Shown here piece after piece: positions 1 to 64,000 of a stretch of DNA of 64,000 nucleotides. This DNA is from Flavobacterium noncentrifugens (GTDB lineage Bacteria; Bacteroidota; Bacteroidia; Flavobacteriales; Flavobacteriaceae): NCBI RefSeq assembly GCF_900100375.1, contig NZ_FNEZ01000002.1, positions 434,001-498,000 of the forward strand, read 5' to 3'. Both the position numbers and the translations under genes were made by a program. Numbering within the stretch: the stretch's first letter is position 1; every line of letters starts with the position of its first letter. A model generated the notes under the pieces. That model was not told where the DNA came from. It did no database searches and saw only the letters and a program-made list of their open reading frames with translations.

Positions 1-1662
1 AGTTGCGAATGTTTGCGTTGCAGCTTCGATTTTTACGTTCTCTTTTGCTTCGATCGCCTGGTGCAATCCGTCAGAATAACGGCGTCCGTCCATAATACGG
101 CCGGTTTGCTCGTCTACGATCATGATCTTGTTGTCCATAATCACATATTCGACGTCTTTTTCAAACAACGTATACGCTTTAAGCAATTGCGTTAAAGTAT
201 GGATTCTTTCGCTTTTGATATTGAAATCCTGGAATAATTTTTCTTTTTCCTCGGCTTCAGAATCTTTATCGAGGTTTTGTTTTTCAATCCTTGCTATTTC
301 AGTTCCGATGTCTGGAAGTACGAAGAAATTATTGTCGGTATCAGATGAAAGGAATTTGATTCCGTTATCTGTCAGTTCTACCTGGTTATTTTTCTCTTCG
401 ATTACAAAATACAACGCTTCATCAATCAAATGCATGTCGCGGTTGTTGTCCTGCATGTAGGTGTTTTCCGTTTTCTGAAGCAACTGTTTGACACCTTCTT
501 CACTTAAGAATTTGATCAGCGCTTTGTTTTTTGGAAGTGCGCGGTAAGCACGCAATAAATTAAATCCGCCTTCTTTGTTGTTTCCTTCTTTGATCAGTTT
601 TTTGGCTTCAGATAAAAATCCGTTCGACAATTGTCTCTGGAGGTTTACGAGGTTGTCGATTTTTGGTTTAAGCTCATTAAATTCATGTCGGTCGCCTTGC
701 GGAACCGGGCCTGAAATGATCAACGGCGTTCTCGCATCATCGATCAAAACCGAATCGACCTCATCGACAATGGCGTAATTGTGTTTTCTTTGCACCAATT
801 CGGCCGGAGAATGTGCCATGTTGTCCCTTAAATAATCGAAACCGAATTCGTTATTTGTTCCATAAGTAATATCAGCATCATACGCTTTTTTACGGCCTTC
901 AGAGTTCGGCTGGTAATTGTCTATACATTCAACAGTCAGTCCGTGGAATTCGAACAAAGGCGCTTTCCAGGTGCTGTCACGTTTGGCGAGATAGTCATTC
1001 ACGGTTACTAAATGCACGCCATTTCCGGTCAATGCATTTAAGTACAATGGCAGGGTTGCCACCAATGTTTTACCTTCACCCGTTTGCATTTCGGCAATTT
1101 TACCTTCGTGCAACACCATTCCGCCAATCAGCTGCACGTCATAATGGATCATGTCCCAGGTAATTTCTTTTCCGGCAGCGCTCCAGGAATTGGCCCAAAT
1201 GGAATTATCGCCGTCAAGAGTAATATATGTTTTTTCAGCAGAAAGTTCGCGGTCTTTTGCAGTAGCTTTTACGGTAATTTGAGTGTTTTCCTTGAAACGT
1301 TTTGCAGTTTCTTTTACAACAGCGAATGCTTCAGGAAGGATTTCGTTGAGTGTTTTTTCTGAGATTTCGTAAGCTTCTTTTTCAAGGGCGTCGATAGCGA
1401 CATAAATATCTTCTCTTTTGTCGATGTCTTCAATAGCTTCCACTTCGAGTTTCAAGGCAGCGATCTTGCTGTCCTTTTCAGAACGCGCTTTGGTGATGCG
1501 GTCTTTGAACTCGGTGGTTTTGGCCCTGAGTTCATCATGCGTTAAGGACGTCAGCATGCTCTCAAGCGCTTTGATCTTAATAATATTTCCCTGTAAGGCT
1601 TTGACATCTTTCTCGGATTTGTCCCCAACAAAAACCTTAAGTATGCTGTTTATGAAACTCAT
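1..1662 (-). CDS. secA: Preprotein translocase ATPase SecA (N-terminal 554 residues, cut by window edge)
   Basis: SecA is the cytoplasmic ATPase that drives unfolded preproteins through SecYEG. The visible part opens with [19 protein letters not shown], the usual Flavobacterium SecA N-terminus. The Walker A motif MQTGEGKT lies at residues 192-199 and the Walker B/DEAD-type motif DEVD at 300-303, followed by IDDARTPLI. The preprotein crosslinking region and part of nucleotide-binding domain 2 follow. The frame stays open to base 1, so roughly the C-terminal half is missing because of the window edge, not because of truncation. The ATG at 1662 follows a TAAATTTG promoter element about 35 bases upstream. 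All T9SS and lipoprotein products of this window would pass through this system first. Confidence 0.97.
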
Positions 1663-1695
1663 AATGCTGTTGTATTTCTATTTTAATAAAGTGTG

Positions 1696-1703
1696 CAAAT
1701 TTA
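1696..1703 (-). promoter_or_regulatory. Predicted -7 promoter element of secA
   Basis: TAAATTTG on the minus strand matches the Bacteroidota -7 consensus TAnnTTTG and lies 33 bases upstream of the secA ATG. No clear TTG -33 box is visible at the expected distance. Confidence 0.5.
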
Positions 1704-1708
1704 TGCAA

Positions 1709-1733
1709 AAAAAAAGCCTCCGATGAGACTTTT
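1709..1733 (-). terminator. Rho-independent terminator after the DUF2795 gene
   Basis: On the minus strand AAAAGTCTC and GAGGCTTTT form a stem with a 4-base loop (one G-T pair), followed by a run of T. It lies about 20 bases after the stop codon of the DUF2795 gene and just upstream of the secA promoter, so it insulates secA. Confidence 0.7.
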
Positions 1734-1749
1734 AAGATAGTTTTATTTT

Positions 1750-1971
1750 TTAGTATTCGTCCTCGTTCCAAAGATAATCTTCGTCTGTTGGATAATCAGG
1801 CCAAATCTCTTCCATTGACTCATAAATTTCCCCTTCGTCTTCGATAGACTGCAGGTTTTCAACTACTTCAAGAGGCGCTCCGGCTCTGATCGCATAGTCA
1901 ATAAGTTCATCTTTGGTTGCAGGCCACGGCGCGTCACTTAAATAGGAGGCCAATTCTAATGTCCAATACAT
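1750..1971 (-). CDS. DUF2795 domain protein
   Basis: This 73-residue acidic protein matches the DUF2795 family of Bacteroidota as I recall it: an N-terminal segment YWTLELASYL, the block DAPWPATKDELIDYAIRAG, and a Glu/Asp-rich tail ending in DEDYLWNEDEY. The family is small, cytoplasmic and of unknown function. The gene is monocistronic, with a terminator right behind it and more than 250 bases of gene-free DNA in front. The start is the only ATG, and the conserved domain begins almost at once. I cannot assign a role. Confidence 0.8.
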   Translation of the reverse strand: MYWTLELASYLSDAPWPATKDELIDYAIRAGAPLEVVENLQSIEDEGEIYESMEEIWPDYPTDEDYLWNEDEY

Positions 1972-2119
1972 CTTCTGTCGATTTTAGTTTATGCAAAAAT
2001 AAATTTTCTACTGAAAAAGTCAAGTAAAATTTCATTTATTTTAAAAAAAGTTAAGAACGTAGTTTTAAATAACTGAAATTCAATGATTTAAAATTTAATC
2101 TTCTAATGAAAACGGCTGC

Positions 2120-2190
2120 CCTAGCCCCGATTAAGCCGGTATCCTCGCAGCGCAGCGGAGAGATAAAGGCGAAAGCGGGACTCAAGCTCC
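2120..2190 (+). repeat. Flavo-1-like hairpin element, copy A
   Basis: The 5' end CTAGCCCCGATTAAGCCGG and the 3' end GCGGGACTCAAGCTCC match the conserved ends of five other elements in this window. Between them TATCCTCGC and GCGGAGAGATA form a short stem. The element lies on the strand opposite to both flanking genes, in the 268-base gap between DUF2795 and the adenosyltransferase. A 70-codon reading frame across it is not a credible gene. The Rfam Flavo-1 RNA motif is a possible identity, from memory only. Confidence 0.55.
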
Positions 2191-2239
2191 ATATAAAAAA
2201 AATAAGGAGCGAACAGGCGAAGCAAATAGCTGCTGAAAA

Positions 2240-2812
2240 TCAATCTTTTCTTGGGATCCATTTCACTTCATCAGCATGCAGATCGGAGGACAACTTCCGT
2301 GCCAGCACAAAAAGGTAGTCAGAAAGTCGGTTCAGGTACTTCAAAACGAGTTCATCTATGGGTTCATTGTGTGCCAAATGCACCGATAAACGTTCGGCAC
2401 GGCGGCAAACGCAACGTGCGATGTGACAATATGACACGGTTGTATGACCACCCGGAAGGACGAAATGCGTCATTTGTGGCAATTCACTTTCCATCGCATC
2501 GATTTCATTTTCAAGCAATTCGATATCGTTTTCGGAAATTTTCGGAATATTAAGCCGCGGTTTTCCGTTTTTTAAAATCTCTTTGTCAGGTGGTGTGGCT
2601 AAAATGGCACCTGCGGTAAACAGTCGGTCCTGGATTTCGATCAGGATTTCTTTGTAATGCGGGTTGATTTCCTGGTCGCGGATGAGCCCGATGTGTGAAT
2701 TGAGTTCGTCAACGGTTCCATAACTTTCAATGCGAATGTGGTCTTTCGGAACTCGCGTTCCTCCGAAAAGTGCGGTGGTTCCTTTGTCTCCGGTTTTGGT
2801 ATATACTTTCAT
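2240..2812 (-). CDS. Corrinoid (cob(I)alamin) adenosyltransferase, PduO type
   Basis: The enzyme transfers the adenosyl group of ATP to cob(I)alamin to make coenzyme B12. The PduO-type signature is clear: KTGDKGTTALFGG at residues 5-17 (ATP-binding loop), YGTVDELNSHIG at about 31-42, HFVLPGG near 140, ARCVCRRAER near 157, and LNRLSDYLFVLAR near 175. The length of 190 residues is normal for single-domain members. It follows the ABC ATPase on the same strand with a 27-base gap and may be co-transcribed with it. No other cobalamin genes are nearby. A B12-binding radical SAM protein lies at 25.8 kb, though that enzyme type uses methylcobalamin or hydroxocobalamin rather than the adenosyl form. 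Confidence 0.92.
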   Translation of the reverse strand: MKVYTKTGDKGTTALFGGTRVPKDHIRIESYGTVDELNSHIGLIRDQEINPHYKEILIEIQDRLFTAGAILATPPDKEILKNGKPRLNIPKISENDIELLENEIDAMESELPQMTHFVLPGGHTTVSYCHIARCVCRRAERLSVHLAHNEPIDELVLKYLNRLSDYLFVLARKLSSDLHADEVKWIPRKD

Positions 2813-2820
2813 ATTTTGAG

Positions 2821-2852
2821 TTGCTGAGTGACTGAGTAACTAAGTCGCTGAG
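2821..2852. repeat. Period-8 tandem repeat (nnnCTGAG)
   Basis: Four 8-base units TTGCTGAG, TGACTGAG, TAACTAAG and TCGCTGAG stand in tandem. The repeat fills the gap between the ABC ATPase and the adenosyltransferase, and includes the stop codon and last three codons of the ATPase gene. Confidence 0.6.
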
Positions 2853-3535
2853 TTTTTAGTATCGCTTTCAATAATGCCGTCGCGCAAACGAATAATCCGG
2901 TGCGCATAAGCGGCGATTTCTTCTTCATGCGTAACCAGAATCACCGTATTTCCGTTTTTGTGGATTTCTCCGAAAAGGTTCATGATTTCGATAGATGTTT
3001 TGCTGTCGAGGTTTCCTGTGGGCTCATCGGCGAGAATAATTGACGGTTTATTTACCAACGCGCGTGCGATCGCAACCCTTTGACGCTGTCCGCCCGAAAG
3101 CTGGTTGGGTTGGTGGTCCATCCGGTCGGCGAGGTTGACTTGTTTAAGGACTTCGGTGGCGCGTTCAGTTCTTTCGGATTTGGAATATCCGGCGTAGATC
3201 ATCGGCAGTGCTACATTGGCCAAAGCCGTAGTTCTTGGCAATAAATTAAATGTCTGGAAAACGAAACCAATTTCTTTGTTGCGGATTTCTGCAAGTTCGT
3301 CATCGTGCATTTTGCTGACATCTTTTCCATTTAGAATATAAGTTCCTGATGTAGGCGTATCCAAGCAACCTAAAAGATTCATCAACGTTGATTTTCCAGA
3401 TCCTGACGGACCCATTAATGCAACATATTCGCCTTTCTTGATTTCGAGGTTGATACCTTTTAATACATAAACGATTTCATTTCCAAGAATAAAATCACGT
3501 TTGATGTTGGTAATCTGGATGAGCGGCGTTGGCAT
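2840..3535 (-). CDS. ABC transporter ATP-binding protein, LolD/MacB-type
   Basis: This 231-residue protein is a complete single nucleotide-binding domain. It carries Walker [10 protein letters not shown] at residues 41-49, the Q-loop in [18 protein letters not shown], the signature [15 protein letters not shown], Walker [13 protein letters not shown], and the H-loop in [28 protein letters not shown] and GNLDSKTS are typical of the LolD/MacB/FtsE group, which drives lipoprotein release, macrolide or peptide efflux, or cell-division complexes. No permease gene is adjacent, so its membrane partner must lie elsewhere. The start ATG places the first beta strand [11 protein letters not shown] at the expected distance from the N-terminus. 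Confidence 0.9.
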
Positions 3536-3762
3536 ATTTTGAATTTGTGATAAAAGTACACAATTTTGACATAAATATTAGTCACATTTTGCTGCGATGA
3601 TGTTACACAATTTCAATCTGCATTTATATGATTATTATAATTTTAATTAAAAAAAGACAATAATATTAAATAATTCATAAAATATTAAGTTAATTAAAGA
3701 TTTAAATCAAATAATTTTATATTTTTACGGCGTATTATAATCTAAACAATAAATCAAGAATC

Positions 3763-4443
3763 ATGAAAAAAGGAATCGTATTATTAGGAGCAGCTGTTAT
3801 GGCTTTAAATTTAACAAGCTGCAAAAATGAGCAAGAAGAAAAAGCAAAAGTAACCGTTGATCATTATTCAACTTATGTGGATTCGGTGAGTACAGTCGCT
3901 TCTGCAGATGTAAAAGCAAATTGGGAAGCGATCGCAGCACGTTCAGAGCAACAATTGGCGGAAGCCAAAGCGGCATTGGCCAATTTAAAAGATAAAACAG
4001 CTGCCGAAGAAAAAGTGACTGCGGCAGAAACGAAATACAACGACTGGAAAACTAAAGTGGAAGCAGAAGTGGCAGCTGAAAAAGCAGCAGCAATGCCAGC
4101 AGCAGGAGACAGACCAACAATATTGAGAAATGCATTCTTCGGAGAAGGAAAATTAGGACAGGACATGAACTTCAATTGGGTAAATAAAGACAACATCTTG
4201 TCTGTTTACCAGAATTTCACCAAAACTTTCTATGATAATGAGAAATCATATTCAAGAGAAGATTTTGACAAGATCAAACAAATGTATGAAGCATTGGATG
4301 CTAGAAAAAATACCGTTGAAAAAGAAGGTTTGTCAACTGGTGACAACTTAAAAATTGCAGCAATTAAAACCAAATTCGGACCTGTTTTCAAATGGGAAAG
4401 AGGCACTGCAAAAGCCAGCGAAAATGCTGACGCAAAAAAATAA
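3763..4443 (+). CDS. Lipoprotein with an Ala/Lys/Glu-rich coiled-coil region
   Basis: The N-terminus MKKGIVLLGAAVMALNLTSCKNEQEE is a lipoprotein signal with lipobox LTSC, with Cys20 as the expected first mature residue. Residues about 50-115 are strongly Ala/Lys/Glu rich (EQQLAEAKAALANLKDKTAA) and likely form a long alpha-helical coiled coil. The rest is mixed and ends in a Lys-rich tail. I do not recognise a family. The protein is probably exported and lipid-anchored in the periplasm or at the outer membrane. The gene stands alone, divergent from the ABC ATPase gene, behind about 220 bases of very AT-rich DNA, and is followed by a terminator. A near-consensus box TATTTTTA about 35 bases upstream may be its promoter. 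Confidence 0.8.
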   Translation: MKKGIVLLGAAVMALNLTSCKNEQEEKAKVTVDHYSTYVDSVSTVASADVKANWEAIAARSEQQLAEAKAALANLKDKTAAEEKVTAAETKYNDWKTKVEAEVAAEKAAAMPAAGDRPTILRNAFFGEGKLGQDMNFNWVNKDNILSVYQNFTKTFYDNEKSYSREDFDKIKQMYEALDARKNTVEKEGLSTGDNLKIAAIKTKFGPVFKWERGTAKASENADAKK

Positions 4444-4465
4444 AGGGTTAGATTATTAATTCAGG

Positions 4466-4501
4466 AAAATGGCTGTCGAGAAATTGGCGGCCATTTTTTT
4501 T
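4466..4501 (+). terminator. Rho-independent terminator after the lipoprotein gene
   Basis: AAAATGGC and GCCATTTT form a stem that leads into eight T residues, about 22 bases after the stop codon. Confidence 0.75.
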
Positions 4502-4520
4502 TGTGAGAAAGTTGAAAAGT

Positions 4521-5360
4521 TTAGTCAATTAGTCCGTAACCATTTTTTAATCCAAGAATGGCACTTAAAATTTTCGAATTCGATGTTCGAATGACAAAAT
4601 CTTCCTTTTTTTGTTCTTTGCGGAAGAAAACAAATCCCCATTGATATGTGTCGATCGTGACCGTGACTTTGGGGTTTTGCTTTATGATTTCCCAGGCTTT
4701 TTCCATATCTTCTGACCAATGAATGTCATCGAAAATCCACACGGAATCGTTTGTAATTGTTGGTAAAAGCAAATCAAAATATTGCAAAGTCGCTTCTTTT
4801 TGGTGGTTACCGTCGATGTAGATCAGGTCGAATGTTGAATGTCGAATGTCGAATGCGGCAAACGATTCGAGAAATTCGCCGATTTTACTGTTGATGTTGG
4901 TTAAGCCGAATTTTTCAAATTGATTTTGAGCAACATTTAAAGTTTCGGAACAACCTTCTAAAGTTGTAATTTCTGATTTTTTATTTCCGAGAGCAAGCGC
5001 AGCAGTGGCTAATCCCAATGAAGTTCCAATTTCCAAAACTTTTTCCGGCTCGAAATATTTACAAATCCGAAATAGCAATTCCGCATTTTTAGGCGTAATT
5101 CCTGCAGTTTCGGCTATTTTGAATATTTCTCTTCTATTTGATTTAAAAACTTTTGAACCAGCACCAAAATCAGTAACTTCGATAGTTTTTGTATTTTGCA
5201 GAAGTGAATTTCTGTAATTTTTCAAAAATGAATATTCCGGAAAATTAGTTTTGTCATAAAAGCATTTTGTCACCAAATCAAACACAAACGGCGAATGAAT
5301 GCCGTGTGCATTTTTAGATTTCCAAAGGAATTTGAGATATGATTTTATTTGGAACAGCAT
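4521..5360 (-). CDS. Class I SAM-dependent methyltransferase (O-methyltransferase-like)
   Basis: This 279-residue protein has the Rossmann-type methyltransferase motifs: EIGTSLGLATAALALG (motif I, SAM binding) in the middle, LDLIYIDGNHQKEATLQYF (acidic motif IV and the following helix), and WIFDDIHWSEDMEKAWEII. This order is like the catechol O-methyltransferase/caffeoyl-CoA group, but the N-terminal 95 residues (KFLWKSKNAHGIHSPFVFDL) are specific to a Bacteroidota subfamily. The substrate cannot be told. A TTG one codon upstream could serve as start, but the ATG at 5360 is preferred. The gene is downstream of uup on the same strand, with a perfect 25-bp inverted repeat in the gap. Confidence 0.85.
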   Translation of the reverse strand: MLFQIKSYLKFLWKSKNAHGIHSPFVFDLVTKCFYDKTNFPEYSFLKNYRNSLLQNTKTIEVTDFGAGSKVFKSNRREIFKIAETAGITPKNAELLFRICKYFEPEKVLEIGTSLGLATAALALGNKKSEITTLEGCSETLNVAQNQFEKFGLTNINSKIGEFLESFAAFDIRHSTFDLIYIDGNHQKEATLQYFDLLLPTITNDSVWIFDDIHWSEDMEKAWEIIKQNPKVTVTIDTYQWGFVFFRKEQKKEDFVIRTSNSKILSAILGLKNGYGLID

Positions 5361-5386
5361 CAATGTAATTTCTTATTCGATCAGTT

Positions 5387-5448
5387 TGTCATTTCGACGA
5401 AGGAGAAATCTTTAAAATGATGCAGATTTCTCCTTCGTCGAAATGACA
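5387..5448. repeat. Perfect 25-bp inverted repeat (hairpin element)
   Basis: The arms at 5387-5411 and 5424-5448 are exact reverse complements, starting TGTCATTTCGACGAAGG, with a 12-base AT-rich loop. The element sits between uup and the methyltransferase gene, with no T-tract directly after either arm, so it is not a typical terminator. It looks like a dispersed palindrome (REP-like). Confidence 0.85.
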
Positions 5449-5456
5449 TATAGCAA

Positions 5457-7319
5457 TTATCCCTCAAACTTCGCGCTCAACTCAAACCAGCGTTCTTCCT
5501 TGCTTTCGATCTTTTTAATAACTGTTTGCAATTCCAATGCTTTACTTTCAATATCAGAATCGGAAACTTTTCCATCCGAAAACAATTGTTCGATTTTCGC
5601 TTTATCAAATTCTAAATCTTTAATTTCCTTTTCGATTTTCTTGAATTCTTTTTCCTCGTTAAACGTTAAATTTCCGGTCGGATTGTTTTGTTTCCAGGCT
5701 TTCTTTTCGGTTTTGTTGTCTTCTTTCTGCTGCACATCGGCCGAATCTTCATACGCACGAAAATCGGAATAATTGCCCGGAAAATCCTCAATCTCGCCCT
5801 GTCCGCGGAACACGAACAAGTGATCGACGATTTTATCCATGAAATATCTGTCGTGAGAAACTACTAATAAACAGCCGGGATAATCTAAAAGGAAACTTTC
5901 AAGAACGTTCAAAGTCACAATATCGAGATCATTTGTCGGCTCATCAAGAATCAAAAAGTTCGGATTCTGGATCAAAACCGTACACAAATACAAACGTTTG
6001 AGTTCGCCACCGCTTAATTTCTCTACAAAATCATACTGTTTTTTATTGTCGAACAAAAATCTTTCAAGCAATTGCGAAGCCGAAATGATTTTTCCTTTCG
6101 TCAGCGGAATAAATTCGCCATATTCCTTAACAATATCAATCACCTTTTGCTGCGGTTTTGGATTAATGCCGCTTTGTGTATAATAACCGATCTTGATCGT
6201 ATCGCCAACAACAACTTTGCCTGCATCTGGCGGTGTAACTCCGGTTAAAATATTGAGAAAAGTTGATTTTCCGGTTCCGTTTTTCCCGATGATTCCGATG
6301 CGTTCGCCACGCTGAAAATCAAAACTAAAATTCTCTAAAATGACTTTGTCGTTGAATTTTTTATACAGTTTGTGCAGCTCAATGATTTTGCTGCCCATGC
6401 GTTCCATATTAATTTCAAGCTCGACCTGATTTTCCCTGCGTCGGCTTTCGGCTTTTTCCTTAATCACGTAAAAATCATCCTGGCGTGATTTCGATTTGGT
6501 CGTACGCGCTTTTGGCTGTCGGCGCATCCACGCGAGTTCTTTCACAAAAAGATTCTGCGCTTTGTCGACCGAAGCGTTTTCAGAAGCGATCCGCATTTCC
6601 TTTTTCTCTAAATAATAAGAGTAATTTCCTTTATATTGGTACAACTTCCCATTGTCGAGTTCGATGATTTCATTGCAAACGCGCTCCAAAAAGAAACGGT
6701 CGTGCGTCACCATAAATAAGGTAATATTTTCTTTCGCAAAATAACTTTCGAGCCATTCGATCATCTCTAAATCCAGGTGATTCGTTGGTTCATCCAAAAT
6801 CAAAAGATCCGGGCGGCTGATTAAAATAATCGCCAATGACAAACGTTTTTTCTGTCCGCCAGACATATTTTTAACCTTCATTTTCAGGTCTTCAAGTTTC
6901 AGCTTGAACAAAATCTGCTTAAACTGGTTTTCAAAATCCCAGGCTTCATGTTGGTCCATCCGGTCGAAAGCCAATTGGTAAGCTTCTTCATCTTCCGGAT
7001 TTTCAAGCGCTTTTTCATACGCTTCAATCACTTTTAGCACTTCATTATCAGATGCGAAAATGCTCTCTTCAACCGTTAATTCGTCCTGTAAATTCGGGAC
7101 TTGAGATAGAAATGCCATTTTGATTTCCTTGCGGATCACGACCTTTCCGGTGTCTGGCGTATCGAAACCATTGATAATATTCATAATGGTCGTTTTGCCC
7201 GAACCGTTTTTCGCGATAAAAGCAATTTTCTGGTCTTTATTGATGCCAAACGAAATGTTGTCAAACAACGTGCGGTCGCCAAACGATTTCGAGATATTTT
7301 CTACTGATAGGTAATTCAC
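5457..7319 (-). CDS. uup: ABC-F family ATPase, Uup type
   Basis: This is a soluble ABC-F protein of 620 residues with two ATP-binding domains on one chain and no membrane segments. ABC-F proteins act on the ribosome or on nucleic acids. Domain 1 has GKNGSGKTT, MSGGQKKRLSLA and LLILDEPTNHLDLE. Domain 2 has GKNGTGKST, LSGGELKRLYLC and LILDEPTNDLD. The linker between them is basic (RRQPKARTTKSKSRQ). The C-terminal 90 residues form a Glu/Lys-rich coiled coil, which is what separates Uup from the other ABC-F types. The start is GTG, giving MNYLSVENISKSFGDRTLF, and a TACTTTTG promoter box lies about 17 bases upstream, so no earlier start is likely. Confidence 0.93.
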   Translation of the reverse strand: MNYLSVENISKSFGDRTLFDNISFGINKDQKIAFIAKNGSGKTTIMNIINGFDTPDTGKVVIRKEIKMAFLSQVPNLQDELTVEESIFASDNEVLKVIEAYEKALENPEDEEAYQLAFDRMDQHEAWDFENQFKQILFKLKLEDLKMKVKNMSGGQKKRLSLAIILISRPDLLILDEPTNHLDLEMIEWLESYFAKENITLFMVTHDRFFLERVCNEIIELDNGKLYQYKGNYSYYLEKKEMRIASENASVDKAQNLFVKELAWMRRQPKARTTKSKSRQDDFYVIKEKAESRRRENQVELEINMERMGSKIIELHKLYKKFNDKVILENFSFDFQRGERIGIIGKNGTGKSTFLNILTGVTPPDAGKVVVGDTIKIGYYTQSGINPKPQQKVIDIVKEYGEFIPLTKGKIISASQLLERFLFDNKKQYDFVEKLSGGELKRLYLCTVLIQNPNFLILDEPTNDLDIVTLNVLESFLLDYPGCLLVVSHDRYFMDKIVDHLFVFRGQGEIEDFPGNYSDFRAYEDSADVQQKEDNKTEKKAWKQNNPTGNLTFNEEKEFKKIEKEIKDLEFDKAKIEQLFSDGKVSDSDIESKALELQTVIKKIESKEERWFELSAKFEG

Positions 7320-7335
7320 AGGAATAATTTTTTTG

Positions 7336-7343
7336 CAAAAGTA
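7336..7343 (-). promoter_or_regulatory. Predicted -7 promoter element of uup
   Basis: TACTTTTG on the minus strand fits TAnnTTTG. It places the transcript start only about 10 bases ahead of the GTG codon and supports that unusual start. Confidence 0.5.
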
Positions 7344-7454
7344 ATCTTTTGTCGCAGAGTTTTCGCGCTAATTATTAAATCCTTGTGTTTAAGCGACATC
7401 AAAGTGAAGTTTGGCTAAAAGCGTTTCGCGTGTCAGGACAATTTCCAAATTGTA

Positions 7455-7462
7455 TATATTTG
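7455..7462 (+). promoter_or_regulatory. Predicted -7 promoter element of the hybrid kinase gene
   Basis: TATATTTG fits TAnnTTTG and lies 19 bases upstream of the ATG. A TTG box at the usual distance is not seen. Confidence 0.45.
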
Positions 7463-7481
7463 TAGCTATTATATTATAAAA

Positions 7482-9251
7482 ATGAAGCAACCTACTTTGC
7501 TCAATTGCTCGCTCCGCAAGACGTTTGAATTTGTTCCCGATTCGCTGGATCAGGCTAAAATAAAGATATTCATTGTCATTTTTCTGCTGAATATTATAAA
7601 AGTATGCATCGCTTTGCCAAAGTATGTCGAAGATGCGCAACAGCAAATGTTCCTTCGAAGTATTTTCGGAATTATAATTTCACTCCTAATTATAAAACTG
7701 TTGCTTTCAAGACCAAAATGGATCAATTTTCTGATTCATATTTCTGTTCTGGCGACTATTTTTCTGGTCTTTGGACGCATCATACTCTACGGAAATTATA
7801 CCGTTGACATAGCCGTTTTACAACAGGTTTTTATGATAATGACCTTTAGTTTTTACGGTTTGGGCCGAAAAGGCGGAATGTTTTATTCAGCGATAGCAGT
7901 CATTCCGGTCGTAATCGCGCTTGTTGTTAATCAGCAGCATGCCGTGTTGAATATCGTTCCGGATATTTTTACGAACGTCACTTACATTGTCGTCATTGTA
8001 CTAAATTTTGTCAGTATCGGGATGTCGCATTATTTGTTTTACAGTGCTTTTGTGGATACAATTGATGAGAAAAAACAACTCAACCAAATCCTGCATAAAA
8101 CGGCAAAAGGCAAGAGTGATTTTTTGTCGACAATGTCGCACGAATTGCGAACGCCCCTTAACTCGGTAATTGGGATGACCAATTTGCTAATGAGCGAAAA
8201 AACCGATCCCGACCAAAAGGAAAATCTTGATATTTTAAAATTTTCTGCAGAAAGCCTTTTGGGTCTGATCAATAATGTGCTCGACTTCAATAAAATAGAT
8301 TCAGATTCTGTCAGGCTCGAAAAAAGGGAATTCAATCTTTACAATCTGATTCAGAATGCGCATTCAGGATTTAGGTTAAAAGCGCATCAGAAAAAACTCG
8401 ATTTCATTGTTTTTCACGATCCGGAAATCAATAATTTCAACATTGTCAGCGATTCTACAAGGCTGCTGCAGATTTTTTCAAACCTGCTCGGAAATGCAAT
8501 CAAATTTACAGAAAGCGGATTTGTTGAAGTCAGCACAAGTTTGCTTCGGCATGAAAATAAAATTGCCCGCGTGCGCTTCTGTGTAAAAGATTCGGGCATC
8601 GGCATCAGTCCGGATAAAAGAGAACTGATCTTTGATCCGTTTGTTCAGGCTTCAGAAAGTACGACGCGCTACTTTGGAGGAACAGGCCTAGGATTGCCAA
8701 TTGTCAAACAACTTTTAAAGCATTTTGATAGCGAAATTTACATGGAAAGTACAGATGGAATCGGAACCAATTTTTACTTCGAAATTGATTTTGAAACCAT
8801 CAGTTTTAATGTGATTGATGATTCAGATAAAATAAATGTGGAAACTGTCAATATCGAAAATATCAGGATTCTTCTAGCCGAAGACAACGCAATTAATGTG
8901 CTGTTCATGAAGAAATTGTTTGCCAAATGGAATCTGGAAATTGCAGTCGCCAGCAACGGAAAAATAGCAATTGATATGTTAATTGAAAATCAATACGATG
9001 TCATTTTGATGGATGTCAATATGCCCGTTATGGACGGACTCGAAGCAACAAAACACATTAGGAAAATACAAGGCTCACAGTCCAAAATCCATATTATTGC
9101 GCTTACAGCAGAAGTTTCCCCGGAAATGGAAAATGAAATAAGAAATGCCGGAATGAATGATTACATGACAAAACCATTTGTTCCCGATGAACTCAAAGCA
9201 AAAATACACAAAAGCCGCCAGCATGTCATTGCGAGTCTTGTAAACGCCTAA
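7482..9251 (+). CDS. Membrane hybrid histidine kinase/response regulator
   Basis: This 589-residue signalling protein starts with about six transmembrane segments between residues 25 and 195, with hardly any extracytoplasmic loops, so the sensor lies in or at the membrane. The HisKA motif FLSTMSHELRTPLNSVIGM follows with phospho-acceptor His220. The ATPase domain shows the N-box LLGNAIKFTESG, CVKDSGIGIS and YFGGTGLGLPIVKQL. The C-terminal receiver has acidic residues in ILLAEDNAIN, the phospho-acceptor Asp511 in ILMDVNMPVMDG, and the conserved TKPF. There is no Hpt domain, so a phosphorelay would need a separate Hpt protein; one is encoded at 15.4 kb. The signal is unknown. Confidence 0.93.
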   Translation: MKQPTLLNCSLRKTFEFVPDSLDQAKIKIFIVIFLLNIIKVCIALPKYVEDAQQQMFLRSIFGIIISLLIIKLLLSRPKWINFLIHISVLATIFLVFGRIILYGNYTVDIAVLQQVFMIMTFSFYGLGRKGGMFYSAIAVIPVVIALVVNQQHAVLNIVPDIFTNVTYIVVIVLNFVSIGMSHYLFYSAFVDTIDEKKQLNQILHKTAKGKSDFLSTMSHELRTPLNSVIGMTNLLMSEKTDPDQKENLDILKFSAESLLGLINNVLDFNKIDSDSVRLEKREFNLYNLIQNAHSGFRLKAHQKKLDFIVFHDPEINNFNIVSDSTRLLQIFSNLLGNAIKFTESGFVEVSTSLLRHENKIARVRFCVKDSGIGISPDKRELIFDPFVQASESTTRYFGGTGLGLPIVKQLLKHFDSEIYMESTDGIGTNFYFEIDFETISFNVIDDSDKINVETVNIENIRILLAEDNAINVLFMKKLFAKWNLEIAVASNGKIAIDMLIENQYDVILMDVNMPVMDGLEATKHIRKIQGSQSKIHIIALTAEVSPEMENEIRNAGMNDYMTKPFVPDELKAKIHKSRQHVIASLVNA

Positions 9252-9271
9252 CGAATTATGGGATTTTCGTT

Positions 9272-9279
9272 TATATTTG
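9272..9279 (+). promoter_or_regulatory. Predicted -7 promoter element of the glycosyltransferase gene
   Basis: TATATTTG ends only four bases before the ATG at 9284. If used, transcription would begin at or next to the start codon, giving a leaderless mRNA. Confidence 0.45.
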
Positions 9280-9283
9280 CGAT

Positions 9284-10441
9284 ATGAAATTGTCTGTCAT
9301 CATTCTTAATTACAACGTTCGGAATTTTCTTGAGCTTTGTGTTTTAAGCGTTCAGAGCGCACTCCTAAACATTGACGCTGAAATTATTGTAATTGATAAT
9401 AATTCTCCCGACGACAGCTGCGACATGATGAAAAAGCGTTTTCCAAATGTCAGACTCATCGAAAACAAAGAAAATTCAGGTTTTCCAAAAGGCAACAATA
9501 TCGGAGTTGCTGAAGCCAAAGGCGAATACATCTGCATTTTAAATCCCGATACGGTCGTCGCCGAAGATACTTTTGACAAAGTGCTGGCTTTCGCCGATAA
9601 GCAGAAAAAGCTCGGAATCGTCGGATGCAAACTCATCGACGGCGCGGGAAATTTTCTACCCGAATCCAAACGTGGCATCCCGACGCCGTTTACCGCATTT
9701 ACAAAAGTGACCGGATTGTATAAATTGTCCGATGTTTTCGGAAAATATTACGCGTCACATCTAAATCCAAACCAAACCGGGAAAGTCGAAATCCTCGTCG
9801 GTGCATTTATGGCCATGAAAAAAGAAACCTATATTGAAGTCGGCGGTTTTGATGAAAACTGCTTTATGTATTCCGATGACATCGATTTATCGTATATGGT
9901 TTTAAAAACCGGAAGATCCAATTATTATTTCCACGAAACCACGGTGGTACATTATAAAGGAGAAAGTACGGTTCGCGATGAAAAATACATGCAGCGCTTT
10001 CGGCAGGCAATGGATTTCTTTTACAAAAAACATTTCCGAAGCTCATTCCTATTTGATGTTTTTATGAAAACCGGCGCATTCTTTTTTTCCATTGTTAAGA
10101 AAAAACAAGCCGTGCTTTCAAGGCCTGAAATTGATCACTATACATTGATTTCCAACAACGAAAACATGCGCGTAAAAGTTGAAAAGTTGTTAGGAAAAAA
10201 AGTGCAACTGCTTGATAATACATCTGAAAATAATCTAAATTCGCTACAAGCGGAAAATGAAAAATGCATCGAAATCATATTTGACAACAACCATTTAAGT
10301 TTCAAAAGCATCATTTCCCAAATGGAAAAATTCTCAAAATCCCGTTTCACATTCAGGATTTTACCGCGCGAAAGCGATTTTTTCATCGGAAGCGACAATA
10401 GCAATGACCGCGGTGAAATTATACATTTGGATAAAAACTAA
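9284..10441 (+). CDS. Family 2 glycosyltransferase
   Basis: The first 250 residues form a GT-A fold of the GT2 family. They contain SVIILNYNVRNFLELCVLSV, VIDNNSPDDSC, ENSGFPKGNNIG (nucleotide-sugar binding), CILNPDTVV in the DxD region, the block VGAFMAMKKETYIEVGGFD, and FMYSDDIDLSYMVLKTG. This pattern is typical of rhamnosyl- or related transferases that build cell-surface polysaccharide. Residues about 255-385 form an extra C-terminal domain that I do not recognise (HYTLISNNENMRVKVEKLLG and onward). There is no membrane segment. The gene stands apart from other sugar genes, so the acceptor is unknown. The start is supported by the SVIILNYN strand beginning at residue 4. Confidence 0.9.
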   Translation: MKLSVIILNYNVRNFLELCVLSVQSALLNIDAEIIVIDNNSPDDSCDMMKKRFPNVRLIENKENSGFPKGNNIGVAEAKGEYICILNPDTVVAEDTFDKVLAFADKQKKLGIVGCKLIDGAGNFLPESKRGIPTPFTAFTKVTGLYKLSDVFGKYYASHLNPNQTGKVEILVGAFMAMKKETYIEVGGFDENCFMYSDDIDLSYMVLKTGRSNYYFHETTVVHYKGESTVRDEKYMQRFRQAMDFFYKKHFRSSFLFDVFMKTGAFFFSIVKKKQAVLSRPEIDHYTLISNNENMRVKVEKLLGKKVQLLDNTSENNLNSLQAENEKCIEIIFDNNHLSFKSIISQMEKFSKSRFTFRILPRESDFFIGSDNSNDRGEIIHLDKN

Positions 10442-10529
10442 GTTATAAATTATGCAATTCCTGTTAAAAGCAGAAAAATTTAATTAATTTCGCAAACAGA
10501 AAATCGAAAACAACCTTTAGGTTCACAAT

Positions 10530-11936
10530 ATGGCAAGATTTGAATTGAAACTTCCAAAAATGGGAGAAAGCGTAGCAGAAGCGACGATCACGAATTGGCT
10601 CAAAGAAGTTGGCGACAAAATCGAAACCGACGAAACCGTACTCGAAATCGCCACGGATAAAGTCGACAGCGAAGTGCCATCCGAAGTTTCGGGCGTGCTC
10701 GTTGAAAAATTATTCCAGAAAGACGATCTTGTACAGGTTGGCCAAACCATCGCCATCATTGAAACCGAAGGCGGAAGCGTTGCCACAGCACCAGTTGCTG
10801 CCGAACCTGCAAAAGAAGCAATTCCTGCCGCAGTGGAATCGATCACAAAATCGGTTGAAACCGCACAACAATATGTAGCTGCTCCGGCTGCCACTTCACA
10901 GGATTTTTCCAATTCTGAGAAATTTTTCTCGCCACTGGTCAAAAATATTGCCAAAGAAGAAGGCATTTCAATTGCCGAACTCGAAAGCATTTCAGGAACA
11001 GGAAGCGAAGGCCGCGTGACGAAAAACGACATTCTCGCTTATGTAGAGAATAAAAGCAAAGCGCCTCAGGCTGCTCCGGTTTCAGAACCAGCACCTCAAG
11101 CGCAAACGGTTGCGGCACAACCACAAGCAGCGCAATCAAACGGAACATCTGAAGTACCGAAACCCGCAGCCCAGCAACCGGCAACCGGCAACCAACAACC
11201 AAAATCGATTCCGGTTTCTGTAAACGGCCAGGATGAGATCATCGAAATGAACCGGATGCGAAAACTCATCTCAGGTTATATGGTGCAATCGGTGCAAACC
11301 TCGGCACACGTACAATCGTTTATCGAAGTAGACGTGACCGCAATTTGGGACTGGAGGGAGAAAAACAAAAATGCATTCGAAAAAAGAGAAGGCGAGAAGC
11401 TCACTTTTACACCAATATTCATGGAAATCGTAGCGAAAGCGTTGAAAGATTTCCCAATGATGAACATTTCTGTAGAAGGCGATTACATCATCAAAAAGAA
11501 AAACATCAACCTCGGAATGGCGGCAGCTTTGCCAAACGGAAATCTCATTGTTCCGGTAATCAAAAATGCCGACCAGCTCAATTTACTCGGAATGGCAAAA
11601 GCCGTAAACGATCTTGGAAACCGCGCGAAAGCCGGAAAATTAAAACCAGACGATACGCAGGGCGGAACCTATACGGTGACAAACGTTGGGACTTTTGGTA
11701 GCGTTTTTGGAACACCGATCATCAACCAGCCGCAAGTCGGGATTTTAGCTTTAGGTGCGATCAGAAAAGTGCCGGCAGTCATTGAAACCCCGGAAGGTGA
11801 TTTCATCGGAATCCGCAAAAAAATGTTCCTGTCGCACAGTTACGACCACAGGGTTGTTGACGGCGCACTTGGCGGAAGTTTTGTAAAACGCGTCGCTGAT
11901 TATATGGAAGCGTTTGATGAAAACCGATCTGTTTAA
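10530..11936 (+). CDS. 2-oxo acid dehydrogenase complex E2 component (dihydrolipoamide acyltransferase)
   Basis: The E2 core enzyme moves an acyl group from its lipoyl arm to CoA within a pyruvate, 2-oxoglutarate or branched-chain dehydrogenase complex. The order is: lipoyl domain (residues 2-76; lipoylated Lys44 in EIATDKVDSEVPS); an Ala/Pro/Glu linker; a peripheral subunit-binding domain at about 132-172 (FFSPLVKNIAKEEGISIAEL); a second Ala/Pro/Gln linker; and the catalytic domain (about 230-468) with SHSYDHRVVDGALGG, where His440 and the nearby Asp are catalytic. There is one lipoyl domain. E1 and E3 genes are not adjacent. Sequence style favours a branched-chain or broad-specificity E2, but the substrate is not provable here. 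Confidence 0.92.
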   Translation: MARFELKLPKMGESVAEATITNWLKEVGDKIETDETVLEIATDKVDSEVPSEVSGVLVEKLFQKDDLVQVGQTIAIIETEGGSVATAPVAAEPAKEAIPAAVESITKSVETAQQYVAAPAATSQDFSNSEKFFSPLVKNIAKEEGISIAELESISGTGSEGRVTKNDILAYVENKSKAPQAAPVSEPAPQAQTVAAQPQAAQSNGTSEVPKPAAQQPATGNQQPKSIPVSVNGQDEIIEMNRMRKLISGYMVQSVQTSAHVQSFIEVDVTAIWDWREKNKNAFEKREGEKLTFTPIFMEIVAKALKDFPMMNISVEGDYIIKKKNINLGMAAALPNGNLIVPVIKNADQLNLLGMAKAVNDLGNRAKAGKLKPDDTQGGTYTVTNVGTFGSVFGTPIINQPQVGILALGAIRKVPAVIETPEGDFIGIRKKMFLSHSYDHRVVDGALGGSFVKRVADYMEAFDENRSV

Positions 11937-11952
11937 TTAAATAATGAACACT

Positions 11953-11985
11953 GAAAGCCTTTTCCAATGAAGAGGCTTTTTATAT
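11953..11985 (+). terminator. Rho-independent terminator after the E2 gene
   Basis: AAAGCCT and AGGCTTT form a stem around a short loop and run into TTTATATATA, about 17 bases after the E2 stop codon. Confidence 0.65.
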
Positions 11986-12008
11986 ATATAGGAAATAAAT
12001 GATTCGCT

Positions 12009-13628
12009 ATGAATAAAAAATTACTCATTTCAGCATTACTGTTATCTGCTTCGGCATTTTCTCAAAATTTAATTCCTGATTTGTCCTTTGGAAATAATGG
12101 AAAAGTACAAACTTCCTTTGGTGCAGACAACAGTATTTTGTCGAGAATCGCAGTACAGCCTGACGGTAAAATTGTTGCCTGCGGCACGTACAACAAAGAA
12201 ATTGACACGGCTCCATATACAGTAAACCAATTGGCGCTCACGCGATACAATATTAATGGAACAATTGATTTGTCATTTGGAACAAACGGAAAAATAATTC
12301 TTCCAATTGGAAGTGACGACAGCAATGAGCACAATGATGTAAAGATACTCAGCAACGGCAAAATCCTGGTCATGACAAATCGGACAGTTAATGCTGCGCC
12401 AAACCAACAAAATACTGATTATGTTTTGCTTCGGTTTAATGCTGATGGAACACCTGATGGCGGTTTTGGAACCAACGGAATGGCAGTGGCAGATTTTGAC
12501 CGTTCCGATTTTGGCCGGGATATGGAATTGCAATCCGATGGTAAAATTGTTATAGCAGGAACAAGTTTCACTTATGATTCGAATGACACCGATTTCGCTG
12601 TATCGAGATACAATTCCGATGGATCGAAAGATCTTATCTTTGGAGTGAACGGCATTGTAAGGATCAACTTTGGAACTTCAACAAACAGTGCGACCCGGAC
12701 GTACGAAGATGCAAATGCTTTGAAAATACAGCCTGATGGGAAAATCATTATTGCAGGATATACGTCGGATGGCATGGGTCCTGAAAGGGCTAAGTTTGCG
12801 TTGGCAAGACTTAATGCAGACGGAACTTTAGATGCCAATTTTGGAGTAAATGGAAAAGCATACACCAATTTTACTGCCGATGATGAAATTGCAGAAAGTA
12901 TACAATTGCTTCCAAACGGTAAAATCATTGCCTGTGGCACGATGTATTATAACAATGACGATAATGAAAAAATAGTCGTCGCAAAATACAATGCAAACGG
13001 AACGCTTGATGCAACTTTTGCAAACGGCGGAAAATTAATTACCGAAACCAACAACCAAACGCCTGAAAATTATGCTTTTGGTTCGCACCTTACTGGAGAT
13101 GGAAAATTCCTGATCGTTGGAGGTGGGTTTAACAACGGTATTCTTAATGCATTTCTGTTGCAGATAAACGCTGACGGAAGCCAAGATGCAGCATTTGGAA
13201 ATAACGGATTTTACTGGATTGATCCCCAAGAAATGGCTGCTGCCAAAGATATCATTATTACAAACGATGGAAAAATCACTCTTGGCGGTGTAACTGTAAC
13301 TTCTGATGGGCCAACCGGAGAGCAATTTGTATTGTGGCGTTTTATTCAACAAACGTTAGTCCAACAAGACTTCTCTAAAACAGCATTCACAGTGTCGCCA
13401 AATCCATTTGAAAATATAGTAAATGTTGATTTTAAAATGGATCAGGAGGAATTTCTATCATTCGAATTGATTGACCAAACCGGCAGAAAGATCCAGCAAT
13501 TGTTTTCTGGACATTTCAGCATCGGACAAAATTCAAAACAACTTCAAATGCCGCAATTGCCAAAAGGTGCTTATTTCCTTAATATTTCAGGCAAGCAAAT
13601 GTCTAAAACCATTAAGATTATCAAATAG
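12009..13628 (+). CDS. Delta-60 repeat protein with T9SS type A sorting domain
   Basis: The first 18 residues (MNKKLLISALLLSASAFS) form a Sec signal peptide. Then come about eight copies of the delta-60 repeat, seen as variants of LARLNADGTLDANFGVNGK followed 15-30 residues later by QPDGKIIIAGY. The repeats fill residues 25-445 and are likely to form a beta-propeller-like structure. The last 75 residues are a T9SS type A sorting domain: FTVSPNPFENIVNVDF, ELIDQTGRKIQQL, LPKGAYFLNIS and a Lys-rich end. The protein should cross the outer membrane through T9SS and be released or bound to the surface. The ligand or role is unknown. It stands as a single gene after the E2 terminator. Confidence 0.92.
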   Translation: MNKKLLISALLLSASAFSQNLIPDLSFGNNGKVQTSFGADNSILSRIAVQPDGKIVACGTYNKEIDTAPYTVNQLALTRYNINGTIDLSFGTNGKIILPIGSDDSNEHNDVKILSNGKILVMTNRTVNAAPNQQNTDYVLLRFNADGTPDGGFGTNGMAVADFDRSDFGRDMELQSDGKIVIAGTSFTYDSNDTDFAVSRYNSDGSKDLIFGVNGIVRINFGTSTNSATRTYEDANALKIQPDGKIIIAGYTSDGMGPERAKFALARLNADGTLDANFGVNGKAYTNFTADDEIAESIQLLPNGKIIACGTMYYNNDDNEKIVVAKYNANGTLDATFANGGKLITETNNQTPENYAFGSHLTGDGKFLIVGGGFNNGILNAFLLQINADGSQDAAFGNNGFYWIDPQEMAAAKDIIITNDGKITLGGVTVTSDGPTGEQFVLWRFIQQTLVQQDFSKTAFTVSPNPFENIVNVDFKMDQEEFLSFELIDQTGRKIQQLFSGHFSIGQNSKQLQMPQLPKGAYFLNISGKQMSKTIKIIK

Positions 13629-13654
13629 CAGATTGATTTACGATCGAAAGATGC

Positions 13655-13696
13655 CAATTGTCCATTATCAATTGTCCATTATCAATTGTCCATTAT
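13655..13696. repeat. Three tandem copies of a 14-bp repeat
   Basis: CAATTGTCCATTAT occurs three times head to tail, followed by a decayed fourth copy ending in TAATTATTAATTAT. The repeat lies between the delta-60 gene and the exonuclease gene. Related AATTGTCC/AATTATCC words recur at about 41.18-41.21 kb and 63.15-63.18 kb. Confidence 0.8.
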
Positions 13697-13734
13697 TAAT
13701 TATTAATTATACATTATTAATTAACCTCAAAACC

Positions 13735-13742
13735 TATCTTTG
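13735..13742 (+). promoter_or_regulatory. Predicted -7 promoter element of the exonuclease gene
   Basis: TATCTTTG fits TAnnTTTG and lies 18 bases upstream of the ATG. Confidence 0.5.
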
Positions 13743-13760
13743 TAATCCAAAATACAAAAA

Positions 13761-14534
13761 ATGGAACTCAAACTCAACAAACCAATCTGCTTTTTCGATT
13801 TAGAAACCACCGGAATTGAAGTGGCGAAAGACCGCATTGTCGAAATTTCGATCTTCAAGGTCTTTCCAAACGGAAATAAGGAAAGCAAAACTTGGCTTGT
13901 CAATCCCGAAATGCCGATTCCAGCCGTAACGACTGCAGTTCACGGAATCACAAATGAAAAAGTAGCCAACGAACCCACTTTCAAAGAACTTGCGCAACAG
14001 GTTTACAATATGATCAAAGACAGCGATCTGGGCGGATTCAACTCGGATCGTTTTGATATTCCGCTTCTGGCAGAGGAATTGCTTCGTGCCGGAGTTGACT
14101 TTGATATGAAAAGCCGTGTTTCAGTTGATGTACAAACGATTTTCCATAAGATGGAAGAGCGTACATTAGGCGCTGCCCTGAAATTTTACTGTGGAAAACC
14201 GCTTGAAAATGCACATTCTGCCGAAGCCGATACGATGGCGACTTATGAAATCCTGAAAGCGCAGCTCGACCGTTATCCGGATCTGGAAAACGACATGAAA
14301 TCCTTATCGGAATTCACAACCAGAAAACGCTCTGCCGATTTCGCAGGCTTTATCGGTTATGACAAAGATGAAAATGAGATCTTTACTTTCGGAAAGCACA
14401 AAGGCGCCAAAGTAGAAACGGTTTTCGATAACGAACCTGGATATTTCGGCTGGATCCAGAATGCCGATTTTCCGTTGTATACGAAAAAGGTTTTAACGGC
14501 GATTAAGCTTAGGAAACTGAATAATAAATTGTAA
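13761..14534 (+). CDS. DEDDh 3'-5' exonuclease (DnaQ/ExoX-like)
   Basis: This 257-residue protein has the proofreading-type exonuclease motifs: ExoI FFDLETTGIEV with metal ligands Asp13 and Glu15, ExoII GGFNSDRFDIPLLAEEL, and ExoIII AHSAEADTMATYEIL with the catalytic His and last Asp. It thus belongs to the DEDDh group. A separate C-terminal module (FTFGKHKGAKVETVFDNEPG, then FGWIQNADFPLYTKKVLTAI) resembles the ExoX-like C-terminal domain known from Bacteroidota exonucleases. It is not a polymerase III epsilon subunit by context. Likely roles are removal of 3' ends in DNA repair or RNA trimming. It is monocistronic by its own promoter. Confidence 0.9.
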   Translation: MELKLNKPICFFDLETTGIEVAKDRIVEISIFKVFPNGNKESKTWLVNPEMPIPAVTTAVHGITNEKVANEPTFKELAQQVYNMIKDSDLGGFNSDRFDIPLLAEELLRAGVDFDMKSRVSVDVQTIFHKMEERTLGAALKFYCGKPLENAHSAEADTMATYEILKAQLDRYPDLENDMKSLSEFTTRKRSADFAGFIGYDKDENEIFTFGKHKGAKVETVFDNEPGYFGWIQNADFPLYTKKVLTAIKLRKLNNKL

Positions 14535-14607
14535 GAAGTTGAAGGAGCAAAGTGACAGAGCAGGAAAGTTTCCTTCTATTGCGGAAATCACCGGTTTGTA
14601 GTTTGTC

Positions 14608-14742
14608 CTAGCCCGGATGGAAGCGGCATCCTTTTGCATTTGAAATTAAAAGGAGAACAGCTGGTGGCTGTTAGGTATTTTGGTTAACAAAAGCATCATT
14701 TTAAATGCAAAAGATAAAGCGGACGGCCGGAATAGCTCCTGA
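14608..14742 (+). repeat. Flavo-1-like hairpin element, copy B
   Basis: The conserved 5' end CTAGCCCGGATGGAAGCGG and 3' end GCCGGAATAGCTCC flank arms that pair over ATCCTTTTGCATTT and AAATGCAAAAGAT. About 50 bases of low similarity to the other copies lie in the loop. It fills most of the 247-base gap between the exonuclease and FAH genes, on the same strand as both. Confidence 0.65.
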
Positions 14743-14781
14743 TAAAAAATTTTACAACTTTGAAACTTTGCCACTTAAAAA

Positions 14782-15393
14782 ATGAAAATCATCTGCATCG
14801 GGCGCAATTACGCCAAACACATCCAGGAATTACAAAACGAAAAACCTGACGAGCCGGTCATTTTCATGAAGCCTGATACGGCGATTGTGCTCAAAAAATT
14901 CCCGTTTGTAATCCCGGAATTTACAAATGACGTACACCATGAAATTGAGATCATTGTTAAGATTTCGAAAGTAGGGAAGTACATCGAACCCAAATTCGCC
15001 CACAAATATTACGACGAAATCAGCGTTGGCATCGATTTTACCGCACGCGACGTACAGCAAAAATTAAAAGACAAAGGCCTGCCGTGGGAAAAGGCGAAGG
15101 CTTTCGACGGTTCGGCAGTTATTGGCGACTTTATCGATAAAAAAGTTTTTAATTCGGTAGAAAACCTTAAATTTGAACTGACCAATAACGGAAAATCCGT
15201 CCAAATAGGCGATTCTGCATTGATGTTGTGGAAAATTGACGAAATCATATCCTATGTTTCTCAATACTTTACGCTCAAGATTGGCGATATTATTTTTACA
15301 GGAACGCCTGAAGGTGTGGCTGCGGTAAAGCCCGAAGACGTTTTGGAAGGATTTTTAGAACAACAAAAACTATTTAGAATACACGTAAAATAA
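14782..15393 (+). CDS. Fumarylacetoacetate hydrolase family protein
   Basis: The FAH superfamily hydrolyses or decarboxylates C-C bonds in 2-oxo acids. This 203-residue protein covers only the catalytic fold: KIICIGRNYAKHIQEL at the N-terminus, PVIFMKPDTAI, the metal-binding HHEIEIIVKI, DFTARDVQQKLKDKGLPWEKAKAFDG, GDFIDKKVF and the closing FTGTPEGVA. The short form is like YcgM/FAHD1 proteins (acylpyruvase or oxaloacetate decarboxylase). The exact substrate is not resolved. Its stop codon overlaps the start of the Hpt gene by one base (TAATG), so the two are translationally coupled. Confidence 0.92.
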   Translation: MKIICIGRNYAKHIQELQNEKPDEPVIFMKPDTAIVLKKFPFVIPEFTNDVHHEIEIIVKISKVGKYIEPKFAHKYYDEISVGIDFTARDVQQKLKDKGLPWEKAKAFDGSAVIGDFIDKKVFNSVENLKFELTNNGKSVQIGDSALMLWKIDEIISYVSQYFTLKIGDIIFTGTPEGVAAVKPEDVLEGFLEQQKLFRIHVK

Positions 15394-15737
15394 TGGCCTT
15401 AAACTATAACTTAGCAAAAGTGTACGCGCTTTCAGACAACGATCCCGAGTTCGTGATGCAGATTATTTCCCTTTTCGTAACCGAAGTGCCGCAGGACATG
15501 GAGCAAATCAAAGCCGGAATCAAAGTAAAAGACTATAAACTTGCTTACAGCTACGCACATAAAATCAAGCCAACACTTGATCTATTGGGCATGAACCAGG
15601 CATTTGAAGAAATTTTACTGGTAGAAGCCTGGACGAAAAACGAAGGCAAACGCCGCGAGATCAACGATACTTTCGACAGTATTGAAGACCAGGTGGAGAA
15701 AGCAATTAAGGAGATTAAGAAGGATTTTGATATTTAG
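15393..15737 (+). CDS. Free-standing Hpt (histidine phosphotransfer) domain protein
   Basis: This 114-residue protein is nearly all one four-helix Hpt domain. The phospho-acceptor is His56 in YSYAHKIKPTLDLLGM, the classic Hpt motif. It starts with LAKVYALSDNDPEFVMQII, the usual first helix. It has no kinase or receiver domain. A phosphorelay partner is needed, and the hybrid kinase at 7.5-9.3 kb, which lacks an Hpt domain, is a possible one. The gene overlaps the FAH-family gene by one base, an arrangement with no evident functional logic. Confidence 0.9.
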   Translation: MALNYNLAKVYALSDNDPEFVMQIISLFVTEVPQDMEQIKAGIKVKDYKLAYSYAHKIKPTLDLLGMNQAFEEILLVEAWTKNEGKRREINDTFDSIEDQVEKAIKEIKKDFDI

Positions 15738-15809
15738 AAGTTTCAAAATTTTAAAGTTGCAGGGTTTATCTCATCCGTTCGCCTTTCAGGTTCGGGTCAA
15801 AGTTTTTTA

Positions 15810-15951
15810 GGAGCTGTTCCTGCTTTCACTGCAAGCCCTCAAATAAAAGCTATTTTTTCAAAACGCATCAAAGGTGCTTCCTCCGGTCGCACTTTTCTGC
15901 GGGAAAAAAGAGCTTTTGTTTTTCGGGGCTTTCCGTTCAATCAGGGCTAGG
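15810..15951 (-). repeat. Flavo-1-like hairpin element, copy C
   Basis: Read on the minus strand it starts CTAGCCCTGATTGAACGGAA and ends AGCAGGAACAGCTCC. The arms AAGCCC...AACAAAAGCT and AGCTTTTATTTGAGGGCTT pair over about 20 positions. It lies in the 327-base gap between the Hpt gene and cinA, opposite in direction to both genes. The remainder of this gap holds the cinA promoter and no gene. Confidence 0.65.
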
Positions 15952-15994
15952 GCAAGCTACTGATCGACAATTTCCACAATCCCAGAAAACTCTG

Positions 15995-16002
15995 TAACTT
16001 TG
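15995..16002 (+). promoter_or_regulatory. Predicted -7 promoter element of cinA
   Basis: TAACTTTG fits TAnnTTTG and lies 62 bases upstream of the cinA ATG. Two very short out-of-frame reading frames begin in the leader at 16020 and 16037. Confidence 0.5.
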
Positions 16003-16064
16003 CAACTCAAAAAAAGGACATGAGCGAAGCGACATCATGAGTCCGCTAAAAAAAATAAAGCCGA

Positions 16065-17327
16065 ATGAAAGCAACCATAGTCACCATTGGTGACGAAATT
16101 TTAATTGGGCAGATTGTCGATACGAATTCGGGTTTCATCGCCAAATCCTTGGATAAAATCGGTATCGAGATTTCAGAGATGATCTCCATTTCCGACAACA
16201 AGCAACACATTTTAGACACGTTTGCCAACCTGCAAAACCAGGTCGATCTGGTTGTGATCACCGGCGGCCTCGGCCCAACCAAAGACGACATCACCAAGAA
16301 AACATTCTGCGAATACTTTAATGACGAACTTGTTACCAACGAAGAAGTATTGGCACACGTCACCAAACTCATTGAAGGTTATTTCAAGCGTCCAATCACG
16401 CAAATCAATAAAGACCAGGCTTTGGTTCCGTCAACTGCGATTGTGCTTAAAAACGACAACGGCACCGCGCCGGGAATGTGGATGAAAAAAGAAAGCACCG
16501 TTTTTATTTCATTGCCCGGTGTTCCGTTTGAAATGAAAGGCATTATAGAAAATGAGATCATTCCAAAGATCGTCAAAGAATATGAGCGTCCATACATCAT
16601 CCACAAAACCATTTTAACGTACGGAATGGGCGAAAGCATGCTTGCTGAAAAAATCGAAGACTGGGAAAACAACCTTCCAGAATTTATAAAGCTGGCCTAT
16701 TTGCCAAGTCCGGGACGCGTTCGCTTGCGATTGTCTGCCCGCGGCACCGACAAAGAAATCCTCGACAAAGCGCTCAACCAAAACATCGAAAGCCTAACCA
16801 AAATCATCGGCGATATCATCACCGGATTTGACGACAGCGAAACGCTTGAAATGGTTTTGGGAAAATTATTGACACAAAATAAAAAAACGATGGCGACTGC
16901 TGAAAGCTGCACCGGCGGAAAATTGGCACAACTCATTACGTCCATTCCGGGTTCGTCACAATATTTCAAAGGCAGCATCGTTAGTTATTCGAAAGAAATC
17001 AAAATAAAAATCCTGGGCGTTTCCGAAGAAACGATTAATAAATATTCAGTCGTCAGTGAAGAAGTAGCAATCGAAATGGCGACGCAAATTCGAAAAATAA
17101 TGAACACTGATTACGGCATCGGAATCACCGGAAATGCAGGTCCGACAACCGATGATACCAATGAAGAAGTTGGCGTGGTTTTCATAGCATTGGCAACACC
17201 AAATGGCACATTATCGGACAAATTTAACTTCGGCCAGCCACGCGAAAAAGTCATTGACCGCGCCATAAATAAAAGCATGGAAATGCTGCAAAAAGAAATT
17301 TTAAAAAACGCTGCGACGAATGTCTAA
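16065..17327 (+). CDS. cinA: CinA family protein (nucleotide-pyrophosphatase/NMN amidase type)
   Basis: This 420-residue protein has the two CinA domains. The N-terminal MoaB/MogA-like domain shows [20 protein letters not shown] and [10 protein letters not shown], and continues through [10 protein letters not shown]. The C-terminal CinA/PncC domain shows [20 protein letters not shown], then [11 protein letters not shown] and [18 protein letters not shown]. CinA proteins recycle pyridine nucleotides: the C-terminal domain deamidates NMN to nicotinate mononucleotide, and the N-terminal one can cleave ADP-ribose. The gene is upstream of rpmB on the same strand but separated by more than 200 bases. 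Confidence 0.94.
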
Positions 17328-17546
17328 TGACGAATGTTTAACGAGCAGCATTTAGTCATTCGTCGTTCATCATTGGTCAAAAAAAACTCAAATCTTAACC
17401 AAAGCGACAAATACCAGCCTGCTCTTTTTCTGCCTTTAGAAGTTAAATTATAAAAAATAAAAAATTGTACTTTAATTATTTTGCAGAAACGTTTATTTTT
17501 CTTTTCTTTGCACCCTGATTTTGAATAACGATAAAAGATAAGCATA

Positions 17547-17783
17547 ATGTCAAGAGTTTGTGACCTTACAGGTAAAAGAGCGATGGTAGGAAATAATGTT
17601 TCCCACGCGATGAATAAAACTAAGAGAAAATTCTCTGTGAACTTAGTGAAAAAGCGTTTCTATCTTCCTGAAGAAGACAGATGGATTGTGTTAAGAGTCG
17701 CTGCTTCAACAATTAAAACAATCAATAAAAACGGAATCGCTGCAGTTTTGAAAAAAGCGCAGAAAGAAGGTTTTATTAAATAA
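17547..17783 (+). CDS. rpmB: 50S ribosomal protein L28
   Basis: The protein of 78 residues begins [21 protein letters not shown], the L28 signature, and has the basic block [16 protein letters not shown]. Length and sequence are normal for Bacteroidota L28. It opens the rpmB-rpmG-DUF4295 cluster, with 34 bases before rpmG. The long AT-rich leader contains CTTTGC-type boxes that may be its promoter. Confidence 0.97.
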
Positions 17784-17817
17784 TATCCCGTTCCCGGGCT
17801 AAAAATTATACAGCAAG

Positions 17818-18000
17818 ATGGCAAAGAAAGGCAATAGAATCCAGGTAATTTTAGAATGTACAGAGCACAAAACCAGTGGTCAACCAGGTACTTCAAGATA
17901 CATCACGACTAAGAACAAAAAAAATACTCCGGACCGTTTGGAAATTAAAAAATTCAACCCGATCCTTAAAAGAGTAACTGTTCACAAAGAAATTAAATAA
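17818..18000 (+). CDS. rpmG: 50S ribosomal protein L33
   Basis: The 60-residue protein begins [21 protein letters not shown] and contains [20 protein letters not shown], the L33 pattern. Of the cysteines that bind zinc in some L33 forms only one (ILECTE) is present, so this is the zinc-free form. It lies between rpmB and the DUF4295 gene. Confidence 0.97.
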
Positions 18001-18061
18001 TAACAGGGATTTAATAAGGTCTCAATAAGATCATTATTTAAATTTCAAATAACATTAAATC

Positions 18062-18214
18062 ATGGCAAAGAAAACCGTAGCAACCTTACAAACCGCTTCT
18101 AAGAGATTATCAAAAGCCATCAAAATGGTGAAATCTCCTAAAACCGGTGCATATACTTTCGTAGAAAGCATTATGGCTCCTGAACTTGTTGACGAATTCT
18201 TGAAAAAGAAATAA
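18062..18214 (+). CDS. DUF4295 domain protein (50 residues)
   Basis: A 50-codon frame begins with the ATG 61 bases after rpmG and reads MAKKTVATLQTASKRLSKAI and onward to VDEFLKKK. This very basic small protein matches DUF4295, which in Bacteroidota nearly always follows rpmG. Its position and composition suggest a ribosome-associated protein, but no function is established to my knowledge. A terminator 20 bases downstream ends the cluster. Confidence 0.9.
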   Translation: MAKKTVATLQTASKRLSKAIKMVKSPKTGAYTFVESIMAPELVDEFLKKK

Positions 18215-18233
18215 TCAAACAAAACATTTATAG

Positions 18234-18265
18234 AAAAGCTACTTTCATTCGGAAGTAGCTTTTTT
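18234..18265 (+). terminator. Rho-independent terminator of the rpmB-rpmG-DUF4295 operon
   Basis: AAAAGCTACTT and AAGTAGCTTTT pair around a short loop and run into a T-rich tract, 20 bases after the DUF4295 stop codon. Confidence 0.85.
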
Positions 18266-18280
18266 ATTTTATACTTTTAC

Positions 18281-18422
18281 GCAGCAATTCCGGCTCTCCG
18301 CTGCAAGTCCTCGCTTTTCAGGCGGTTTTTTATAAATTCACGCCGGCTTCCTTTGGTCGCCACGTCAATTTTCAAAAACCAAGCCTTCAAAACTCCGGGC
18401 TTTCCGCTGCGTTCCGGGCTAA
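18281..18422 (-). repeat. Flavo-1-like hairpin element, copy D
   Basis: On the minus strand it starts TTAGCCCGGAACGCAGCGG and ends AGCCGGAATTGCTGC. The arms pair as AAGCCCGGAGTTTTGAAGGC with GCCTGAAAAGCGAGGACTT, allowing a few mismatches. It lies between the ribosomal protein cluster and ftsY, in the opposite direction to both. Confidence 0.6.
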
Positions 18423-18506
18423 AATGAGCGGATGGAACAACGAGCGAATTAGCGGGTTCTGAAATATTCGCTAATAATCATATTCGCTAATTCGCACACC
18501 AAAAAA

Positions 18507-19460
18507 ATGAGCTTCTTCAAAAGAATATTCTCTTCCGAAAAAAAGGAAACCCTCGACAAAGGGCTGGAACAATCCAAAACCAGCTTCTTTTCCAAACTCA
18601 CCAAAGCCGTTGCCGGCAAATCCAAAGTCGACGATGAGGTTTTAGACAACCTTGAAGAAATTCTCGTCGCTTCAGACGTTGGCGTCAACACCACGCTTAA
18701 AATCATCAAGCGCATCGAAAAGCGCGTCGCCGACGACAAATACCTAGGAACAGACGAACTCAACAAAATCCTTCGCGAAGAAATCGCTTCTTTATTGTCT
18801 GAAACCAACTCAGGCGAAGCAACCGAATTTGTGATCCCAAACGACAAAAAACCTTACGTCATCATGGTTGTCGGAGTTAACGGTGTTGGAAAAACAACCA
18901 CCATCGGAAAACTCGCGCACCAATTTAAAAGTGCCGGATATTCAGTAGTTCTGGGTGCTGGCGATACCTTTCGCGCTGCAGCGATCGACCAGTTGCAAAT
19001 CTGGGCAGACCGCGTGGGCGTTCCCATCGTAAAACAACAAATGGGTAGCGATCCGGCTTCCGTAGCTTTCGATACCCTGCAATCTGCCGTTTCCCAAAAT
19101 GCCGATGTTGTGATTATCGATACCGCTGGCCGTTTGCACAACAAAGTAGGTTTAATGAACGAACTTACGAAAGTCAAACGCGTCATGCAAAAAGTCGTTG
19201 AAGATGCGCCACACGATGTATTGTTGGTTCTAGACGGATCAACAGGACAAAATGCTTTCGAGCAAGCCAAACAATTCACTGCTGCAACTGAAGTCACTTC
19301 ATTAGCTGTCACAAAACTCGACGGAACTGCAAAAGGTGGCGTCGTCATCGGGATTTCTGACCAGTTCCAGATACCCGTAAAGTACATCGGAGTAGGCGAA
19401 GGCATCAATGATTTACAGGTGTTCAATAAATATGAATTTGTAGATTCTTTTTTTAAATAG
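18507..19460 (+). CDS. ftsY: Signal recognition particle receptor FtsY
   Basis: FtsY is the SRP receptor GTPase that delivers ribosomes making membrane proteins to SecYEG. The 317-residue protein has a short charged N-terminal region, the N domain from about residue 30, and the G domain with GVNGVGKTT at 123-131 (G1), DTFRAAAIDQL, DTAGRLHNK (G3), TKLDGTAKGG (G4) and YIGVGEGINDLQVF at the end. The acidic A domain of E. coli FtsY is absent, as is usual in this phylum. It follows the L28/L33/DUF4295 genes, a conserved Bacteroidota order, and ends before a shared terminator. Confidence 0.97.
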   Translation: MSFFKRIFSSEKKETLDKGLEQSKTSFFSKLTKAVAGKSKVDDEVLDNLEEILVASDVGVNTTLKIIKRIEKRVADDKYLGTDELNKILREEIASLLSETNSGEATEFVIPNDKKPYVIMVVGVNGVGKTTTIGKLAHQFKSAGYSVVLGAGDTFRAAAIDQLQIWADRVGVPIVKQQMGSDPASVAFDTLQSAVSQNADVVIIDTAGRLHNKVGLMNELTKVKRVMQKVVEDAPHDVLLVLDGSTGQNAFEQAKQFTAATEVTSLAVTKLDGTAKGGVVIGISDQFQIPVKYIGVGEGINDLQVFNKYEFVDSFFK

Positions 19461-19503
19461 TTGCTAAGTAGCTGATTGCCTAGGTTTTAAAGATTACATA
19501 TAA

Positions 19504-19531
19504 AAAATACGCCCAAATCGGGCGCATTTTA
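19504..19531. terminator. Bidirectional terminator between ftsY and the serine hydrolase gene
   Basis: ACGCCC and GGGCGC form a GC-rich stem with AT-rich flanks, TTTT following on the plus strand and a T-run on the minus strand. It sits between two convergent genes. Confidence 0.7.
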
Positions 19532-19560
19532 ATTTTTTTAAATTTAACTCAGCTATTCAG

Positions 19561-20670
19561 CTACTGATACAACGCATTGATCTTTACCCACAATTCATTG
19601 TCAAAACCAGACAAGGCCAAATTCACGTCATCGGCAGCATCGCCCATCCTGATGACAACCATTTTCTTGCTTGGAATGACATAGATTTTCTGATCGTTTT
19701 TGCCCAATGCCATAAACATGTCATTTGGACCTGCCGGAATGATGCTGCCAGGAAACTGAAATTGCGTTTGTGGCATGTGGTAACTCAACTTTCCGTTGAG
19801 CCACCATAAATAACCGTAAGAAAGGTTGATGTTTTGTGAAGTGGTCGTAGCCGCATTAAAATAATTCTCGTTCAGGATTTGATCTGAATTCCATTTTCCT
19901 TTGTTGAGCATCATCAGGCCAAAGCGCGCCATGCTTCTGGTGGTGCTGTAATATACCACATTATTGTCTACTTGGAGCCAGGCTCCGGTCATGCCGATTT
20001 TATCGCGGAGTTTGGTATTGAAATAATTGCTCCAGGTTTGCCCGGATGCAGCTGCGACAACATCCTGAAGCTTTACGTAAACATTGTGATACGCCCAGCG
20101 GGTTCCGGCGTCGGATTTGTATTGCAGTTCAGATGGAGAAACGCCGTCGCCCATGGAATCATCAATTCCGGAAGTCATGGTAAGCAGGTTTTTGCACGTG
20201 ATTAAATTTTCTTTTGCCAAGGTTTCTGAAGTCCAGCCGGTTCCGATGTAATTTGAAACTTTGTTATTGATATTGAGCAAACCTTCCTGTTCAGCGATCC
20301 CGGTTACGGCTGACGTTAAAGTTTTTCCGGCACTGGCCCAATACCATGGCGTTGTGGCGCTGTGGTCGTTGAAATAATTTTCCATGACGATTCTTCCGTT
20401 TACAAGGATCATGAAGCTTTTTGAATGTTTGAGTTCGAGATAGTCGAGTAGTGGCTGAACGGCAGTTTGGTTCCAGCTTAAATCGGTTATGGATTTTGTT
20501 TCCCAATCGGTTCCGGCCATTGGCGGAAAATACATGGATTCAGAATGTTCTTCGGGAACGATTACTGGCGGAACTACAATTGGTGTGCTTGCTGTTGCAA
20601 CGGTATCATCTGAAGAACTGCAACCTAGGAAAGCAACTGCTGCGATGAAAAGAAAGGATGATTTTTTCAT
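19561..20670 (-). CDS. Serine hydrolase lipoprotein, beta-lactamase class C fold
   Basis: The N-terminus MKKSSFLFIAAVAFLGCSSSDD is a lipoprotein signal with Cys17 as the likely lipidated residue. The SxxK motif is SAGK at residues 113-116 (WYWASAGKTLTSAVTGIAEQ), and YHN in WAYHNVYVKL fits the second catalytic motif. Later blocks (YGYLWWLNG, FMALGKNDQKIYVIPSKKMVVIRMG) are typical of class C-like esterases and D-amino-peptidases, not of true beta-lactamases. The protein is probably periplasmic or at the outer membrane. Substrate is unknown: candidates are peptides, esters or cell-wall pieces. The gene is monocistronic. Confidence 0.9.
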   Translation of the reverse strand: MKKSSFLFIAAVAFLGCSSSDDTVATASTPIVVPPVIVPEEHSESMYFPPMAGTDWETKSITDLSWNQTAVQPLLDYLELKHSKSFMILVNGRIVMENYFNDHSATTPWYWASAGKTLTSAVTGIAEQEGLLNINNKVSNYIGTGWTSETLAKENLITCKNLLTMTSGIDDSMGDGVSPSELQYKSDAGTRWAYHNVYVKLQDVVAAASGQTWSNYFNTKLRDKIGMTGAWLQVDNNVVYYSTTRSMARFGLMMLNKGKWNSDQILNENYFNAATTTSQNINLSYGYLWWLNGKLSYHMPQTQFQFPGSIIPAGPNDMFMALGKNDQKIYVIPSKKMVVIRMGDAADDVNLALSGFDNELWVKINALYQ

Positions 20671-20746
20671 GGTTTGGTTTTTAAGTCGGGCTTATGACCT
20701 TAAAAATACACAATAGTTTAAACAATTTTTCATTTTAATTGAAGTG

Positions 20747-20860
20747 CCTAGCCCGGATGGCAGCGGTATCCTTTTTATTGCCTGGATGCTGCTCCGGTTC
20801 ACGGAAAGGTATGTGCAATAAAAAGATACAAGCGTACAGCCGGAAATTGCTCCCGAAAAA
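20747..20860 (+). repeat. Flavo-1-like hairpin element, copy E
   Basis: It starts CCTAGCCCGGATGGCAGCGG and ends AGCCGGAAATTGCTCC. The arms GTATCCTTTTTATTGC and GCAATAAAAAGATAC pair with one bulge. Compared with copy B the paired arms differ in sequence on both sides but still match each other. It lies between divergent genes, on the strand of the downstream lipoprotein gene, 33 bases before its ATG. Confidence 0.7.
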
Positions 20861-20893
20861 GAAAATTCCATTTAAAAATCCTATTTTTACCAA

Positions 20894-21334
20894 ATGAAAA
20901 ATGCATTCAGGATTGTAGCCATATCGTTGTTTCTGTCGGCTTGCCAGCATCAGGTAAAGCCTGAGGATGTGGCAAAGCTCAACGGCTATTGGGAGATTGA
21001 AAAAGTGTTGCTTCCCGATGGGAAAGTGAAAGATTATACGATTAATGAGACGTACGATTTTTTTGAGATCAAAGGAAATAAAGGCTTTCGGCAGAAAGTA
21101 ATGCCGCGGCTTGACGGCAGTTTTGAAACTAATGAACTGCAGGAAAAAGTGGCCGTGGTTTATGATAAGGGCAAAACCTACCTGAAATATGAAACGCCTT
21201 ATGCGAAATGGCGTGAGGAATTAAAATCAGTTTCAGAAAAAGAACTGGTTTTGCTGAATGCAGAAAATAAAGAATACCATTATAAGAAAACCACTCCCAT
21301 AAACATCACCGGAAATGGCAAAAAGGCTCAATAA
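20894..21334 (+). CDS. Small lipoprotein, lipocalin-like
   Basis: MKNAFRIVAISLFLSACQHQ is a lipoprotein signal with lipobox LSAC (Cys17). The mature part of about 130 residues starts with LNGYWEIEKVLLPDGKVKDY, a pattern seen in lipocalin-like domains, followed by beta-rich segments. I do not recognise a named family beyond that resemblance. The gene overlaps the next one (DUF721) by 20 bases in another frame, so both are likely on one mRNA and translationally coupled. A possible promoter box TATTTTTA lies directly upstream of the ATG. Confidence 0.8.
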   Translation: MKNAFRIVAISLFLSACQHQVKPEDVAKLNGYWEIEKVLLPDGKVKDYTINETYDFFEIKGNKGFRQKVMPRLDGSFETNELQEKVAVVYDKGKTYLKYETPYAKWREELKSVSEKELVLLNAENKEYHYKKTTPINITGNGKKAQ

Positions 21335-21611
21335 CGACAGTTCGATAGGCGATGTGCTGAAGCAGATTATCCAGGTCAACAAGCTGCAGCCCGGAATCGA
21401 TGATGTTTCTGTGAAGGATGCATGGAAAAACCTGATGGGGAACGGCGTGAATACGTATACCAGAAACGTCATTTTAAAAGGCAGTACGCTTTATGTTGAG
21501 CTGACTTCAGCAGTTTTGCGTGAGGAATTGAGTTATGGAAAGGCGAAAATCATTAAAATGATCAATGAAGAATTGCGACGTGAAGTGGTGAAAGATGTGG
21601 TGCTGCGGTAA
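21315..21611 (+). CDS. DUF721 (DciA-like) protein
   Basis: This 98-residue protein has the DUF721 pattern: SIGDVLKQIIQVNKLQPGIDD, then VKDAWKNLMGNGVNTYTRNV and LYVELTSAVLREELSYGKAKII, ending with LRREVVKDVVLR. Members of this family related to DciA help load the replicative helicase in bacteria without DnaC. That role is likely here but inferred. The start ATG lies inside the end of the lipoprotein gene. A bidirectional terminator follows. Confidence 0.88.
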   Translation: MAKRLNNDSSIGDVLKQIIQVNKLQPGIDDVSVKDAWKNLMGNGVNTYTRNVILKGSTLYVELTSAVLREELSYGKAKIIKMINEELRREVVKDVVLR

Positions 21612-21655
21612 TGATTACAAAATGAGTCAATTAGAAATTAGCGGATATGCGAATT

Positions 21656-21687
21656 AAAAAGCCAGTTGTTTTACAACTGGCTTTTTT
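21656..21687. terminator. Bidirectional terminator between DUF721 and ndk
   Basis: AAAAAGCCAGTTGT and ACAACTGGCTTTTT are perfect complements around a 3-base loop, with A-runs and T-runs on the outer sides, between two convergent genes. Confidence 0.9.
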
Positions 21688-21722
21688 ATCTTCACTGAAC
21701 AATTATCTAATGACTCATTTGA

Positions 21723-22142
21723 TTAAAACTGCTCTCTTCCTGCGAAATGGAAAGCACCTTCAATAGCTGCATTTTCATCGCTGTCTGAACCGTGAACTGC
21801 ATTTTCACCGATTGAAGTGGCATATTTTTTACGGATGGTTCCTTCAGCAGCATCAGCCGGGTTTGTAGCCCCGATCAAGGTACGGAATTCTTCGATGGCA
21901 TTTTCTTTTTCAAGGATTGCCGCTACGATTGGGCCTCTTGACATGAATTCAACCAATTCGCCATAGAATGGACGTGCTGCGTGCACTGCATAAAATGCCT
22001 GGGCATCTGCAGTAGTCAATTGCGTTAATTTTAAAGAAACAATTTTAAAACCTGCTTCTGCAATCATATTTAAAATTCCTCCGATGTGGCCGTTTTCTAC
22101 CGCATCTGGTTTGATCATTGTAAATGTTCTGTTCGTTGCCAT
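21723..22142 (-). CDS. ndk: Nucleoside diphosphate kinase
   Basis: Ndk exchanges phosphate between nucleoside tri- and diphosphates through a phosphohistidine. The 139-residue protein starts [20 protein letters not shown] and has the catalytic His117 in [15 protein letters not shown], with [12 protein letters not shown] and [10 protein letters not shown] in between. The start is the ATG at 22142: a longer frame opens with TTG at 22166 inside the promoter box TACTTTTG, so it cannot be translated from the resulting mRNA. Confidence 0.97.
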
Positions 22143-22163
22143 TTTGTTTTTTTTAATTTGCTG

Positions 22164-22171
22164 CAAAAGTA
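22164..22171 (-). promoter_or_regulatory. Predicted -7 promoter element of ndk
   Basis: TACTTTTG on the minus strand fits TAnnTTTG, 21 bases upstream of the ndk ATG. Confidence 0.55.
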
Positions 22172-22216
22172 AGGTTTATTAATTGATTTTTAAAAGTCAA
22201 GTTTTACTTTTTTGCA

Positions 22217-22255
22217 TAAAAAATCCCTTGCCATTTAGTAGCAAGGGATTTTTAA
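22217..22255 (-). terminator. Rho-independent terminator after the SusE/F-like gene
   Basis: AAATCCCTTGC and GCAAGGGATTT pair around a 9-base loop, followed on the minus strand by a T-run. It lies 17 bases after the stop codon. Confidence 0.85.
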
Positions 22256-22271
22256 TATTTAAGATAAAAAT

Positions 22272-23780
22272 TTAGTTTTTAACCACTTTTACAGTTTTAG
22301 AACCTGTAGCTGTTGCAATTCTTGCGAAGTACACACCATTGTTTAAAGCTGAAGCGTCAACCGAAGCAGAAGCTGCGTTTGGAGCGATGTTCAAAACAGT
22401 TTTTCCTAATACATCAACGATTTGGATGGTTTCGATGTTTTCTTTAGCAGAATCAAAGTTCCAGTTGTTGTGCGTTGGGTTAGGATATGCTTTGAAAGCT
22501 GCTTTGTCAAAGTTAGCAGTTGCTAAAGTTGCGAAGCTGTAAGCACCAGTCAATCTGTTCAAAGATACGCTGTAAGTTCCAGCTGTTGCTGGTATGTTAT
22601 CATTGCTATTTGCAACTCCAGTTCCAGAAGGAAATGCAGTACCGCCAAAATTCATTGTCCAGGCATTGTTAGCGCGGAATTTGATTGGACCATCTGTCAA
22701 AGTAACTGAAGCCAATGTGTAGTTAGCGCCATCAGTAGTGGTCATTTGGTTTGCATCGATTTGTGGGTCATTTGGCCATCCACCAGCACCGTCTCCTACG
22801 ATTGCGAAAGAAGCCATAGAGAATGTGTAAGCACCTGTAGATCTTGTGAACACTACGTCATAAGTGCCGGCAGTTGTAACGAAAATATTGTCAGCAGGAA
22901 CTGTTGGGCCCGCAGGGAATGAACCACCACCCCAGTTTGGCTGGTTCCAGTCATTGTTTGAGCGGAATTTGATTTCGCCTGAACCATCAATTGCAGGGTC
23001 AACAGCAGTAAGCGTTACAACTCCAGTATAAGTTTCACCGTCAGCAGTTGTCAACACATTAGCATCGATCTGTGGATCAACCGGCCATCCGCCTGCGCCA
23101 CTTCCTACAAGCGCAATCGATGGATAAACAGGAGCAGCAGTAAATACATACACACCGTCATTAATGTTGTAGGTTACAGTAGTATAAGTTCCTGCTACTA
23201 CAGGAATTGTTACACCCTCGTCTGTAGCTTCACCTTCAGGGAAAGTAGTTCCACCGTAGCTTACATTTTCTGCGTCAACTGCAATGTTAAACTGAGCGCC
23301 ACCTGTAAGAAGCGTTACGTTTGAAGCCGTATAGTTAACAGCATCTGAAGTCGTCATTGCGATACCGTCAGCTGATTCAACGGCAGCACCAATGATTTTA
23401 ACTACCGGTACCGGTGGGCCTTCGAAGTGAAATTCCCCTGTAACACTGTTAAAAGTAACGCTGTAAATTGCGCCAACACCATGAATATTTGGACCGTTTA
23501 GAACAGCAATTCCAGTAGGGAAAGCATCGCTACCCCAGTTGAGCGTCCAGGCATTGTCTGCACGGAATTTCAATCCGCCATCAACAGCAACTGGAATAAT
23601 TTCGATAGCATCCAATGTCCAGTGAATCCCGTCAGTAGTTGTCATTACATGAGTATCTGGTACTGGATTTGCCGCATCTGGCCATCCGCCTACATCAGCA
23701 CCTACAATTGCAATACTTGTTTGTGAGTATCCCATTGAAAGTACAAAAAACAACAATAAGGATAGTAATTTTGTTTTCAT
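22272..23780 (-). CDS. SusE/SusF-like four-repeat protein with T9SS type A sorting domain
   Basis: The 502-residue protein starts with a Sec signal (MKTKLLSLLLFFVLSMGYSQ). Four repeats of about 100 residues follow; three carry versions of IVGDGAGGWPNDPQIDANQM, then MTTTDGANYTL, IKFRANNAWTMNFGG and a tail TAGTYSVSLNRLTGAYSF. This is the pattern of SusE/SusF starch-binding modules, whose Trp residues contact glucan. The last 75 residues are a T9SS type A domain (KAYPNPTHNNWNFD, VDVLGKTVLNI, LNNGVYFARIA). Classical SusE/F are lipoproteins beside SusC/D; here neither a lipobox nor SusC/D genes are present. The longer frame begins with TTG at 23807 and is rejected for the ATG. Confidence 0.85.
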   Translation of the reverse strand: MKTKLLSLLLFFVLSMGYSQTSIAIVGADVGGWPDAANPVPDTHVMTTTDGIHWTLDAIEIIPVAVDGGLKFRADNAWTLNWGSDAFPTGIAVLNGPNIHGVGAIYSVTFNSVTGEFHFEGPPVPVVKIIGAAVESADGIAMTTSDAVNYTASNVTLLTGGAQFNIAVDAENVSYGGTTFPEGEATDEGVTIPVVAGTYTTVTYNINDGVYVFTAAPVYPSIALVGSGAGGWPVDPQIDANVLTTADGETYTGVVTLTAVDPAIDGSGEIKFRSNNDWNQPNWGGGSFPAGPTVPADNIFVTTAGTYDVVFTRSTGAYTFSMASFAIVGDGAGGWPNDPQIDANQMTTTDGANYTLASVTLTDGPIKFRANNAWTMNFGGTAFPSGTGVANSNDNIPATAGTYSVSLNRLTGAYSFATLATANFDKAAFKAYPNPTHNNWNFDSAKENIETIQIVDVLGKTVLNIAPNAASASVDASALNNGVYFARIATATGSKTVKVVKN

Positions 23781-23984
23781 AATAAATGATTTAAGTTTAA
23801 ATTTCAATAAAAATAATCAAATTTCCATAGCAAAATCGATTGCGTAAAGAATTAGTGTTACGAAAACGTTATCGTGTTGATAAGATTATTTTTTTAACAG
23901 TTGAATCGTGATATTAATTTTAGAAATATCCTTTTTTTTTCGATACTTAAATTAAAGAGTTACTTTTTGACAATAGCATAATCC

Positions 23985-25574
23985 TTAAAGCACAATAATG
24001 TCAAAATCGTTTTCCAGTGGATGCAAAGAAAATAACAATTTCTGAATCAAGGCTTTTCCGCTTTCCAAATAAAATTCTGCAAAATTCGCTTGCCGTTCTT
24101 GAAGGCTTTTATTTGGAAACAATTCATTTTGCAAATCGGTGATGCGCTGGAGTTGCTCGCTGTATTTTCTTTTTTGTGCTTTTAGCAAACGTTTCTCAAG
24201 ATTTTCCAAACCTTTTATTTGCTTGGCTTGCTGTGCTTCGACAGCGCCTGTGAAAGATTTGTCGGTTTTCAGGGCAACCTGCATCAAATCTTCAAATTGT
24301 TGCTTGAGCAATATTTTTTGCTTTTCGAAATTCACCGGGAATTCTGATATTTCCCTGGTTTTGCGGTTTACCAATTCCTGTTGTTTCATAAATAAATCTG
24401 ACCACGATAAAAACAAACGATCGGCTTTTTTAGCTTGTTTTTCAGTAGCGAGCATTACAGAATTTCGCAGTAATAATATAGGAAATGTAACATTTACCGC
24501 ATTAAAATAGGCTTTAAGCTCAAGCCAATAGGCCAATTCGCCGCCGCCGCCGATGTAACAAAGGTTTGGTAGGATGGCTTCCTGGTACAAGGGGCGCATG
24601 ATGACGTTCGGGCTGAATTTCTCCGGATGGTTTTCTAGTGTTTCGAGGATTTCAGGTTCCGTAAATTTTATTTTGGTATGGTTGACATAATACAAACCGT
24701 CCTGAAAAATAATGCGTTCGCGCAAACCATCTTCGATGTAAAAGAGATTGATCTCCCGCGGGTTCACCTGAATGTTGTAGTCTTCTAGCTTTTTAGTCGT
24801 TTCTGAAACCATTTTAGAAGAAACCTGCTCCAGCAATTCCCGTTTCACATACGGAGCAAGTAATGTTTTGAGCGCTTTATCATCAGGTTCAATGATCACC
24901 AGGCCAAAATCTTTAAACAGCGCATTTGCCAGCCAACGTGTAGCATCAGCAAGATTTTCATGTTTCAGGTATGCTTTGCTGAAAAGCGTTTTAATTGTTT
25001 CAGCATTGCTTCCCGGCCCAAGGTCAAGTGCAAATAGTTTAAAAACTTCGTCTAAACCTGCTGTTGACAAACGCCCAACCGGCCCCGAACTTTCTTTGTT
25101 CCAACGAAACTTTTTGCCTTTAAAAGTGAAATAATTGATTTCTTCAAAATCATGGTCTTCGGTTGCCATCCAATATATAGGTACGAAATGGTGCTGCGGG
25201 TATTCGGCTTTCAATTGCTTCACCAGGTTGATCGTACTGATGATCTTATATAAAAAATACAACGGCCCGGTAAACAAATTCAACTGATGCCCGGTCGTGA
25301 TCGTAAAGGTATTTTCGTGCTGCAGCAGTTCGATGTTTTTAAGCGTCAGGTCAGAAGCAGGGACTTTTTTATATTGCTTTTGCAGCGTTTGCGACAGCAC
25401 TTTCCTGTTTTCAGGATTGAAATTTAGCTGCTTTTCTAAAATCTGTGCCCCGAAATTCTCAAGTGTCGGAAATCGGTTGTACAATGGCTGTAGCTGCGTT
25501 TTCTGATTCAGGTAATCATTCATGATGGGCGTGAAATATCCGGAATCCTGGTAGCTTATACAGTCGGTTGGCAT
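23985..25574 (-). CDS. bshC: Bacillithiol biosynthesis cysteine-adding enzyme BshC
   Basis: BshC adds cysteine to glucosaminyl-malate in the last step of bacillithiol synthesis. The 529-residue length is right. Recognised segments are DCISYQDSGYFTPIMNDYL near the start, FTITTGHQLNLFTGPLYFLYKIISTI, FVPIYWMATEDHDFEEIN, the block LCYIGGGGELAYWLELKAYF, and a C-terminal coiled coil with AQKRKYSEQLQRITDLQNELF. It is a single gene, divergent from the radical SAM gene. Other bsh genes are not in the window. Its presence implies that the organism uses bacillithiol as a low-molecular-weight thiol. Confidence 0.95.
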   Translation of the reverse strand: MPTDCISYQDSGYFTPIMNDYLNQKTQLQPLYNRFPTLENFGAQILEKQLNFNPENRKVLSQTLQKQYKKVPASDLTLKNIELLQHENTFTITTGHQLNLFTGPLYFLYKIISTINLVKQLKAEYPQHHFVPIYWMATEDHDFEEINYFTFKGKKFRWNKESSGPVGRLSTAGLDEVFKLFALDLGPGSNAETIKTLFSKAYLKHENLADATRWLANALFKDFGLVIIEPDDKALKTLLAPYVKRELLEQVSSKMVSETTKKLEDYNIQVNPREINLFYIEDGLRERIIFQDGLYYVNHTKIKFTEPEILETLENHPEKFSPNVIMRPLYQEAILPNLCYIGGGGELAYWLELKAYFNAVNVTFPILLLRNSVMLATEKQAKKADRLFLSWSDLFMKQQELVNRKTREISEFPVNFEKQKILLKQQFEDLMQVALKTDKSFTGAVEAQQAKQIKGLENLEKRLLKAQKRKYSEQLQRITDLQNELFPNKSLQERQANFAEFYLESGKALIQKLLFSLHPLENDFDIIVL

Positions 25575-25766
25575 AGTTTTTTGCTTAAAATTTTACTTTG
25601 TTCCAATAGGCTTTTCAGCCTTCGAGTCGGTAAAATTACAAAAATAAAGTGTGCTAAATTTGCTTTAACAAAGGGTTGGGAATCCAACATTGATCCACCA
25701 TTGGCTTTGATCTGAATTAGTTCAGACAAATTCATGCAAATCATCGGCAGCAACCAAAATATGCTG

Positions 25767-25774
25767 TAAATTTG
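25767..25774 (+). promoter_or_regulatory. Predicted -7 promoter element of the radical SAM gene
   Basis: TAAATTTG fits TAnnTTTG, 11 bases before the ATG, so the leader would be very short. Confidence 0.5.
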
Positions 25775-25785
25775 CCTTTTTAGTT

Positions 25786-27984
25786 ATGGAAACCAAAATA
25801 TTCCTTTTTACGCCGCCCTTCACGCAACTCAACACGCCCTATCCGGCGACGGCTTATATTAAAGGCTTCCTGAATACTAAAAATATTCCTTCCACGCAGG
25901 CTGACCTCGGAATTGAAGTCATCCTCGAATTGTTTTCCAAAAAAGGGCTTGAGCGGATTTTTAAAGATGCTGAAAATAAAACCTTGCAGCTTTCGGCAAA
26001 TGCTGGGCGGATTTTAGCGCTGCAGGACGAATACCTCAAAACGATCGATGCCGTGATTTTGTTTCTACAGGGAAAAAATCCAACCTTATCATTACAAATC
26101 TGCCAGGAAGATTTCCTGCCTGAAGCATCGCGGTTTGCACAACTTGAAGAACTCGACTGGGCTTTTGGGACTATGGGAACTCAGGACAAAGCCAAGCATT
26201 TATCTACATTGTATCTTGAGGATATTTCCGATTTTATCGTCGAAGCCGTAGATGAGAATTTTGGCTTTAGCCGATATGCCGAACGTTTGGGCCGAAGCGC
26301 GAATTCGTTCGACGAACTCTATGCTGCGCTGCAACTCGGCCATACTTATATCGATGAGATCCTGATTGAAATCCTCCGAAAAAAAATCGAAAGCATACAG
26401 CCCGATTTTGTTTTGATCTCGGTGCCGTTTCCCGGAAATTTATATGCGGCTTTCCGCTCAGCGCAATGGATCAAAAAGCATTATCCGAATATTAAGATTT
26501 CTATGGGCGGCGGTTTCCCGAATACCGAATTGCGTTCGCTTTCGGATGCGCGCGTCTTCGAATTCCTGGATTTTATTACGCTTGACGACGGCGAAATGCC
26601 GGTTGAAAATCTGATTGAACATTTAGAAGGTAAACGTAATTTATGCGATTTAAAGCGGACTTTTGCCTTAGTCGATGGAAAAGTGCAGTATATCAACAAT
26701 TCGACCTGCCGCGATTACAAGCAAAGCGAAACCGGAACGCCTGATTATTCCGATTTGCTGTTGGACAAATACATCTCGGTGATCGAAATCGTCAACCCGA
26801 TGCACCGCATGTGGAGCGACGGCCGATGGAACAAACTCACCATGGCGCACGGCTGTTATTGGGGTAAATGCACATTTTGCGACATTTCGCTCGATTATAT
26901 TAAGGTCTACGAGCCTGTCGCGGCGAACCTGCTTTGCGACCGCGTCGAAGAACTGATCGCGCAAACCGGGCAGAATGGTTTTCATTTTGTCGATGAAGCC
27001 GCACCACCAGCATTGATGCGTGCGTTGGCATTGGAAATCATCCGACGGAAAATTGCAGTCACCTGGTGGACGAACATCCGTTTTGAAAAAAGCTTCACTA
27101 AAGATTTATGCCTTTTATTAAAAGCTTCAGGCTGCATTGCCGTTTCGGGCGGATTGGAAGTGGCTTCCGACCGTTTGCTGGAACTCATCGATAAAGGCGT
27201 AACGGTCGAACAAGTCGCAAAAGTAACCCGGAATTTTACTGAAGCCGGAATTATGGTACACGCGTATTTGATGTACGGCTATCCCACGCAAACCATCCAG
27301 GAAACTGTTGACAGCCTTGAAATGGTGCGCCAATTGTTTGAAGCGGGAATTTTGCAATCGGGTTTCTGGCACCAGTTTGCAATGACGGCGCACAGTCCGG
27401 TGGGTTTGTATCCGGAGCAATTTGGCGTGGTGAAGGAATCGGATATTGTGGGTTCGTTTGCCAATAACGACATCAATTACACAGATCAAACCGGAATCGA
27501 TCACGATAAATTCAGTTTCGGATTAAAGAAATCGCTGTTCAATTATATGCACGGCATTTGTTTCGATTATCCGTTGCAGGATTGGTTCGAATTTAAGATT
27601 CCGCGTACCAAAATCCCTGATGATTTTATTTTTAATGCACTAAATGAAGACACCGATCTTTCGATTAAAAATTCGGCAAAAGTCATTTGGCTCGGCGGAA
27701 AGCCAAGTATGGAACGTTTCACAAAAACCAAAAAAGGCCGAAGCTGGAACATGATTTCGCTGAAATTTCACGACAAAAAGGAAAGTTTTACGGTCACTGC
27801 AAATGCTGGAGAAGGCGGTTGGTTTCAGGAAATGCTGCCAAAAATCAGTGTTTCGAATTCAAAAACAACGACGTTGGGCGAATTTAAAACCAGCTTTGAA
27901 AATGCCGGGCTTGAAGATTTTGAACTCTTCTGGCATTCAAAAACGATTCAGGTTTTACGCGATTTCGGCTTATTGGTACTATAA
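25786..27984 (+). CDS. B12-binding-domain radical SAM protein with CX4CX2C cluster motif
   Basis: The 732-residue protein starts with a cobalamin-binding-like Rossmann region (KIFLFTPPFTQLNTPYPATA, later PDFVLISVPFPGNLYAAFRSA and ISMGGGFPNTELR). The radical SAM core follows, with cluster cysteines Cys357, Cys362 and Cys365 in HGCYWGKCTFCDISLDY. The spacing is CX4CX2C, one residue longer than the standard CX3CX2C. The core continues with FVDEAAPPALMRAL, WWTNIRFEKSFT, SGGLEVASDRLLELIDKG and MVHAYLMYGYPTQTIQETV. The last 170 residues form a family-specific C-terminal part. The substrate is unknown. It is a lone gene, without a nearby precursor peptide. Confidence 0.88.
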   Translation: METKIFLFTPPFTQLNTPYPATAYIKGFLNTKNIPSTQADLGIEVILELFSKKGLERIFKDAENKTLQLSANAGRILALQDEYLKTIDAVILFLQGKNPTLSLQICQEDFLPEASRFAQLEELDWAFGTMGTQDKAKHLSTLYLEDISDFIVEAVDENFGFSRYAERLGRSANSFDELYAALQLGHTYIDEILIEILRKKIESIQPDFVLISVPFPGNLYAAFRSAQWIKKHYPNIKISMGGGFPNTELRSLSDARVFEFLDFITLDDGEMPVENLIEHLEGKRNLCDLKRTFALVDGKVQYINNSTCRDYKQSETGTPDYSDLLLDKYISVIEIVNPMHRMWSDGRWNKLTMAHGCYWGKCTFCDISLDYIKVYEPVAANLLCDRVEELIAQTGQNGFHFVDEAAPPALMRALALEIIRRKIAVTWWTNIRFEKSFTKDLCLLLKASGCIAVSGGLEVASDRLLELIDKGVTVEQVAKVTRNFTEAGIMVHAYLMYGYPTQTIQETVDSLEMVRQLFEAGILQSGFWHQFAMTAHSPVGLYPEQFGVVKESDIVGSFANNDINYTDQTGIDHDKFSFGLKKSLFNYMHGICFDYPLQDWFEFKIPRTKIPDDFIFNALNEDTDLSIKNSAKVIWLGGKPSMERFTKTKKGRSWNMISLKFHDKKESFTVTANAGEGGWFQEMLPKISVSNSKTTTLGEFKTSFENAGLEDFELFWHSKTIQVLRDFGLLVL

Positions 27985-28041
27985 GAAAGCGACCTTTTTA
28001 CAGATCGCGATTTTACTTCACATAACCAATAATTCTTTTTC

Positions 28042-30309
28042 TTATTCTTTGATGATTTTTTCGATCTTGCTTCCTTTTTCTGTACTGATCTTCAAAAAGT
28101 AAATGCCTTTGGATTGTTGTGACAGATCGATTGAAGTTTCCTTTTTGTTTTCTGCCGATGACTGAAGAATTCGGCCCTGAACATCAAATAGCGCAATCGA
28201 TTTAATCGTGTTTTTCGATTGGATCTTCACCACATCTTTCGCCGGGTTTGGATGTATACTGATACTGCTGTCGCGCTCAAATTGCTGGTTCTTCAACAGC
28301 CTGAAAGTCGTTTTTGCTTCATTGGTTTCAATTGGCGCATTGTAATCGAAATAGATATTTGCGGTGTTTTCTATGGTGCCGTCTATTGGAATATCGGATT
28401 TGGTTTTGATTTTAAACAGCACGTTTCCGTGTCCGCCAATCGGGCTTATGGAGGAAGGTGGCAAATTGATGTTTTCAAAAATGAACTCAACGACATTCCC
28501 TTTGACTTTCGTGCTTAAAGGATGTGAGCTGTTTAAGACCTGAAGTGACTCCATGCTGAATTTGTTGCTGTCGATCACATCCCTGACCACGATGTTTGTT
28601 GCATTAGCAGTTCCCAGATTTTCGAAATTAATATTGTAATGCACATATTTGCCAATTTGCGCTGAATCTAATATTTCTCCTTCAAGGCAAATTTTACTAT
28701 TCGGGTCAATTGCATTAACGGCTGTTTGGTTGAATGTAAAATTGTTGTCAAGCGGCGTTTCATCAGTTGCAATTGGCGATACCGAGGCCAAGAAACTCAA
28801 AACATCACCGCTATGTACCGGCGGGGTTTCAACAGACGAATTAATATTGAGCGTTACAATGATTTGCCTGCTTTCAAAAGGCAGTAAATTATTATAGAGA
28901 AAGGCGCGCAATCCAATTTGCCCGGCGGAAGGATCAGGAACAGCATTAACAAAATCAGAAAAACTATCGTCATAATTAAAAACAACGCTTCCTGAAAGTA
29001 TTTGATTTCCTTTATTTTTATAGACGATTTTATAAACCGCATCAAATCCTGGGCGCGCTGTAGTGAGTGGCACAACGACCACTTCTACGTCAGGATGCAT
29101 TCCTTCGGGTGTGATGCAAAAGTCCTGTGTGATCTCATGGCTGGCATTATCGAAAGGAAATGTCGCCACTGCTGATAAAGGGCTGATATTAAAAAGTTCA
29201 GGTCTTTCAATAATGGGCGCTACTGTAAAGTTGCCCGAAGTGGTGTAAATCGAATAATTTCCATTGTGATCAGTAACCGCTGCATTTTCGTCTGTTGTGT
29301 CATTTGCCCTGATTTTAATATACGGCATGGCAAGATCATTTTCATCACAGCCATTGTTGTTTGCGTCAAAGCGTACATTTCCTGTAATGGTATTGTAATT
29401 TCCGCCAGGTACAAATGAACAATACGGGGAATATACAGGTACATTGGTAACATGCTCACTAAAAAAAGTACCTTCTTCAAAACTATCCACACAAATATAT
29501 TTTAAGGCCGGGCAATTGTCGATTTGCCATCCGCGGTTGCAGCTCGAATCAATCGCAGGATCGCAGGAATCACCAACGCCATTCTTCAGATTGATGTATT
29601 GCAGGTTTGGGTTGTTGCTGAGGTTTACGCCGGTACGGTAAAACGAGCAATGCGAAACATCCAATGTTGTTATTGCAGTATTCGTACAGACAAAATTAAC
29701 CAGACTGCTATGCCTTAGCGTAAAGGAAGTAAGCGGATTGTTAGAAATCGTAAGAATGTCTCCGGATGAAATGGAATATTCAGGAAATTCCAAAGCCGTC
29801 AGTTGGTTATTAGAAAAATTACTTTCATACAACTGTGTAATCCCGGATAAGTTTACAGCAGTTAAGGCATTATTTTGGCAATATAAAGTTTCAATCCCCA
29901 GATTGCTCAGGTCTAATGTAACGAGTTGATTGTCATTGCAAAAAAGCGACATAGCGTGTGGAGCATGGTTTAACAGCAACGATGTTAATGCGTTGTTGTC
30001 GCAAAACACAATGCCAAGCTGTGGCAACATGCTTATATCCAATGTTGCCAGGTTGTTACCATTGCATGCAAGATTCCTTAAATTGATAAAATATTGTATT
30101 TCTGGCATAGCCGAAATATTGGAGGCGCTCACTTCCAGATCTAAAACGGTTTCGGCTTCGGTAAACTGAATTTCGCCGTCACCATTTGTATCCACCAGTG
30201 TCGGATGGTTTAAAAGCGCGGTTTTAAAATTTGGATCTGAAAACTCGATGATGTCCTGGGCATGTGCCATGGTGCCAATCAATAATAAGCAAGAGAATAT
30301 TTTTTTCAT
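28042..30309 (-). CDS. Leucine-rich-repeat surface protein with DUF7619-like and T9SS type A domains (paralogue 1)
   Basis: The 755-residue protein begins with a Sec signal (MKKIFSCLLLIGTMAHAQ), then an EF-hand-like calcium loop DTNGDGEIQFTE at residues 40-51. Leucine-rich repeats of about 21 residues follow, such as LRNLACNGNNLATLDISML. After about residue 300 comes a SdrD-like/prealbumin-like segment (GNYNTITGNVRFDANNNGCD), then a DUF7619/DUF11-like beta domain with IGKYVHYNINFENLGTANAT and IGGHGNVLFKIKTKSD, and last a T9SS type A domain (ISIHPNPAKDVVKIQSKN, SKGIYFLKISTEKGSKIEKI). The ATG at 30309 is preferred over one at 30339 because it starts the signal peptide. It is the last gene of the kinase-regulator-LRR block. 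Confidence 0.9.
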   Translation of the reverse strand: MKKIFSCLLLIGTMAHAQDIIEFSDPNFKTALLNHPTLVDTNGDGEIQFTEAETVLDLEVSASNISAMPEIQYFINLRNLACNGNNLATLDISMLPQLGIVFCDNNALTSLLLNHAPHAMSLFCNDNQLVTLDLSNLGIETLYCQNNALTAVNLSGITQLYESNFSNNQLTALEFPEYSISSGDILTISNNPLTSFTLRHSSLVNFVCTNTAITTLDVSHCSFYRTGVNLSNNPNLQYINLKNGVGDSCDPAIDSSCNRGWQIDNCPALKYICVDSFEEGTFFSEHVTNVPVYSPYCSFVPGGNYNTITGNVRFDANNNGCDENDLAMPYIKIRANDTTDENAAVTDHNGNYSIYTTSGNFTVAPIIERPELFNISPLSAVATFPFDNASHEITQDFCITPEGMHPDVEVVVVPLTTARPGFDAVYKIVYKNKGNQILSGSVVFNYDDSFSDFVNAVPDPSAGQIGLRAFLYNNLLPFESRQIIVTLNINSSVETPPVHSGDVLSFLASVSPIATDETPLDNNFTFNQTAVNAIDPNSKICLEGEILDSAQIGKYVHYNINFENLGTANATNIVVRDVIDSNKFSMESLQVLNSSHPLSTKVKGNVVEFIFENINLPPSSISPIGGHGNVLFKIKTKSDIPIDGTIENTANIYFDYNAPIETNEAKTTFRLLKNQQFERDSSISIHPNPAKDVVKIQSKNTIKSIALFDVQGRILQSSAENKKETSIDLSQQSKGIYFLKISTEKGSKIEKIIKE

Positions 30310-30339
30310 GATAAAACTTTTATGATGGTCAACGATCAT

Positions 30340-32817
30340 TTATTCTTTGATGATTTTTTCAATTTTGCTTCCTTTTTCACTGGTGATTTTTAAAAAGTAA
30401 ATGCCGTTTGATTGTTGTGACAAATCGATCGAAGTTTCCTTTTTGTTTTCTACCGATGTTTGCAAAATGCGTCCCTGAACATCAAATAAATCAATCGTTT
30501 TGATCATATTTTTCGATTGGATCTTTACAAAATCCTTTGCCGGGTTTGGATGAATCCTGATGCTGTAGTCACGCTCAAACGCCTGATTGTTTAACAACCT
30601 GAAAGTCGTCTTGGCTTCATTGGTCACAATCGGAGCATTGTAGTCAAAATAGATGTTTGCGGTGTTTTCTACCGTATCGCCAGCATAAAGATTTGAGTTG
30701 GTTTTAATTTTGAAAAGCACATTTCCATGGCCGCCAATCGGATGCATGTGAGACGGTGGCAAGTTGATGCCTTCGTAAATAAATTCAATTGTATTGCCTT
30801 CGGTTTTGACATATACGGGATGCGAACTATTTAAAACCTGCAATGATTTGATGTCAAATTTATTAGGATCGATGGTATCGCTGATCACGATATTTTCAGC
30901 ATTGGCATTGCCGGTATTTTCAAAATTGATATTGTAATGCAGGTATTTTCCAATTTTTTCAGGAGTGACATTGTCACCTTCAAGGCAAATTTTATTATTA
31001 GGGTCGAATGCGCCGGTAACCTTTTGATTAAAAATAAATACATTGTCGGCCAGCGTGTCATCAGCATCAATTGGATCAATTGTTGCGGTAAAATGCAGGA
31101 TATCTCCAATATTTACAGGGTTTATTTCTACAGGCGAATGAATGCGCATCCGGATTGTAATTTCCCTGTTTTCAAAAGGGATCAGGTTGGTATAATTAAA
31201 AATTAAGCGGTTTGGAATGATGCTAAATACGGGATGTGATGTTGAAATGAAATCGATGACGCTACTCTCAAAATCAAGTGTAACTGTTCCGTTTGATGTT
31301 TTATTTCCTTTGTTTTTGAATGAAATTTTATAAAGTATTTCAAAGCCCGGTGCAGCTGCGCTCAATTCGGCCATCACAATCTCTATATCGGGATGGTTCC
31401 CATTTGCGGTAATGCAGAAATCCTGTGTTTGTAGCAAACCTTCGGCTGCAGGAAAATGAATCAGTGCGTTTTGTGGCGTTGTGATAAAGTATGCAGGATT
31501 TTCGAAATCGGTTTGTATGGTATAATCTCCAGCTTGGGTGTAAAATGTATAATTCCCTGAATTTCTTGTAAAAACCTCGCGGCTGATTCCATTGCTTTCA
31601 GTCAGTTTTACCTTCATAAGCGGCAACACCGGATCTGTATTGCAACCGTTGTTGTCGTTATCGAACCGCAGTGTTCCGGTAATGGTATTGTATCCGCCAC
31701 CAGGCGTAAAAGTGCAATAATCGTTGACTGCCGGTGCGCCTCCGATGGTTTGTCTAACATAAGAAATTTCTTCCGCATCGGCACAAATGTAACCCAGTAG
31801 GGGCAAATTGGTTAGAACCAATGTTTCACGGCTTCCGTTTTTAATACTGAGATTGGCAATCGGATTGTTAACGATAGATAAAGCTTCGAGCCTGTGCATT
31901 GCCGAAAGATCTAGCGACGTCAAAAAACCATTATAAAACGTCATCAGGGTAATATTCGTAGTTCCTGTAAGATTAACAGTCGTAAATTTGGAGTTGTTGC
32001 TGCTAAATGAATTCAGATCAGGGCAGTTTACAATGTTGACATTTTCGAGATTCGTACAGCCTGTAAAACCCACCATTGTCATACCAAGGCAATTGGAAAT
32101 GTTGACTGTTGTAAGATTAGTGTTGTTTCCAAAACCCATAGTGAAGGGATAAGAATCAATTGCCGCCGAACTGAAATCAGAGATACTAAAAGATACCATG
32201 TTGTTGTCAGGTACTGGCCCGTCGATATATGTTAATTCCGTCATGCCAAGGGCTTCAAAATTTTGTATTGATGTTAAAGTCAAAGAAAGCACCTGAAGAT
32301 TTGTCAAACCGGAAATATTAAAATTGGTCATTACACGCATATTCCGTGAACAATTCACATTGACCAGGCTTGTCATCGGGCGCAAATCTAAAGCAGGCAA
32401 ATTTGCGCCAACAACGGTTAAGTTTTGGAGTGCAGTGCCTGAAATATTTAATGTTTCCAATGGTACGTCATTCGCAAACAATTTTTTTAAAAATACCATA
32501 TTGCTGACATTTAAGTTGGTCATAGGATCAGACTCTAACGACAAATACGCCAGGTTCGAAAATGATAGAATTCCTGTCAAATCAGAAATATTTCGATTGA
32601 CCGAGTTCAGTTCAGAAACTTCAAGCGCTTCCGCGAATTGGATTTCACCATCGTTATTGCTGTCGATTTTAAAATAAGCGTTGCTACGGTTTTTAGCAAT
32701 TGAATTGGTTACATCAGCTTGCAGTAGCAATGCCTTAAAATTTGCATCTGGAAAATTAATTACCTGCGCATTTGTGGTCATTGCAAAAAACATCAATAAA
32801 AAGGCTATCTTTTTCAT
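30340..32817 (-). CDS. Leucine-rich-repeat surface protein with DUF7619-like and T9SS type A domains (paralogue 2)
   Basis: The 825-residue protein has the same plan as its two neighbours: signal peptide (MKKIAFLLMFFAMTTNAQ), calcium loop DSNNDGEIQFAE at residues 52-63, irregular leucine-rich repeats to about residue 345 (LQNLTVVGANLPALDLRPM), a segment with GGYNTITGTLRFDNDNNGC, the DUF7619-like domain (IGKYLHYNINFENTGNANAE) and a T9SS domain. Its repeats are less regular than in paralogue 3. The last 85 residues differ from paralogue 3 at only about three positions plus the tip, and the DNA is about 97% identical over roughly 310 bases, while the LRR parts are diverged. The gene starts 9 bases after paralogue 3 ends. 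Confidence 0.9.
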   Translation of the reverse strand: MKKIAFLLMFFAMTTNAQVINFPDANFKALLLQADVTNSIAKNRSNAYFKIDSNNDGEIQFAEALEVSELNSVNRNISDLTGILSFSNLAYLSLESDPMTNLNVSNMVFLKKLFANDVPLETLNISGTALQNLTVVGANLPALDLRPMTSLVNVNCSRNMRVMTNFNISGLTNLQVLSLTLTSIQNFEALGMTELTYIDGPVPDNNMVSFSISDFSSAAIDSYPFTMGFGNNTNLTTVNISNCLGMTMVGFTGCTNLENVNIVNCPDLNSFSSNNSKFTTVNLTGTTNITLMTFYNGFLTSLDLSAMHRLEALSIVNNPIANLSIKNGSRETLVLTNLPLLGYICADAEEISYVRQTIGGAPAVNDYCTFTPGGGYNTITGTLRFDNDNNGCNTDPVLPLMKVKLTESNGISREVFTRNSGNYTFYTQAGDYTIQTDFENPAYFITTPQNALIHFPAAEGLLQTQDFCITANGNHPDIEIVMAELSAAAPGFEILYKISFKNKGNKTSNGTVTLDFESSVIDFISTSHPVFSIIPNRLIFNYTNLIPFENREITIRMRIHSPVEINPVNIGDILHFTATIDPIDADDTLADNVFIFNQKVTGAFDPNNKICLEGDNVTPEKIGKYLHYNINFENTGNANAENIVISDTIDPNKFDIKSLQVLNSSHPVYVKTEGNTIEFIYEGINLPPSHMHPIGGHGNVLFKIKTNSNLYAGDTVENTANIYFDYNAPIVTNEAKTTFRLLNNQAFERDYSIRIHPNPAKDFVKIQSKNMIKTIDLFDVQGRILQTSVENKKETSIDLSQQSNGIYFLKITSEKGSKIEKIIKE

Positions 32818-32826
32818 AATAATATG

Positions 32827-35757
32827 TTAGTTATTCTTAATGATTTTTTCAATTTTGCCTCCTTTTTCACTGGTGATTTTCAAAAAGTAAATGCCGTTTG
32901 ATTGTTGTGACAAATCGATCGAAGTTTCCTTTTTGTTTTCTACCGATGTTTGCAAAATGCGTCCCTGAACATCAAATAAATCAATCGTTTTGATCGTATT
33001 TTTCGACTGGATCTTTACAAAATCCTTTGCCGGGTTTGGATGAATCCTAATGCTGTAGTCACGCTCAAACACCTGATTGTTTAACAACCTGAAAGTCGTC
33101 TTGGCTTCATTGGTCACAATCGGTGCATTGTAATCAAAATAGATGTTTGCGGTGTTTTCAACGCTGCTGTCTATAGGGAGATTCGAATTTGTTTTGATCT
33201 TAAATAGTACATTTCCGTGCCCGCCAATGGGGTTTCTGATTGATGGCGGGAGGTTGATGTTTTCGAAAATGAATTCAACAATATTTTCTTTAACACTTAT
33301 TTTTACCGGGTGCGAACTATTTAACACTTGAAGGGAATTGATGTCGAATTTTGCAGCATTGATCGTGTCTTTTACAACGATATTCACTGCATCGGCACTT
33401 CCAGTATTCTCAAAATTAATGTTGTAATGCAGGTATTTTCCAATGTTTTCCGCAGAAAGATTTGCACCTTCGAGACAGGTTTTATCATTCGGATCGTGTG
33501 AATTTACGACAGTTTGCGCAAGATTGAACGTATTGTCATATCCAATATCATCACCCTGGGCGGCCGTTATATTTACCGAAGAATTTAGAATGTCGCCGTC
33601 ATTTACCGGCAAATCCTCAACCGGCGAATTTAAGTTCAATCTGAAAAAATAGCTTTTTGAATCAAATAGCGCAAAATTATTATACAGCCAACTTATGGTG
33701 TTTCCGTTTTGGAAATCAGGATTTGGTGTCGCCGAAACAAAATCGGTATGCCCATCATCAAAAGTCATTGCAATCGTTCCTGACAAAATCTGGTTGCCCT
33801 TGTTCTTACAGATAATTTCATAATCGGCATCAAATCCCGGGCGCGCAATCCCAACTGGTAAAATCAAAATTTCAACATCGGGATGGATGCCATTGGCCGT
33901 AAGGCAAAAGTTTTGAGTGGAAATAGAGCTGTTGGCTGCGTCAAAATTCACAACTGCCTGCGCCGGAGATACATTGAACCACAGCGGGTTTTCAATTTGC
34001 GGTTTGACAGTAAAACTTCCGACAGGAGTAAAAAAAGAATATTTTCCGGTTTCAGAAGTAAAAGTAGCTCCGGATTCAAATCCGTCGTTGATTGTGATCT
34101 TCATCAGCGGATGCTTTAAATCGGCAGCATTACAGCCATTGTTGTTTGCATCAAAGGTTAGTTCGCCTGAAATCGTATTGTAATTTCCGCCAGGCACAAA
34201 TGAACAATAGGAGTTTACCTGCACATTTTGATTGTTTGTAGGCAACGAAATTATTTTGTTGCGAATAGATACAGCGTTAAAGTCATCTGCACAAACAAAC
34301 GCAAGGTTTGGGGTATCAATATTTCCAGAATTGGAAAACTGTAGTAAACCATTTTTGTAATTCAGATAGGTTAAGTTTGGCGAATTGGTCAAATATAAAT
34401 CATTAACTGCAGTCTTTGATAGATCCAATGAAGTCAATAGTGAACTGCCGATTGTTAATTCTGACAATTGCGAAAGATTGTTTAGGTTAAGTTGAGGCAG
34501 TTGCGATGCAGAGATCGTTAGCATATTCAAATTGCTGGGTACATCGGCCTTGATTTCACTTAATTCCGGGCTGCCACAATTTACATATCCAGTTTCTATT
34601 GAGGAAATGTCGAGTGAAACGATCGGGTTATTTTGGCATGTAAGGCTTGAAAGACCGTGCAACGGGAGCAATTCCAGTGCAGAAATATTGTTATTCTCGC
34701 AATACAATCCTCCAATCGATGTTGCGTTTCCAAATGTTAAGGCGTTAAGATGATTGTTTCTACAAAAAAAGGCTATTAAGTTTGTCATTGAGGCGATATC
34801 CAATTCGGTAAGTTGGTTATCTTCACAAGAAAACCACTCTAAATTGACCAATGGAGCAACATTTAGTTCGGTAAGCATGTTTTCACCGCAAGTGAAATCA
34901 GTCAGATTTATTAACGTGTGTACATCGAGCGCTTGCAATTGATTTGAATCACAGCCAAAATTTATAAGATTTGTCAAAGGCAATACATTTAGATCAGCAA
35001 TCGAATTTACGGCGCATTGCAAAAAAGTCAGCCCTGTCAATGATGCGACATTTAAAGATGTGAGTTGGTTGTTGTTGCAGTTCAATTTTGTCAGCGTAGT
35101 TGTGGTTGGAACATTTAGAGAAGTCAGATTATTGTTAGAGCAGTCAATTTCTATGAGATTGTTATTTCCACCAAAAATTAAAGAATTCAATTCTGAATCA
35201 TTGCATTTTAACAAAGTCAATGCCGTTAAGTTGCTCACATTTAAACTGCTTAAAAAGGTGTCATTGCAAATCAGTTGTTTAAGGTTGGGTGTCTGCGTTA
35301 AATCAAGGCTTGATAATGAAGAATTGGATGAAACATCGAGGTATTCAAGGCTTGCCAATCCTGTCAAATCCAAAATGGAAAGCGAATTATTGGCGAGGAT
35401 TAAAGATTTCAGGTCTGCCAATCCGGAAACATTAACCGATTGCGCACTTCTAAATTCAATTGTAACCAAGTGCGTCAAGGCAGTCATGTCGATGGAATCA
35501 AAATAATAGCCGCCACATTTAAGAGAAGTCAGATTTGTAAAAGCACTAAGTCCGGTAAGGTCAAATATGAATTCAGAGGAGATTACATCCATAGAAGTCA
35601 CTGCTAAAGCTTCATTTGTGTCAATTTGGTTGTCACCATTCGTATCAAAACCTGCTGCCAGCAAATAGCTTTTAAAACCTGCATCCGGAATATTTACAAT
35701 GGTTTGAGCTTGTGCTGCCGTCGCAAAAAACAACAGCAGAAATGTAATTTTTTTCAT
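32827..35757 (-). CDS. Leucine-rich-repeat surface protein with DUF7619-like and T9SS type A domains (paralogue 3)
   Basis: At 976 residues this is the largest and most regular of the three. The signal peptide (MKKITFLLLFFATAAQAQ) is followed by the calcium loop DTNGDNQIDTNE at 38-49 and about 18-20 leucine-rich repeats with a 21-residue period, such as LTKLNCNNNQLTSLNVASLTG. The Cys-rich LxCxxN form is typical of Bacteroidota and internalin-like LRRs. Then come GGNYNTISGELTFDANNNGC, the DUF7619-like domain and the T9SS sorting domain ending in KIEKIIKNN. It starts 17 bases after the LytTR regulator stops, so it is probably co-transcribed with it. Likely a surface adhesin or binding protein; the ligand is unknown. 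Confidence 0.92.
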   Translation of the reverse strand: MKKITFLLLFFATAAQAQTIVNIPDAGFKSYLLAAGFDTNGDNQIDTNEALAVTSMDVISSEFIFDLTGLSAFTNLTSLKCGGYYFDSIDMTALTHLVTIEFRSAQSVNVSGLADLKSLILANNSLSILDLTGLASLEYLDVSSNSSLSSLDLTQTPNLKQLICNDTFLSSLNVSNLTALTLLKCNDSELNSLIFGGNNNLIEIDCSNNNLTSLNVPTTTTLTKLNCNNNQLTSLNVASLTGLTFLQCAVNSIADLNVLPLTNLINFGCDSNQLQALDVHTLINLTDFTCGENMLTELNVAPLVNLEWFSCEDNQLTELDIASMTNLIAFFCRNNHLNALTFGNATSIGGLYCENNNISALELLPLHGLSSLTCQNNPIVSLDISSIETGYVNCGSPELSEIKADVPSNLNMLTISASQLPQLNLNNLSQLSELTIGSSLLTSLDLSKTAVNDLYLTNSPNLTYLNYKNGLLQFSNSGNIDTPNLAFVCADDFNAVSIRNKIISLPTNNQNVQVNSYCSFVPGGNYNTISGELTFDANNNGCNAADLKHPLMKITINDGFESGATFTSETGKYSFFTPVGSFTVKPQIENPLWFNVSPAQAVVNFDAANSSISTQNFCLTANGIHPDVEILILPVGIARPGFDADYEIICKNKGNQILSGTIAMTFDDGHTDFVSATPNPDFQNGNTISWLYNNFALFDSKSYFFRLNLNSPVEDLPVNDGDILNSSVNITAAQGDDIGYDNTFNLAQTVVNSHDPNDKTCLEGANLSAENIGKYLHYNINFENTGSADAVNIVVKDTINAAKFDINSLQVLNSSHPVKISVKENIVEFIFENINLPPSIRNPIGGHGNVLFKIKTNSNLPIDSSVENTANIYFDYNAPIVTNEAKTTFRLLNNQVFERDYSIRIHPNPAKDFVKIQSKNTIKTIDLFDVQGRILQTSVENKKETSIDLSQQSNGIYFLKITSEKGGKIEKIIKNN

Positions 35758-35774
35758 AAAAACAACTTTAATTT

Positions 35775-36536
35775 TTAGAAAGCTTTGATTAGTTCCTGCA
35801 AGCGTTCTTTCTTTCGCTGCGAGATCGGAAGGTTTGCATTATCAGCCATCACCACATAACCGCCATCGGTTTTAATGTAAGATTTTAAAAAAGCCAGGTT
35901 GATCAGGTGCGATTGATGAATGCGCTCAAAACCGTGTTCGCTCAGCAATTCCTCGTATTCTTTAAGCGTTTTCGAAATCAATAACGGCTTGTGGTTCTTG
36001 ATATAAAACTTCGTGTAATTGTCCTGCGATTCGCAACGGATGATGTCGCTGATCTCAAATAAATGGATGCCTTCGGATGTAGAAAGCGCGATCCGTTTAA
36101 AATTATCGACTTTTTTCCGGATGTTTTCCAACAGCAAATCGATGTGCTCAAATGAATTGTTCTTCTCTAAAGTCTGCTTGATCTTTGTGATCGTTTTCTG
36201 CAATTCTTCAGGGTCAACAGGCTTCAGCAAAAAATCGAGGGCACTGAATTTAAACGCTTTCAGCGCATATTGCTCATGCGCCGTAATGAACACGATATGC
36301 GACGCCATTTTTCCGTTGGTCTTTGCAAATTCCTCGAGTATGTCAAATCCGGTTCCGTCAGACAAATGAATGTCGAGAAAAACCACCTGTGGCTTGTATT
36401 TTTCCAAGGCGATGATGCCGGTTTTCACGCTTTCGGCTTCGCCAATGATGATGATTTCCGAGGCGTAGCGCTCCAGAAGGCTTTTCATTCCCTTGCGCAA
36501 ATGTTTGTCGTCGTCTATAAGTAATGCTGTAATCAT
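35775..36536 (-). CDS. LytTR-family response regulator
   Basis: The 253-residue regulator has a receiver domain with Asp8-10 in LLIDDDKHLRKG, phospho-acceptor Asp55 in VVFLDIHLSDGTGFDIL, and the switch residues in HIVFITAHEQYALKAF and LLKPVD. The C-terminal LytTR DNA-binding domain (about 146-250) shows HLFEISDIIRCESQDNYTKF and FERIHQSHLINLAFL. LytTR proteins bind direct repeats in promoters. The gene overlaps the kinase gene by 4 bases and is followed 17 bases later by LRR paralogue 3. This makes the LRR genes the likely targets or at least co-expressed partners. Confidence 0.95.
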   Translation of the reverse strand: MITALLIDDDKHLRKGMKSLLERYASEIIIIGEAESVKTGIIALEKYKPQVVFLDIHLSDGTGFDILEEFAKTNGKMASHIVFITAHEQYALKAFKFSALDFLLKPVDPEELQKTITKIKQTLEKNNSFEHIDLLLENIRKKVDNFKRIALSTSEGIHLFEISDIIRCESQDNYTKFYIKNHKPLLISKTLKEYEELLSEHGFERIHQSHLINLAFLKSYIKTDGGYVVMADNANLPISQRKKERLQELIKAF

Positions 36537-38485
36537 ATCCTGATTTTTGTATCTGATGTATATTGTATTGGCAGTGAAATCACGACTTTCGTTCCCGATG
36601 ATTTACCGTTTTCGAGTATTTCTTCGATCGAAACATGCGCAGATTGTGCCGTTTCGGCCTGCATCATTTCAAGTCGTTTTTTTGTAATTTCCAATGCCAT
36701 GGATTGGTGCGCCTTGACTGAATTTTCCTTTAATATTTTAGATTGGTTAAACCCGATGCCGTCGTCGGTAATTGTGCAGATGAGTTTTTCATTTTCAAGA
36801 TCGAAACGCACCGAAATATTGCCGTCGCCTTCTTTGGGAACCATACCGTGCAAAATTGCATTTTCTACAAATGGCTGGATCAACAGCGGCGGAAGCGCCA
36901 TATCATCTTCAATTTCGGGGCTGGACGTGATCTGAAATTCAAATTTTTTATTGAAACGCAGTTGCTCGAGTTCGAGATAATTCTGCAAGCCTTCTATTTC
37001 TTTATCGATCGGAATTAGCGAACCTTTCGAATATTCCAGCGTCAAGCGCATGAGTTTGGAGAATTTCGACAAATATTTAATCGCAGAATCGGTTCCGTTC
37101 TGTACGATAAAACTCGAAATCGAACCCAGGCAATTGAAAACGAAATGCGGATTCATCTGCAAATGCAGCGCTTTCTGCTCATATTCGGCGACTTCTTTCT
37201 GCAAGGTCAGCCTGCGCTTGATCTGCATTCGGTTATACAAAACGAAAATCAGCACCAGCGCCATTAATCCGCCAATGATCAGGAATAAAGAGAATTGCTG
37301 TTGGCGTTTGTTCTTTTCATGCAGCAAAGCTTCTTTCTTTTCGTATTCAAAGTTCATTTCTGCGCGTATGAATTTCTGCGTATTTTCATCGTTTTCAAGG
37401 CTGTCCTTGATTTTTACATAAGACCGGAAATGCAGAAAAGCTTCTTTTTCGTTTCCAAGATGGCTGTAAATGTCACTTAGCATTTTTTCCGATTCCTTAA
37501 TCTGGTCGAGTGTTCCGATTTCTTTCGCCAGATCCAGTGATTTTTGTACAGATCGCAGTGCTTCTGGATACTTTTTCTCACGGCTGTAAAGTTCGCCCAA
37601 GCTGTATAACACCAAAGAAACGCCAAATTTATTGTCCATCTCTGCATACAAACGCTGCGATTCGTTGTAATAGGAAATGGCCTTCTCATTGGCGTTGTTC
37701 TTCATGTAATAATCACCTAGGTAATTCTGCAATAAGGCAAAACCACGAATGTTTTCGGTTTTTTCAAAGGCTTTTTCAGCTTTGCCATAATATTCGAAAG
37801 CTTTCAGGTCGTTTTGTCGTTCAAAATAAATCGCACCGATATTCGTCAGCGTCACCGCAATGGTCTGCTCGCCATTTTGTTCCTGCTGTTTCAGTGCTTT
37901 GAGCAAATATTCAAGTGCTTTTTGAAGGTTTTTCTGTGATTTGTAAACAATTCCAATATTGTTGTACAGCTTTGAAATGCTTTGTTTTTGGTTGGTTTCC
38001 TGATACAGTTTCAGGGCTTTGAAATAATGTTCAAGCGCTCTCGGATAATTGTTTTCTTCACTAAAAACCACTCCCGAACTCGCATAAGCACGCGCCAGTC
38101 CGTTTTTTAGCTGTGGAAGATCTGAATCAGAAAGCAATTTTTCAAATTTGGCCTGAGCCTGACTAAAGTACTGCAAGGCTTTCGGGTAATCGCTCAGAAT
38201 GATATTGGCATTTCCAAAGTTCATCAGCGCCGAAGCTTCGCCAAATGCATAACGGTTTTTCTGTGATAATGCGAGGGCTGTTTTAGCGTAAAACAAAACA
38301 GAATCGGGATCGATTTCGCGGAATTCATTCGCCAGTTTATTAAAGGAATTCGCTTTGGCAGTATCGATTTTGGAAGCAGCGATTACGCGTTTCAAACTGT
38401 CGATAACCTGGCCCTGGGCAAAAGAAAAATGTCCGGCAAGTACAAACAATACAAAAAATATGTGGAAACGGAAACTGTTTTTCAA
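36533..38485 (-). CDS. TPR-domain sensor histidine kinase (LytS/YehU-like His_kinase type)
   Basis: This 650-residue protein has a signal peptide (residues 1-23), a periplasmic region with about seven tetratricopeptide repeats (for example ALEHYFKALKLYQETNQKQS and KALEYLLKALKQQEQNGEQT), one membrane helix at about 396-417, and a cytoplasmic kinase with His447 in LHLQMNPHFVFNCLGSIS. The ATPase part has PLLIQPFVENAILHG and ICTITDDGIGFNQ. It belongs to the His_kinase family that pairs with LytTR regulators. The start codon is TTG at 38485: an in-frame stop lies just upstream, and a TATATTTG promoter box is 25 bases before it. It overlaps the regulator gene by 4 bases. Confidence 0.93.
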   Translation of the reverse strand: MKNSFRFHIFFVLFVLAGHFSFAQGQVIDSLKRVIAASKIDTAKANSFNKLANEFREIDPDSVLFYAKTALALSQKNRYAFGEASALMNFGNANIILSDYPKALQYFSQAQAKFEKLLSDSDLPQLKNGLARAYASSGVVFSEENNYPRALEHYFKALKLYQETNQKQSISKLYNNIGIVYKSQKNLQKALEYLLKALKQQEQNGEQTIAVTLTNIGAIYFERQNDLKAFEYYGKAEKAFEKTENIRGFALLQNYLGDYYMKNNANEKAISYYNESQRLYAEMDNKFGVSLVLYSLGELYSREKKYPEALRSVQKSLDLAKEIGTLDQIKESEKMLSDIYSHLGNEKEAFLHFRSYVKIKDSLENDENTQKFIRAEMNFEYEKKEALLHEKNKRQQQFSLFLIIGGLMALVLIFVLYNRMQIKRRLTLQKEVAEYEQKALHLQMNPHFVFNCLGSISSFIVQNGTDSAIKYLSKFSKLMRLTLEYSKGSLIPIDKEIEGLQNYLELEQLRFNKKFEFQITSSPEIEDDMALPPLLIQPFVENAILHGMVPKEGDGNISVRFDLENEKLICTITDDGIGFNQSKILKENSVKAHQSMALEITKKRLEMMQAETAQSAHVSIEEILENGKSSGTKVVISLPIQYTSDTKIRI

Positions 38486-38510
38486 AATGCTGTGATTTTA
38501 GTTAACCACA

Positions 38511-38518
38511 CAAATATA
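38511..38518 (-). promoter_or_regulatory. Predicted -7 promoter element of the TPR kinase-LytTR-LRR block
   Basis: TATATTTG on the minus strand fits TAnnTTTG. It lies 25 bases upstream of the TTG start and is the only good promoter box seen ahead of the five-gene block. Confidence 0.55.
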
Positions 38519-38586
38519 ATTGAAGTTTCAGCAAATGAACGGGTGAATGAGAATTTGACGGTTTTGAATTAGAATTTGATGAGATC

Positions 38587-39276
38587 TCAGCTTAAAACGG
38601 CAAATTTAAACCCGATACCGTGCAGGTTTTCGATTGAAATGCTTTTCTCATCCGCGAGGATTTTCCGCAGTCTCGAAATAAATACATCAAGGCTTCGACC
38701 CATAAAATAATCGTCGTCGCCCCAGAGCGCTTTGAGGATTTCTTCTCTTTTCAGCACTTTATTCTTATTGTCGAGGAACAATTTGAGCAGTTCAGATTCG
38801 CGCTGCGTGAGCGTTGTTTTTTCTTTTTCGTTAAAAACCAGGAAATTATTGCTGTCGAATTGGTATTTCCCAATCGTGTATATTGATTTTTCAACGGCCG
38901 AAGTTTTCTGGGAGCGTTTCAGAAAAATCTCGATCTTTAGGATCAGTTCCTCAATGCTAAAAGGTTTTACCAGATAATCATCTGCGCCAAGCTTCAAGCC
39001 TTTGATGCGGTCTTCTTTCAGGGTTTTTGCCGATAGGAAAATGATTGGAATTTCAGTATTCAGTGCCCTGATTTCAGCTGCAATTTCAAAACCATCTTTT
39101 TTCGGAAGCATGATGTCTAAAATGCAAAGGTCGAATGCGCTTTCGCGGAAAGTTTGCATGCATAAATTCCCGTCGGCGCAATGAACGACTTCATAACCGC
39201 TTTGCTCGAGATTGTCTTTGGTTAAAAAAGCAAGCGTTTCGTCGTCTTCGGCATATAAAATCGTGACTGGTTTCAT
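38587..39276 (-). CDS. OmpR-family response regulator (RprY-like)
   Basis: The 229-residue protein has a receiver domain with the acidic pair in ILYAEDDETLAFL, phospho-acceptor Asp54 in LCILDIMLPKKDGFEI, and LVKPFSIEELI. The winged-helix DNA-binding domain occupies about residues 133-229, with TQRESELLKLFLDNKNKVLKR and GRSLDVFISRLRKIL. It resembles the RprY regulator of Bacteroidota in order and length. It overlaps its kinase gene by 4 bases and is transcribed with it. Target genes cannot be read from the sequence. Confidence 0.94.
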   Translation of the reverse strand: MKPVTILYAEDDETLAFLTKDNLEQSGYEVVHCADGNLCMQTFRESAFDLCILDIMLPKKDGFEIAAEIRALNTEIPIIFLSAKTLKEDRIKGLKLGADDYLVKPFSIEELILKIEIFLKRSQKTSAVEKSIYTIGKYQFDSNNFLVFNEKEKTTLTQRESELLKLFLDNKNKVLKREEILKALWGDDDYFMGRSLDVFISRLRKILADEKSISIENLHGIGFKFAVLS

Positions 39277-40526
39277 GAAATCGGAATTAAAATGGTAATC
39301 GTGATGCCGTTTTCAGGATTGTTGGCGGCCTTGATTTTCCAATGGTGCAAGTTGCAGATTTTCTTCACATAATACAAACCTAATCCGAAACCGTTGACTT
39401 CGTTGCTTTTCGGACTCGGAATCCGGTAAAATTTATCGAAGATTTCAGGCAGTTTTTTTGATGGAATTCCGATGCCATTGTCGGCGAATTCTAATTTGAT
39501 TTGCCGGTTTTCTTCCGTCAAGCGGATATTGATTTCGGGCTTTAATTCGCAGTATTTGATCGAATTGTCGATGAGGTTGTAAACGATATTGGTAAAATGA
39601 AAAGGATCGGCTGCAATTGTGAAATCCTTTTCAGCTTCTATGTTTGCAACAATATTTTCATGTTTGAGGCGGATGTTTTCGATGACATCTTTTAAAATCG
39701 GCACCACTTCAATTTCTTGTTTGTCCAAATCCATCGGCGCATTATCCGACTTTGCGATATTCAGGATTTTCTCGATGTGGCTGTTGAGTTTGTTGCTTTG
39801 ATTGATGATGATTTCGGTATATTTTTCAAGCTTTTCATCCTGTTTGATCTTGTCCTGTTTCATCAGATAATTTGAAGCGATCAAAATTGATGACAATGGC
39901 GTTTTAAATTCGTGCGTCATATTATTGATGAAATCGCGCTGCAGTTCAGAGTATTTTTTCTGCTGTAAAATCGTCAAGATCGAGTAAACATACACCAGCA
40001 AAATTACAATCAGTGCAAACGACAACACAAACCAAAATTTCAGCGAACTGAACAAATAGGTCGCTTCATTCGGGAAACGGATCGCAAAATAATAGACGAG
40101 GTTTTTGTGTTTTGGAAAATATACTGAACTCTGTTTTTTGGTTTTATCGAGTGAAACATAATTGCCGTAAACCATTTCGTCGCTGTGGCAATTGTACATC
40201 GCATATTCAAAATCGGTATTGATGTTGGCTTTTTCAAATTCCGACTTCAGGTAAAATTCCAGGATTTCAGGTTCAAAATCATTGTCGATGTTGACGATAT
40301 AATAATCATTCGACACTTTCTGCACGGGATTTTCAGACGGCAATTCGTGATTCGTACCTTCATATAATTTCTTCGCGACTTCAAGCAATGCAATGTGCGC
40401 TTTCTGGCTGAATTTTTTCTCTTCTAAATTGTAAGCCTGTTTCGTCCAAAGCAATTGTGCGACTAAAATCCCGATGATCGCGACCAGTCCGAGAACGATA
40501 ATGATGTTGAGTTTGTTGAATTTCAT
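39273..40526 (-). CDS. Sensor histidine kinase (RprX-like)
   Basis: The 417-residue kinase has an N-terminal membrane helix (IIVLGLVAIIGILVAQLLW), a periplasmic sensor of about 130 residues, a second helix (FWFVLSFALIVILLVYVYSIL) and the HisKA motif FINNMTHEFKTPLSSI with His205. The ATPase domain shows VYNLIDNSIKYCE, EFADNGIGIPSKKL and GFGLGLYYVKKI. The layout and the NNMTHEFKTP motif are typical of RprX-like kinases in Bacteroidota. It is the first gene of a two-gene operon and has a good promoter upstream with both elements visible. Confidence 0.94.
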   Translation of the reverse strand: MKFNKLNIIIVLGLVAIIGILVAQLLWTKQAYNLEEKKFSQKAHIALLEVAKKLYEGTNHELPSENPVQKVSNDYYIVNIDNDFEPEILEFYLKSEFEKANINTDFEYAMYNCHSDEMVYGNYVSLDKTKKQSSVYFPKHKNLVYYFAIRFPNEATYLFSSLKFWFVLSFALIVILLVYVYSILTILQQKKYSELQRDFINNMTHEFKTPLSSILIASNYLMKQDKIKQDEKLEKYTEIIINQSNKLNSHIEKILNIAKSDNAPMDLDKQEIEVVPILKDVIENIRLKHENIVANIEAEKDFTIAADPFHFTNIVYNLIDNSIKYCELKPEINIRLTEENRQIKLEFADNGIGIPSKKLPEIFDKFYRIPSPKSNEVNGFGLGLYYVKKICNLHHWKIKAANNPENGITITILIPIS

Positions 40527-40563
40527 TCGTAGTCTGAAATGAGTTCAGTACTGCAATATTAGG

Positions 40564-40594
40564 CAAAATTACACTGTGATTTGCCGCTTAACAA
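40564..40594 (-). promoter_or_regulatory. Predicted promoter of the RprXY-like operon
   Basis: On the minus strand TTG (40592-40594) and TAATTTTG (40564-40571) are separated by 20 bases, matching the Bacteroidota promoter pattern TTG-N17-23-TAnnTTTG. The kinase ATG lies 37 bases downstream. Confidence 0.65.
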
Positions 40595-40646
40595 GTCGTT
40601 AACAAACATTTGAAACCGCTTAACAAAGGTCTGTAGTTTAACCAAC

Positions 40647-40654
40647 TACTTTTG
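40647..40654 (+). promoter_or_regulatory. Predicted -7 promoter element of the DUF1573 gene
   Basis: TACTTTTG fits TAnnTTTG. It is too close to an ATG at 40657 for that to be the start and leaves a leader of about 45 bases before the ATG at 40708. Confidence 0.5.
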
Positions 40655-40707
40655 AAATGTTCAAACCGGACAACCATAAACTATTATCAATTTTAAAATT
40701 TACTTTT

Positions 40708-41112
40708 ATGAAAACGATCAAAATTACCTTATGTGCTGCAGTTTTAGGACTAATGTCATTTACAGTATTGCCTGCAAAATCTGTTGCGAAAATCATTGAA
40801 ACCGCCGCTTCGGCAGTGACCTGGAAAAGCGAATCGATCGATTTGGGTGAAATTCCACAAAACAAACCGAAAGCCATCGAATTCGAATTCAAAAACACCG
40901 GAAAAACCGCAGTTGTCATTTCAGAAGTCAAAGCTTCCTGCGGCTGTACCGCTACAGATTATACCAAAACGCCAGTAAAACCTGGAGAAACTGCAAAAGT
41001 TACCGCAACTTATAATGCTGCAAACAAAGGCGCTTTCACCAAAACAGTAACAGTAACCACAAATGCCGAAACTGCTCCCAAAGTTTTGTCCTTTAAAGGA
41101 ACTGTGATTTAA
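40708..41112 (+). CDS. DUF1573 domain protein, exported
   Basis: The 134-residue protein starts MKTIKITLCAAVLGLMSFTV, a signal peptide. The rest is a single DUF1573 domain: IDLGEIPQNKPKAIEFEFKN, then VVISEVKASCGCTATDYTK, KPGETAKVTATYNA and FTKTVTVTTN. The fold is immunoglobulin-like (related to ASH/MSP domains). DUF1573 proteins are common, small, exported proteins of unknown role in Bacteroidota. An in-frame ATG 51 bases upstream was rejected because it adds a non-signal segment and starts at the probable transcript start. A terminator follows 25 bases after the stop. Confidence 0.9.
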   Translation: MKTIKITLCAAVLGLMSFTVLPAKSVAKIIETAASAVTWKSESIDLGEIPQNKPKAIEFEFKNTGKTAVVISEVKASCGCTATDYTKTPVKPGETAKVTATYNAANKGAFTKTVTVTTNAETAPKVLSFKGTVI

Positions 41113-41137
41113 TTTGAATAAAAGGTTGGTTAAAAAG

Positions 41138-41167
41138 AAAACTCCGAACGCAAGTCCGGAGTTTTTA
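41138..41167. terminator. Terminator between DUF1573 gene and rimO
   Basis: AAAACTCCG and CGGAGTTTT pair around a short loop, with a T-rich tract on the plus strand. It lies between convergent genes. Confidence 0.75.
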
Positions 41168-41203
41168 TTTATAAAGTAATGATTATCAATTATCTATTGC
41201 CAA

Positions 41204-42526
41204 TTATCCATTAATTACCACTTCGCCATACAAATCAAATTCTGTTGCATCGGTAATTTTAATCATTGCAAATTCACCGGTTTTTAAATAGTATTTTGAA
41301 GCGTCGATAAGCACTTCATTATCAACATCAGGACTGTCAAATTCGGTTCTTCCAACAAAATGCTGGCCTTCTTTTCGGTCGATGATGCATCTGAATGTCT
41401 GCCCAATTTTTTCCTGGTTCAATTCCCATGAAATCTGAGACTGAATTTCCATGATCTCATTCGCGCGTTGTTGCTTTACATCGGCAGGAACATCATCTTC
41501 AAGCAAATAAGCATGCGTATTTTCTTCGTGCGAATAGGCAAAACAGCCCAATCTTTCGAAACGCATTTCCTCGACCCAATTTTTCAAGATCTGGAAATCT
41601 TCTTCCGTTTCGCCAGGGTAACCAACGATTAAAGTTGTTCTGATCGTCATTCCCGGAACTGCTTCGCGGAATTCTTTTAATAATTTCGTCGTTTTCGCCT
41701 GAGTTGTTCCGCGGCGCATCGATTTCAAAACTGAATCCGAAATGTGCTGCAACGGAATGTCAAGGTAATTACAAATCTTTGGCTCGCGCTTCATCAAATC
41801 CAAAACATCCATTGGGAAACCAGTAGGGAAGGCGTAATGCAAACGAATCCATTCGATGCCTTCAATTGCAGCTAGTGCTTCGAGCAATTCGGCTAAATTT
41901 CTTTTTTTGTATAAATCAAGTCCGTAATAAGTCAAATCCTGGGCAATTAATATCAATTCTTTGACGCCATCCCGGGCCAAACCTTCAGCTTCTTTAACCA
42001 GTTTTTCAATCGATTGTGACACGTGTTTGCCACGCATCAGCGGAATTGCGCAAAAACTGCAAGGACGGTCGCAGCCTTCGGCAATTTTCAAATACGCGTA
42101 ATTCTTCGGGGTTGTCGTCAAACGCTCGCCAAGCAATTCGTGCTTATAATCCGCTCCAAGCGCTTTTAACAACAAAGGCAATTCGGTCGTCCCGAAAAAC
42201 TGGTCGACATTCGGGATTTCTTTTTCAAGATCCGGTTTGTAACGTTCAGACAAACAGCCCGTAACAAACACTTTATCCACAAGTCCGCGTTCTTTTTTAT
42301 CGGCGTATTCCAAAATCATATTCACCGATTCGGCTTTCGCATTGTCAATAAAACCACAGGTATTGATCACAATGATGTTGCCTTCTTCAGCCGCCGGTGC
42401 TTCGTGCTGCACGTCTTTTCCGCTGGCACGCAGCTGGCCCATCAAAACCTCGCTGTCGTAAACGTTTTTCGAGCAGCCTAAAGTAATGACGTTGATTTTG
42501 TTCTTTTTTAAAGTCTTGGTTCTCAT
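41204..42526 (-). CDS. rimO: Ribosomal protein S12 methylthiotransferase RimO
   Basis: RimO adds a methylthio group to an Asp of ribosomal protein S12. The 440-residue protein has the N-terminal UPF0004 domain (VITLGCSKNVYDSEVLMGQL, IVINTCGFIDNAKAES, VFVTGCLSERY, with three cysteines for the second cluster), the radical SAM core with Cys152, Cys156 and Cys159 in EGCDRPCSFCAIPLMRG (standard CX3CX2C), and a C-terminal TRAM domain (QTFRCIIDRKEGQHFVGRTE). PNVDQFFGT and DIPLQHISDSVLKSMRRG separate it from MiaB. It is monocistronic here. Confidence 0.96.
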   Translation of the reverse strand: MRTKTLKKNKINVITLGCSKNVYDSEVLMGQLRASGKDVQHEAPAAEEGNIIVINTCGFIDNAKAESVNMILEYADKKERGLVDKVFVTGCLSERYKPDLEKEIPNVDQFFGTTELPLLLKALGADYKHELLGERLTTTPKNYAYLKIAEGCDRPCSFCAIPLMRGKHVSQSIEKLVKEAEGLARDGVKELILIAQDLTYYGLDLYKKRNLAELLEALAAIEGIEWIRLHYAFPTGFPMDVLDLMKREPKICNYLDIPLQHISDSVLKSMRRGTTQAKTTKLLKEFREAVPGMTIRTTLIVGYPGETEEDFQILKNWVEEMRFERLGCFAYSHEENTHAYLLEDDVPADVKQQRANEIMEIQSQISWELNQEKIGQTFRCIIDRKEGQHFVGRTEFDSPDVDNEVLIDASKYYLKTGEFAMIKITDATEFDLYGEVVING

Positions 42527-42608
42527 GGGTTTGTATCGCTATTATTCGGGAGCGGCTGCAAAATTACACTTTTTCTTTGTTAGAACGTGACGGTTATGGA
42601 AATTTTAT

Positions 42609-42677
42609 GAAGCTATTCCCGCTCTCGCCTTTATCTTTGTTCGTTCCTCTCAAAGGATATCGGCTCCATCAGGGCTA
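42609..42677 (-). repeat. Flavo-1-like hairpin element, copy F
   Basis: On the minus strand it starts TAGCCCTGATGGAGCCGA and ends AGCGGGAATAGCTTC. The arms TATCCTTTG and CAAAGATA pair around a short loop. It is the shortest copy, lying between OmpP1 and rimO genes, in the same direction as both. Confidence 0.6.
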
Positions 42678-42680
42678 AAA

Positions 42681-42712
42681 AAAATCCGTTCCAAAAGAAT
42701 GAAACGGATTTA
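42681..42712 (-). terminator. Terminator after the FadL-like gene
   Basis: AAATCCGTT and AACGGATTT pair around a loop of about 13 bases. On the minus strand a T-run follows. It lies about 20 bases after the stop codon of the outer membrane protein gene. Confidence 0.7.
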
Positions 42713-42730
42713 AATTGAAAGCCTGTCTTT

Positions 42731-44248
42731 TTACAATTGAAACACCAAACTCGCTGAAACGGTGTTGTAAACCGATTTGATCTCCGCGCCATTTGCACCT
42801 CCGGTAAATCCGTAAGAGAAAAATCCTTCATCTGATTTTCTTTGGGTGTAGGCATAAGAAACATCTAATTTGATGTATCCGAAATTGTAGCCCAAACCTC
42901 CTGAAAAGCTGTTCAGATCGCCAATGGTTCTACCATCTTTATACGGACTTCCTTCAAAACGGTATCCGCCGCGAAGGCTGAATTGCTTGATCCTATATTC
43001 TCCGCCCACGCGAATTTCACTAGCAACATCAAGCTGGTCTTTAAATTCGGCATTCACCGGATCAAAATAATCGCTGTTGGGACGAAATTTCGTATTTCCA
43101 TAATCTTTCACCGAATAATCCACGCTGATCAACGCTGATTTTCCAAAAACATACGCGCCGCTTGCCGTCCATTTTCCCGGAGTATGCAATCGGTAAGGAT
43201 CATAAGTAATGTAAACATCAGAATCGGTTGCCGCCGTGCCGAAGCCTGCATTTCCAAAATTGTATCCTGAACTGTGAACCACCTGCCGCATTTCATCTGT
43301 AAATTCATACCATGTTGGCGATTCATAAGCCAATCCTAGGCGTAATTCTTTAGTTACTTTGGCAATGGCACCAAGCTGGAATGAAAATCCGTTTCCGTAA
43401 GTCTGCAAATCCTGATCGAATCTCAAGCTTGTCAAACCCGAAGTGGTGCTGTTGCTATTGTCTTCATAAAAACTCGTTGACTGCCTGTAATCTACAAAAT
43501 GCGTGTTTAAATTTATTCCGAAGTAAAATTTATCGCGGTATTCTGTTGAGGCGTTAAAGGCCAGTTTTCCATTGTAACCTTTTGAATTGAAGGTGTTTTC
43601 CTGATAGTAATTTCCGCCGGGAGCGACATTGGATACATAAGTAGTATTGTCTGGATTTAACGGATCTGTCGGATTGATTACGTAAGCGTGATAACCCAAA
43701 TAAGCCGTTTGTTCCCTTAAAGTGAACGCGTCGTAATAATAATTGTCAAGATCGCCAACCGGAACGCCGATATTATTGGCGCGATTGGTGAAATAGGCAC
43801 CTACAGAATTTGTTGGATTGGTTCCGAAAGAAAACTTTGAATTGTCAAAATTATTAGTGTTTTCGTAATTGACCGAAAGCACGAATTTTTTCCAGTTGGT
43901 TTTGTCATTATCAGGATGAAATACAAACGCAGCTCCGGCCTGGTTCAAAAGATCGAAAGTGTTTTCGGATTCATCGCTTTTGCTTCCGTAATATGAAGAT
44001 TTATTTTTAACGTTGTAATTGGCTAACGTAATTCCAACCTGGCTTGTGGCAAAAACCCCTGATCCGGCAGGATTGACATTTATGGCAGAGAAATCTCCGC
44101 CCAAAGCGCCAAATGCACCGCTCATGGATCGGAAACGCGACGTTCCGCTTAATTGCCCCTGCGCATAACGCACGCCATCCCTGACTTCTTGGGATTGTAC
44201 CATGCCAAACGACAATATGGATATGGTAATCAATAAATATTTTTTCAT
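42731..44248 (-). CDS. Outer membrane transport protein, OmpP1/FadL/TodX-like
   Basis: The 505-residue protein has a signal peptide (MKKYLLITISILSFGMVQSQ) and a beta-barrel composition ending in SASLVFQL, with the C-terminal aromatic residue pattern of outer membrane proteins. The segment TSRFRSMSGAFGALGGDFSAINVNPAG is the FadL/OmpP1 N-terminal hatch motif (NPAG). FadL-type porins pass hydrophobic compounds such as fatty acids or aromatics. In flavobacteria these are often annotated as hemin receptors, for which I see no support. It follows the Gly/Tyr-rich lipoprotein gene on the same strand after 78 bases and may be in one operon with it. Confidence 0.88.
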   Translation of the reverse strand: MKKYLLITISILSFGMVQSQEVRDGVRYAQGQLSGTSRFRSMSGAFGALGGDFSAINVNPAGSGVFATSQVGITLANYNVKNKSSYYGSKSDESENTFDLLNQAGAAFVFHPDNDKTNWKKFVLSVNYENTNNFDNSKFSFGTNPTNSVGAYFTNRANNIGVPVGDLDNYYYDAFTLREQTAYLGYHAYVINPTDPLNPDNTTYVSNVAPGGNYYQENTFNSKGYNGKLAFNASTEYRDKFYFGINLNTHFVDYRQSTSFYEDNSNSTTSGLTSLRFDQDLQTYGNGFSFQLGAIAKVTKELRLGLAYESPTWYEFTDEMRQVVHSSGYNFGNAGFGTAATDSDVYITYDPYRLHTPGKWTASGAYVFGKSALISVDYSVKDYGNTKFRPNSDYFDPVNAEFKDQLDVASEIRVGGEYRIKQFSLRGGYRFEGSPYKDGRTIGDLNSFSGGLGYNFGYIKLDVSYAYTQRKSDEGFFSYGFTGGANGAEIKSVYNTVSASLVFQL

Positions 44249-44326
44249 AGTAATTAATTTTGTTCAAAAAAATACCTATGTAAATAACTGAAAGTCAAAA
44301 CATAGGTAATTTTATAATTAGTGAAT

Positions 44327-45358
44327 TTATCTTCTTCCTCCGCTTCCGCTTCTACCACCGCCACCGCCACTTCCGCCGCTGCTTCTTCCACCACCGCTGT
44401 ATGAGCCTGATGATGGAGCAGATGATCTTGTTGGTGCCGAATACGTATTGTTGCTGCTGCTTCGGGTTGGCTGACTATTCGGGTTGAAACCGCTGTTCCT
44501 GGCGGGAGCACTCTGCTGCGATCTCGTTGGAGAGTTTGTATAATTGCCGTTGTTTGCCCGTGTTGGGTAATTGTAATTTCTTCCTCCGTTATTATATTGT
44601 CGTGTTCCCTGGTTTTGGGAATTGTTGTAATTTCTGCCACCGTTTGAATAATCGTTTCTTCTTCCGGTAGAGTAGGCAGAATTCCTAGTATTTCCGTTTC
44701 TTGCGCCTTGTGAATAGGTGTTGGAGTTGCGTCCGTATCCATCGCGGTAAGCAGTTGTCCTACGGCCATTTGTGTAATTGTTTCTGTAGTAATAACCGTG
44801 GTTGTACCAGTTGTTGGCATAGTAATTATTCCATCCGTAACCGTTGTATCCGTAACCGTAATAAGGAGAAGACCATGGATTGTAACCCCAGCCATAGTAG
44901 CTCGGCCCATACCATGAATTCCATCCCCAGCCTAGATTCCACCCCCAGCCGCCGCCGTAATAACCGCCCCAACCGGAGTTGTTGTCATAAACATTAACGG
45001 TAACATTGTCGGGATTGTTTCCCCAGCCGGCATAACCGGAATCATAATTTTGAGCGTTGCTATTGTTGTTGTCAGATGCATTATCGTAACTGTTGGAACT
45101 GTAATTGTCCACATCGGTAAAAATCTGGTCGGGTTCATTGTTTTGCTGTAACGATCCGAAGTAGTCTTTGTATTGGTTTGACGGATCGTTATTTCTATTC
45201 GAATTTCCAGGATTTCGTCTGCCTGAATTTCCGTAAATCCCATCATTGTCTGCGTAAGAAGTATTTTGAGTGGAGCCGCATGAAGTAATGATTGTGGCCA
45301 TCAATCCAACGAGCAAACAGACGGAAATTTTTGTTGGTGAAAAATAATTAGTTTTCAT
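44327..45358 (-). CDS. Lipoprotein with Gly/Trp/Tyr/Asn-rich low-complexity mature part
   Basis: The 343-residue product has a lipoprotein signal ending in LMATIITSCGS (lipobox ITSC). After an Asn/Ser/Asp-rich stretch comes a very unusual region of about 70 residues made almost only of Gly, Trp, Tyr, Asn and Ser (GGGWGWNLGWGWNSWYG). An Arg/Asn/Tyr-rich part and a Gly/Ser/Arg tail (GGGGGRSGSGGRR) close it. No fold is expected; the composition resembles prion-like, aromatic, self-associating sequences. The ATG at 45358 is chosen because a longer frame begins with TTG inside a TATTTTTG promoter box. Function is unknown. It is divergent from proS and upstream of the FadL-like gene. Confidence 0.8.
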   Translation of the reverse strand: MKTNYFSPTKISVCLLVGLMATIITSCGSTQNTSYADNDGIYGNSGRRNPGNSNRNNDPSNQYKDYFGSLQQNNEPDQIFTDVDNYSSNSYDNASDNNNSNAQNYDSGYAGWGNNPDNVTVNVYDNNSGWGGYYGGGWGWNLGWGWNSWYGPSYYGWGYNPWSSPYYGYGYNGYGWNNYYANNWYNHGYYYRNNYTNGRRTTAYRDGYGRNSNTYSQGARNGNTRNSAYSTGRRNDYSNGGRNYNNSQNQGTRQYNNGGRNYNYPTRANNGNYTNSPTRSQQSAPARNSGFNPNSQPTRSSSNNTYSAPTRSSAPSSGSYSGGGRSSGGSGGGGGRSGSGGRR

Positions 45359-45388
45359 AATCTGCAGTTTTTTTATTGTTGGGCAATA

Positions 45389-45396
45389 CAAAAATA
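45389..45396 (-). promoter_or_regulatory. Predicted -7 promoter element of the low-complexity lipoprotein gene
   Basis: TATTTTTG on the minus strand fits TAnnTTTG, 30 bases upstream of the ATG at 45358. Confidence 0.5.
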
Positions 45397-45459
45397 ACTA
45401 GTTTTGCCGAACTATTTAGTTAAATAAAGTTAAACAATTTTTGTGCCAAAATATTCAAT

Positions 45460-46938
45460 ATGAGCAAGAACCTGACGACAAGAGAAGAAGATTATTCGAA
45501 ATGGTATAACGAGCTGGTTGTTAAGGCAGATCTTGCCGAAAATTCAGGTGTTCGCGGTTGTATGGTGATCAAGCCTTACGGCTATGCGATTTGGGAAAAA
45601 ATGCAGGCAGAACTTGACAGGATGTTTAAGGAAACCGGGCACCAGAATGCCTATTTTCCGTTGTTCGTTCCAAAGAGCATGTTTGAGGCCGAAGAGAAGA
45701 ATGCCGAAGGTTTCGCAAAAGAATGTGCGATCGTAACGCATTACCGATTGAAAAACGATCCTGACAGGCCGGGAAAATTAATGGTAGATCCAAATGCCAA
45801 GCTTGAAGAAGAACTGATCGTTCGTCCCACGAGTGAAGCCATTATCTGGTCAACATACAAAGGCTGGGTGCAGTCGTACCGAGATTTGCCATTATTGATC
45901 AACCAATGGGCGAATGTCGTGCGTTGGGAAATGAGAACACGGTTTTTCTTGCGTACTGCCGAATTTTTATGGCAGGAAGGCCATACGGCACATGCGACCA
46001 AAGCTGAAGCCATCCAAGAATCTGAACAAATGATGCACGTGTATGCTGATTTTGCCGAAAATTTCATGGCCATTCCGGTAATCAAAGGATTAAAAACCGA
46101 AACCGAGCGTTTTGCTGGTGCAGATGAAACCTATTGTATCGAAGCATTGATGCAGGATGGAAAAGCGCTTCAGGCTGGAACGTCTCACTTTTTAGGTCAG
46201 AATTTTGCCAAAGCCTTTGATGTCAAATTCGCCAATGCAGAAGGCAAGCAGGAGCACGTTTGGGGAACATCCTGGGGTGTTTCGACACGTTTGATGGGCG
46301 CTTTGGTCATGACGCATTCAGATGATAAAGGATTGGTTTTACCGCCGAATTTAGCGCCGATCCAAATCGTCATTGTTCCAATTTATAAAACAGAAGAAGA
46401 ATTTGCTGCAATTTCAGATGCGGCGCATACCTTGGTTGCCCAGTTCAAAAAACTGAAACTGTCCGTTAAATTTGACGACAGGACAACCCAGAAGCCAGGA
46501 TTTAAATTTGCCGAATGGGAATTGAAAGGTGTTCCTGTTCGTATTGCTATCGGCCCGAAAGATCTCGAAAACGGCACTTTCGAAGTGGCAAGACGCGATA
46601 CGCTCACAAAAGAAGTCATTTTGAAAGACGGAATCGTAAATTATGTGAATGAGCTGCTCGAGCAAATCCAGACCGATTTATTCAACAAAGCGCTTGATTA
46701 CAGAAATACGCACATCACCGAAGTTTCTAATTTTGAAGAATTTAAAGATATTTTAGAACACAAAACAGGCTTTATTTCTGCACATTGGGACGGAACTGCT
46801 GAAACGGAAGAAAAGATCAAAGACCTTACAAAAGCAACAATCCGCTGCATTCCCTTGGATAGAGTAGAAGAGTCGGGAAGCTGCGTGCTTACTGGAAAAC
46901 CATCTGTTGGAAGGGTACTGTTTGCAAAGGCATACTAA
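45460..46938 (+). CDS. proS: Prolyl-tRNA synthetase, archaeal/eukaryotic-like type
   Basis: The 492-residue class II synthetase charges tRNA-Pro. It has motif 1 around [37 protein letters not shown], and motif 2 [29 protein letters not shown]. It lacks the editing insertion of E. coli-type ProRS and has an anticodon-binding domain ([14 protein letters not shown]) plus a C-terminal extension ending in [11 protein letters not shown]. This is the short, eukaryote-like form usual in Bacteroidota. Two tRNA-Glu genes follow on the same strand with their own promoter. Confidence 0.96.
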
Positions 46939-46966
46939 AAAAAATCAAAAATAATTACGTCAGCTA

Positions 46967-46996
46967 TTGTGCGAATAAAAAATAGTTGTATTTTTG
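46967..46996 (+). promoter_or_regulatory. Predicted promoter of the tRNA-Glu pair
   Basis: TTG (46967-46969) and TATTTTTG (46989-46996) are 19 bases apart, a full match to the Bacteroidota promoter pattern. The first tRNA begins 20 bases further on. Confidence 0.7.
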
Positions 46997-47016
46997 CATC
47001 CGCATTAGAGAAGTAA

Positions 47017-47088
47017 GGCCCGTTCGTCTATCGGTTAGGACGCCAGGTTTTCATCCTGGTAAGAGGGGTTCGATTCCCCTACGGGCTA
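47017..47088 (+). tRNA. tRNA-Glu (anticodon TTC), copy 1
   Basis: The 72-base sequence folds into a cloverleaf: acceptor arms GGCCCGT and ACGGGCT (first pair G-U), anticodon stem CCAGG/CCTGG with loop TTTTCAT giving anticodon TTC, and T-arm GGGG TTCGATT CCCC. The discriminator base is A. CCA is not encoded. Confidence 0.97.
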
Positions 47089-47140
47089 CAAATAAGTTCA
47101 TATTACATTGAAGAGAATTTAAACAAACTAGATGAATAAT

Positions 47141-47212
47141 GGTCCGTTCGTCTAGGGGTTAGGACGCCAGGTTTTCATCCTGGTAACAGGGGTTCGATTC
47201 CCCTACGGACTA
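47141..47212 (+). tRNA. tRNA-Glu (anticodon TTC), copy 2
   Basis: This copy has acceptor arms GGTCCGT and ACGGACT and the same anticodon arm and T-arm as copy 1. The acceptor stem differs by a compensated C-G to T-A change, so both copies look functional. CCA is not encoded. It lies 30 bases before the rpsT start codon, so rpsT may be read from the tRNA transcript. Confidence 0.97.
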
Positions 47213-47242
47213 CAATAAGTTATAAAAATTATTTAAGAAAAA

Positions 47243-47494
47243 ATGGCAAATCATAAGTCAGCTCTAAAGAGAATCAGAAGCAACGAAAAGAAAAGAGTAT
47301 TAAACAGATACCAGCACAAAACGACTCGTAATGCCATTAAAGCATTAAGATTGGCTACAGATAAATCTGATGCTTCGTCAAAATTGTCTGCTGTAATTTC
47401 TATGATCGATAAATTAGCTAAGAAAAATATCATCCATGATAACAAAGCTTCTAATTTGAAATCGAAATTAACGAAACACGTTTCTAAATTGTAA
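47243..47494 (+). CDS. rpsT: 30S ribosomal protein S20
   Basis: The 83-residue basic protein reads MANHKSALKRIRSNEKKRVL at the start, followed by NRYQHKTTRNAIKALRLATD and an Ala/Lys-rich helix LAKKNIIHDNKASNLKSKLT. This is the S20 pattern, three long helices binding 16S rRNA. It lies directly after the tRNA-Glu pair and ends before a strong bidirectional terminator. Confidence 0.97.
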   Translation: MANHKSALKRIRSNEKKRVLNRYQHKTTRNAIKALRLATDKSDASSKLSAVISMIDKLAKKNIIHDNKASNLKSKLTKHVSKL

Positions 47495-47513
47495 TCAATA
47501 CAATTCACGATAT

Positions 47514-47547
47514 AAAAAAAGCTCTCAGTTTCTGGGAGCTTTTTTTA
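47514..47547. terminator. Bidirectional terminator between rpsT and the receiver gene
   Basis: AAAAAAGCTC and GAGCTTTTTT pair with an inner CAG/CTG extension, and T-runs occur on both strands between convergent genes. Confidence 0.88.
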
Positions 47548-47563
47548 TGCTTATATTTACCTT

Positions 47564-47974
47564 TTAAAACATACTCCTTAAATCATTCAGCATTTCCTTA
47601 GTAATTGGTTTTGATAAGAAATCAATGACCATAGGATATGTTTTAGACTTCTCAATGTCCTTCGGATCGATTGTAGAAGAAAGTACCAGTACTTTTGTTT
47701 TTGGAAATAACGGTGCATAGCTCACTTGCGAAAAATGGTCTAAAAATTCCCAACCGCCCATTACGGGCATGTTTAAATCCAAGAAGATCAAAGCGGGGTA
47801 CTTTGTGATATCTGCGCCAAGATTGTTCAGTTTGAGTTCGTCAAAATAATTAATCGCTTCCTCTCCATTTTGTGCCGTAACGATTTCCTTGGCAAAAGCC
47901 GATTTTGCAATAACCATCTTGCAAAGCATCAGCGTAATCGGGTCGTCGTCTACACACAGTATTAAATCTAACAT
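47564..47974 (-). CDS. Single-domain response regulator (receiver only)
   Basis: The 136-residue protein is a lone receiver domain: LILCVDDDPITLMLC with the acidic pocket at residues 9-11, phospho-acceptor Asp66 in ALIFLDLNMPVMGGWEFL, VLVLSSTIDPKDIEKS, and FLSKPITKEML. It has an inserted, slightly longer loop before the Asp, as in the RcpA/phytochrome-partner group. There is no output domain. It is 3 bases downstream of the PAS kinase and surely its partner. It may act on a further protein by contact or pass on phosphate. Confidence 0.93.
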   Translation of the reverse strand: MLDLILCVDDDPITLMLCKMVIAKSAFAKEIVTAQNGEEAINYFDELKLNNLGADITKYPALIFLDLNMPVMGGWEFLDHFSQVSYAPLFPKTKVLVLSSTIDPKDIEKSKTYPMVIDFLSKPITKEMLNDLRSMF

Positions 47975-47977
47975 TGA

Positions 47978-49687
47978 TTATTTTTTGAATGTTATCGTAA
48001 ATGTTGTTCCTTTATCTACTTCGCTCTCTACCGAAATTGATCCGCCCATCGTTTCTACCTGTGATTTTACCAGGTATAAACCAAGGCCTTTGCTGTCGGG
48101 ATAATTGTGAAAACGTTGGTACAAGCCAAAAATCTTGTCTTTGTTTCGCTCCAGATCAATCCCGATTCCATTATCTTTAAACGTCAGAACAATGTTTTCG
48201 CCAGCCTCTTTCGAGGACACAAAAATACGGAGTGTTCTTTTAGGAGAGCGGTATTTTATCGCATTTGTAAAAAGATTTAACAAAATGCTTTCGAGATAGG
48301 CTTTGTTGATGTTTAAGATTGTAACCTTTTCAAGTTCGATTTTAAGGATCGGTTTGTGAAGGCTGATCAGGAACGTAAGCTGGTTGAAAACGTTTTCAAA
48401 TACGTCCTTAATCAGTACTTCTTCTTTTTGTATTGAAGGATTGTCTTTGATGATCACAACCTTGACCAAGTCGTTGATGGTTTCGTTGAGCAAATGTGTG
48501 GAAGTAGAAAAACCGTTCAGAATTTCTTTAAGCTCCGGGCTTTCAACCGGAATGTCCTGCATTAAATTAAGCAATCCGGTAAGATTCGAAAGCGGTGCCC
48601 GAAGGTTGTGCGAGGTAATGTACGAGAACTGCTTTAAATCCTTATTGTTCTGCGTCAGCTCCCGGATGAGTTGTTCTTTTTCTTTTTCCTGTTTTTTTTC
48701 TTCAGAAATATCACGCTGGATTGAAATCCAATGGGAATGCTCGCCTTCTTTATTGGTAATCGGGATCATTGAAAAATTGACCCAGTATTCGCCGCCGTCC
48801 TTTCGGTGGTTTAAGGTTTCAAACTTGAATTCTTCTTTTCGCCTCAATGCTTTGGATAATTTGGAAATCTCATTTTTTACCGATCTTCTGCCCATGAAGA
48901 TCGTAGGGGATTTTCCAATGACTTCACTTGCTTCAAAACCGGTCATCTCTGAAAATGCCGGGTTCACGAATACGATTTTAGGAATCGCCCTGTTCGATCG
49001 TTCTGCTTCAGTAATGATAACCGAATCCTTGGTTTGTGTAATTACGGTTTCAAGCAATTTTAAACGCTGCTCTTCTTCTTTTTGCTTCGTGATGTCCTGG
49101 ATCGCCCCGATCATCCGGATCGCGTTTCCGTAATCATCCTTGACTAAAAAACCCCTGTCAAAAACATATTTGTAACTGCCGTCGGCACATTTGAAACGGT
49201 ATTCATCCTGCCATTTTTCCGTTTTCTGTTCGATAAATGAATAGAGCTTGATCGACATCTTGATGCTGTCTTCAGGATGGATCCGGTCAAACCACCATTT
49301 TGAGGTTTCCCCGACATCTTCTTTTTTATATCCGAAAACACCCTGGATTCCCTTATTCCAAATGAAATCGTCGTTTAAAATCTGCCAGTCCCAAATGGTA
49401 TCGCTGGTCGCTTTGGCAACAATATCATAGCGCTCGTTCGAAGCCTTGATTTCTTCGTTATTCTGGCGCAGCTTTTCAAAGATTTTATTGCTGCGGATGT
49501 TGTTTTTTGAAATGATGTAATTGAAGATGATCCCCGAGATTAAAATAATCGTCAAATTGGCCGAAAGGCTGTAAGTCTGGTAGTTATTGCCGGTGAAAAA
49601 GTGGATTAATAGTTTATGACTCAGAATAGCCAAAAACATTAAAAAAATAACAAAAATTAAAGATATTTTGTTGACTTTGTTTTTCAT
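47978..49687 (-). CDS. PAS-domain sensor histidine kinase
   Basis: The 569-residue kinase has two membrane helices near the N-terminus (ISLIFVIFLMFLAILSHKLL and LTIILISGIIFNYIIS), a PAS domain with PAC segment (DTIWDWQILNDDFIWNKGI, EYRFKCADGSYKYVFDRG), a second PAS/PAC unit (VFVNPAFSEMTGFEASEVIG, NHRKDGGEYWVNFSMIPI), HisKA with His360 in FSYITSHNLRAPLSNLTGL, and an ATPase domain (LFTNAIKYRSPKR, FKDNGIGIDLERN, GLGLYLVKSQVETMGG). The start is the ATG at 49687: the longer frame begins with GTG upstream of the promoter box. The bacteriophytochrome-like SHNLRAPL motif fits its pairing with a lone receiver. Confidence 0.93.
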   Translation of the reverse strand: MKNKVNKISLIFVIFLMFLAILSHKLLIHFFTGNNYQTYSLSANLTIILISGIIFNYIISKNNIRSNKIFEKLRQNNEEIKASNERYDIVAKATSDTIWDWQILNDDFIWNKGIQGVFGYKKEDVGETSKWWFDRIHPEDSIKMSIKLYSFIEQKTEKWQDEYRFKCADGSYKYVFDRGFLVKDDYGNAIRMIGAIQDITKQKEEEQRLKLLETVITQTKDSVIITEAERSNRAIPKIVFVNPAFSEMTGFEASEVIGKSPTIFMGRRSVKNEISKLSKALRRKEEFKFETLNHRKDGGEYWVNFSMIPITNKEGEHSHWISIQRDISEEKKQEKEKEQLIRELTQNNKDLKQFSYITSHNLRAPLSNLTGLLNLMQDIPVESPELKEILNGFSTSTHLLNETINDLVKVVIIKDNPSIQKEEVLIKDVFENVFNQLTFLISLHKPILKIELEKVTILNINKAYLESILLNLFTNAIKYRSPKRTLRIFVSSKEAGENIVLTFKDNGIGIDLERNKDKIFGLYQRFHNYPDSKGLGLYLVKSQVETMGGSISVESEVDKGTTFTITFKK

Positions 49688-49692
49688 TACAC

Positions 49693-49724
49693 CAAATATA
49701 TATAAATTATTGTTCACTTTACAA
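49693..49724 (-). promoter_or_regulatory. Predicted promoter of the PAS kinase-receiver operon
   Basis: On the minus strand TTG (49722-49724) and TATATTTG (49693-49700) are 21 bases apart. The ATG lies 5 bases after the -7 box, so the mRNA would be almost leaderless. Confidence 0.6.
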
Positions 49725-49823
49725 TTGTAGGTACAAACTTGTTTTTTGCAGCCGAAATTTGTTGCAAAAGCGTTAACAAACAGTAAACTATCAATGAAAG
49801 ATTTTTTATACGAAAAAAAAGTG

Positions 49824-49831
49824 TACCTTTG
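49824..49831 (+). promoter_or_regulatory. Predicted -7 promoter element of typA
   Basis: TACCTTTG fits TAnnTTTG, 19 bases upstream of the ATG. Confidence 0.55.
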
Positions 49832-49850
49832 CGCCCATTAAAAATCACAG

Positions 49851-51647
49851 ATGGAATCTATCAGAAACATTGCAATTATTGCCCACGTCGATCACGGTAA
49901 AACTACTTTGGTTGATAAAATCATGTACCATTGTCAACTTTTCCGTGACAACGAAAACACGGGAGACCTTATCTTAGACAACAACGACTTAGAGCGCGAA
50001 AGAGGAATTACGATTACTTCTAAAAACGTTTCTGTTGTTTACAAGGGTACGAAAATCAACATTATCGACACGCCGGGCCACGCCGATTTTGGTGGTGAAG
50101 TAGAGCGTGTATTGAACATGGCTGATGGTGTTTGCCTTTTGGTCGATGCTTTTGAAGGTCCAATGCCACAAACGCGTTTCGTATTGCAAAAAGCTTTGGA
50201 TCTTGGCTTGAAACCTTGCGTCGTGATCAATAAAGTTGATAAAGAAAACTGTACTCCGGAAGAAGTACATGAAAAAGTTTTTGATCTGATGTTTGAACTT
50301 GGAGCAACAGAAGAGCAATTGGATTTCCCAACAGTTTACGGTTCTGCAAAAAATAACTGGATGTCTGATGACTGGAGAAACCAAACTGACAGTATTGAAC
50401 CATTATTGGATATGGTAATCAAAAATGTGCCACCACCAAATGTTGGAGAAGGAACACCACAAATGTTGATTACCTCTTTAGATTTTTCTGCCTTTACAGG
50501 TCGTATCGCAATCGGTCGTCTTGAAAGAGGAATTCTTAAAGAAGGCATGCCAATCTCTCTTGTAAAAAGAGACGGAACCATAGTGAAATCACGTATCAAA
50601 GAATTGCACACTTTCGAAGGACTTGGTCGTAAAAAAGTGGCACAAGTAATTGCTGGAGATATTTGTGCGATCATTGGTGTTGAAGGTTTTGAAATTGGAG
50701 ATACCATCGCTGATTTTGAAAACCCTGAAGGTTTGCAAACCATTGCAATCGACGAGCCTACGATGAGCATGTTGTTCACGATCAACGATTCGCCATTCTT
50801 TGGTAAAGAAGGTAAATTTGTAACCTCACGCCACATCCGTGACCGTTTGACAAAAGAGCTTGAGAAAAACCTTGCGATGAAATTGGGTGAGACCGATTCT
50901 GCTGATAAATTCATGGTTTTCGGACGCGGTGTACTGCACTTGTCTGTCCTTATCGAAACGATGAGAAGAGAAGGTTATGAACTTCAAATCGGGCAGCCAC
51001 AAGTAATCATCAAAGAAATTGACGGTAAAAAATGTGAGCCAATTGAGGAATTGACAATCGATTTGCCAGAAACACTTTCAGGTAGAGCGGTTGAATTCGT
51101 GACTATGCGTAAAGGTGAAATGCTGAGTATGGAAACCAAAGGGGACCGTATGATCGTGAAATTTAATATTCCATCACGTGGAATTATTGGATTGCGTAAC
51201 CAATTGCTTACTGCAACAGCTGGTGAGGCTATTATGGCACACCGTTTTATAGGATATGAGCCTTACAAAGGAGAAATTTCTGGACGCAATAAAGGTTCGT
51301 TGATCTCTATGGAAAAAGGAAAAGCCATTCCTTATTCTATCGATAAATTGCAGGATCGCGGTAAGTTCTTTGTTGAACCAAATGCCGAAATTTACGAAGG
51401 TCAGGTGATTGGTGAGAACTCCCGTGGCGATGATATGTGTGTCAACGTAACTAAAGAGAAAAAACAATCGAACGTTCGTTCATCCGGAAATGATGAAAAA
51501 GCAAGGATCATCCCGCCGATCATTTTCTCACTGGAAGAAGCGTTGGAATACATCCAAAAAGATGAATATGTTGAGGTAACGCCAAAATCGATTCGTCTGA
51601 GAAAAATCTATTTGACAGAAACCGACAGAAAAAGATTCAAATTCTAA
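49851..51647 (+). CDS. typA: Translational GTPase TypA/BipA
   Basis: BipA is a ribosome-binding GTPase related to EF-G that helps 50S assembly and stress growth. The 598-residue protein has G1 AHVDHGKTT at residues 11-19, switch I with [12 protein letters not shown]3 [17 protein letters not shown]4 [10 protein letters not shown], then the EF-G-like domains ([20 protein letters not shown]) and the BipA-specific C-terminal domain ([34 protein letters not shown]). Length and motifs are normal. It is monocistronic, with its own promoter box and terminator. Confidence 0.97.
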
Positions 51648-51666
51648 TCTGAAAGTTTATATACAT

Positions 51667-51698
51667 GAAAAGCCATTCTGAAAAGAGTGGCTTTTTTT
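51667..51698 (+). terminator. Rho-independent terminator of typA
   Basis: AAAAGCCA and TGGCTTTT pair, with inner TCT/AGA, and run into seven T residues, 19 bases after the stop codon. Confidence 0.85.
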
Positions 51699-51726
51699 AT
51701 TTCAATATCCAATAAAATTTTTATTT

Positions 51727-51879
51727 GGGCGTTACCTGCGGCCGGGCTATTCGCTACACCCGAGCGAAGCGAACTGAACGAACACATACAAAATAAATAT
51801 TTCGTGAGTTAATCTTTTAAATTTTCTTTCGCTGCGCTACAGGAAATCTTAAAAGGATTTCCGCTGCTATCCCTAACGC
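51727..51879. repeat. Intergenic element bounded by inverted GCGTTA
   Basis: The 153-base segment starts GGGCGTTACC and ends CCCTAACGC, so GCGTTA and TAACGC form inverted ends. Inside, CCGGGCTATTCGCTAC and the GGATTTCCGCTGCTATCCC end recall a repeat type widely scattered in Bacteroidota genomes, as I remember it. It fills half of the 307-base gap between typA and the esterase gene, which otherwise holds only the typA terminator and AT-rich DNA. Confidence 0.55.
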
Positions 51880-51954
51880 AAACATTCGCCGTCTAAAAGC
51901 ATCTCATCAACGCTCCGAAATTCTTAATTCTTAAATCAAAAATCGTAAATCAAA

Positions 51955-52869
51955 TTACCTTCCCAGCAAAAACACCAAAGGAACATCAAACCGTTCCGCC
52001 CATGATTGCTCCGAATGATCGGCGCCTTCAAATTTTTTCGTCATCCAGTTTTTGCCTGCTTTGTACCCTTTGGCTTTCATGACTTTATCAGCCTGAAGCT
52101 GAAAAGGTTCATATGCCGCATCAAGCGTTGCCGTTCCAAAATCAAAATAAATTTTATGGTTTTCAGCAGACGGCAAATGTGCTGCCATATAATTCATAAA
52201 AGCAGCCGGAACCGGGTTGTTTTCGAGTTTGGAAACTCCGGGCCAATGTGTCGAAATACAGGCTGCACCACCAAATACGTTCGGATACTGGCAAATCGCA
52301 TACATCGATATCAATCCGCCCATGCTCGAACCCGCAATAAATGTATGCTTCGAATCGGAATAAACCGAATAGATGTTGTCGATAAACGGTTTGAGTTCAT
52401 TTACGATAAATTTCAAATAATTATCCGAATTGATCTTTTCGGAAAATAACAATTCGCCCTCTTTTTTAATATTGTATAAAGAATCCTGTTCACTTTTAGA
52501 GAGTTCGTCAAACGGCTTTTCAGGAAAATAATCGCTGCGCCTGGTCTCGGCAATGCTCGAAATCCCAACGATAATGAACTTTTTCGTTTTCTTTTCTGCC
52601 ATCAATCTAGAAGCGGTTTCATCTGCCCTCCATTCCTGTTTGTTCCAGGTCGTATTCGCATCAAAAAGCATTTGCCCGTCGTGCATGTACAACACCGAAT
52701 ATTTCTCGTTTTTGGAATAACCTTCCGGGAGCCAGACATCAATGTTTCTGGGTTTGACCAGCTTCGACGGAAAATTTTCATAATGTTTAATGGTTCCGGC
52801 CGAAGGTTTCATTTGCTGGGCTTGTAATACCTGTGCAAAAGTGAAGCACAAAAGAATAAATTTATACAT
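51955..52869 (-). CDS. Exported alpha/beta-hydrolase, esterase D family
   Basis: The 304-residue protein has a signal peptide (MYKFILLCFTFAQVLQAQ) and an esterase D-like hydrolase fold. It shows FPSKLVKPRNIDVWLPEGYS, KYSVLYMHDGQMLFD, the nucleophile Ser182 in IAGSSMGGLISMYAI, and a probable catalytic His in EGADHSEQSWAERF. Relatives hydrolyse short esters, feruloyl or siderophore esters. The protein should be periplasmic. It lies 16 bases after the large T9SS type B gene on the same strand and is probably the last gene of that transcript. Confidence 0.9.
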   Translation of the reverse strand: MYKFILLCFTFAQVLQAQQMKPSAGTIKHYENFPSKLVKPRNIDVWLPEGYSKNEKYSVLYMHDGQMLFDANTTWNKQEWRADETASRLMAEKKTKKFIIVGISSIAETRRSDYFPEKPFDELSKSEQDSLYNIKKEGELLFSEKINSDNYLKFIVNELKPFIDNIYSVYSDSKHTFIAGSSMGGLISMYAICQYPNVFGGAACISTHWPGVSKLENNPVPAAFMNYMAAHLPSAENHKIYFDFGTATLDAAYEPFQLQADKVMKAKGYKAGKNWMTKKFEGADHSEQSWAERFDVPLVFLLGR

Positions 52870-52885
52870 ATAAAAGAAGGAATAA

Positions 52886-55800
52886 TTAACGTTTTAAAGA
52901 AAAGTGGCCGCGGATGGTTTTTCGGTCTTCAAGATCAATCGCGTACCAATAATCGTCTGCGGGCAACGGAACCGAATTGATCGTTCCGTCCCAGCCTTCA
53001 CCCAAACCGGAAATCTGTTTGACCAATCTTCCAAAACGGTCGAAAATGCGGATGACTGCATTTTGATAATAAGTCGAAGTTGTGCCTTTAAAGTTCCAGG
53101 TGTCATTGTAACCATCGCCATTCGGGGTAAAGAATTTTGGCATGCCCAGCACCGAAACACCAATAGGCCCAACCGTGCCACAGCCATTTAAATCCTTAAC
53201 ATAAACGCTATGAACGCCAGGCTCCACATTGTAGAAAATGTTTGAAGCCTGATAGGCATTCGGATAATCGAGGCTATAAACATAATTGCCGTATCCTGTT
53301 GCGGTAATGGCAATCGTATTTTCGTCGGATAAATCATTTACCCGAATGTCTTTGATATGGGCTTTATTTGACAATACAACCGTAATTTCCTTGGTTTCTT
53401 CACACAATTGCCGGCTTGTCACTTTGACGTAAAATGTTCCGGTTTCTGAAATGGGAAGCGTTGCGTTTGTGCCAACAATGTTGCCGTTGTGTGTCCATTC
53501 AAAAGTATAATCTGAAAGTATGGCATTGGCTGGTAGGCCGGGATCGAGAGTTTCTATAATGATCGGCCCGTCTTGGCAAAGCAGCACTTCTTCAGTTTTA
53601 GTGATTGCAGGCAATGGGTCTACAATTAATTTTACATAAGGCCCGAAATGAAAACAGTTTGGATCAACATCGCTCTGGATCCGTACCCAAATGTCCTGAG
53701 AATTCAGGTAACCGATATTCCTGTAGTTTACGATATCAGTGATGGGGTTTCTTTGAACTACAGCATCTGCGCGGTTTTTATAATATTTGATCGTAAACGG
53801 TGTCGATATCGGAATTAGTGCCTGAATTCTCGCAGTCGTCGCACTAAAATCAAAAAACGAAATTCCGTCACGGTCGTTATTATTGGCATTGTTGTTTCCG
53901 TTGGCGTCTAAAAAGTCATCGCAATTCTGGTAAGTGTCTAAGAATGTTGCCGGAATCTGGGTTGCAGATATTGTAATGTTCATTTCTGTAATGTTAAAAC
54001 AGGAGTTGCTGTTTGTGACGCGCACCCAAATAATATTGTTTCCGGTATAAAAGTCATTTGGCGTTACAATCAACTCAGTTGCCGTTTGATTTTGAGCACC
54101 TGGGAATGACTTGTAGTATTCAAAGATTTCAGTAGTATGTCCGGGTAAAATAGCTGATTTCGTACTAGTAAGGTCTATTTTGGTCCGGCCGTCAATAACG
54201 GCATCTTCATCACATTCAAAGAATTTTACCGGCGTAACCACTGCCGGGAGTGGCAACACTTTAAGCAAGGCTTCAGCCGAATTCAGGGTACAGATTTTCC
54301 CAGTGATGGACATAACGACGCGGTATCTGAAATTATGCATGTTTTGCGTAACGGCCGCAATCGTCAAATTTGCAGTTGTCGCTCCTGAATATTGTGTGTT
54401 ATTCGTAATGTCTGCCCAGTTTCCGGAAGTAAAAACCTGCCATTGGTAAGCGCTTACCGGAGTTGCGTTAATCGTAAAAAAAGCCTGCTGCAACAAGCAG
54501 GTATTTAAATTTTGTGGTTGGGCAGTAATGGTAATTGGTATCAAAGTGATGTACTCATTATTTGGCAATATGGTGTAACCTCCAGCTGTTGTCACGCGTC
54601 CATTGGCGTCGGTTGTAACAGGAACACCTCCTAGAATTCCATCATTATTTGGATCTGAGAAACCAGCTTCATTCACATCGGTACAGCCATCATTGTCACT
54701 GTCTTTATCGCGATAATTGGCAATTCCGTCAAAATCCGTGTCGGCAACAGTATAGTTTAAAATACCTGATGTGGGCGTGGTTTGGATGCTGACGGATAGG
54801 CCCTGGTTTGCAAAACTGGTGGCACTTCCATCAATTCGACCGTTCAAATCAGCATCGTTTGAGCTGGTGTTTCCAGATTCTATTAGATCATAAATCCCGT
54901 CATTATCGCTATCAAGATCCAGATAATCAGGAACGCCGTCATTGTCGTTGTCAAAAGGAATAATTCCGGTTCCGTAGGCGTCGTCAATTCCGTCATGATT
55001 TGCATCTGCATTCAACCTCGGGATAAAAATATTTCGTTGCGCCTCGATAGCATCAGTAATTCCGTCATTGTCACTATCGAGATCATTGTCATCTGTAATT
55101 CCATCCCCATCGGTATCTTTTGGAATGCAGGTGGCTATAATCGAAAAAGTAGCTTTTGAGGTTGTAGTGTTGGAAAGGTTGATGTGCTCAAATTTCAATT
55201 CACGGATCAGGTTGGCATTAAAACTAAAAGTACCGCTTCCGGCTGCAAGCGGAACGTTACCATTGATCCTGAAATGGATTTCAAATGACGAATAGCTGGT
55301 GATTCCGCTCTCGAAAATTCCGTCATAATTGGTATCAATGAGCAACTGATTGTTAGGATTCAGTACCGTAATGTTTTCATTTACGCCACTGCTGATCCTG
55401 AATTCAGAATTGGAATCCAACAAATATCCGGGATCAGTAGCATCAGGATATTTAATTTTTAATGAAATTGGTTTGGAACTTGGTTGGTCAAAATTCAATT
55501 GCATGTTTAACGAATTGCCTTTACCTGCTGTTACAGATGAAAGAAAGTCATTGTTGCGGTTTACCAAAGTATTTCCCGGAAGGTTTGTCACTACCGTATT
55601 TCGATAAGAATTTGAATAATTACCTTTGGTAATCTGGCCGATATTCAGACTGTTTACTAAAGCGAGGTTGATGTTGCTGCTGCCCAGTGATTCTGTACAA
55701 TTTGAGATCCCATCGGCATCATTGTCCTGATCGATGTTGTTGACGCTTCCGTCATTATCAGAATCTGCCGGGCAATAACTTGCCGGGATTTTATTCGATA

Positions 55801-57430
55801 ACAATGGTATGCCACAACCTATAATCGAAGCTTTTACATGGTAATAACCGGGTTGCAGCGGAATGTAATAATTGCGAATGCCATCCGGTGCGGCAATTGG
55901 CGCATCATTAAAGAACCACTGAAACGCATCAAAAGGGCTTAGTGAATTTACGGTAAGCCTGGTATTTGGAAGGCAATTGGTTACAGCTGCATTTACAGCA
56001 TCAAAACTGATCTCGGGGTTGAAAGTAAAGCCCGAATAAAACCCTCCGAAAGTCGCGGCATTGTTTGTTCCATAGGAAGCCAGATACAATTCACTGTTAG
56101 AAAAAGCGGCCACATTTCCAGAGAGGCCTTTAATGTTATAGGTAACATAATCAGGATTTCCTGTGACAGTTAGAGGTCCGGTTTTGACCAATCCGGGAAT
56201 GGTAGTCAAATCATTATACGCATAAGAAATGCCATTGATCCTAAAACTCAGCACCGATCCGGTTTTGGTAATCAGCGTAATGCGCCCAGGGAAAAGCTTG
56301 GTGCCGATTTTGTCGATCTGCGGAATATTGTCAATGCTGTGCGGTGTTTGACAGCTCAATGGCGGCACAAAAAATAATTCCTGATTGGCGTAAAGGCTGG
56401 GTCCGGTATTTATTTTTCCTACGCTTTGATAGGCAAAAATATTTTCGGAAGAAGTAATGAATAAATTTCCATTGGCGTCGTAATAATTTCCGTCGAGAGA
56501 AGCATATTCCCCGGCGTTAAGCACAATGGGAGACAATACGCCATTAATGGATATTGTAGTGTTTGGATGGTGTGCCACAAGCAATACACGTTCGACGATA
56601 TCGGCTCCGTCGCCCCTGATGAAAACATAGTTTTTCCCCGTGCGCTCTGCATCCACAATCTGGTCGAAACCAAGGTCAAGGTTCTGGCTGGCATTCGTTC
56701 CCGAAAATGATCCGCAGTTCACGGCTATCGGTTTATCAGATGCAACTAATGCGCCAATAAGTGCATCCCTGTTGGGCTCTCCGTCTTCTCCTGAAACCGC
56801 CATGACAAAACTTTGTCCGCTGTTCAAGACAATAGGGGCAGGGTGGTTTCCTGCGGCGGCATTACGAAGCAATACCGCGCCCGGTTTGATATCGCTAAAT
56901 GTAATGGTTGTATTGTTTTCTGTCGCCATGACTGCTACAAAAGTGTATAATGCCGAGCCGTATGCACTGGCAGTCGTATTGGTATTCAGCATAGAGCCGA
57001 TTCTGAATTCTTTACCCAATGCAGCCAGTCCTTTTGAAACTAAGGCACCAGCCTGATTTTGCCCTCCGGCCATAACCCTGGCAGACACGTAGACCATGTC
57101 CTCGGCTTCGATAATGTAGCCCTTGTTTGAAAGTACCCGGTTTACCAAGTCTTCGCGCACGATCAGCTGGGTATTTTCACCTGTACCAATTCTCTGGATG
57201 TATGGCGCATCCCGTGAAACGGTTGCATTTATAGTATCACCTCCCAAAGCGATCACTCTAAAATTTACGGGGTTTATGCTGGGTGTTGATACATAAAGAT
57301 ATTGATCTTCAGCTATTCCTGAAGGATTATCTGTACTTGAAAGGGGCGGAATATAGTGGGTTTTGCTGAATTGCGCATGGATGAAAAAAGGGAATAAGAG
57401 TAAACACCAAAAAATCGTTTTTTTCATCAT
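52886..57430 (-). CDS. Large T9SS type B surface protein with IgGFc-binding-like and thrombospondin-type-3-like regions
   Basis: The 1514-residue protein has a signal peptide ([20 protein letters not shown]). Residues about 30-420 resemble the IgGFc-binding N-terminal domain ([59 protein letters not shown]). An Ig-like segment follows, then calcium-binding repeats rich in [12 protein letters not shown]-type motifs (about 560-960), more Ig-like domains, and the gliding-motility-associated C-terminal (type B) sorting domain: [63 protein letters not shown]. The start is ATG at 57430 (or 57427), because the frame's earlier TTG/CTG region overlaps a TAAATTTG promoter box. Likely a surface adhesin or binding protein. 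Confidence 0.9.
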
Positions 57431-57445
57431 ATTGTACTGTAAAAG

Positions 57446-57453
57446 CAAATTTA
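57446..57453 (-). promoter_or_regulatory. Predicted -7 promoter element of the IgGFc-like T9SS gene
   Basis: TAAATTTG on the minus strand fits TAnnTTTG. It overlaps the stop codon of the upstream gene and lies 15 bases before the ATG at 57430. Confidence 0.45.
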
Positions 57454-59781
57454 TCTTTTTAACGAAAAATGTCCTTTAACGATTCTTCCGTTTTCGAGTG
57501 TTAAAATAAACCAATAGTCGGCTGCAGGCAAATCTTTTCCGTTAAATTTCCCATCCCATCCTTTTCCGAGTGTGCTTAATTGTTTCAGCAATTTCCCGTA
57601 TTGGTCATAAATAAAAACGATAGCAGACTGATTTTCCTGTTTTAAGCTGTTGATGTTCCACAAATCGTTATAGCCATCATTGTTTGGCGTGAAAAACCTT
57701 GGATAATCAAGTACAAAAATGTCCCTGTGGTCTTCATCACACCTGCTTCTGACAATTGCAGTATAGCTTCCTGCAGGTACATTTGTGAAATTAGGCGAGT
57801 CCTGGAAAATCTTACCGTCAAGCGAAAATTCATAAATCGCATTTCCGGTGTAATGAATCAAGACGCTATTTTCAGAACCTGATAAATCGGTAATGTCGAT
57901 GCTTGTAATTACCGGAACTTCAGGAACGACTACTGAAAATTTCTTCGTTTTGCTGCATTTCTTTTCAAAAGCGGTGACCAAATAATCCTGAGCGGCTGCA
58001 ACCTGTGCTAAATGGGTGTTGTTTGTTGCATCATGCGACCAGGAATAATTATCAAAACCAGATTGGACATCGAGTGTGATGGTTTCTCCTAAGCAAATGT
58101 ATCTGGTCTCCTCTTCGAAATTTGGTGGATTGAACGTGTCAACGATTAATGTCACTTTTGCGATTCCGAAACAATCGGAACCATTGGTCACTTTTGCGAA
58201 AACAACCTGTGAAAAAGGAATTTCGTTTCGATAGGCAGCAGTGTCTGACAGCGCATTTTCGGGATGCAGCAAAGCATCACTGTCTGATTTGAAATATTGG
58301 ATATTGAGCCCTGACGGAAGTCCGCTTAAGATAGCAGCATCGGCATTGTGCAGTAAAAATTCATAAATTCCGTCCTGTAGAGCTGCAGCATCATCGTCGC
58401 AAACTTCGAGGCTTGTATCAACCAGCGTATTGTTCGAAAGCGACAATTGTACCTGCGAAATTCCGGAACATCCATAACGGTTTGCTGCTGTGGCAAAAAT
58501 AATTTTAGGCACGCTGGTGTATGCCTGTGGATTTGTGATCGGATTTGTTCCTGCCTGGGCATTTGGCAAATCGACATAATAAATAACATTTGCGAGTGTA
58601 TTATCCCCATTTTTTACAATGGCGTCGGCGGTTGTCAGATTAAAAACAGCACTGCCATCATGGTCAAGATCGCATTGCACCAATGTGGCAGGAGCAAGCG
58701 CGGGAAGTGCTGCAAGTTCTATTTTGGCATCGCCGGTAGCAATGCAGCCCAAAGCGCCAATCGCTACGTCTACATGATAATCTCCGGCACCGTAATTGAA
58801 AACGTCGATTTTTGGCAAATTCCCTGCAGGTGCTGGAATTGGAAGGCTATTTAAATACCATTGGTAAGATACCGCAGCGGGTTCTGTAGCATCGAGTTCA
58901 TAATGCGATCCCTGGCACACCGGGTTTGATGAACTGATCAAACGATCTGGGCCAATATCGGTTCCAATAGTAAAACTTCCACCTTCAAGGAATATGGCCG
59001 AGTCATATTGGTAGTTTTGATCATCGGCAATTACCAATTTGATATGGTATAAAGTTCCCGGAACGACGGTCGCCTTGATTGTTAGCGGAACCGTCTGCCC
59101 ATTCATGTTTGTCGCATAATTCGACGGATTGTTCCCTGCATAATATTGTGCATTTGCCGCAGCGCAAACTTTTGTCCCGTCAGAATTGCTGTAATAGTCA
59201 TGGACATTTATCGTAGAAACCACATCGGTAGTATTCGGGACAAAGGCGAGGTTTTGATAGGAATCGGTGGTGTTTGCTTTCTTTAGCAGGAAGGCGAATG
59301 CATCGGAATAACGGCATGGCGCATCTTCATGATACTCTTCAGAAGCAAAAATATAGGTAAAGCTCATTTGGGTTGTAAACGGAAGAAAATCAAATTCCAA
59401 TACCGTTGCATTGATTGGAGAAACCCCCGGAAGTGCCGCTGCAAGATCGGAATCGCCTCCCCAATTGTCCAAGCCATTGCTGACAACAGAAGTATTTGGG
59501 CCTTCCACCAATCGTGCCGTTGAAGTAGCCAGCACCACTCCATTCGCAAAGGGAAAAATACTGCCGTTCGAATCAAATTTTCCAAAACTTTGCTTTCCAG
59601 GCGTATAATCATCGCCGCTCACGCTAAAATTCGAAACGGTCGCACACGGACTGTTGATCAAAACATTCCTGACAAGTTGTTCGGCCGTAAAAGTATCATC
59701 TATAGCAATATATTGTGCCTTCGAAAGTATCGGAAACAAACAGAATAACAGGCAAAAAATGAAATATCTGGAGAGAGTCAT
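57451..59781 (-). CDS. T9SS type B surface protein with choice-of-anchor L domain
   Basis: The 776-residue protein has a signal peptide ([22 protein letters not shown]) and a choice-of-anchor L domain at about residues 25-275: [27 protein letters not shown]-like [47 protein letters not shown]. Three or four Ig-like domains follow, with repeated VSYQWYLN- and [20 protein letters not shown]-type segments. The type B sorting domain closes it: [51 protein letters not shown]. It shares this ending with the next gene. A TATCTTTG box lies 8 bases before its ATG. Confidence 0.93.
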
Positions 59782-59789
59782 AACTTCGC

Positions 59790-59797
59790 CAAAGATA
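59790..59797 (-). promoter_or_regulatory. Predicted -7 promoter element of the choice-of-anchor L gene
   Basis: TATCTTTG on the minus strand fits TAnnTTTG and sits exactly in the 16-base gap after the permease gene. It would uncouple the T9SS genes from the ABC genes and give a very short leader. Confidence 0.5.
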
Positions 59798-60634
59798 CTA
59801 TAAATCCCGTTTTTTTAATAATTTATAAGACATTAACATAAATATAACCACCCATGCCAAAACGATTAAAATACCATACCAGTGCACACCATAATCTTTT
59901 GTATTCTCCATTCCGATTTGTGTCCCGATGGTTTTGATGATTGACAAACGCGTAAATGGCTCCACAATCAAATTAGACATGGCTTCCAGAGGAAAAAACT
60001 GTGTAATGTAAGATGCGGTGCTGCCGTTAGGAAAAATTTTGAAATGAAGTATGCCGCTTGCAATGCCTTCAAGAATGTTCCAGACCAAAAGAAATCCAAG
60101 TGCAAATGCCGAACGTTTGACCAAAATTCCAAGAAATAAACAAAAAGAGAAAAATCCGGTAAGTTTTACAAAATATGCGATCAGATATTCCATGTCTGAA
60201 AAAACGATTCCCACTTCTGTATAAGATGAAAAGCTGAAGCCTAAAATCAGCGACATCAGAAATACGAAAACGGTTGATGCCAATGCAAAAAGGACAACCG
60301 TCAGGAACTTCGATTCGATAAATTCCCGTTTGCTCATCCCGTCAATCAAATTTTGCTTCAATGTGCCATAGCTGTATTCGTTTGCCATCATCGATACAAT
60401 TACAATGGCCAGGAAAAATTTTAAAATGGAAGCAATATAAGTGTTGAAATGCCAGATGTACGGAAAATTAAAAATACCCTGTTCGGCAATGTGAAGCTGG
60501 AAATTCCCGATGTTGAATTTGATCGATGCGATCAGCGCAATAAAGGAAAGCAGGATGAAATAACTCAGCATCAGCACACGGCTTGCTTTGTTTTTCCATA
60601 TTTTTTGGAGTTCGATAGCGATTAATCGTTTCAT
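59798..60634 (-). CDS. ABC-2 type transporter permease
   Basis: The 278-residue protein has six membrane helices: residues about 19-36 (RVLMLSYFILLSFIALIASI), 65-85, 110-135, 147-170, 175-195 and 250-270 (GILIVLAWVVIFMLMSYKLL). RLIAIELQKIWKNKASR at the N-terminus and YGTLKQNLIDGMSKREFIESK after helix 2 are typical of ABC-2 family permeases of the ABC-type multidrug or peptide export class. It overlaps the ATPase gene by 4 bases, so the two form one exporter. The substrate is unknown. Confidence 0.9.
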   Translation of the reverse strand: MKRLIAIELQKIWKNKASRVLMLSYFILLSFIALIASIKFNIGNFQLHIAEQGIFNFPYIWHFNTYIASILKFFLAIVIVSMMANEYSYGTLKQNLIDGMSKREFIESKFLTVVLFALASTVFVFLMSLILGFSFSSYTEVGIVFSDMEYLIAYFVKLTGFFSFCLFLGILVKRSAFALGFLLVWNILEGIASGILHFKIFPNGSTASYITQFFPLEAMSNLIVEPFTRLSIIKTIGTQIGMENTKDYGVHWYGILIVLAWVVIFMLMSYKLLKKRDL

Positions 60635-61566
60635 TCCTTAATTATTTTTGATTGATGATTGATGATTGATGATTGGCTGTTTGTCAGTTCTAAAAACTGC
60701 TCTTCAAGGCTCACTTTTCGTTTCACCAAATGGCAAAGTGCAATATTTCGCTCGAATAAATAACGGTTCAATGTTACAGCTTCTAAAGGTTCTTTAAGAT
60801 AAACGAGTAATTTTCCGTTGTCTTCGGTAATTTTTTCTATGGCTGAATGCCGCTGAAGCGAAGCTTTTAAAGCAGTATTATCTTCGGCCTGAAGTTCAAA
60901 AAATCCCTGGTTTGCCGACACGCTGTCTACAGAACCCGAATACAATATTTCGCCCTTTCGCAAAATCAAAACATGAGAACACACTTTTTCGACTTCATCA
61001 AGCAAATGCGAAGCAAGCAAAATCGTCGTTCCCTGAGAAGCAATATGCTTGATAATATCCCGGATCTGGTGAATGCCCTGCGGATCCAATCCGTTGGTTG
61101 GTTCGTCCAGAATTAAGATTTCGGGATCGTTCAATAAAGCAGAAGCAATTGCCAACCGCTGTTTCATACCAAGAGAAAAAGTCCTGAACTTGCTGTCTTT
61201 CCTGTCGATTAGCCCAACGAGCGTGAGCTTTTCAGTCACTTTTGAATAATTGATGTTTTTGATTTTACAGACCAACTCCAGGTTTTCCTGTGCAGTCATG
61301 TAGGGATAAAAGTTTGGTCTTTCGATAATGGCACCGACTTTTTTGAGTGCGTCGTGGGTTTGCATCGTGCCGCCAAACCAACTGTATTCGCCCGAAGTTT
61401 TGTTGACGACATTTAAAACAATTCCTAAAGTGGTGGATTTTCCGGAACCGTTCGGGCCGAGTATGCCGTAAACATTGCCTTTTTGGATCTCGAGGGAAAC
61501 ATTTTTAACAGCCTGAACCAAACCGTAGTTTTTGCTCAGATTTTTTATGGAGAGTATGGTTTCCAA
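60631..61566 (-). CDS. ABC-2 transporter ATP-binding protein
   Basis: The 311-residue ATPase has Walker A LGPNGSGKSTT near residue 38, the signature FSLGMKQRLAIASALLNDP, Walker B ILILDEPTNGLDPQGIHQI and the H-loop in ILLASHLLDEVEKV. A C-terminal extension of about 90 residues is usual for the CcmA/DrrA-like group. The start codon is TTG at 61566: no ATG lies between the in-frame stop 15 bases upstream and residue 68, and ETILSIKNLSKNYG is the normal beginning of the fold. It overlaps the permease gene by 4 bases. Confidence 0.92.
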   Translation of the reverse strand: METILSIKNLSKNYGLVQAVKNVSLEIQKGNVYGILGPNGSGKSTTLGIVLNVVNKTSGEYSWFGGTMQTHDALKKVGAIIERPNFYPYMTAQENLELVCKIKNINYSKVTEKLTLVGLIDRKDSKFRTFSLGMKQRLAIASALLNDPEILILDEPTNGLDPQGIHQIRDIIKHIASQGTTILLASHLLDEVEKVCSHVLILRKGEILYSGSVDSVSANQGFFELQAEDNTALKASLQRHSAIEKITEDNGKLLVYLKEPLEAVTLNRYLFERNIALCHLVKRKVSLEEQFLELTNSQSSIINHQSKIIKE

Positions 61567-61641
61567 ATTGTTCGTTTTTTAAGTTGGCTATTGGACGAAC
61601 AAGGTAAGAATTTGTTACTGCTAAAATTAAATTAGCACAAA

Positions 61642-61881
61642 TTAAAATTGGTAGTCTTTCTTTTTATAAAGCCTGATCAAAGTGCGGTTAATTTCACGGT
61701 GTTCCTGCGTAAGCGAAACTTTCTTATCCGTAATTTCGTTCGTAACCTGAAGGTAGCAAATGCGGCATTCAAATTCTTTAAAATGATCGGTGATAAATTT
61801 TATCGTCTTGAATTTATGCCCAAAAATAGCACACAGCAATCTGCCTTTCAAGGAGTGTTTTTTGTAAGTAATCGATTTCAT
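61642..61881 (-). CDS. Small protein with a GHK-CxxC motif, unrecognised
   Basis: This 79-residue basic protein has LLCAIFGHKFKTIKF and FECRICYLQVT, so one Cys and one His precede a CxxC pair. This could bind zinc and recalls the small DUF1660-like proteins, but I am not sure of the family. The second half is helical and charged (LTQEHREINRTLIRLYKKKD). The gene is isolated, upstream of the ABC exporter genes by 75 bases. ATG and stop are clear, and the composition is protein-like, so it is probably real. Confidence 0.6.
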   Translation of the reverse strand: MKSITYKKHSLKGRLLCAIFGHKFKTIKFITDHFKEFECRICYLQVTNEITDKKVSLTQEHREINRTLIRLYKKKDYQF

Positions 61882-62030
61882 TCGCTGTAGATTTTGGAGT
61901 AATAAACTTACTAAAAAATCAGTTGTTCATGTCTAAAAATCCGATGAACTACATGTATTTATTTTATTTGAAATACAATACTTACAAATAAAACAACACT
62001 TTATCGATGAAATTTATTTTCAGGTACAAA

Positions 62031-62062
62031 AAAAACCCGGCTGCAAATAACAATCCGGTTTT
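62031..62062 (-). terminator. Terminator after the nucleoid-associated protein gene
   Basis: On the minus strand AAAACCGGA and CCGGGTTTT pair around a loop of about 14 bases and run into a T-tract, 26 bases after the stop codon. Confidence 0.75.
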
Positions 62063-62088
62063 AAGTATCTGACTATTAGAAAAGTAAA

Positions 62089-63147
62089 TTAGCTTTTCTG
62101 CTCTTTGTTAAAATAAACCAGGTAATAGTACATTTGTTTTTCTTCGTCCCAGCCTTTTTCCACATATTTTTCAGCGCTTTCGGGATTGATAAAATCCAAT
62201 TTGATTTGAATGTGCGTGTCAAGATTGATGACGTTTTTAATCGATTTCCTCGCGTCTGAAACCGCAGCATTTGCAATTGGAAACGAAGTAATATCCTCGA
62301 TGCTGTATTTTTCGCCTTTGTCTACTTTATAGTTTTTGAATTCCGGGATCAGGTCAGGATTGTCCAAAACCTCATTTAAAAAATTCGTTTCTTCAAACTG
62401 GTCGTTTTTGGCAAAATAATTCACCGACCGGTTCATGAACATTACTTCTTCTTTTTTATCTTCAGCAGGAAGCACGACATCTTTAGCAAAATTCTGACAA
62501 AATTTCAGGTATTTTTTGGTGATGAAATTTTCATCTTCAAAAGCATCCACAGAAAGGAAATGCTCAAGCCAGTAACGCGCGTCATAACGGTTGCTGTCTA
62601 CAGTCAGGATTTTATAGCCTTCTTCTTTTTTATAATTGAAAATGATACAGCCTTTGTCAAGTTTGTTCAGGTTGATGCCGTGTTGCAAAATCATTTCGAG
62701 CGTCGTTCCTTTTTCTTCAAACTGTAAAAAGTCGGCCTGCAACTCGCTTTTAAAAATCCCGATAGCATCCACAGGATTGTTGTCAATCGTTAAATTCGTC
62801 AGATAAGTCACATAAACTTCACCATTCTTAATGTGCGGATGATTCGATTGTTCAAATAAATGCTTCGTGATTTTCTTCGAAATGTCATGTGCATTCGATG
62901 GATTTTCAAACATTTCTGTCGCAAATTTGTACATGTCGTTGTATTCCAGATCGATCTCATGTGCAAACTGATAATAATTTTCTTCCTTGTCACGAAACGG
63001 CTTAAAGAAAAATTCCTTGATCAGCGGCGCGACTTCATCGTTCATCCCAAACGGCTGTTCAGATAAGAAAATCGCTTCGTTGCGGCTTTTGTTTCCCACA
63101 CGGTGAATCGAAAGCGTGTCAATGTTGGTGTTGTAAAGATTGATCAT
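62089..63147 (-). CDS. Nucleoid-associated protein (NdpA/YejK-like)
   Basis: The 352-residue protein matches the 37-kDa nucleoid-associated family: INLYNTNIDTLSIHRVGNKS at the start, NYYQFAHEIDLEYNDMYKFA, EVYVTYLTNLTIDNNPVDAIGIF, FLQFEEKGTTLEMILQHGIN and LDKGCIIFNYKKEEGYKIL. E. coli YejK binds DNA and is found in the nucleoid; the exact role is unclear. Related proteins are also found in anti-phage loci, but here no defence genes are adjacent. The ATG at 63147 is used; the longer frame starts with TTG at 63162. Confidence 0.88.
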   Translation of the reverse strand: MINLYNTNIDTLSIHRVGNKSRNEAIFLSEQPFGMNDEVAPLIKEFFFKPFRDKEENYYQFAHEIDLEYNDMYKFATEMFENPSNAHDISKKITKHLFEQSNHPHIKNGEVYVTYLTNLTIDNNPVDAIGIFKSELQADFLQFEEKGTTLEMILQHGINLNKLDKGCIIFNYKKEEGYKILTVDSNRYDARYWLEHFLSVDAFEDENFITKKYLKFCQNFAKDVVLPAEDKKEEVMFMNRSVNYFAKNDQFEETNFLNEVLDNPDLIPEFKNYKVDKGEKYSIEDITSFPIANAAVSDARKSIKNVINLDTHIQIKLDFINPESAEKYVEKGWDEEKQMYYYLVYFNKEQKS

Positions 63148-63259
63148 AAATTTAATGGACAATTAATAATGGATAATTGAAAATTGTCGCGATTGAAAGT
63201 GTCCTAATTAAAATCCGGTTTGGAGTTGTTAATTATTACTTGTTAATTATTAATTGAAC

Positions 63260-63802
63260 TTAATTCCAGTTTTCCTCAAACCCGAAATCCTCAAAATTCT
63301 CATTGTCATCAAACATATCCAGGTCGTCTTCGTCTAAATCGTCTTCAAATTCGCCGTAAATGTCATTGTGCATGTCATCGGCTTCGAACGATTTATCTCC
63401 GGCGTCAAGCGGCATGATTCCGTGGCTGAATAAAGTATTTGGATAAATTTCTGCTGCAGCAACATCTTCAATCGCAGCCAGTTCCACTAAAAATGTCCAC
63501 ATATTTAAGAAATCATATACATAAATAATTTTCGTATTGTTTGTATTTAATATCTCCGAAAGGGAATAATCGCTCATGATTTTCTGTTCGCCCGGAACAT
63601 CGCCGGTGTCAAAAAGCGAAATTTCATCTTCTTGGTTCCATTGGTCGTCGCAGGTATAAAACGACGCAAGTTCTGTTCCGTCAAAATCAAAAGCATTGAC
63701 GATCGCATTGTGAAAATCTTCGAGCGTGTCGTCTTCCAGTATCGCAATATCGCGGAAAATATCTTCTTCCGAGTCGAGAATTACTCTGAATTTATAAACC
63801 AT
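63260..63802 (-). CDS. Plasmid pRiA4b ORF-3-like protein with acidic tail
   Basis: The 180-residue protein starts MVYKFRVILDSEEDIFRDIA and contains LEDFHNAIVNAFDFDGTELA, FYTCDDQWNQEDEISLFD and IIYVYDFLNMWTFLVELAAI. This is the pRiA4b ORF-3 family, also labelled IS1096 passenger TnpR, whose members sit in ordinary chromosomal positions in Bacteroidota; function is unknown. The last 35 residues are almost all Asp, Glu, Phe and Asn (EDDLDEDDLDMFDDNENFED). The start is the ATG at 63802, because a TACCTTTG box lies 22 bases upstream, inside the longer frame. Confidence 0.85.
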   Translation of the reverse strand: MVYKFRVILDSEEDIFRDIAILEDDTLEDFHNAIVNAFDFDGTELASFYTCDDQWNQEDEISLFDTGDVPGEQKIMSDYSLSEILNTNNTKIIYVYDFLNMWTFLVELAAIEDVAAAEIYPNTLFSHGIMPLDAGDKSFEADDMHNDIYGEFEDDLDEDDLDMFDDNENFEDFGFEENWN

Positions 63803-63824
63803 AATTCTATTATTTTTGAAAGGG

Positions 63825-63832
63825 CAAAGGTA
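63825..63832 (-). promoter_or_regulatory. Predicted -7 promoter element of the pRiA4b ORF-3-like gene
   Basis: TACCTTTG on the minus strand fits TAnnTTTG, 22 bases upstream of the ATG at 63802. Confidence 0.55.
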
Positions 63833-63884
63833 AAATTTATATTCAGTAATCCCCGAAAAAGTAATTAACAAAATGCAGCTACAA

Positions 63885-64000
63885 TTATCTTTTTAGAAAT
63901 TTTTCCCGAATTCGAGTTCGAAGTTTGTGGTACTTTTTATGACTCGGATAATGCCTGTTTGAAGTCATGTTGTTGAAGATCAAAGCAACAATCAATAATA
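63885..64000 (-). CDS. Possible C-terminal end of a gene running in from the right edge
   Basis: From base 64000 a minus-strand frame stays open for 38 codons to TAA at 63885-63887. It reads NNMTSNRHYPSHKKYHKLRT and ends with IREKFLKR. The basic His/Lys/Arg-rich end looks like a protein C-terminus. The piece is too short to name, and another frame is also open for 20 codons, so this is only a possible gene end. Confidence 0.3.
   Translation of the reverse strand, partial: LLIVALIFNNMTSNRHYPSHKKYHKLRTRIREKFLKR

Follow-up and report, generated by a model that had tools for sequence, protein, structure and literature searches.

According to passages of PMC13331322, class 1 cobalamin-dependent radical SAM enzymes carry a five-stranded Rossmann B12 domain with a trailing beta-hairpin, and residues of the loop that follows the third strand sit under the cobalt (Asn186 in OxsB, Arg69 in TsrM, Trp76 in TokK). 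For GenD1, an aminoglycoside C-methyltransferase that belongs to an antibiotic pathway, part of PMC4340712 gives the cysteine motif as Cx4Cx2C, a spacing that also occurs in the queuine lyase chain 6p78 (CIWGKCSFC). Here we analyse a protein encoded in a window of Flavobacterium noncentrifugens DNA (the whole stretch under analysis, 64,000 nucleotides), which in its model shares with OxsB, TsrM and TokK, and by structure with CysS, the five-stranded Rossmann B12 domain and hairpin ahead of the radical SAM core. It differs from the class 1 enzymes in its CX4CX2C motif, apparently also in a large insertion of helices between strands 2 and 3, and in a C-terminal winged-helix-like domain, and its cobalamin binding is predicted. 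We propose, with a little better than an even chance of being right, that it is a B12-dependent radical SAM methyltransferase acting on a conserved cell component made elsewhere, perhaps a peptide or protein.

The gene, its cysteine motif and its family

The gene, its surroundings and its catalytic core are laid out as follows:

25786..27984, + strand: coding sequence of the radical SAM protein (732 aa, ATG start, stop codon included), whose homologues align end to end
25767..25774, + strand: TAAATTTG, a weak promoter-like element ahead of the coding sequence, proposed from sequence only
23985-25574, - strand: upstream flanking gene, on the other strand than the radical SAM gene
28042-30339, - strand: downstream flanking gene, coding for a repeat-rich secreted-type protein
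26845..27324, + strand: radical SAM core, residues 354-513, with PF04055 above its gathering score
26854..26880, + strand: CX4CX2C motif CYWGKCTFC, residues 357-365, kept in all 161 distinct members

The reading frame is intact, with the start, strand and ends given in the preliminary description. We take TAAATTTG to bear a weak resemblance to the Bacteroidota -7 promoter element TAnnTTTG, and no TTTG partner element was seen by eye. The upstream flanking gene is presumably bshC-like, and for the two flanking genes the original remark that no peptide or sugar gene lies nearby is true. A copy of the radical SAM gene is also present in a record of Flavobacterium johnsoniae (L084), a species used as a laboratory model.

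The Pfam Radical_SAM profile (PF04055) matches residues 354-513 of the window protein with an E-value of 1.2e-11 and 45.5 bits against a gathering score of 29.5, and it matches 24 of 24 members in our alignment of distant family members (E <= 0.01). Within the core, AHGCYWGKCTFCD holds Cys357, Cys362 and Cys365, i.e. CX4CX2C, whereas RimO from the same window (41204-42526, - strand) has CDRPCSFC, i.e. CX3CX2C, so that both the cysteine positions first reported and a spacing wider than that of RimO are borne out by the sequence. The spacing occurs, in the form [HQ]GCYW..C.FCD, in all 161 distinct family proteins (165 loci, window protein counted), and because it is fixed among members that are about 43-82% identical to the window protein it is not due to chance. 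The same description had suggested that the spacing, together with the N-terminal and C-terminal parts, might mark a new reaction, and for the spacing by itself this did not stand: CX4CX2C recurs in GenD1 (PMC4340712, in the part cited above), which we liken to the family by the motif alone, in 6p78 and in six non-family rows of our tree (L173, L176, L202, L205, L169 and L170), which rules out reading a new reaction from the spacing alone. Other rows have CX7CX2C (L174, annotated as a RiPP C-methyltransferase, and L204 and L207, both without annotation) or CX3CX2C (two BchE rows, L175 and L203, and the own-genome rows L002-L004). On the sequences compared, the wide spacing is thus a valid mark of the family, but one already known elsewhere; it occurs repeatedly in radical SAM proteins of the B12 type and is by itself no sign of novelty. 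Queuine lyase shares the spacing but differs in size, as 6p78 is a chain of 251 aa matched at an E-value of only 0.16, and would be too short for the B12 domain of the window protein.

The family as we define it comprises 165 loci with 161 distinct proteins, the window protein included. In a sample of 60 relatives the gene is found in 35 of the 36 genomes of the own genus (G031 has no such gene, and G034, 60% complete, has a fragment), and strong matches occur in 3 of 23 genomes from other families of the order. In a phylum-wide sample of 296 genomes, 52 genomes besides the own one hold a relative (E <= 1e-150), namely 17 from the own genus, 6 from the order, 16 from the class and 13 from the phylum; of the 12 sampled genomes that belong to the own family but not to the genus, none does. 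The nearest named relatives are mostly from Flavobacterium, the best at 81% identity, and in a scan of genome contigs that found at least 592 loci, the top 80 are all labelled Bacteroidota. Copies that are 49-57% identical were found on plasmids of Aureibacter, Parabacteroides, Vitreoscilla and Ideonella, and two of the plasmids with a family member are betaproteobacterial. The weakest family members are 43% identical to the window protein; the next matches (E 5.9e-29 or weaker) are 26-30% identical, and some short matches further down reach 35%.

We built a tree from 39 rows, of which 23 are family members (L164 of the 24-row alignment is omitted) and 16 are not, and in it the family forms one branch with support 100/100. 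Both betaproteobacterial rows join L153, a member from the own class (support 90/93), which suggests horizontal transfer; placements among the outgroup are unsure because long branches were flagged there. No clustering with a characterised family was seen in this tree, which was built without sequences of GenD1, GenK, PhpK and QueL, and no NCBIfam model is reached at its cut-off, so that the idea of a distinct subfamily gained ground. By these comparisons of sequences it is a real and distinct radical SAM subfamily, without a name in the libraries searched, and within the limited literature searched we found no paper that names it.

The best NCBIfam match of the window protein is TIGR04479, the PhpK P-methyltransferase model (E 8.3e-23, 80.5 bits against a cut-off of 600, residues 196-516), followed by TIGR03975, the RiPP C-methyltransferase model (E 3.4e-21, 75.4 bits against a cut-off of 281.85, residues 163-548), and then, also below cut-off, by BchE, HpnJ, a lipid-biosynthesis model and others. 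All these scores lie under the curated cut-offs, by which the window protein is a member of none of these families. TIGR04479 and TIGR03975 each match 24 of 24 family members (E <= 1e-5), and we favour methyl transfer because these two nearest sequence models are methyltransferases; the argument is soft, as six other models, BchE included, also match 24 of 24 members at this threshold, and HpnJ matches 23. The same two top matches could mean that the protein is simply a RiPP C-methyltransferase or a PhpK-type P-methyltransferase of a natural-product pathway, a reading with which the annotated RiPP enzyme L174 agrees in so far as it shares C[YW]WG...CTFC and a PDYS stretch before the motif. We consider such membership very improbable, given the distance of both scores from their cut-offs, the position of the CX7CX2C rows L174, L204 and L207 outside the family branch, and the neighbourhood of the gene: when short ORFs within 1.5 kb of the gene in the 165 loci were clustered, inspection by eye revealed nothing precursor-like in the 15 largest clusters listed. 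These 15 clusters comprise 6-12 loci each, and the lead members of most of them lie on the other strand; four are on the same strand, in 6-9 loci.

The N-terminal domain and the case for cobalamin

Methyl transfer by a B12-dependent enzyme, our preferred reading, requires attention to the part of the protein ahead of the core, where the following features were located:

25786..26778, + strand: cobalamin-binding-type Rossmann domain, residues 1-331 (AlphaFold2 model and VIA-align)
25906..26400, + strand: helical insertion between strands 2 and 3, residues 41-205 (secondary structure of the model; in all 24 alignment rows)
26422..26436, + strand: loop VPFPG after strand 3, residues 213-217 (P214, F215 and G217 do not vary across the 24 rows)

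The AlphaFold2 model, built with 34 family sequences, is good in its N-terminal part and poor in the barrel (mean pLDDT 66.5, with pLDDT < 50 in the stretches 333-375 and 449-502), and because the barrel is modelled at such low confidence the active site is not visible. Scans of viral contigs for extra rows gave one partial family member, four further viral-contig loci having no reading frame of >= 60 aa with the motif, and since so few family rows were added the barrel model is still poor. In the N-terminal part the model has Rossmann strands at residues 5-9, 36-40, 208-212, 237-241 and 263-265 and then a beta-hairpin at 292-303; these predicted elements agree with the class description in passages of PMC13331322. 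VIA-align superposed approximately residues 1-331 best on OxsB (5ul4, Z 18.4, 185 residues, 2.6 A), with Z-scores of 16.3 for TsrM (6wte), 15.2 for CysS (9n1d) and 14.9 for TokK (7kdx) further down. The top ten rows are all cobalamin-dependent radical SAM enzymes (Z 18.4 to 12.5), and methionine synthase comes next with Z 12.1 and lower, a value tied with the tenth row (12.5). Foldseek with the whole model also ranked OxsB and TsrM first, none at E <= 0.001, and queuine lyase is not among the VIA-align rows listed for the whole model, an absence that excludes nothing.

The Pfam B12-binding profile detects only residues 197-275 of the window protein (E 0.0021), at 18.3 bits against a gathering score of 32.1, probably because the helical insertion interrupts the domain, so that the profile sees just its second half. 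The N-terminal region had been called "B12-like", which is a fair description of the predicted fold, larger than then claimed, but a weak one by sequence, because this profile stays under its gathering score. Across the family it matches 18 of 24 members (best E 7.4e-07) and leaves 6 of 24 unmatched (E <= 0.01).

The loop after strand 3 follows the pattern [IV]PF[PA]G in 159 of the 161 distinct members and would be the counterpart of the cobalt-facing loop of the class 1 enzymes, judging by its position; in the window protein it contains no His, Arg or Trp. Across the 24 distant members residues of both the Rossmann domain and the core are invariant, those of the Rossmann domain being P214, F215, G217, G241-G243, N246-R250, D267, G269 and E270 (24 of 24 in each case). 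DxHxxG, the motif of MetH-type B12 proteins, does not occur within the first 320 residues of any of the 161 distinct members; its absence is shared with the class 1 cobalamin-dependent radical SAM enzymes. This absence, together with the evidence from loop and fold, leads us to predict that cobalamin is bound base-off, without a His ligand, rather than His-on.

The carrier genomes that we checked handle B12, but one indicator is of little use: MetH matches occur in 287 of the 296 sampled genomes, and the co-occurrence of MetH therefore cannot discriminate. Four family-bearing genomes have no MetH match (G096, G112, G157 and G220). These four and nine other carriers, the own genome included, were checked for further B12 proteins, and a PduO-type corrinoid adenosyltransferase as well as B12-binding-domain matches over the cut-off were found in 13 of 13. 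The handling of B12 by these genomes agrees with its use by the enzyme and is no proof of it. No cobalamin riboswitch was found at the gathering score in the window and four sampled loci.

The lack of such a riboswitch in these five places, the sub-threshold Pfam score with its six unmatched members, and a loop devoid of His, Arg and Trp would also suit a relict, in which the B12 fold has been kept, corrinoid binding has been lost and what is left works as an ordinary 5'-deoxyadenosyl radical enzyme. We find this quite improbable, as 18 members do match the B12 model, the Rossmann residues invariant in all 24 rows fit a ligand that has been kept, and every one of the 13 family-bearing genomes checked handles B12.

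A weightier objection concerns the chemistry rather than the cofactor. OxsB, which the B12 domain resembles most in structure (Z 18.4, the methyltransferases reaching 14.9-16.3), is not a methyltransferase in the account given by passages of PMC13331322, which also describe non-methylating members of the class, and the below-cut-off models include BchE (24 of 24 members), HpnJ (23 of 24) and one of lipid biosynthesis. The protein might accordingly bind cobalamin and perform a reaction without methylation, comparable to ring contraction by OxsB or ring formation by BchE, on a conserved small molecule, lipid or pigment. We hold this to be unlikely, since both of the lowest E-values belong to models of methyltransferases, but leave it a quarter of the weight because its best structural match, OxsB, is no methyltransferase; similarity of domains or models does not decide the chemistry in either direction. 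On balance, the window protein is probably a cobalamin-dependent methyltransferase.

The C-terminal domain and the gene neighbourhood

Behind the core lies one further feature:

27619..27981, + strand: C-terminal part with a winged-helix-like domain, residues 612-732 (model; absent in short members)

Folded alone with 81 sequences, residues 612-732 give a model with pLDDT 88.3, in which four strands are followed by four helices. Its best structural match is ThcOx (5lq4, residues 1-88, 86 residues, 3.1 A), with a Z-score of 6.5, where values below 8 are in the range that the structure-alignment tool calls unreliable; next comes a chain of McbBCD (6gri, Z 5.7), and later rows include GdmN (Z 5.2-5.6, rmsd > 6 A) and a halogenase (Z 4.7). 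Foldseek with this domain returned none at E <= 0.001, and Pfam and PDB sequence searches with the C-terminal part gave no convincing match. RiPP recognition elements are defined, in passages of PMC12710340, by strands and then helices in a winged helix, an order that the predicted domain satisfies, and the same passages warn of many false positives for such elements among small domains. Sections of PMC8795117 state that ThcOx carries RiPP recognition elements, report DALI Z-scores of 5.3-6.5 for the remnant of a recognition element in another oxidase, and describe McbC as being without an N-terminal domain. The predicted domain thus shares with the recognition elements of ThcOx a winged helix in which the strands precede the helices, and has ThcOx and the McbBCD chain as its best rows, but it differs in reaching Z-scores of only 6.5 and 5.7, in the absence of a convincing sequence match and in being optional in the family. 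We treat the likeness, seen in a model, as a weak lead.

The domain is not present at all 165 loci, and the 8 exceptions are known (L143, L144, L145, L155, L157, L158, L161 and L163). Five of these are in the tree, at three separate places, from which we conclude that more than one loss is probable and that the core reaction probably does not require the domain. The "long specific C-terminal part" noticed at the outset therefore survives as a separate winged-helix-like domain of the model, but not as a general trait of the family. If the lead were followed to its end, the enzyme would be a B12-dependent radical SAM protein with its own peptide-recognition-type domain, placing an undescribed C-methyl or other radical mark on a conserved peptide or protein encoded elsewhere, as a near-core function in Flavobacterium and other Bacteroidota; we regard this bolder form of the proposal as rather improbable.

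Gene neighbours were compared by clustering the genes of 142 loci and inspecting a further 26 loci, distant or on plasmids, by eye, with L153 left out; as 60 of the 165 loci extend only about 1.5 kb either side of the gene, their surroundings are only partly visible. One of the two commonest neighbours, as in the window, is a bshC-like gene upstream on the other strand (36 of 165 loci). The other is a biotin-carboxylase operon downstream on the same strand; its carrier protein occurs in 26 of the 165 loci, at 23 of them no further than 1.5 kb away, so it is not true everywhere that the gene stands apart. The carboxylase loci listed are 12 named Flavobacterium (one with the carboxylase upstream) and L166, from the own genus; L141 (Chitinophaga) has one carboxylase subunit only, 6.8 kb away, and the distant L154 has one subunit abutting on the other strand. 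We read the link to the carboxylase as synteny within the genus, where it is possibly an operon. Elsewhere the immediate partners include DUF455 (L177), bVLRF1 (L151), nitrilase-type and aminotransferase genes (L154), a SpoIIE phosphatase (L144), a sensor kinase (L145) and another radical SAM gene (L159), and in L162 a DNA methylase lies two genes from the family gene. No neighbour common to several lineages was seen among the 142 clustered loci and the 26 inspected by eye. We therefore rejected an operon or cluster partner: neighbours vary by lineage, and the carboxylase link is mostly one of Flavobacterium.

Proposed reaction and its meaning

In the cobalamin-dependent methyltransferase that we favour, the three cysteines would hold a [4Fe-4S] cluster that cleaves SAM, while the N-terminal Rossmann domain would hold the corrinoid base-off, with no histidine ligand. 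The resulting 5'-deoxyadenosyl radical would abstract a hydrogen from the substrate, and methylcobalamin would most likely give its methyl group to an unreactive carbon (or phosphorus) of the substrate. As the gene stands mostly apart from clusters, is near-universal in the genus and is strongly conserved, a conserved cell component encoded or made elsewhere in the genome is its probable substrate, and the predicted C-terminal winged-helix domain hints that this may be a peptide or protein.

The family is a distinct subfamily within an already known kind of enzyme. That a B12-type gene is kept in 35 of 36 genomes of the genus, mostly free of clusters, points to an unrecognised B12-linked reaction.

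Biotin-carboxylase genes downstream of some family members

At 26 of the 165 family loci (e.g. L063, L072, L079 and L088), the radical SAM gene has genes for a biotin carrier protein and a biotin carboxylase downstream of it in the same orientation, and often one for a carboxyltransferase as well. The carrier protein gene lies 31–227 bp downstream of the radical SAM gene in several of these 26 loci. At the copy of the window's own genome, biotin carrier and biotin carboxylase genes adjoining the radical SAM gene are absent.

Other features of the window and its genome

The window holds the following further features, the first of which is separated from the radical SAM gene by 23 kb:
2240–2812, PduO-type corrinoid adenosyltransferase (matched by TIGR00636 at G000:C10:436258-436803)
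14606–14737 and 20746–20850, two Flavo-1 RNAs (RF01705), both over the gathering score
28042–35757, minus strand, three large secreted-type ORFs in tandem (765, 825 and 976 aa)

The tandem ORFs are mutually similar, with leucine-rich-like repeats, and are alike at the C-terminal end.

Elsewhere in the same genome, locus L172 (G000:C9:374000-393900) encodes three radical SAM proteins of the B12-binding type with the CX3CX2C motif (ORFs 2832–4286, 5061–6440 and 16235–17752), which span ~15 kb and are adjoined by ORFs that by eye appear methyltransferase-like and membrane-protein-like.

A second CX4CX2C group and unusual family members

Another small radical SAM group with CX4CX2C (SRNCYWQKCSFC) was found in two genomes (L169 and L170, from G155 and G102; family f31), and its proteins show 24–25% identity to the window protein.

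Within the family itself, the member at L164 (6995–9367) carries an insertion (~60 residues) that separates its B12 part from the radical SAM part. The viral contig L177 (1–3784) comprises ORFs that look phage-like by eye, followed by a DUF455 gene and then by an incomplete copy of the family gene, which is of the betaproteobacterial type. The end of the DUF455 gene approximately coincides with the start of this copy. The stretch is probably host DNA next to a prophage.
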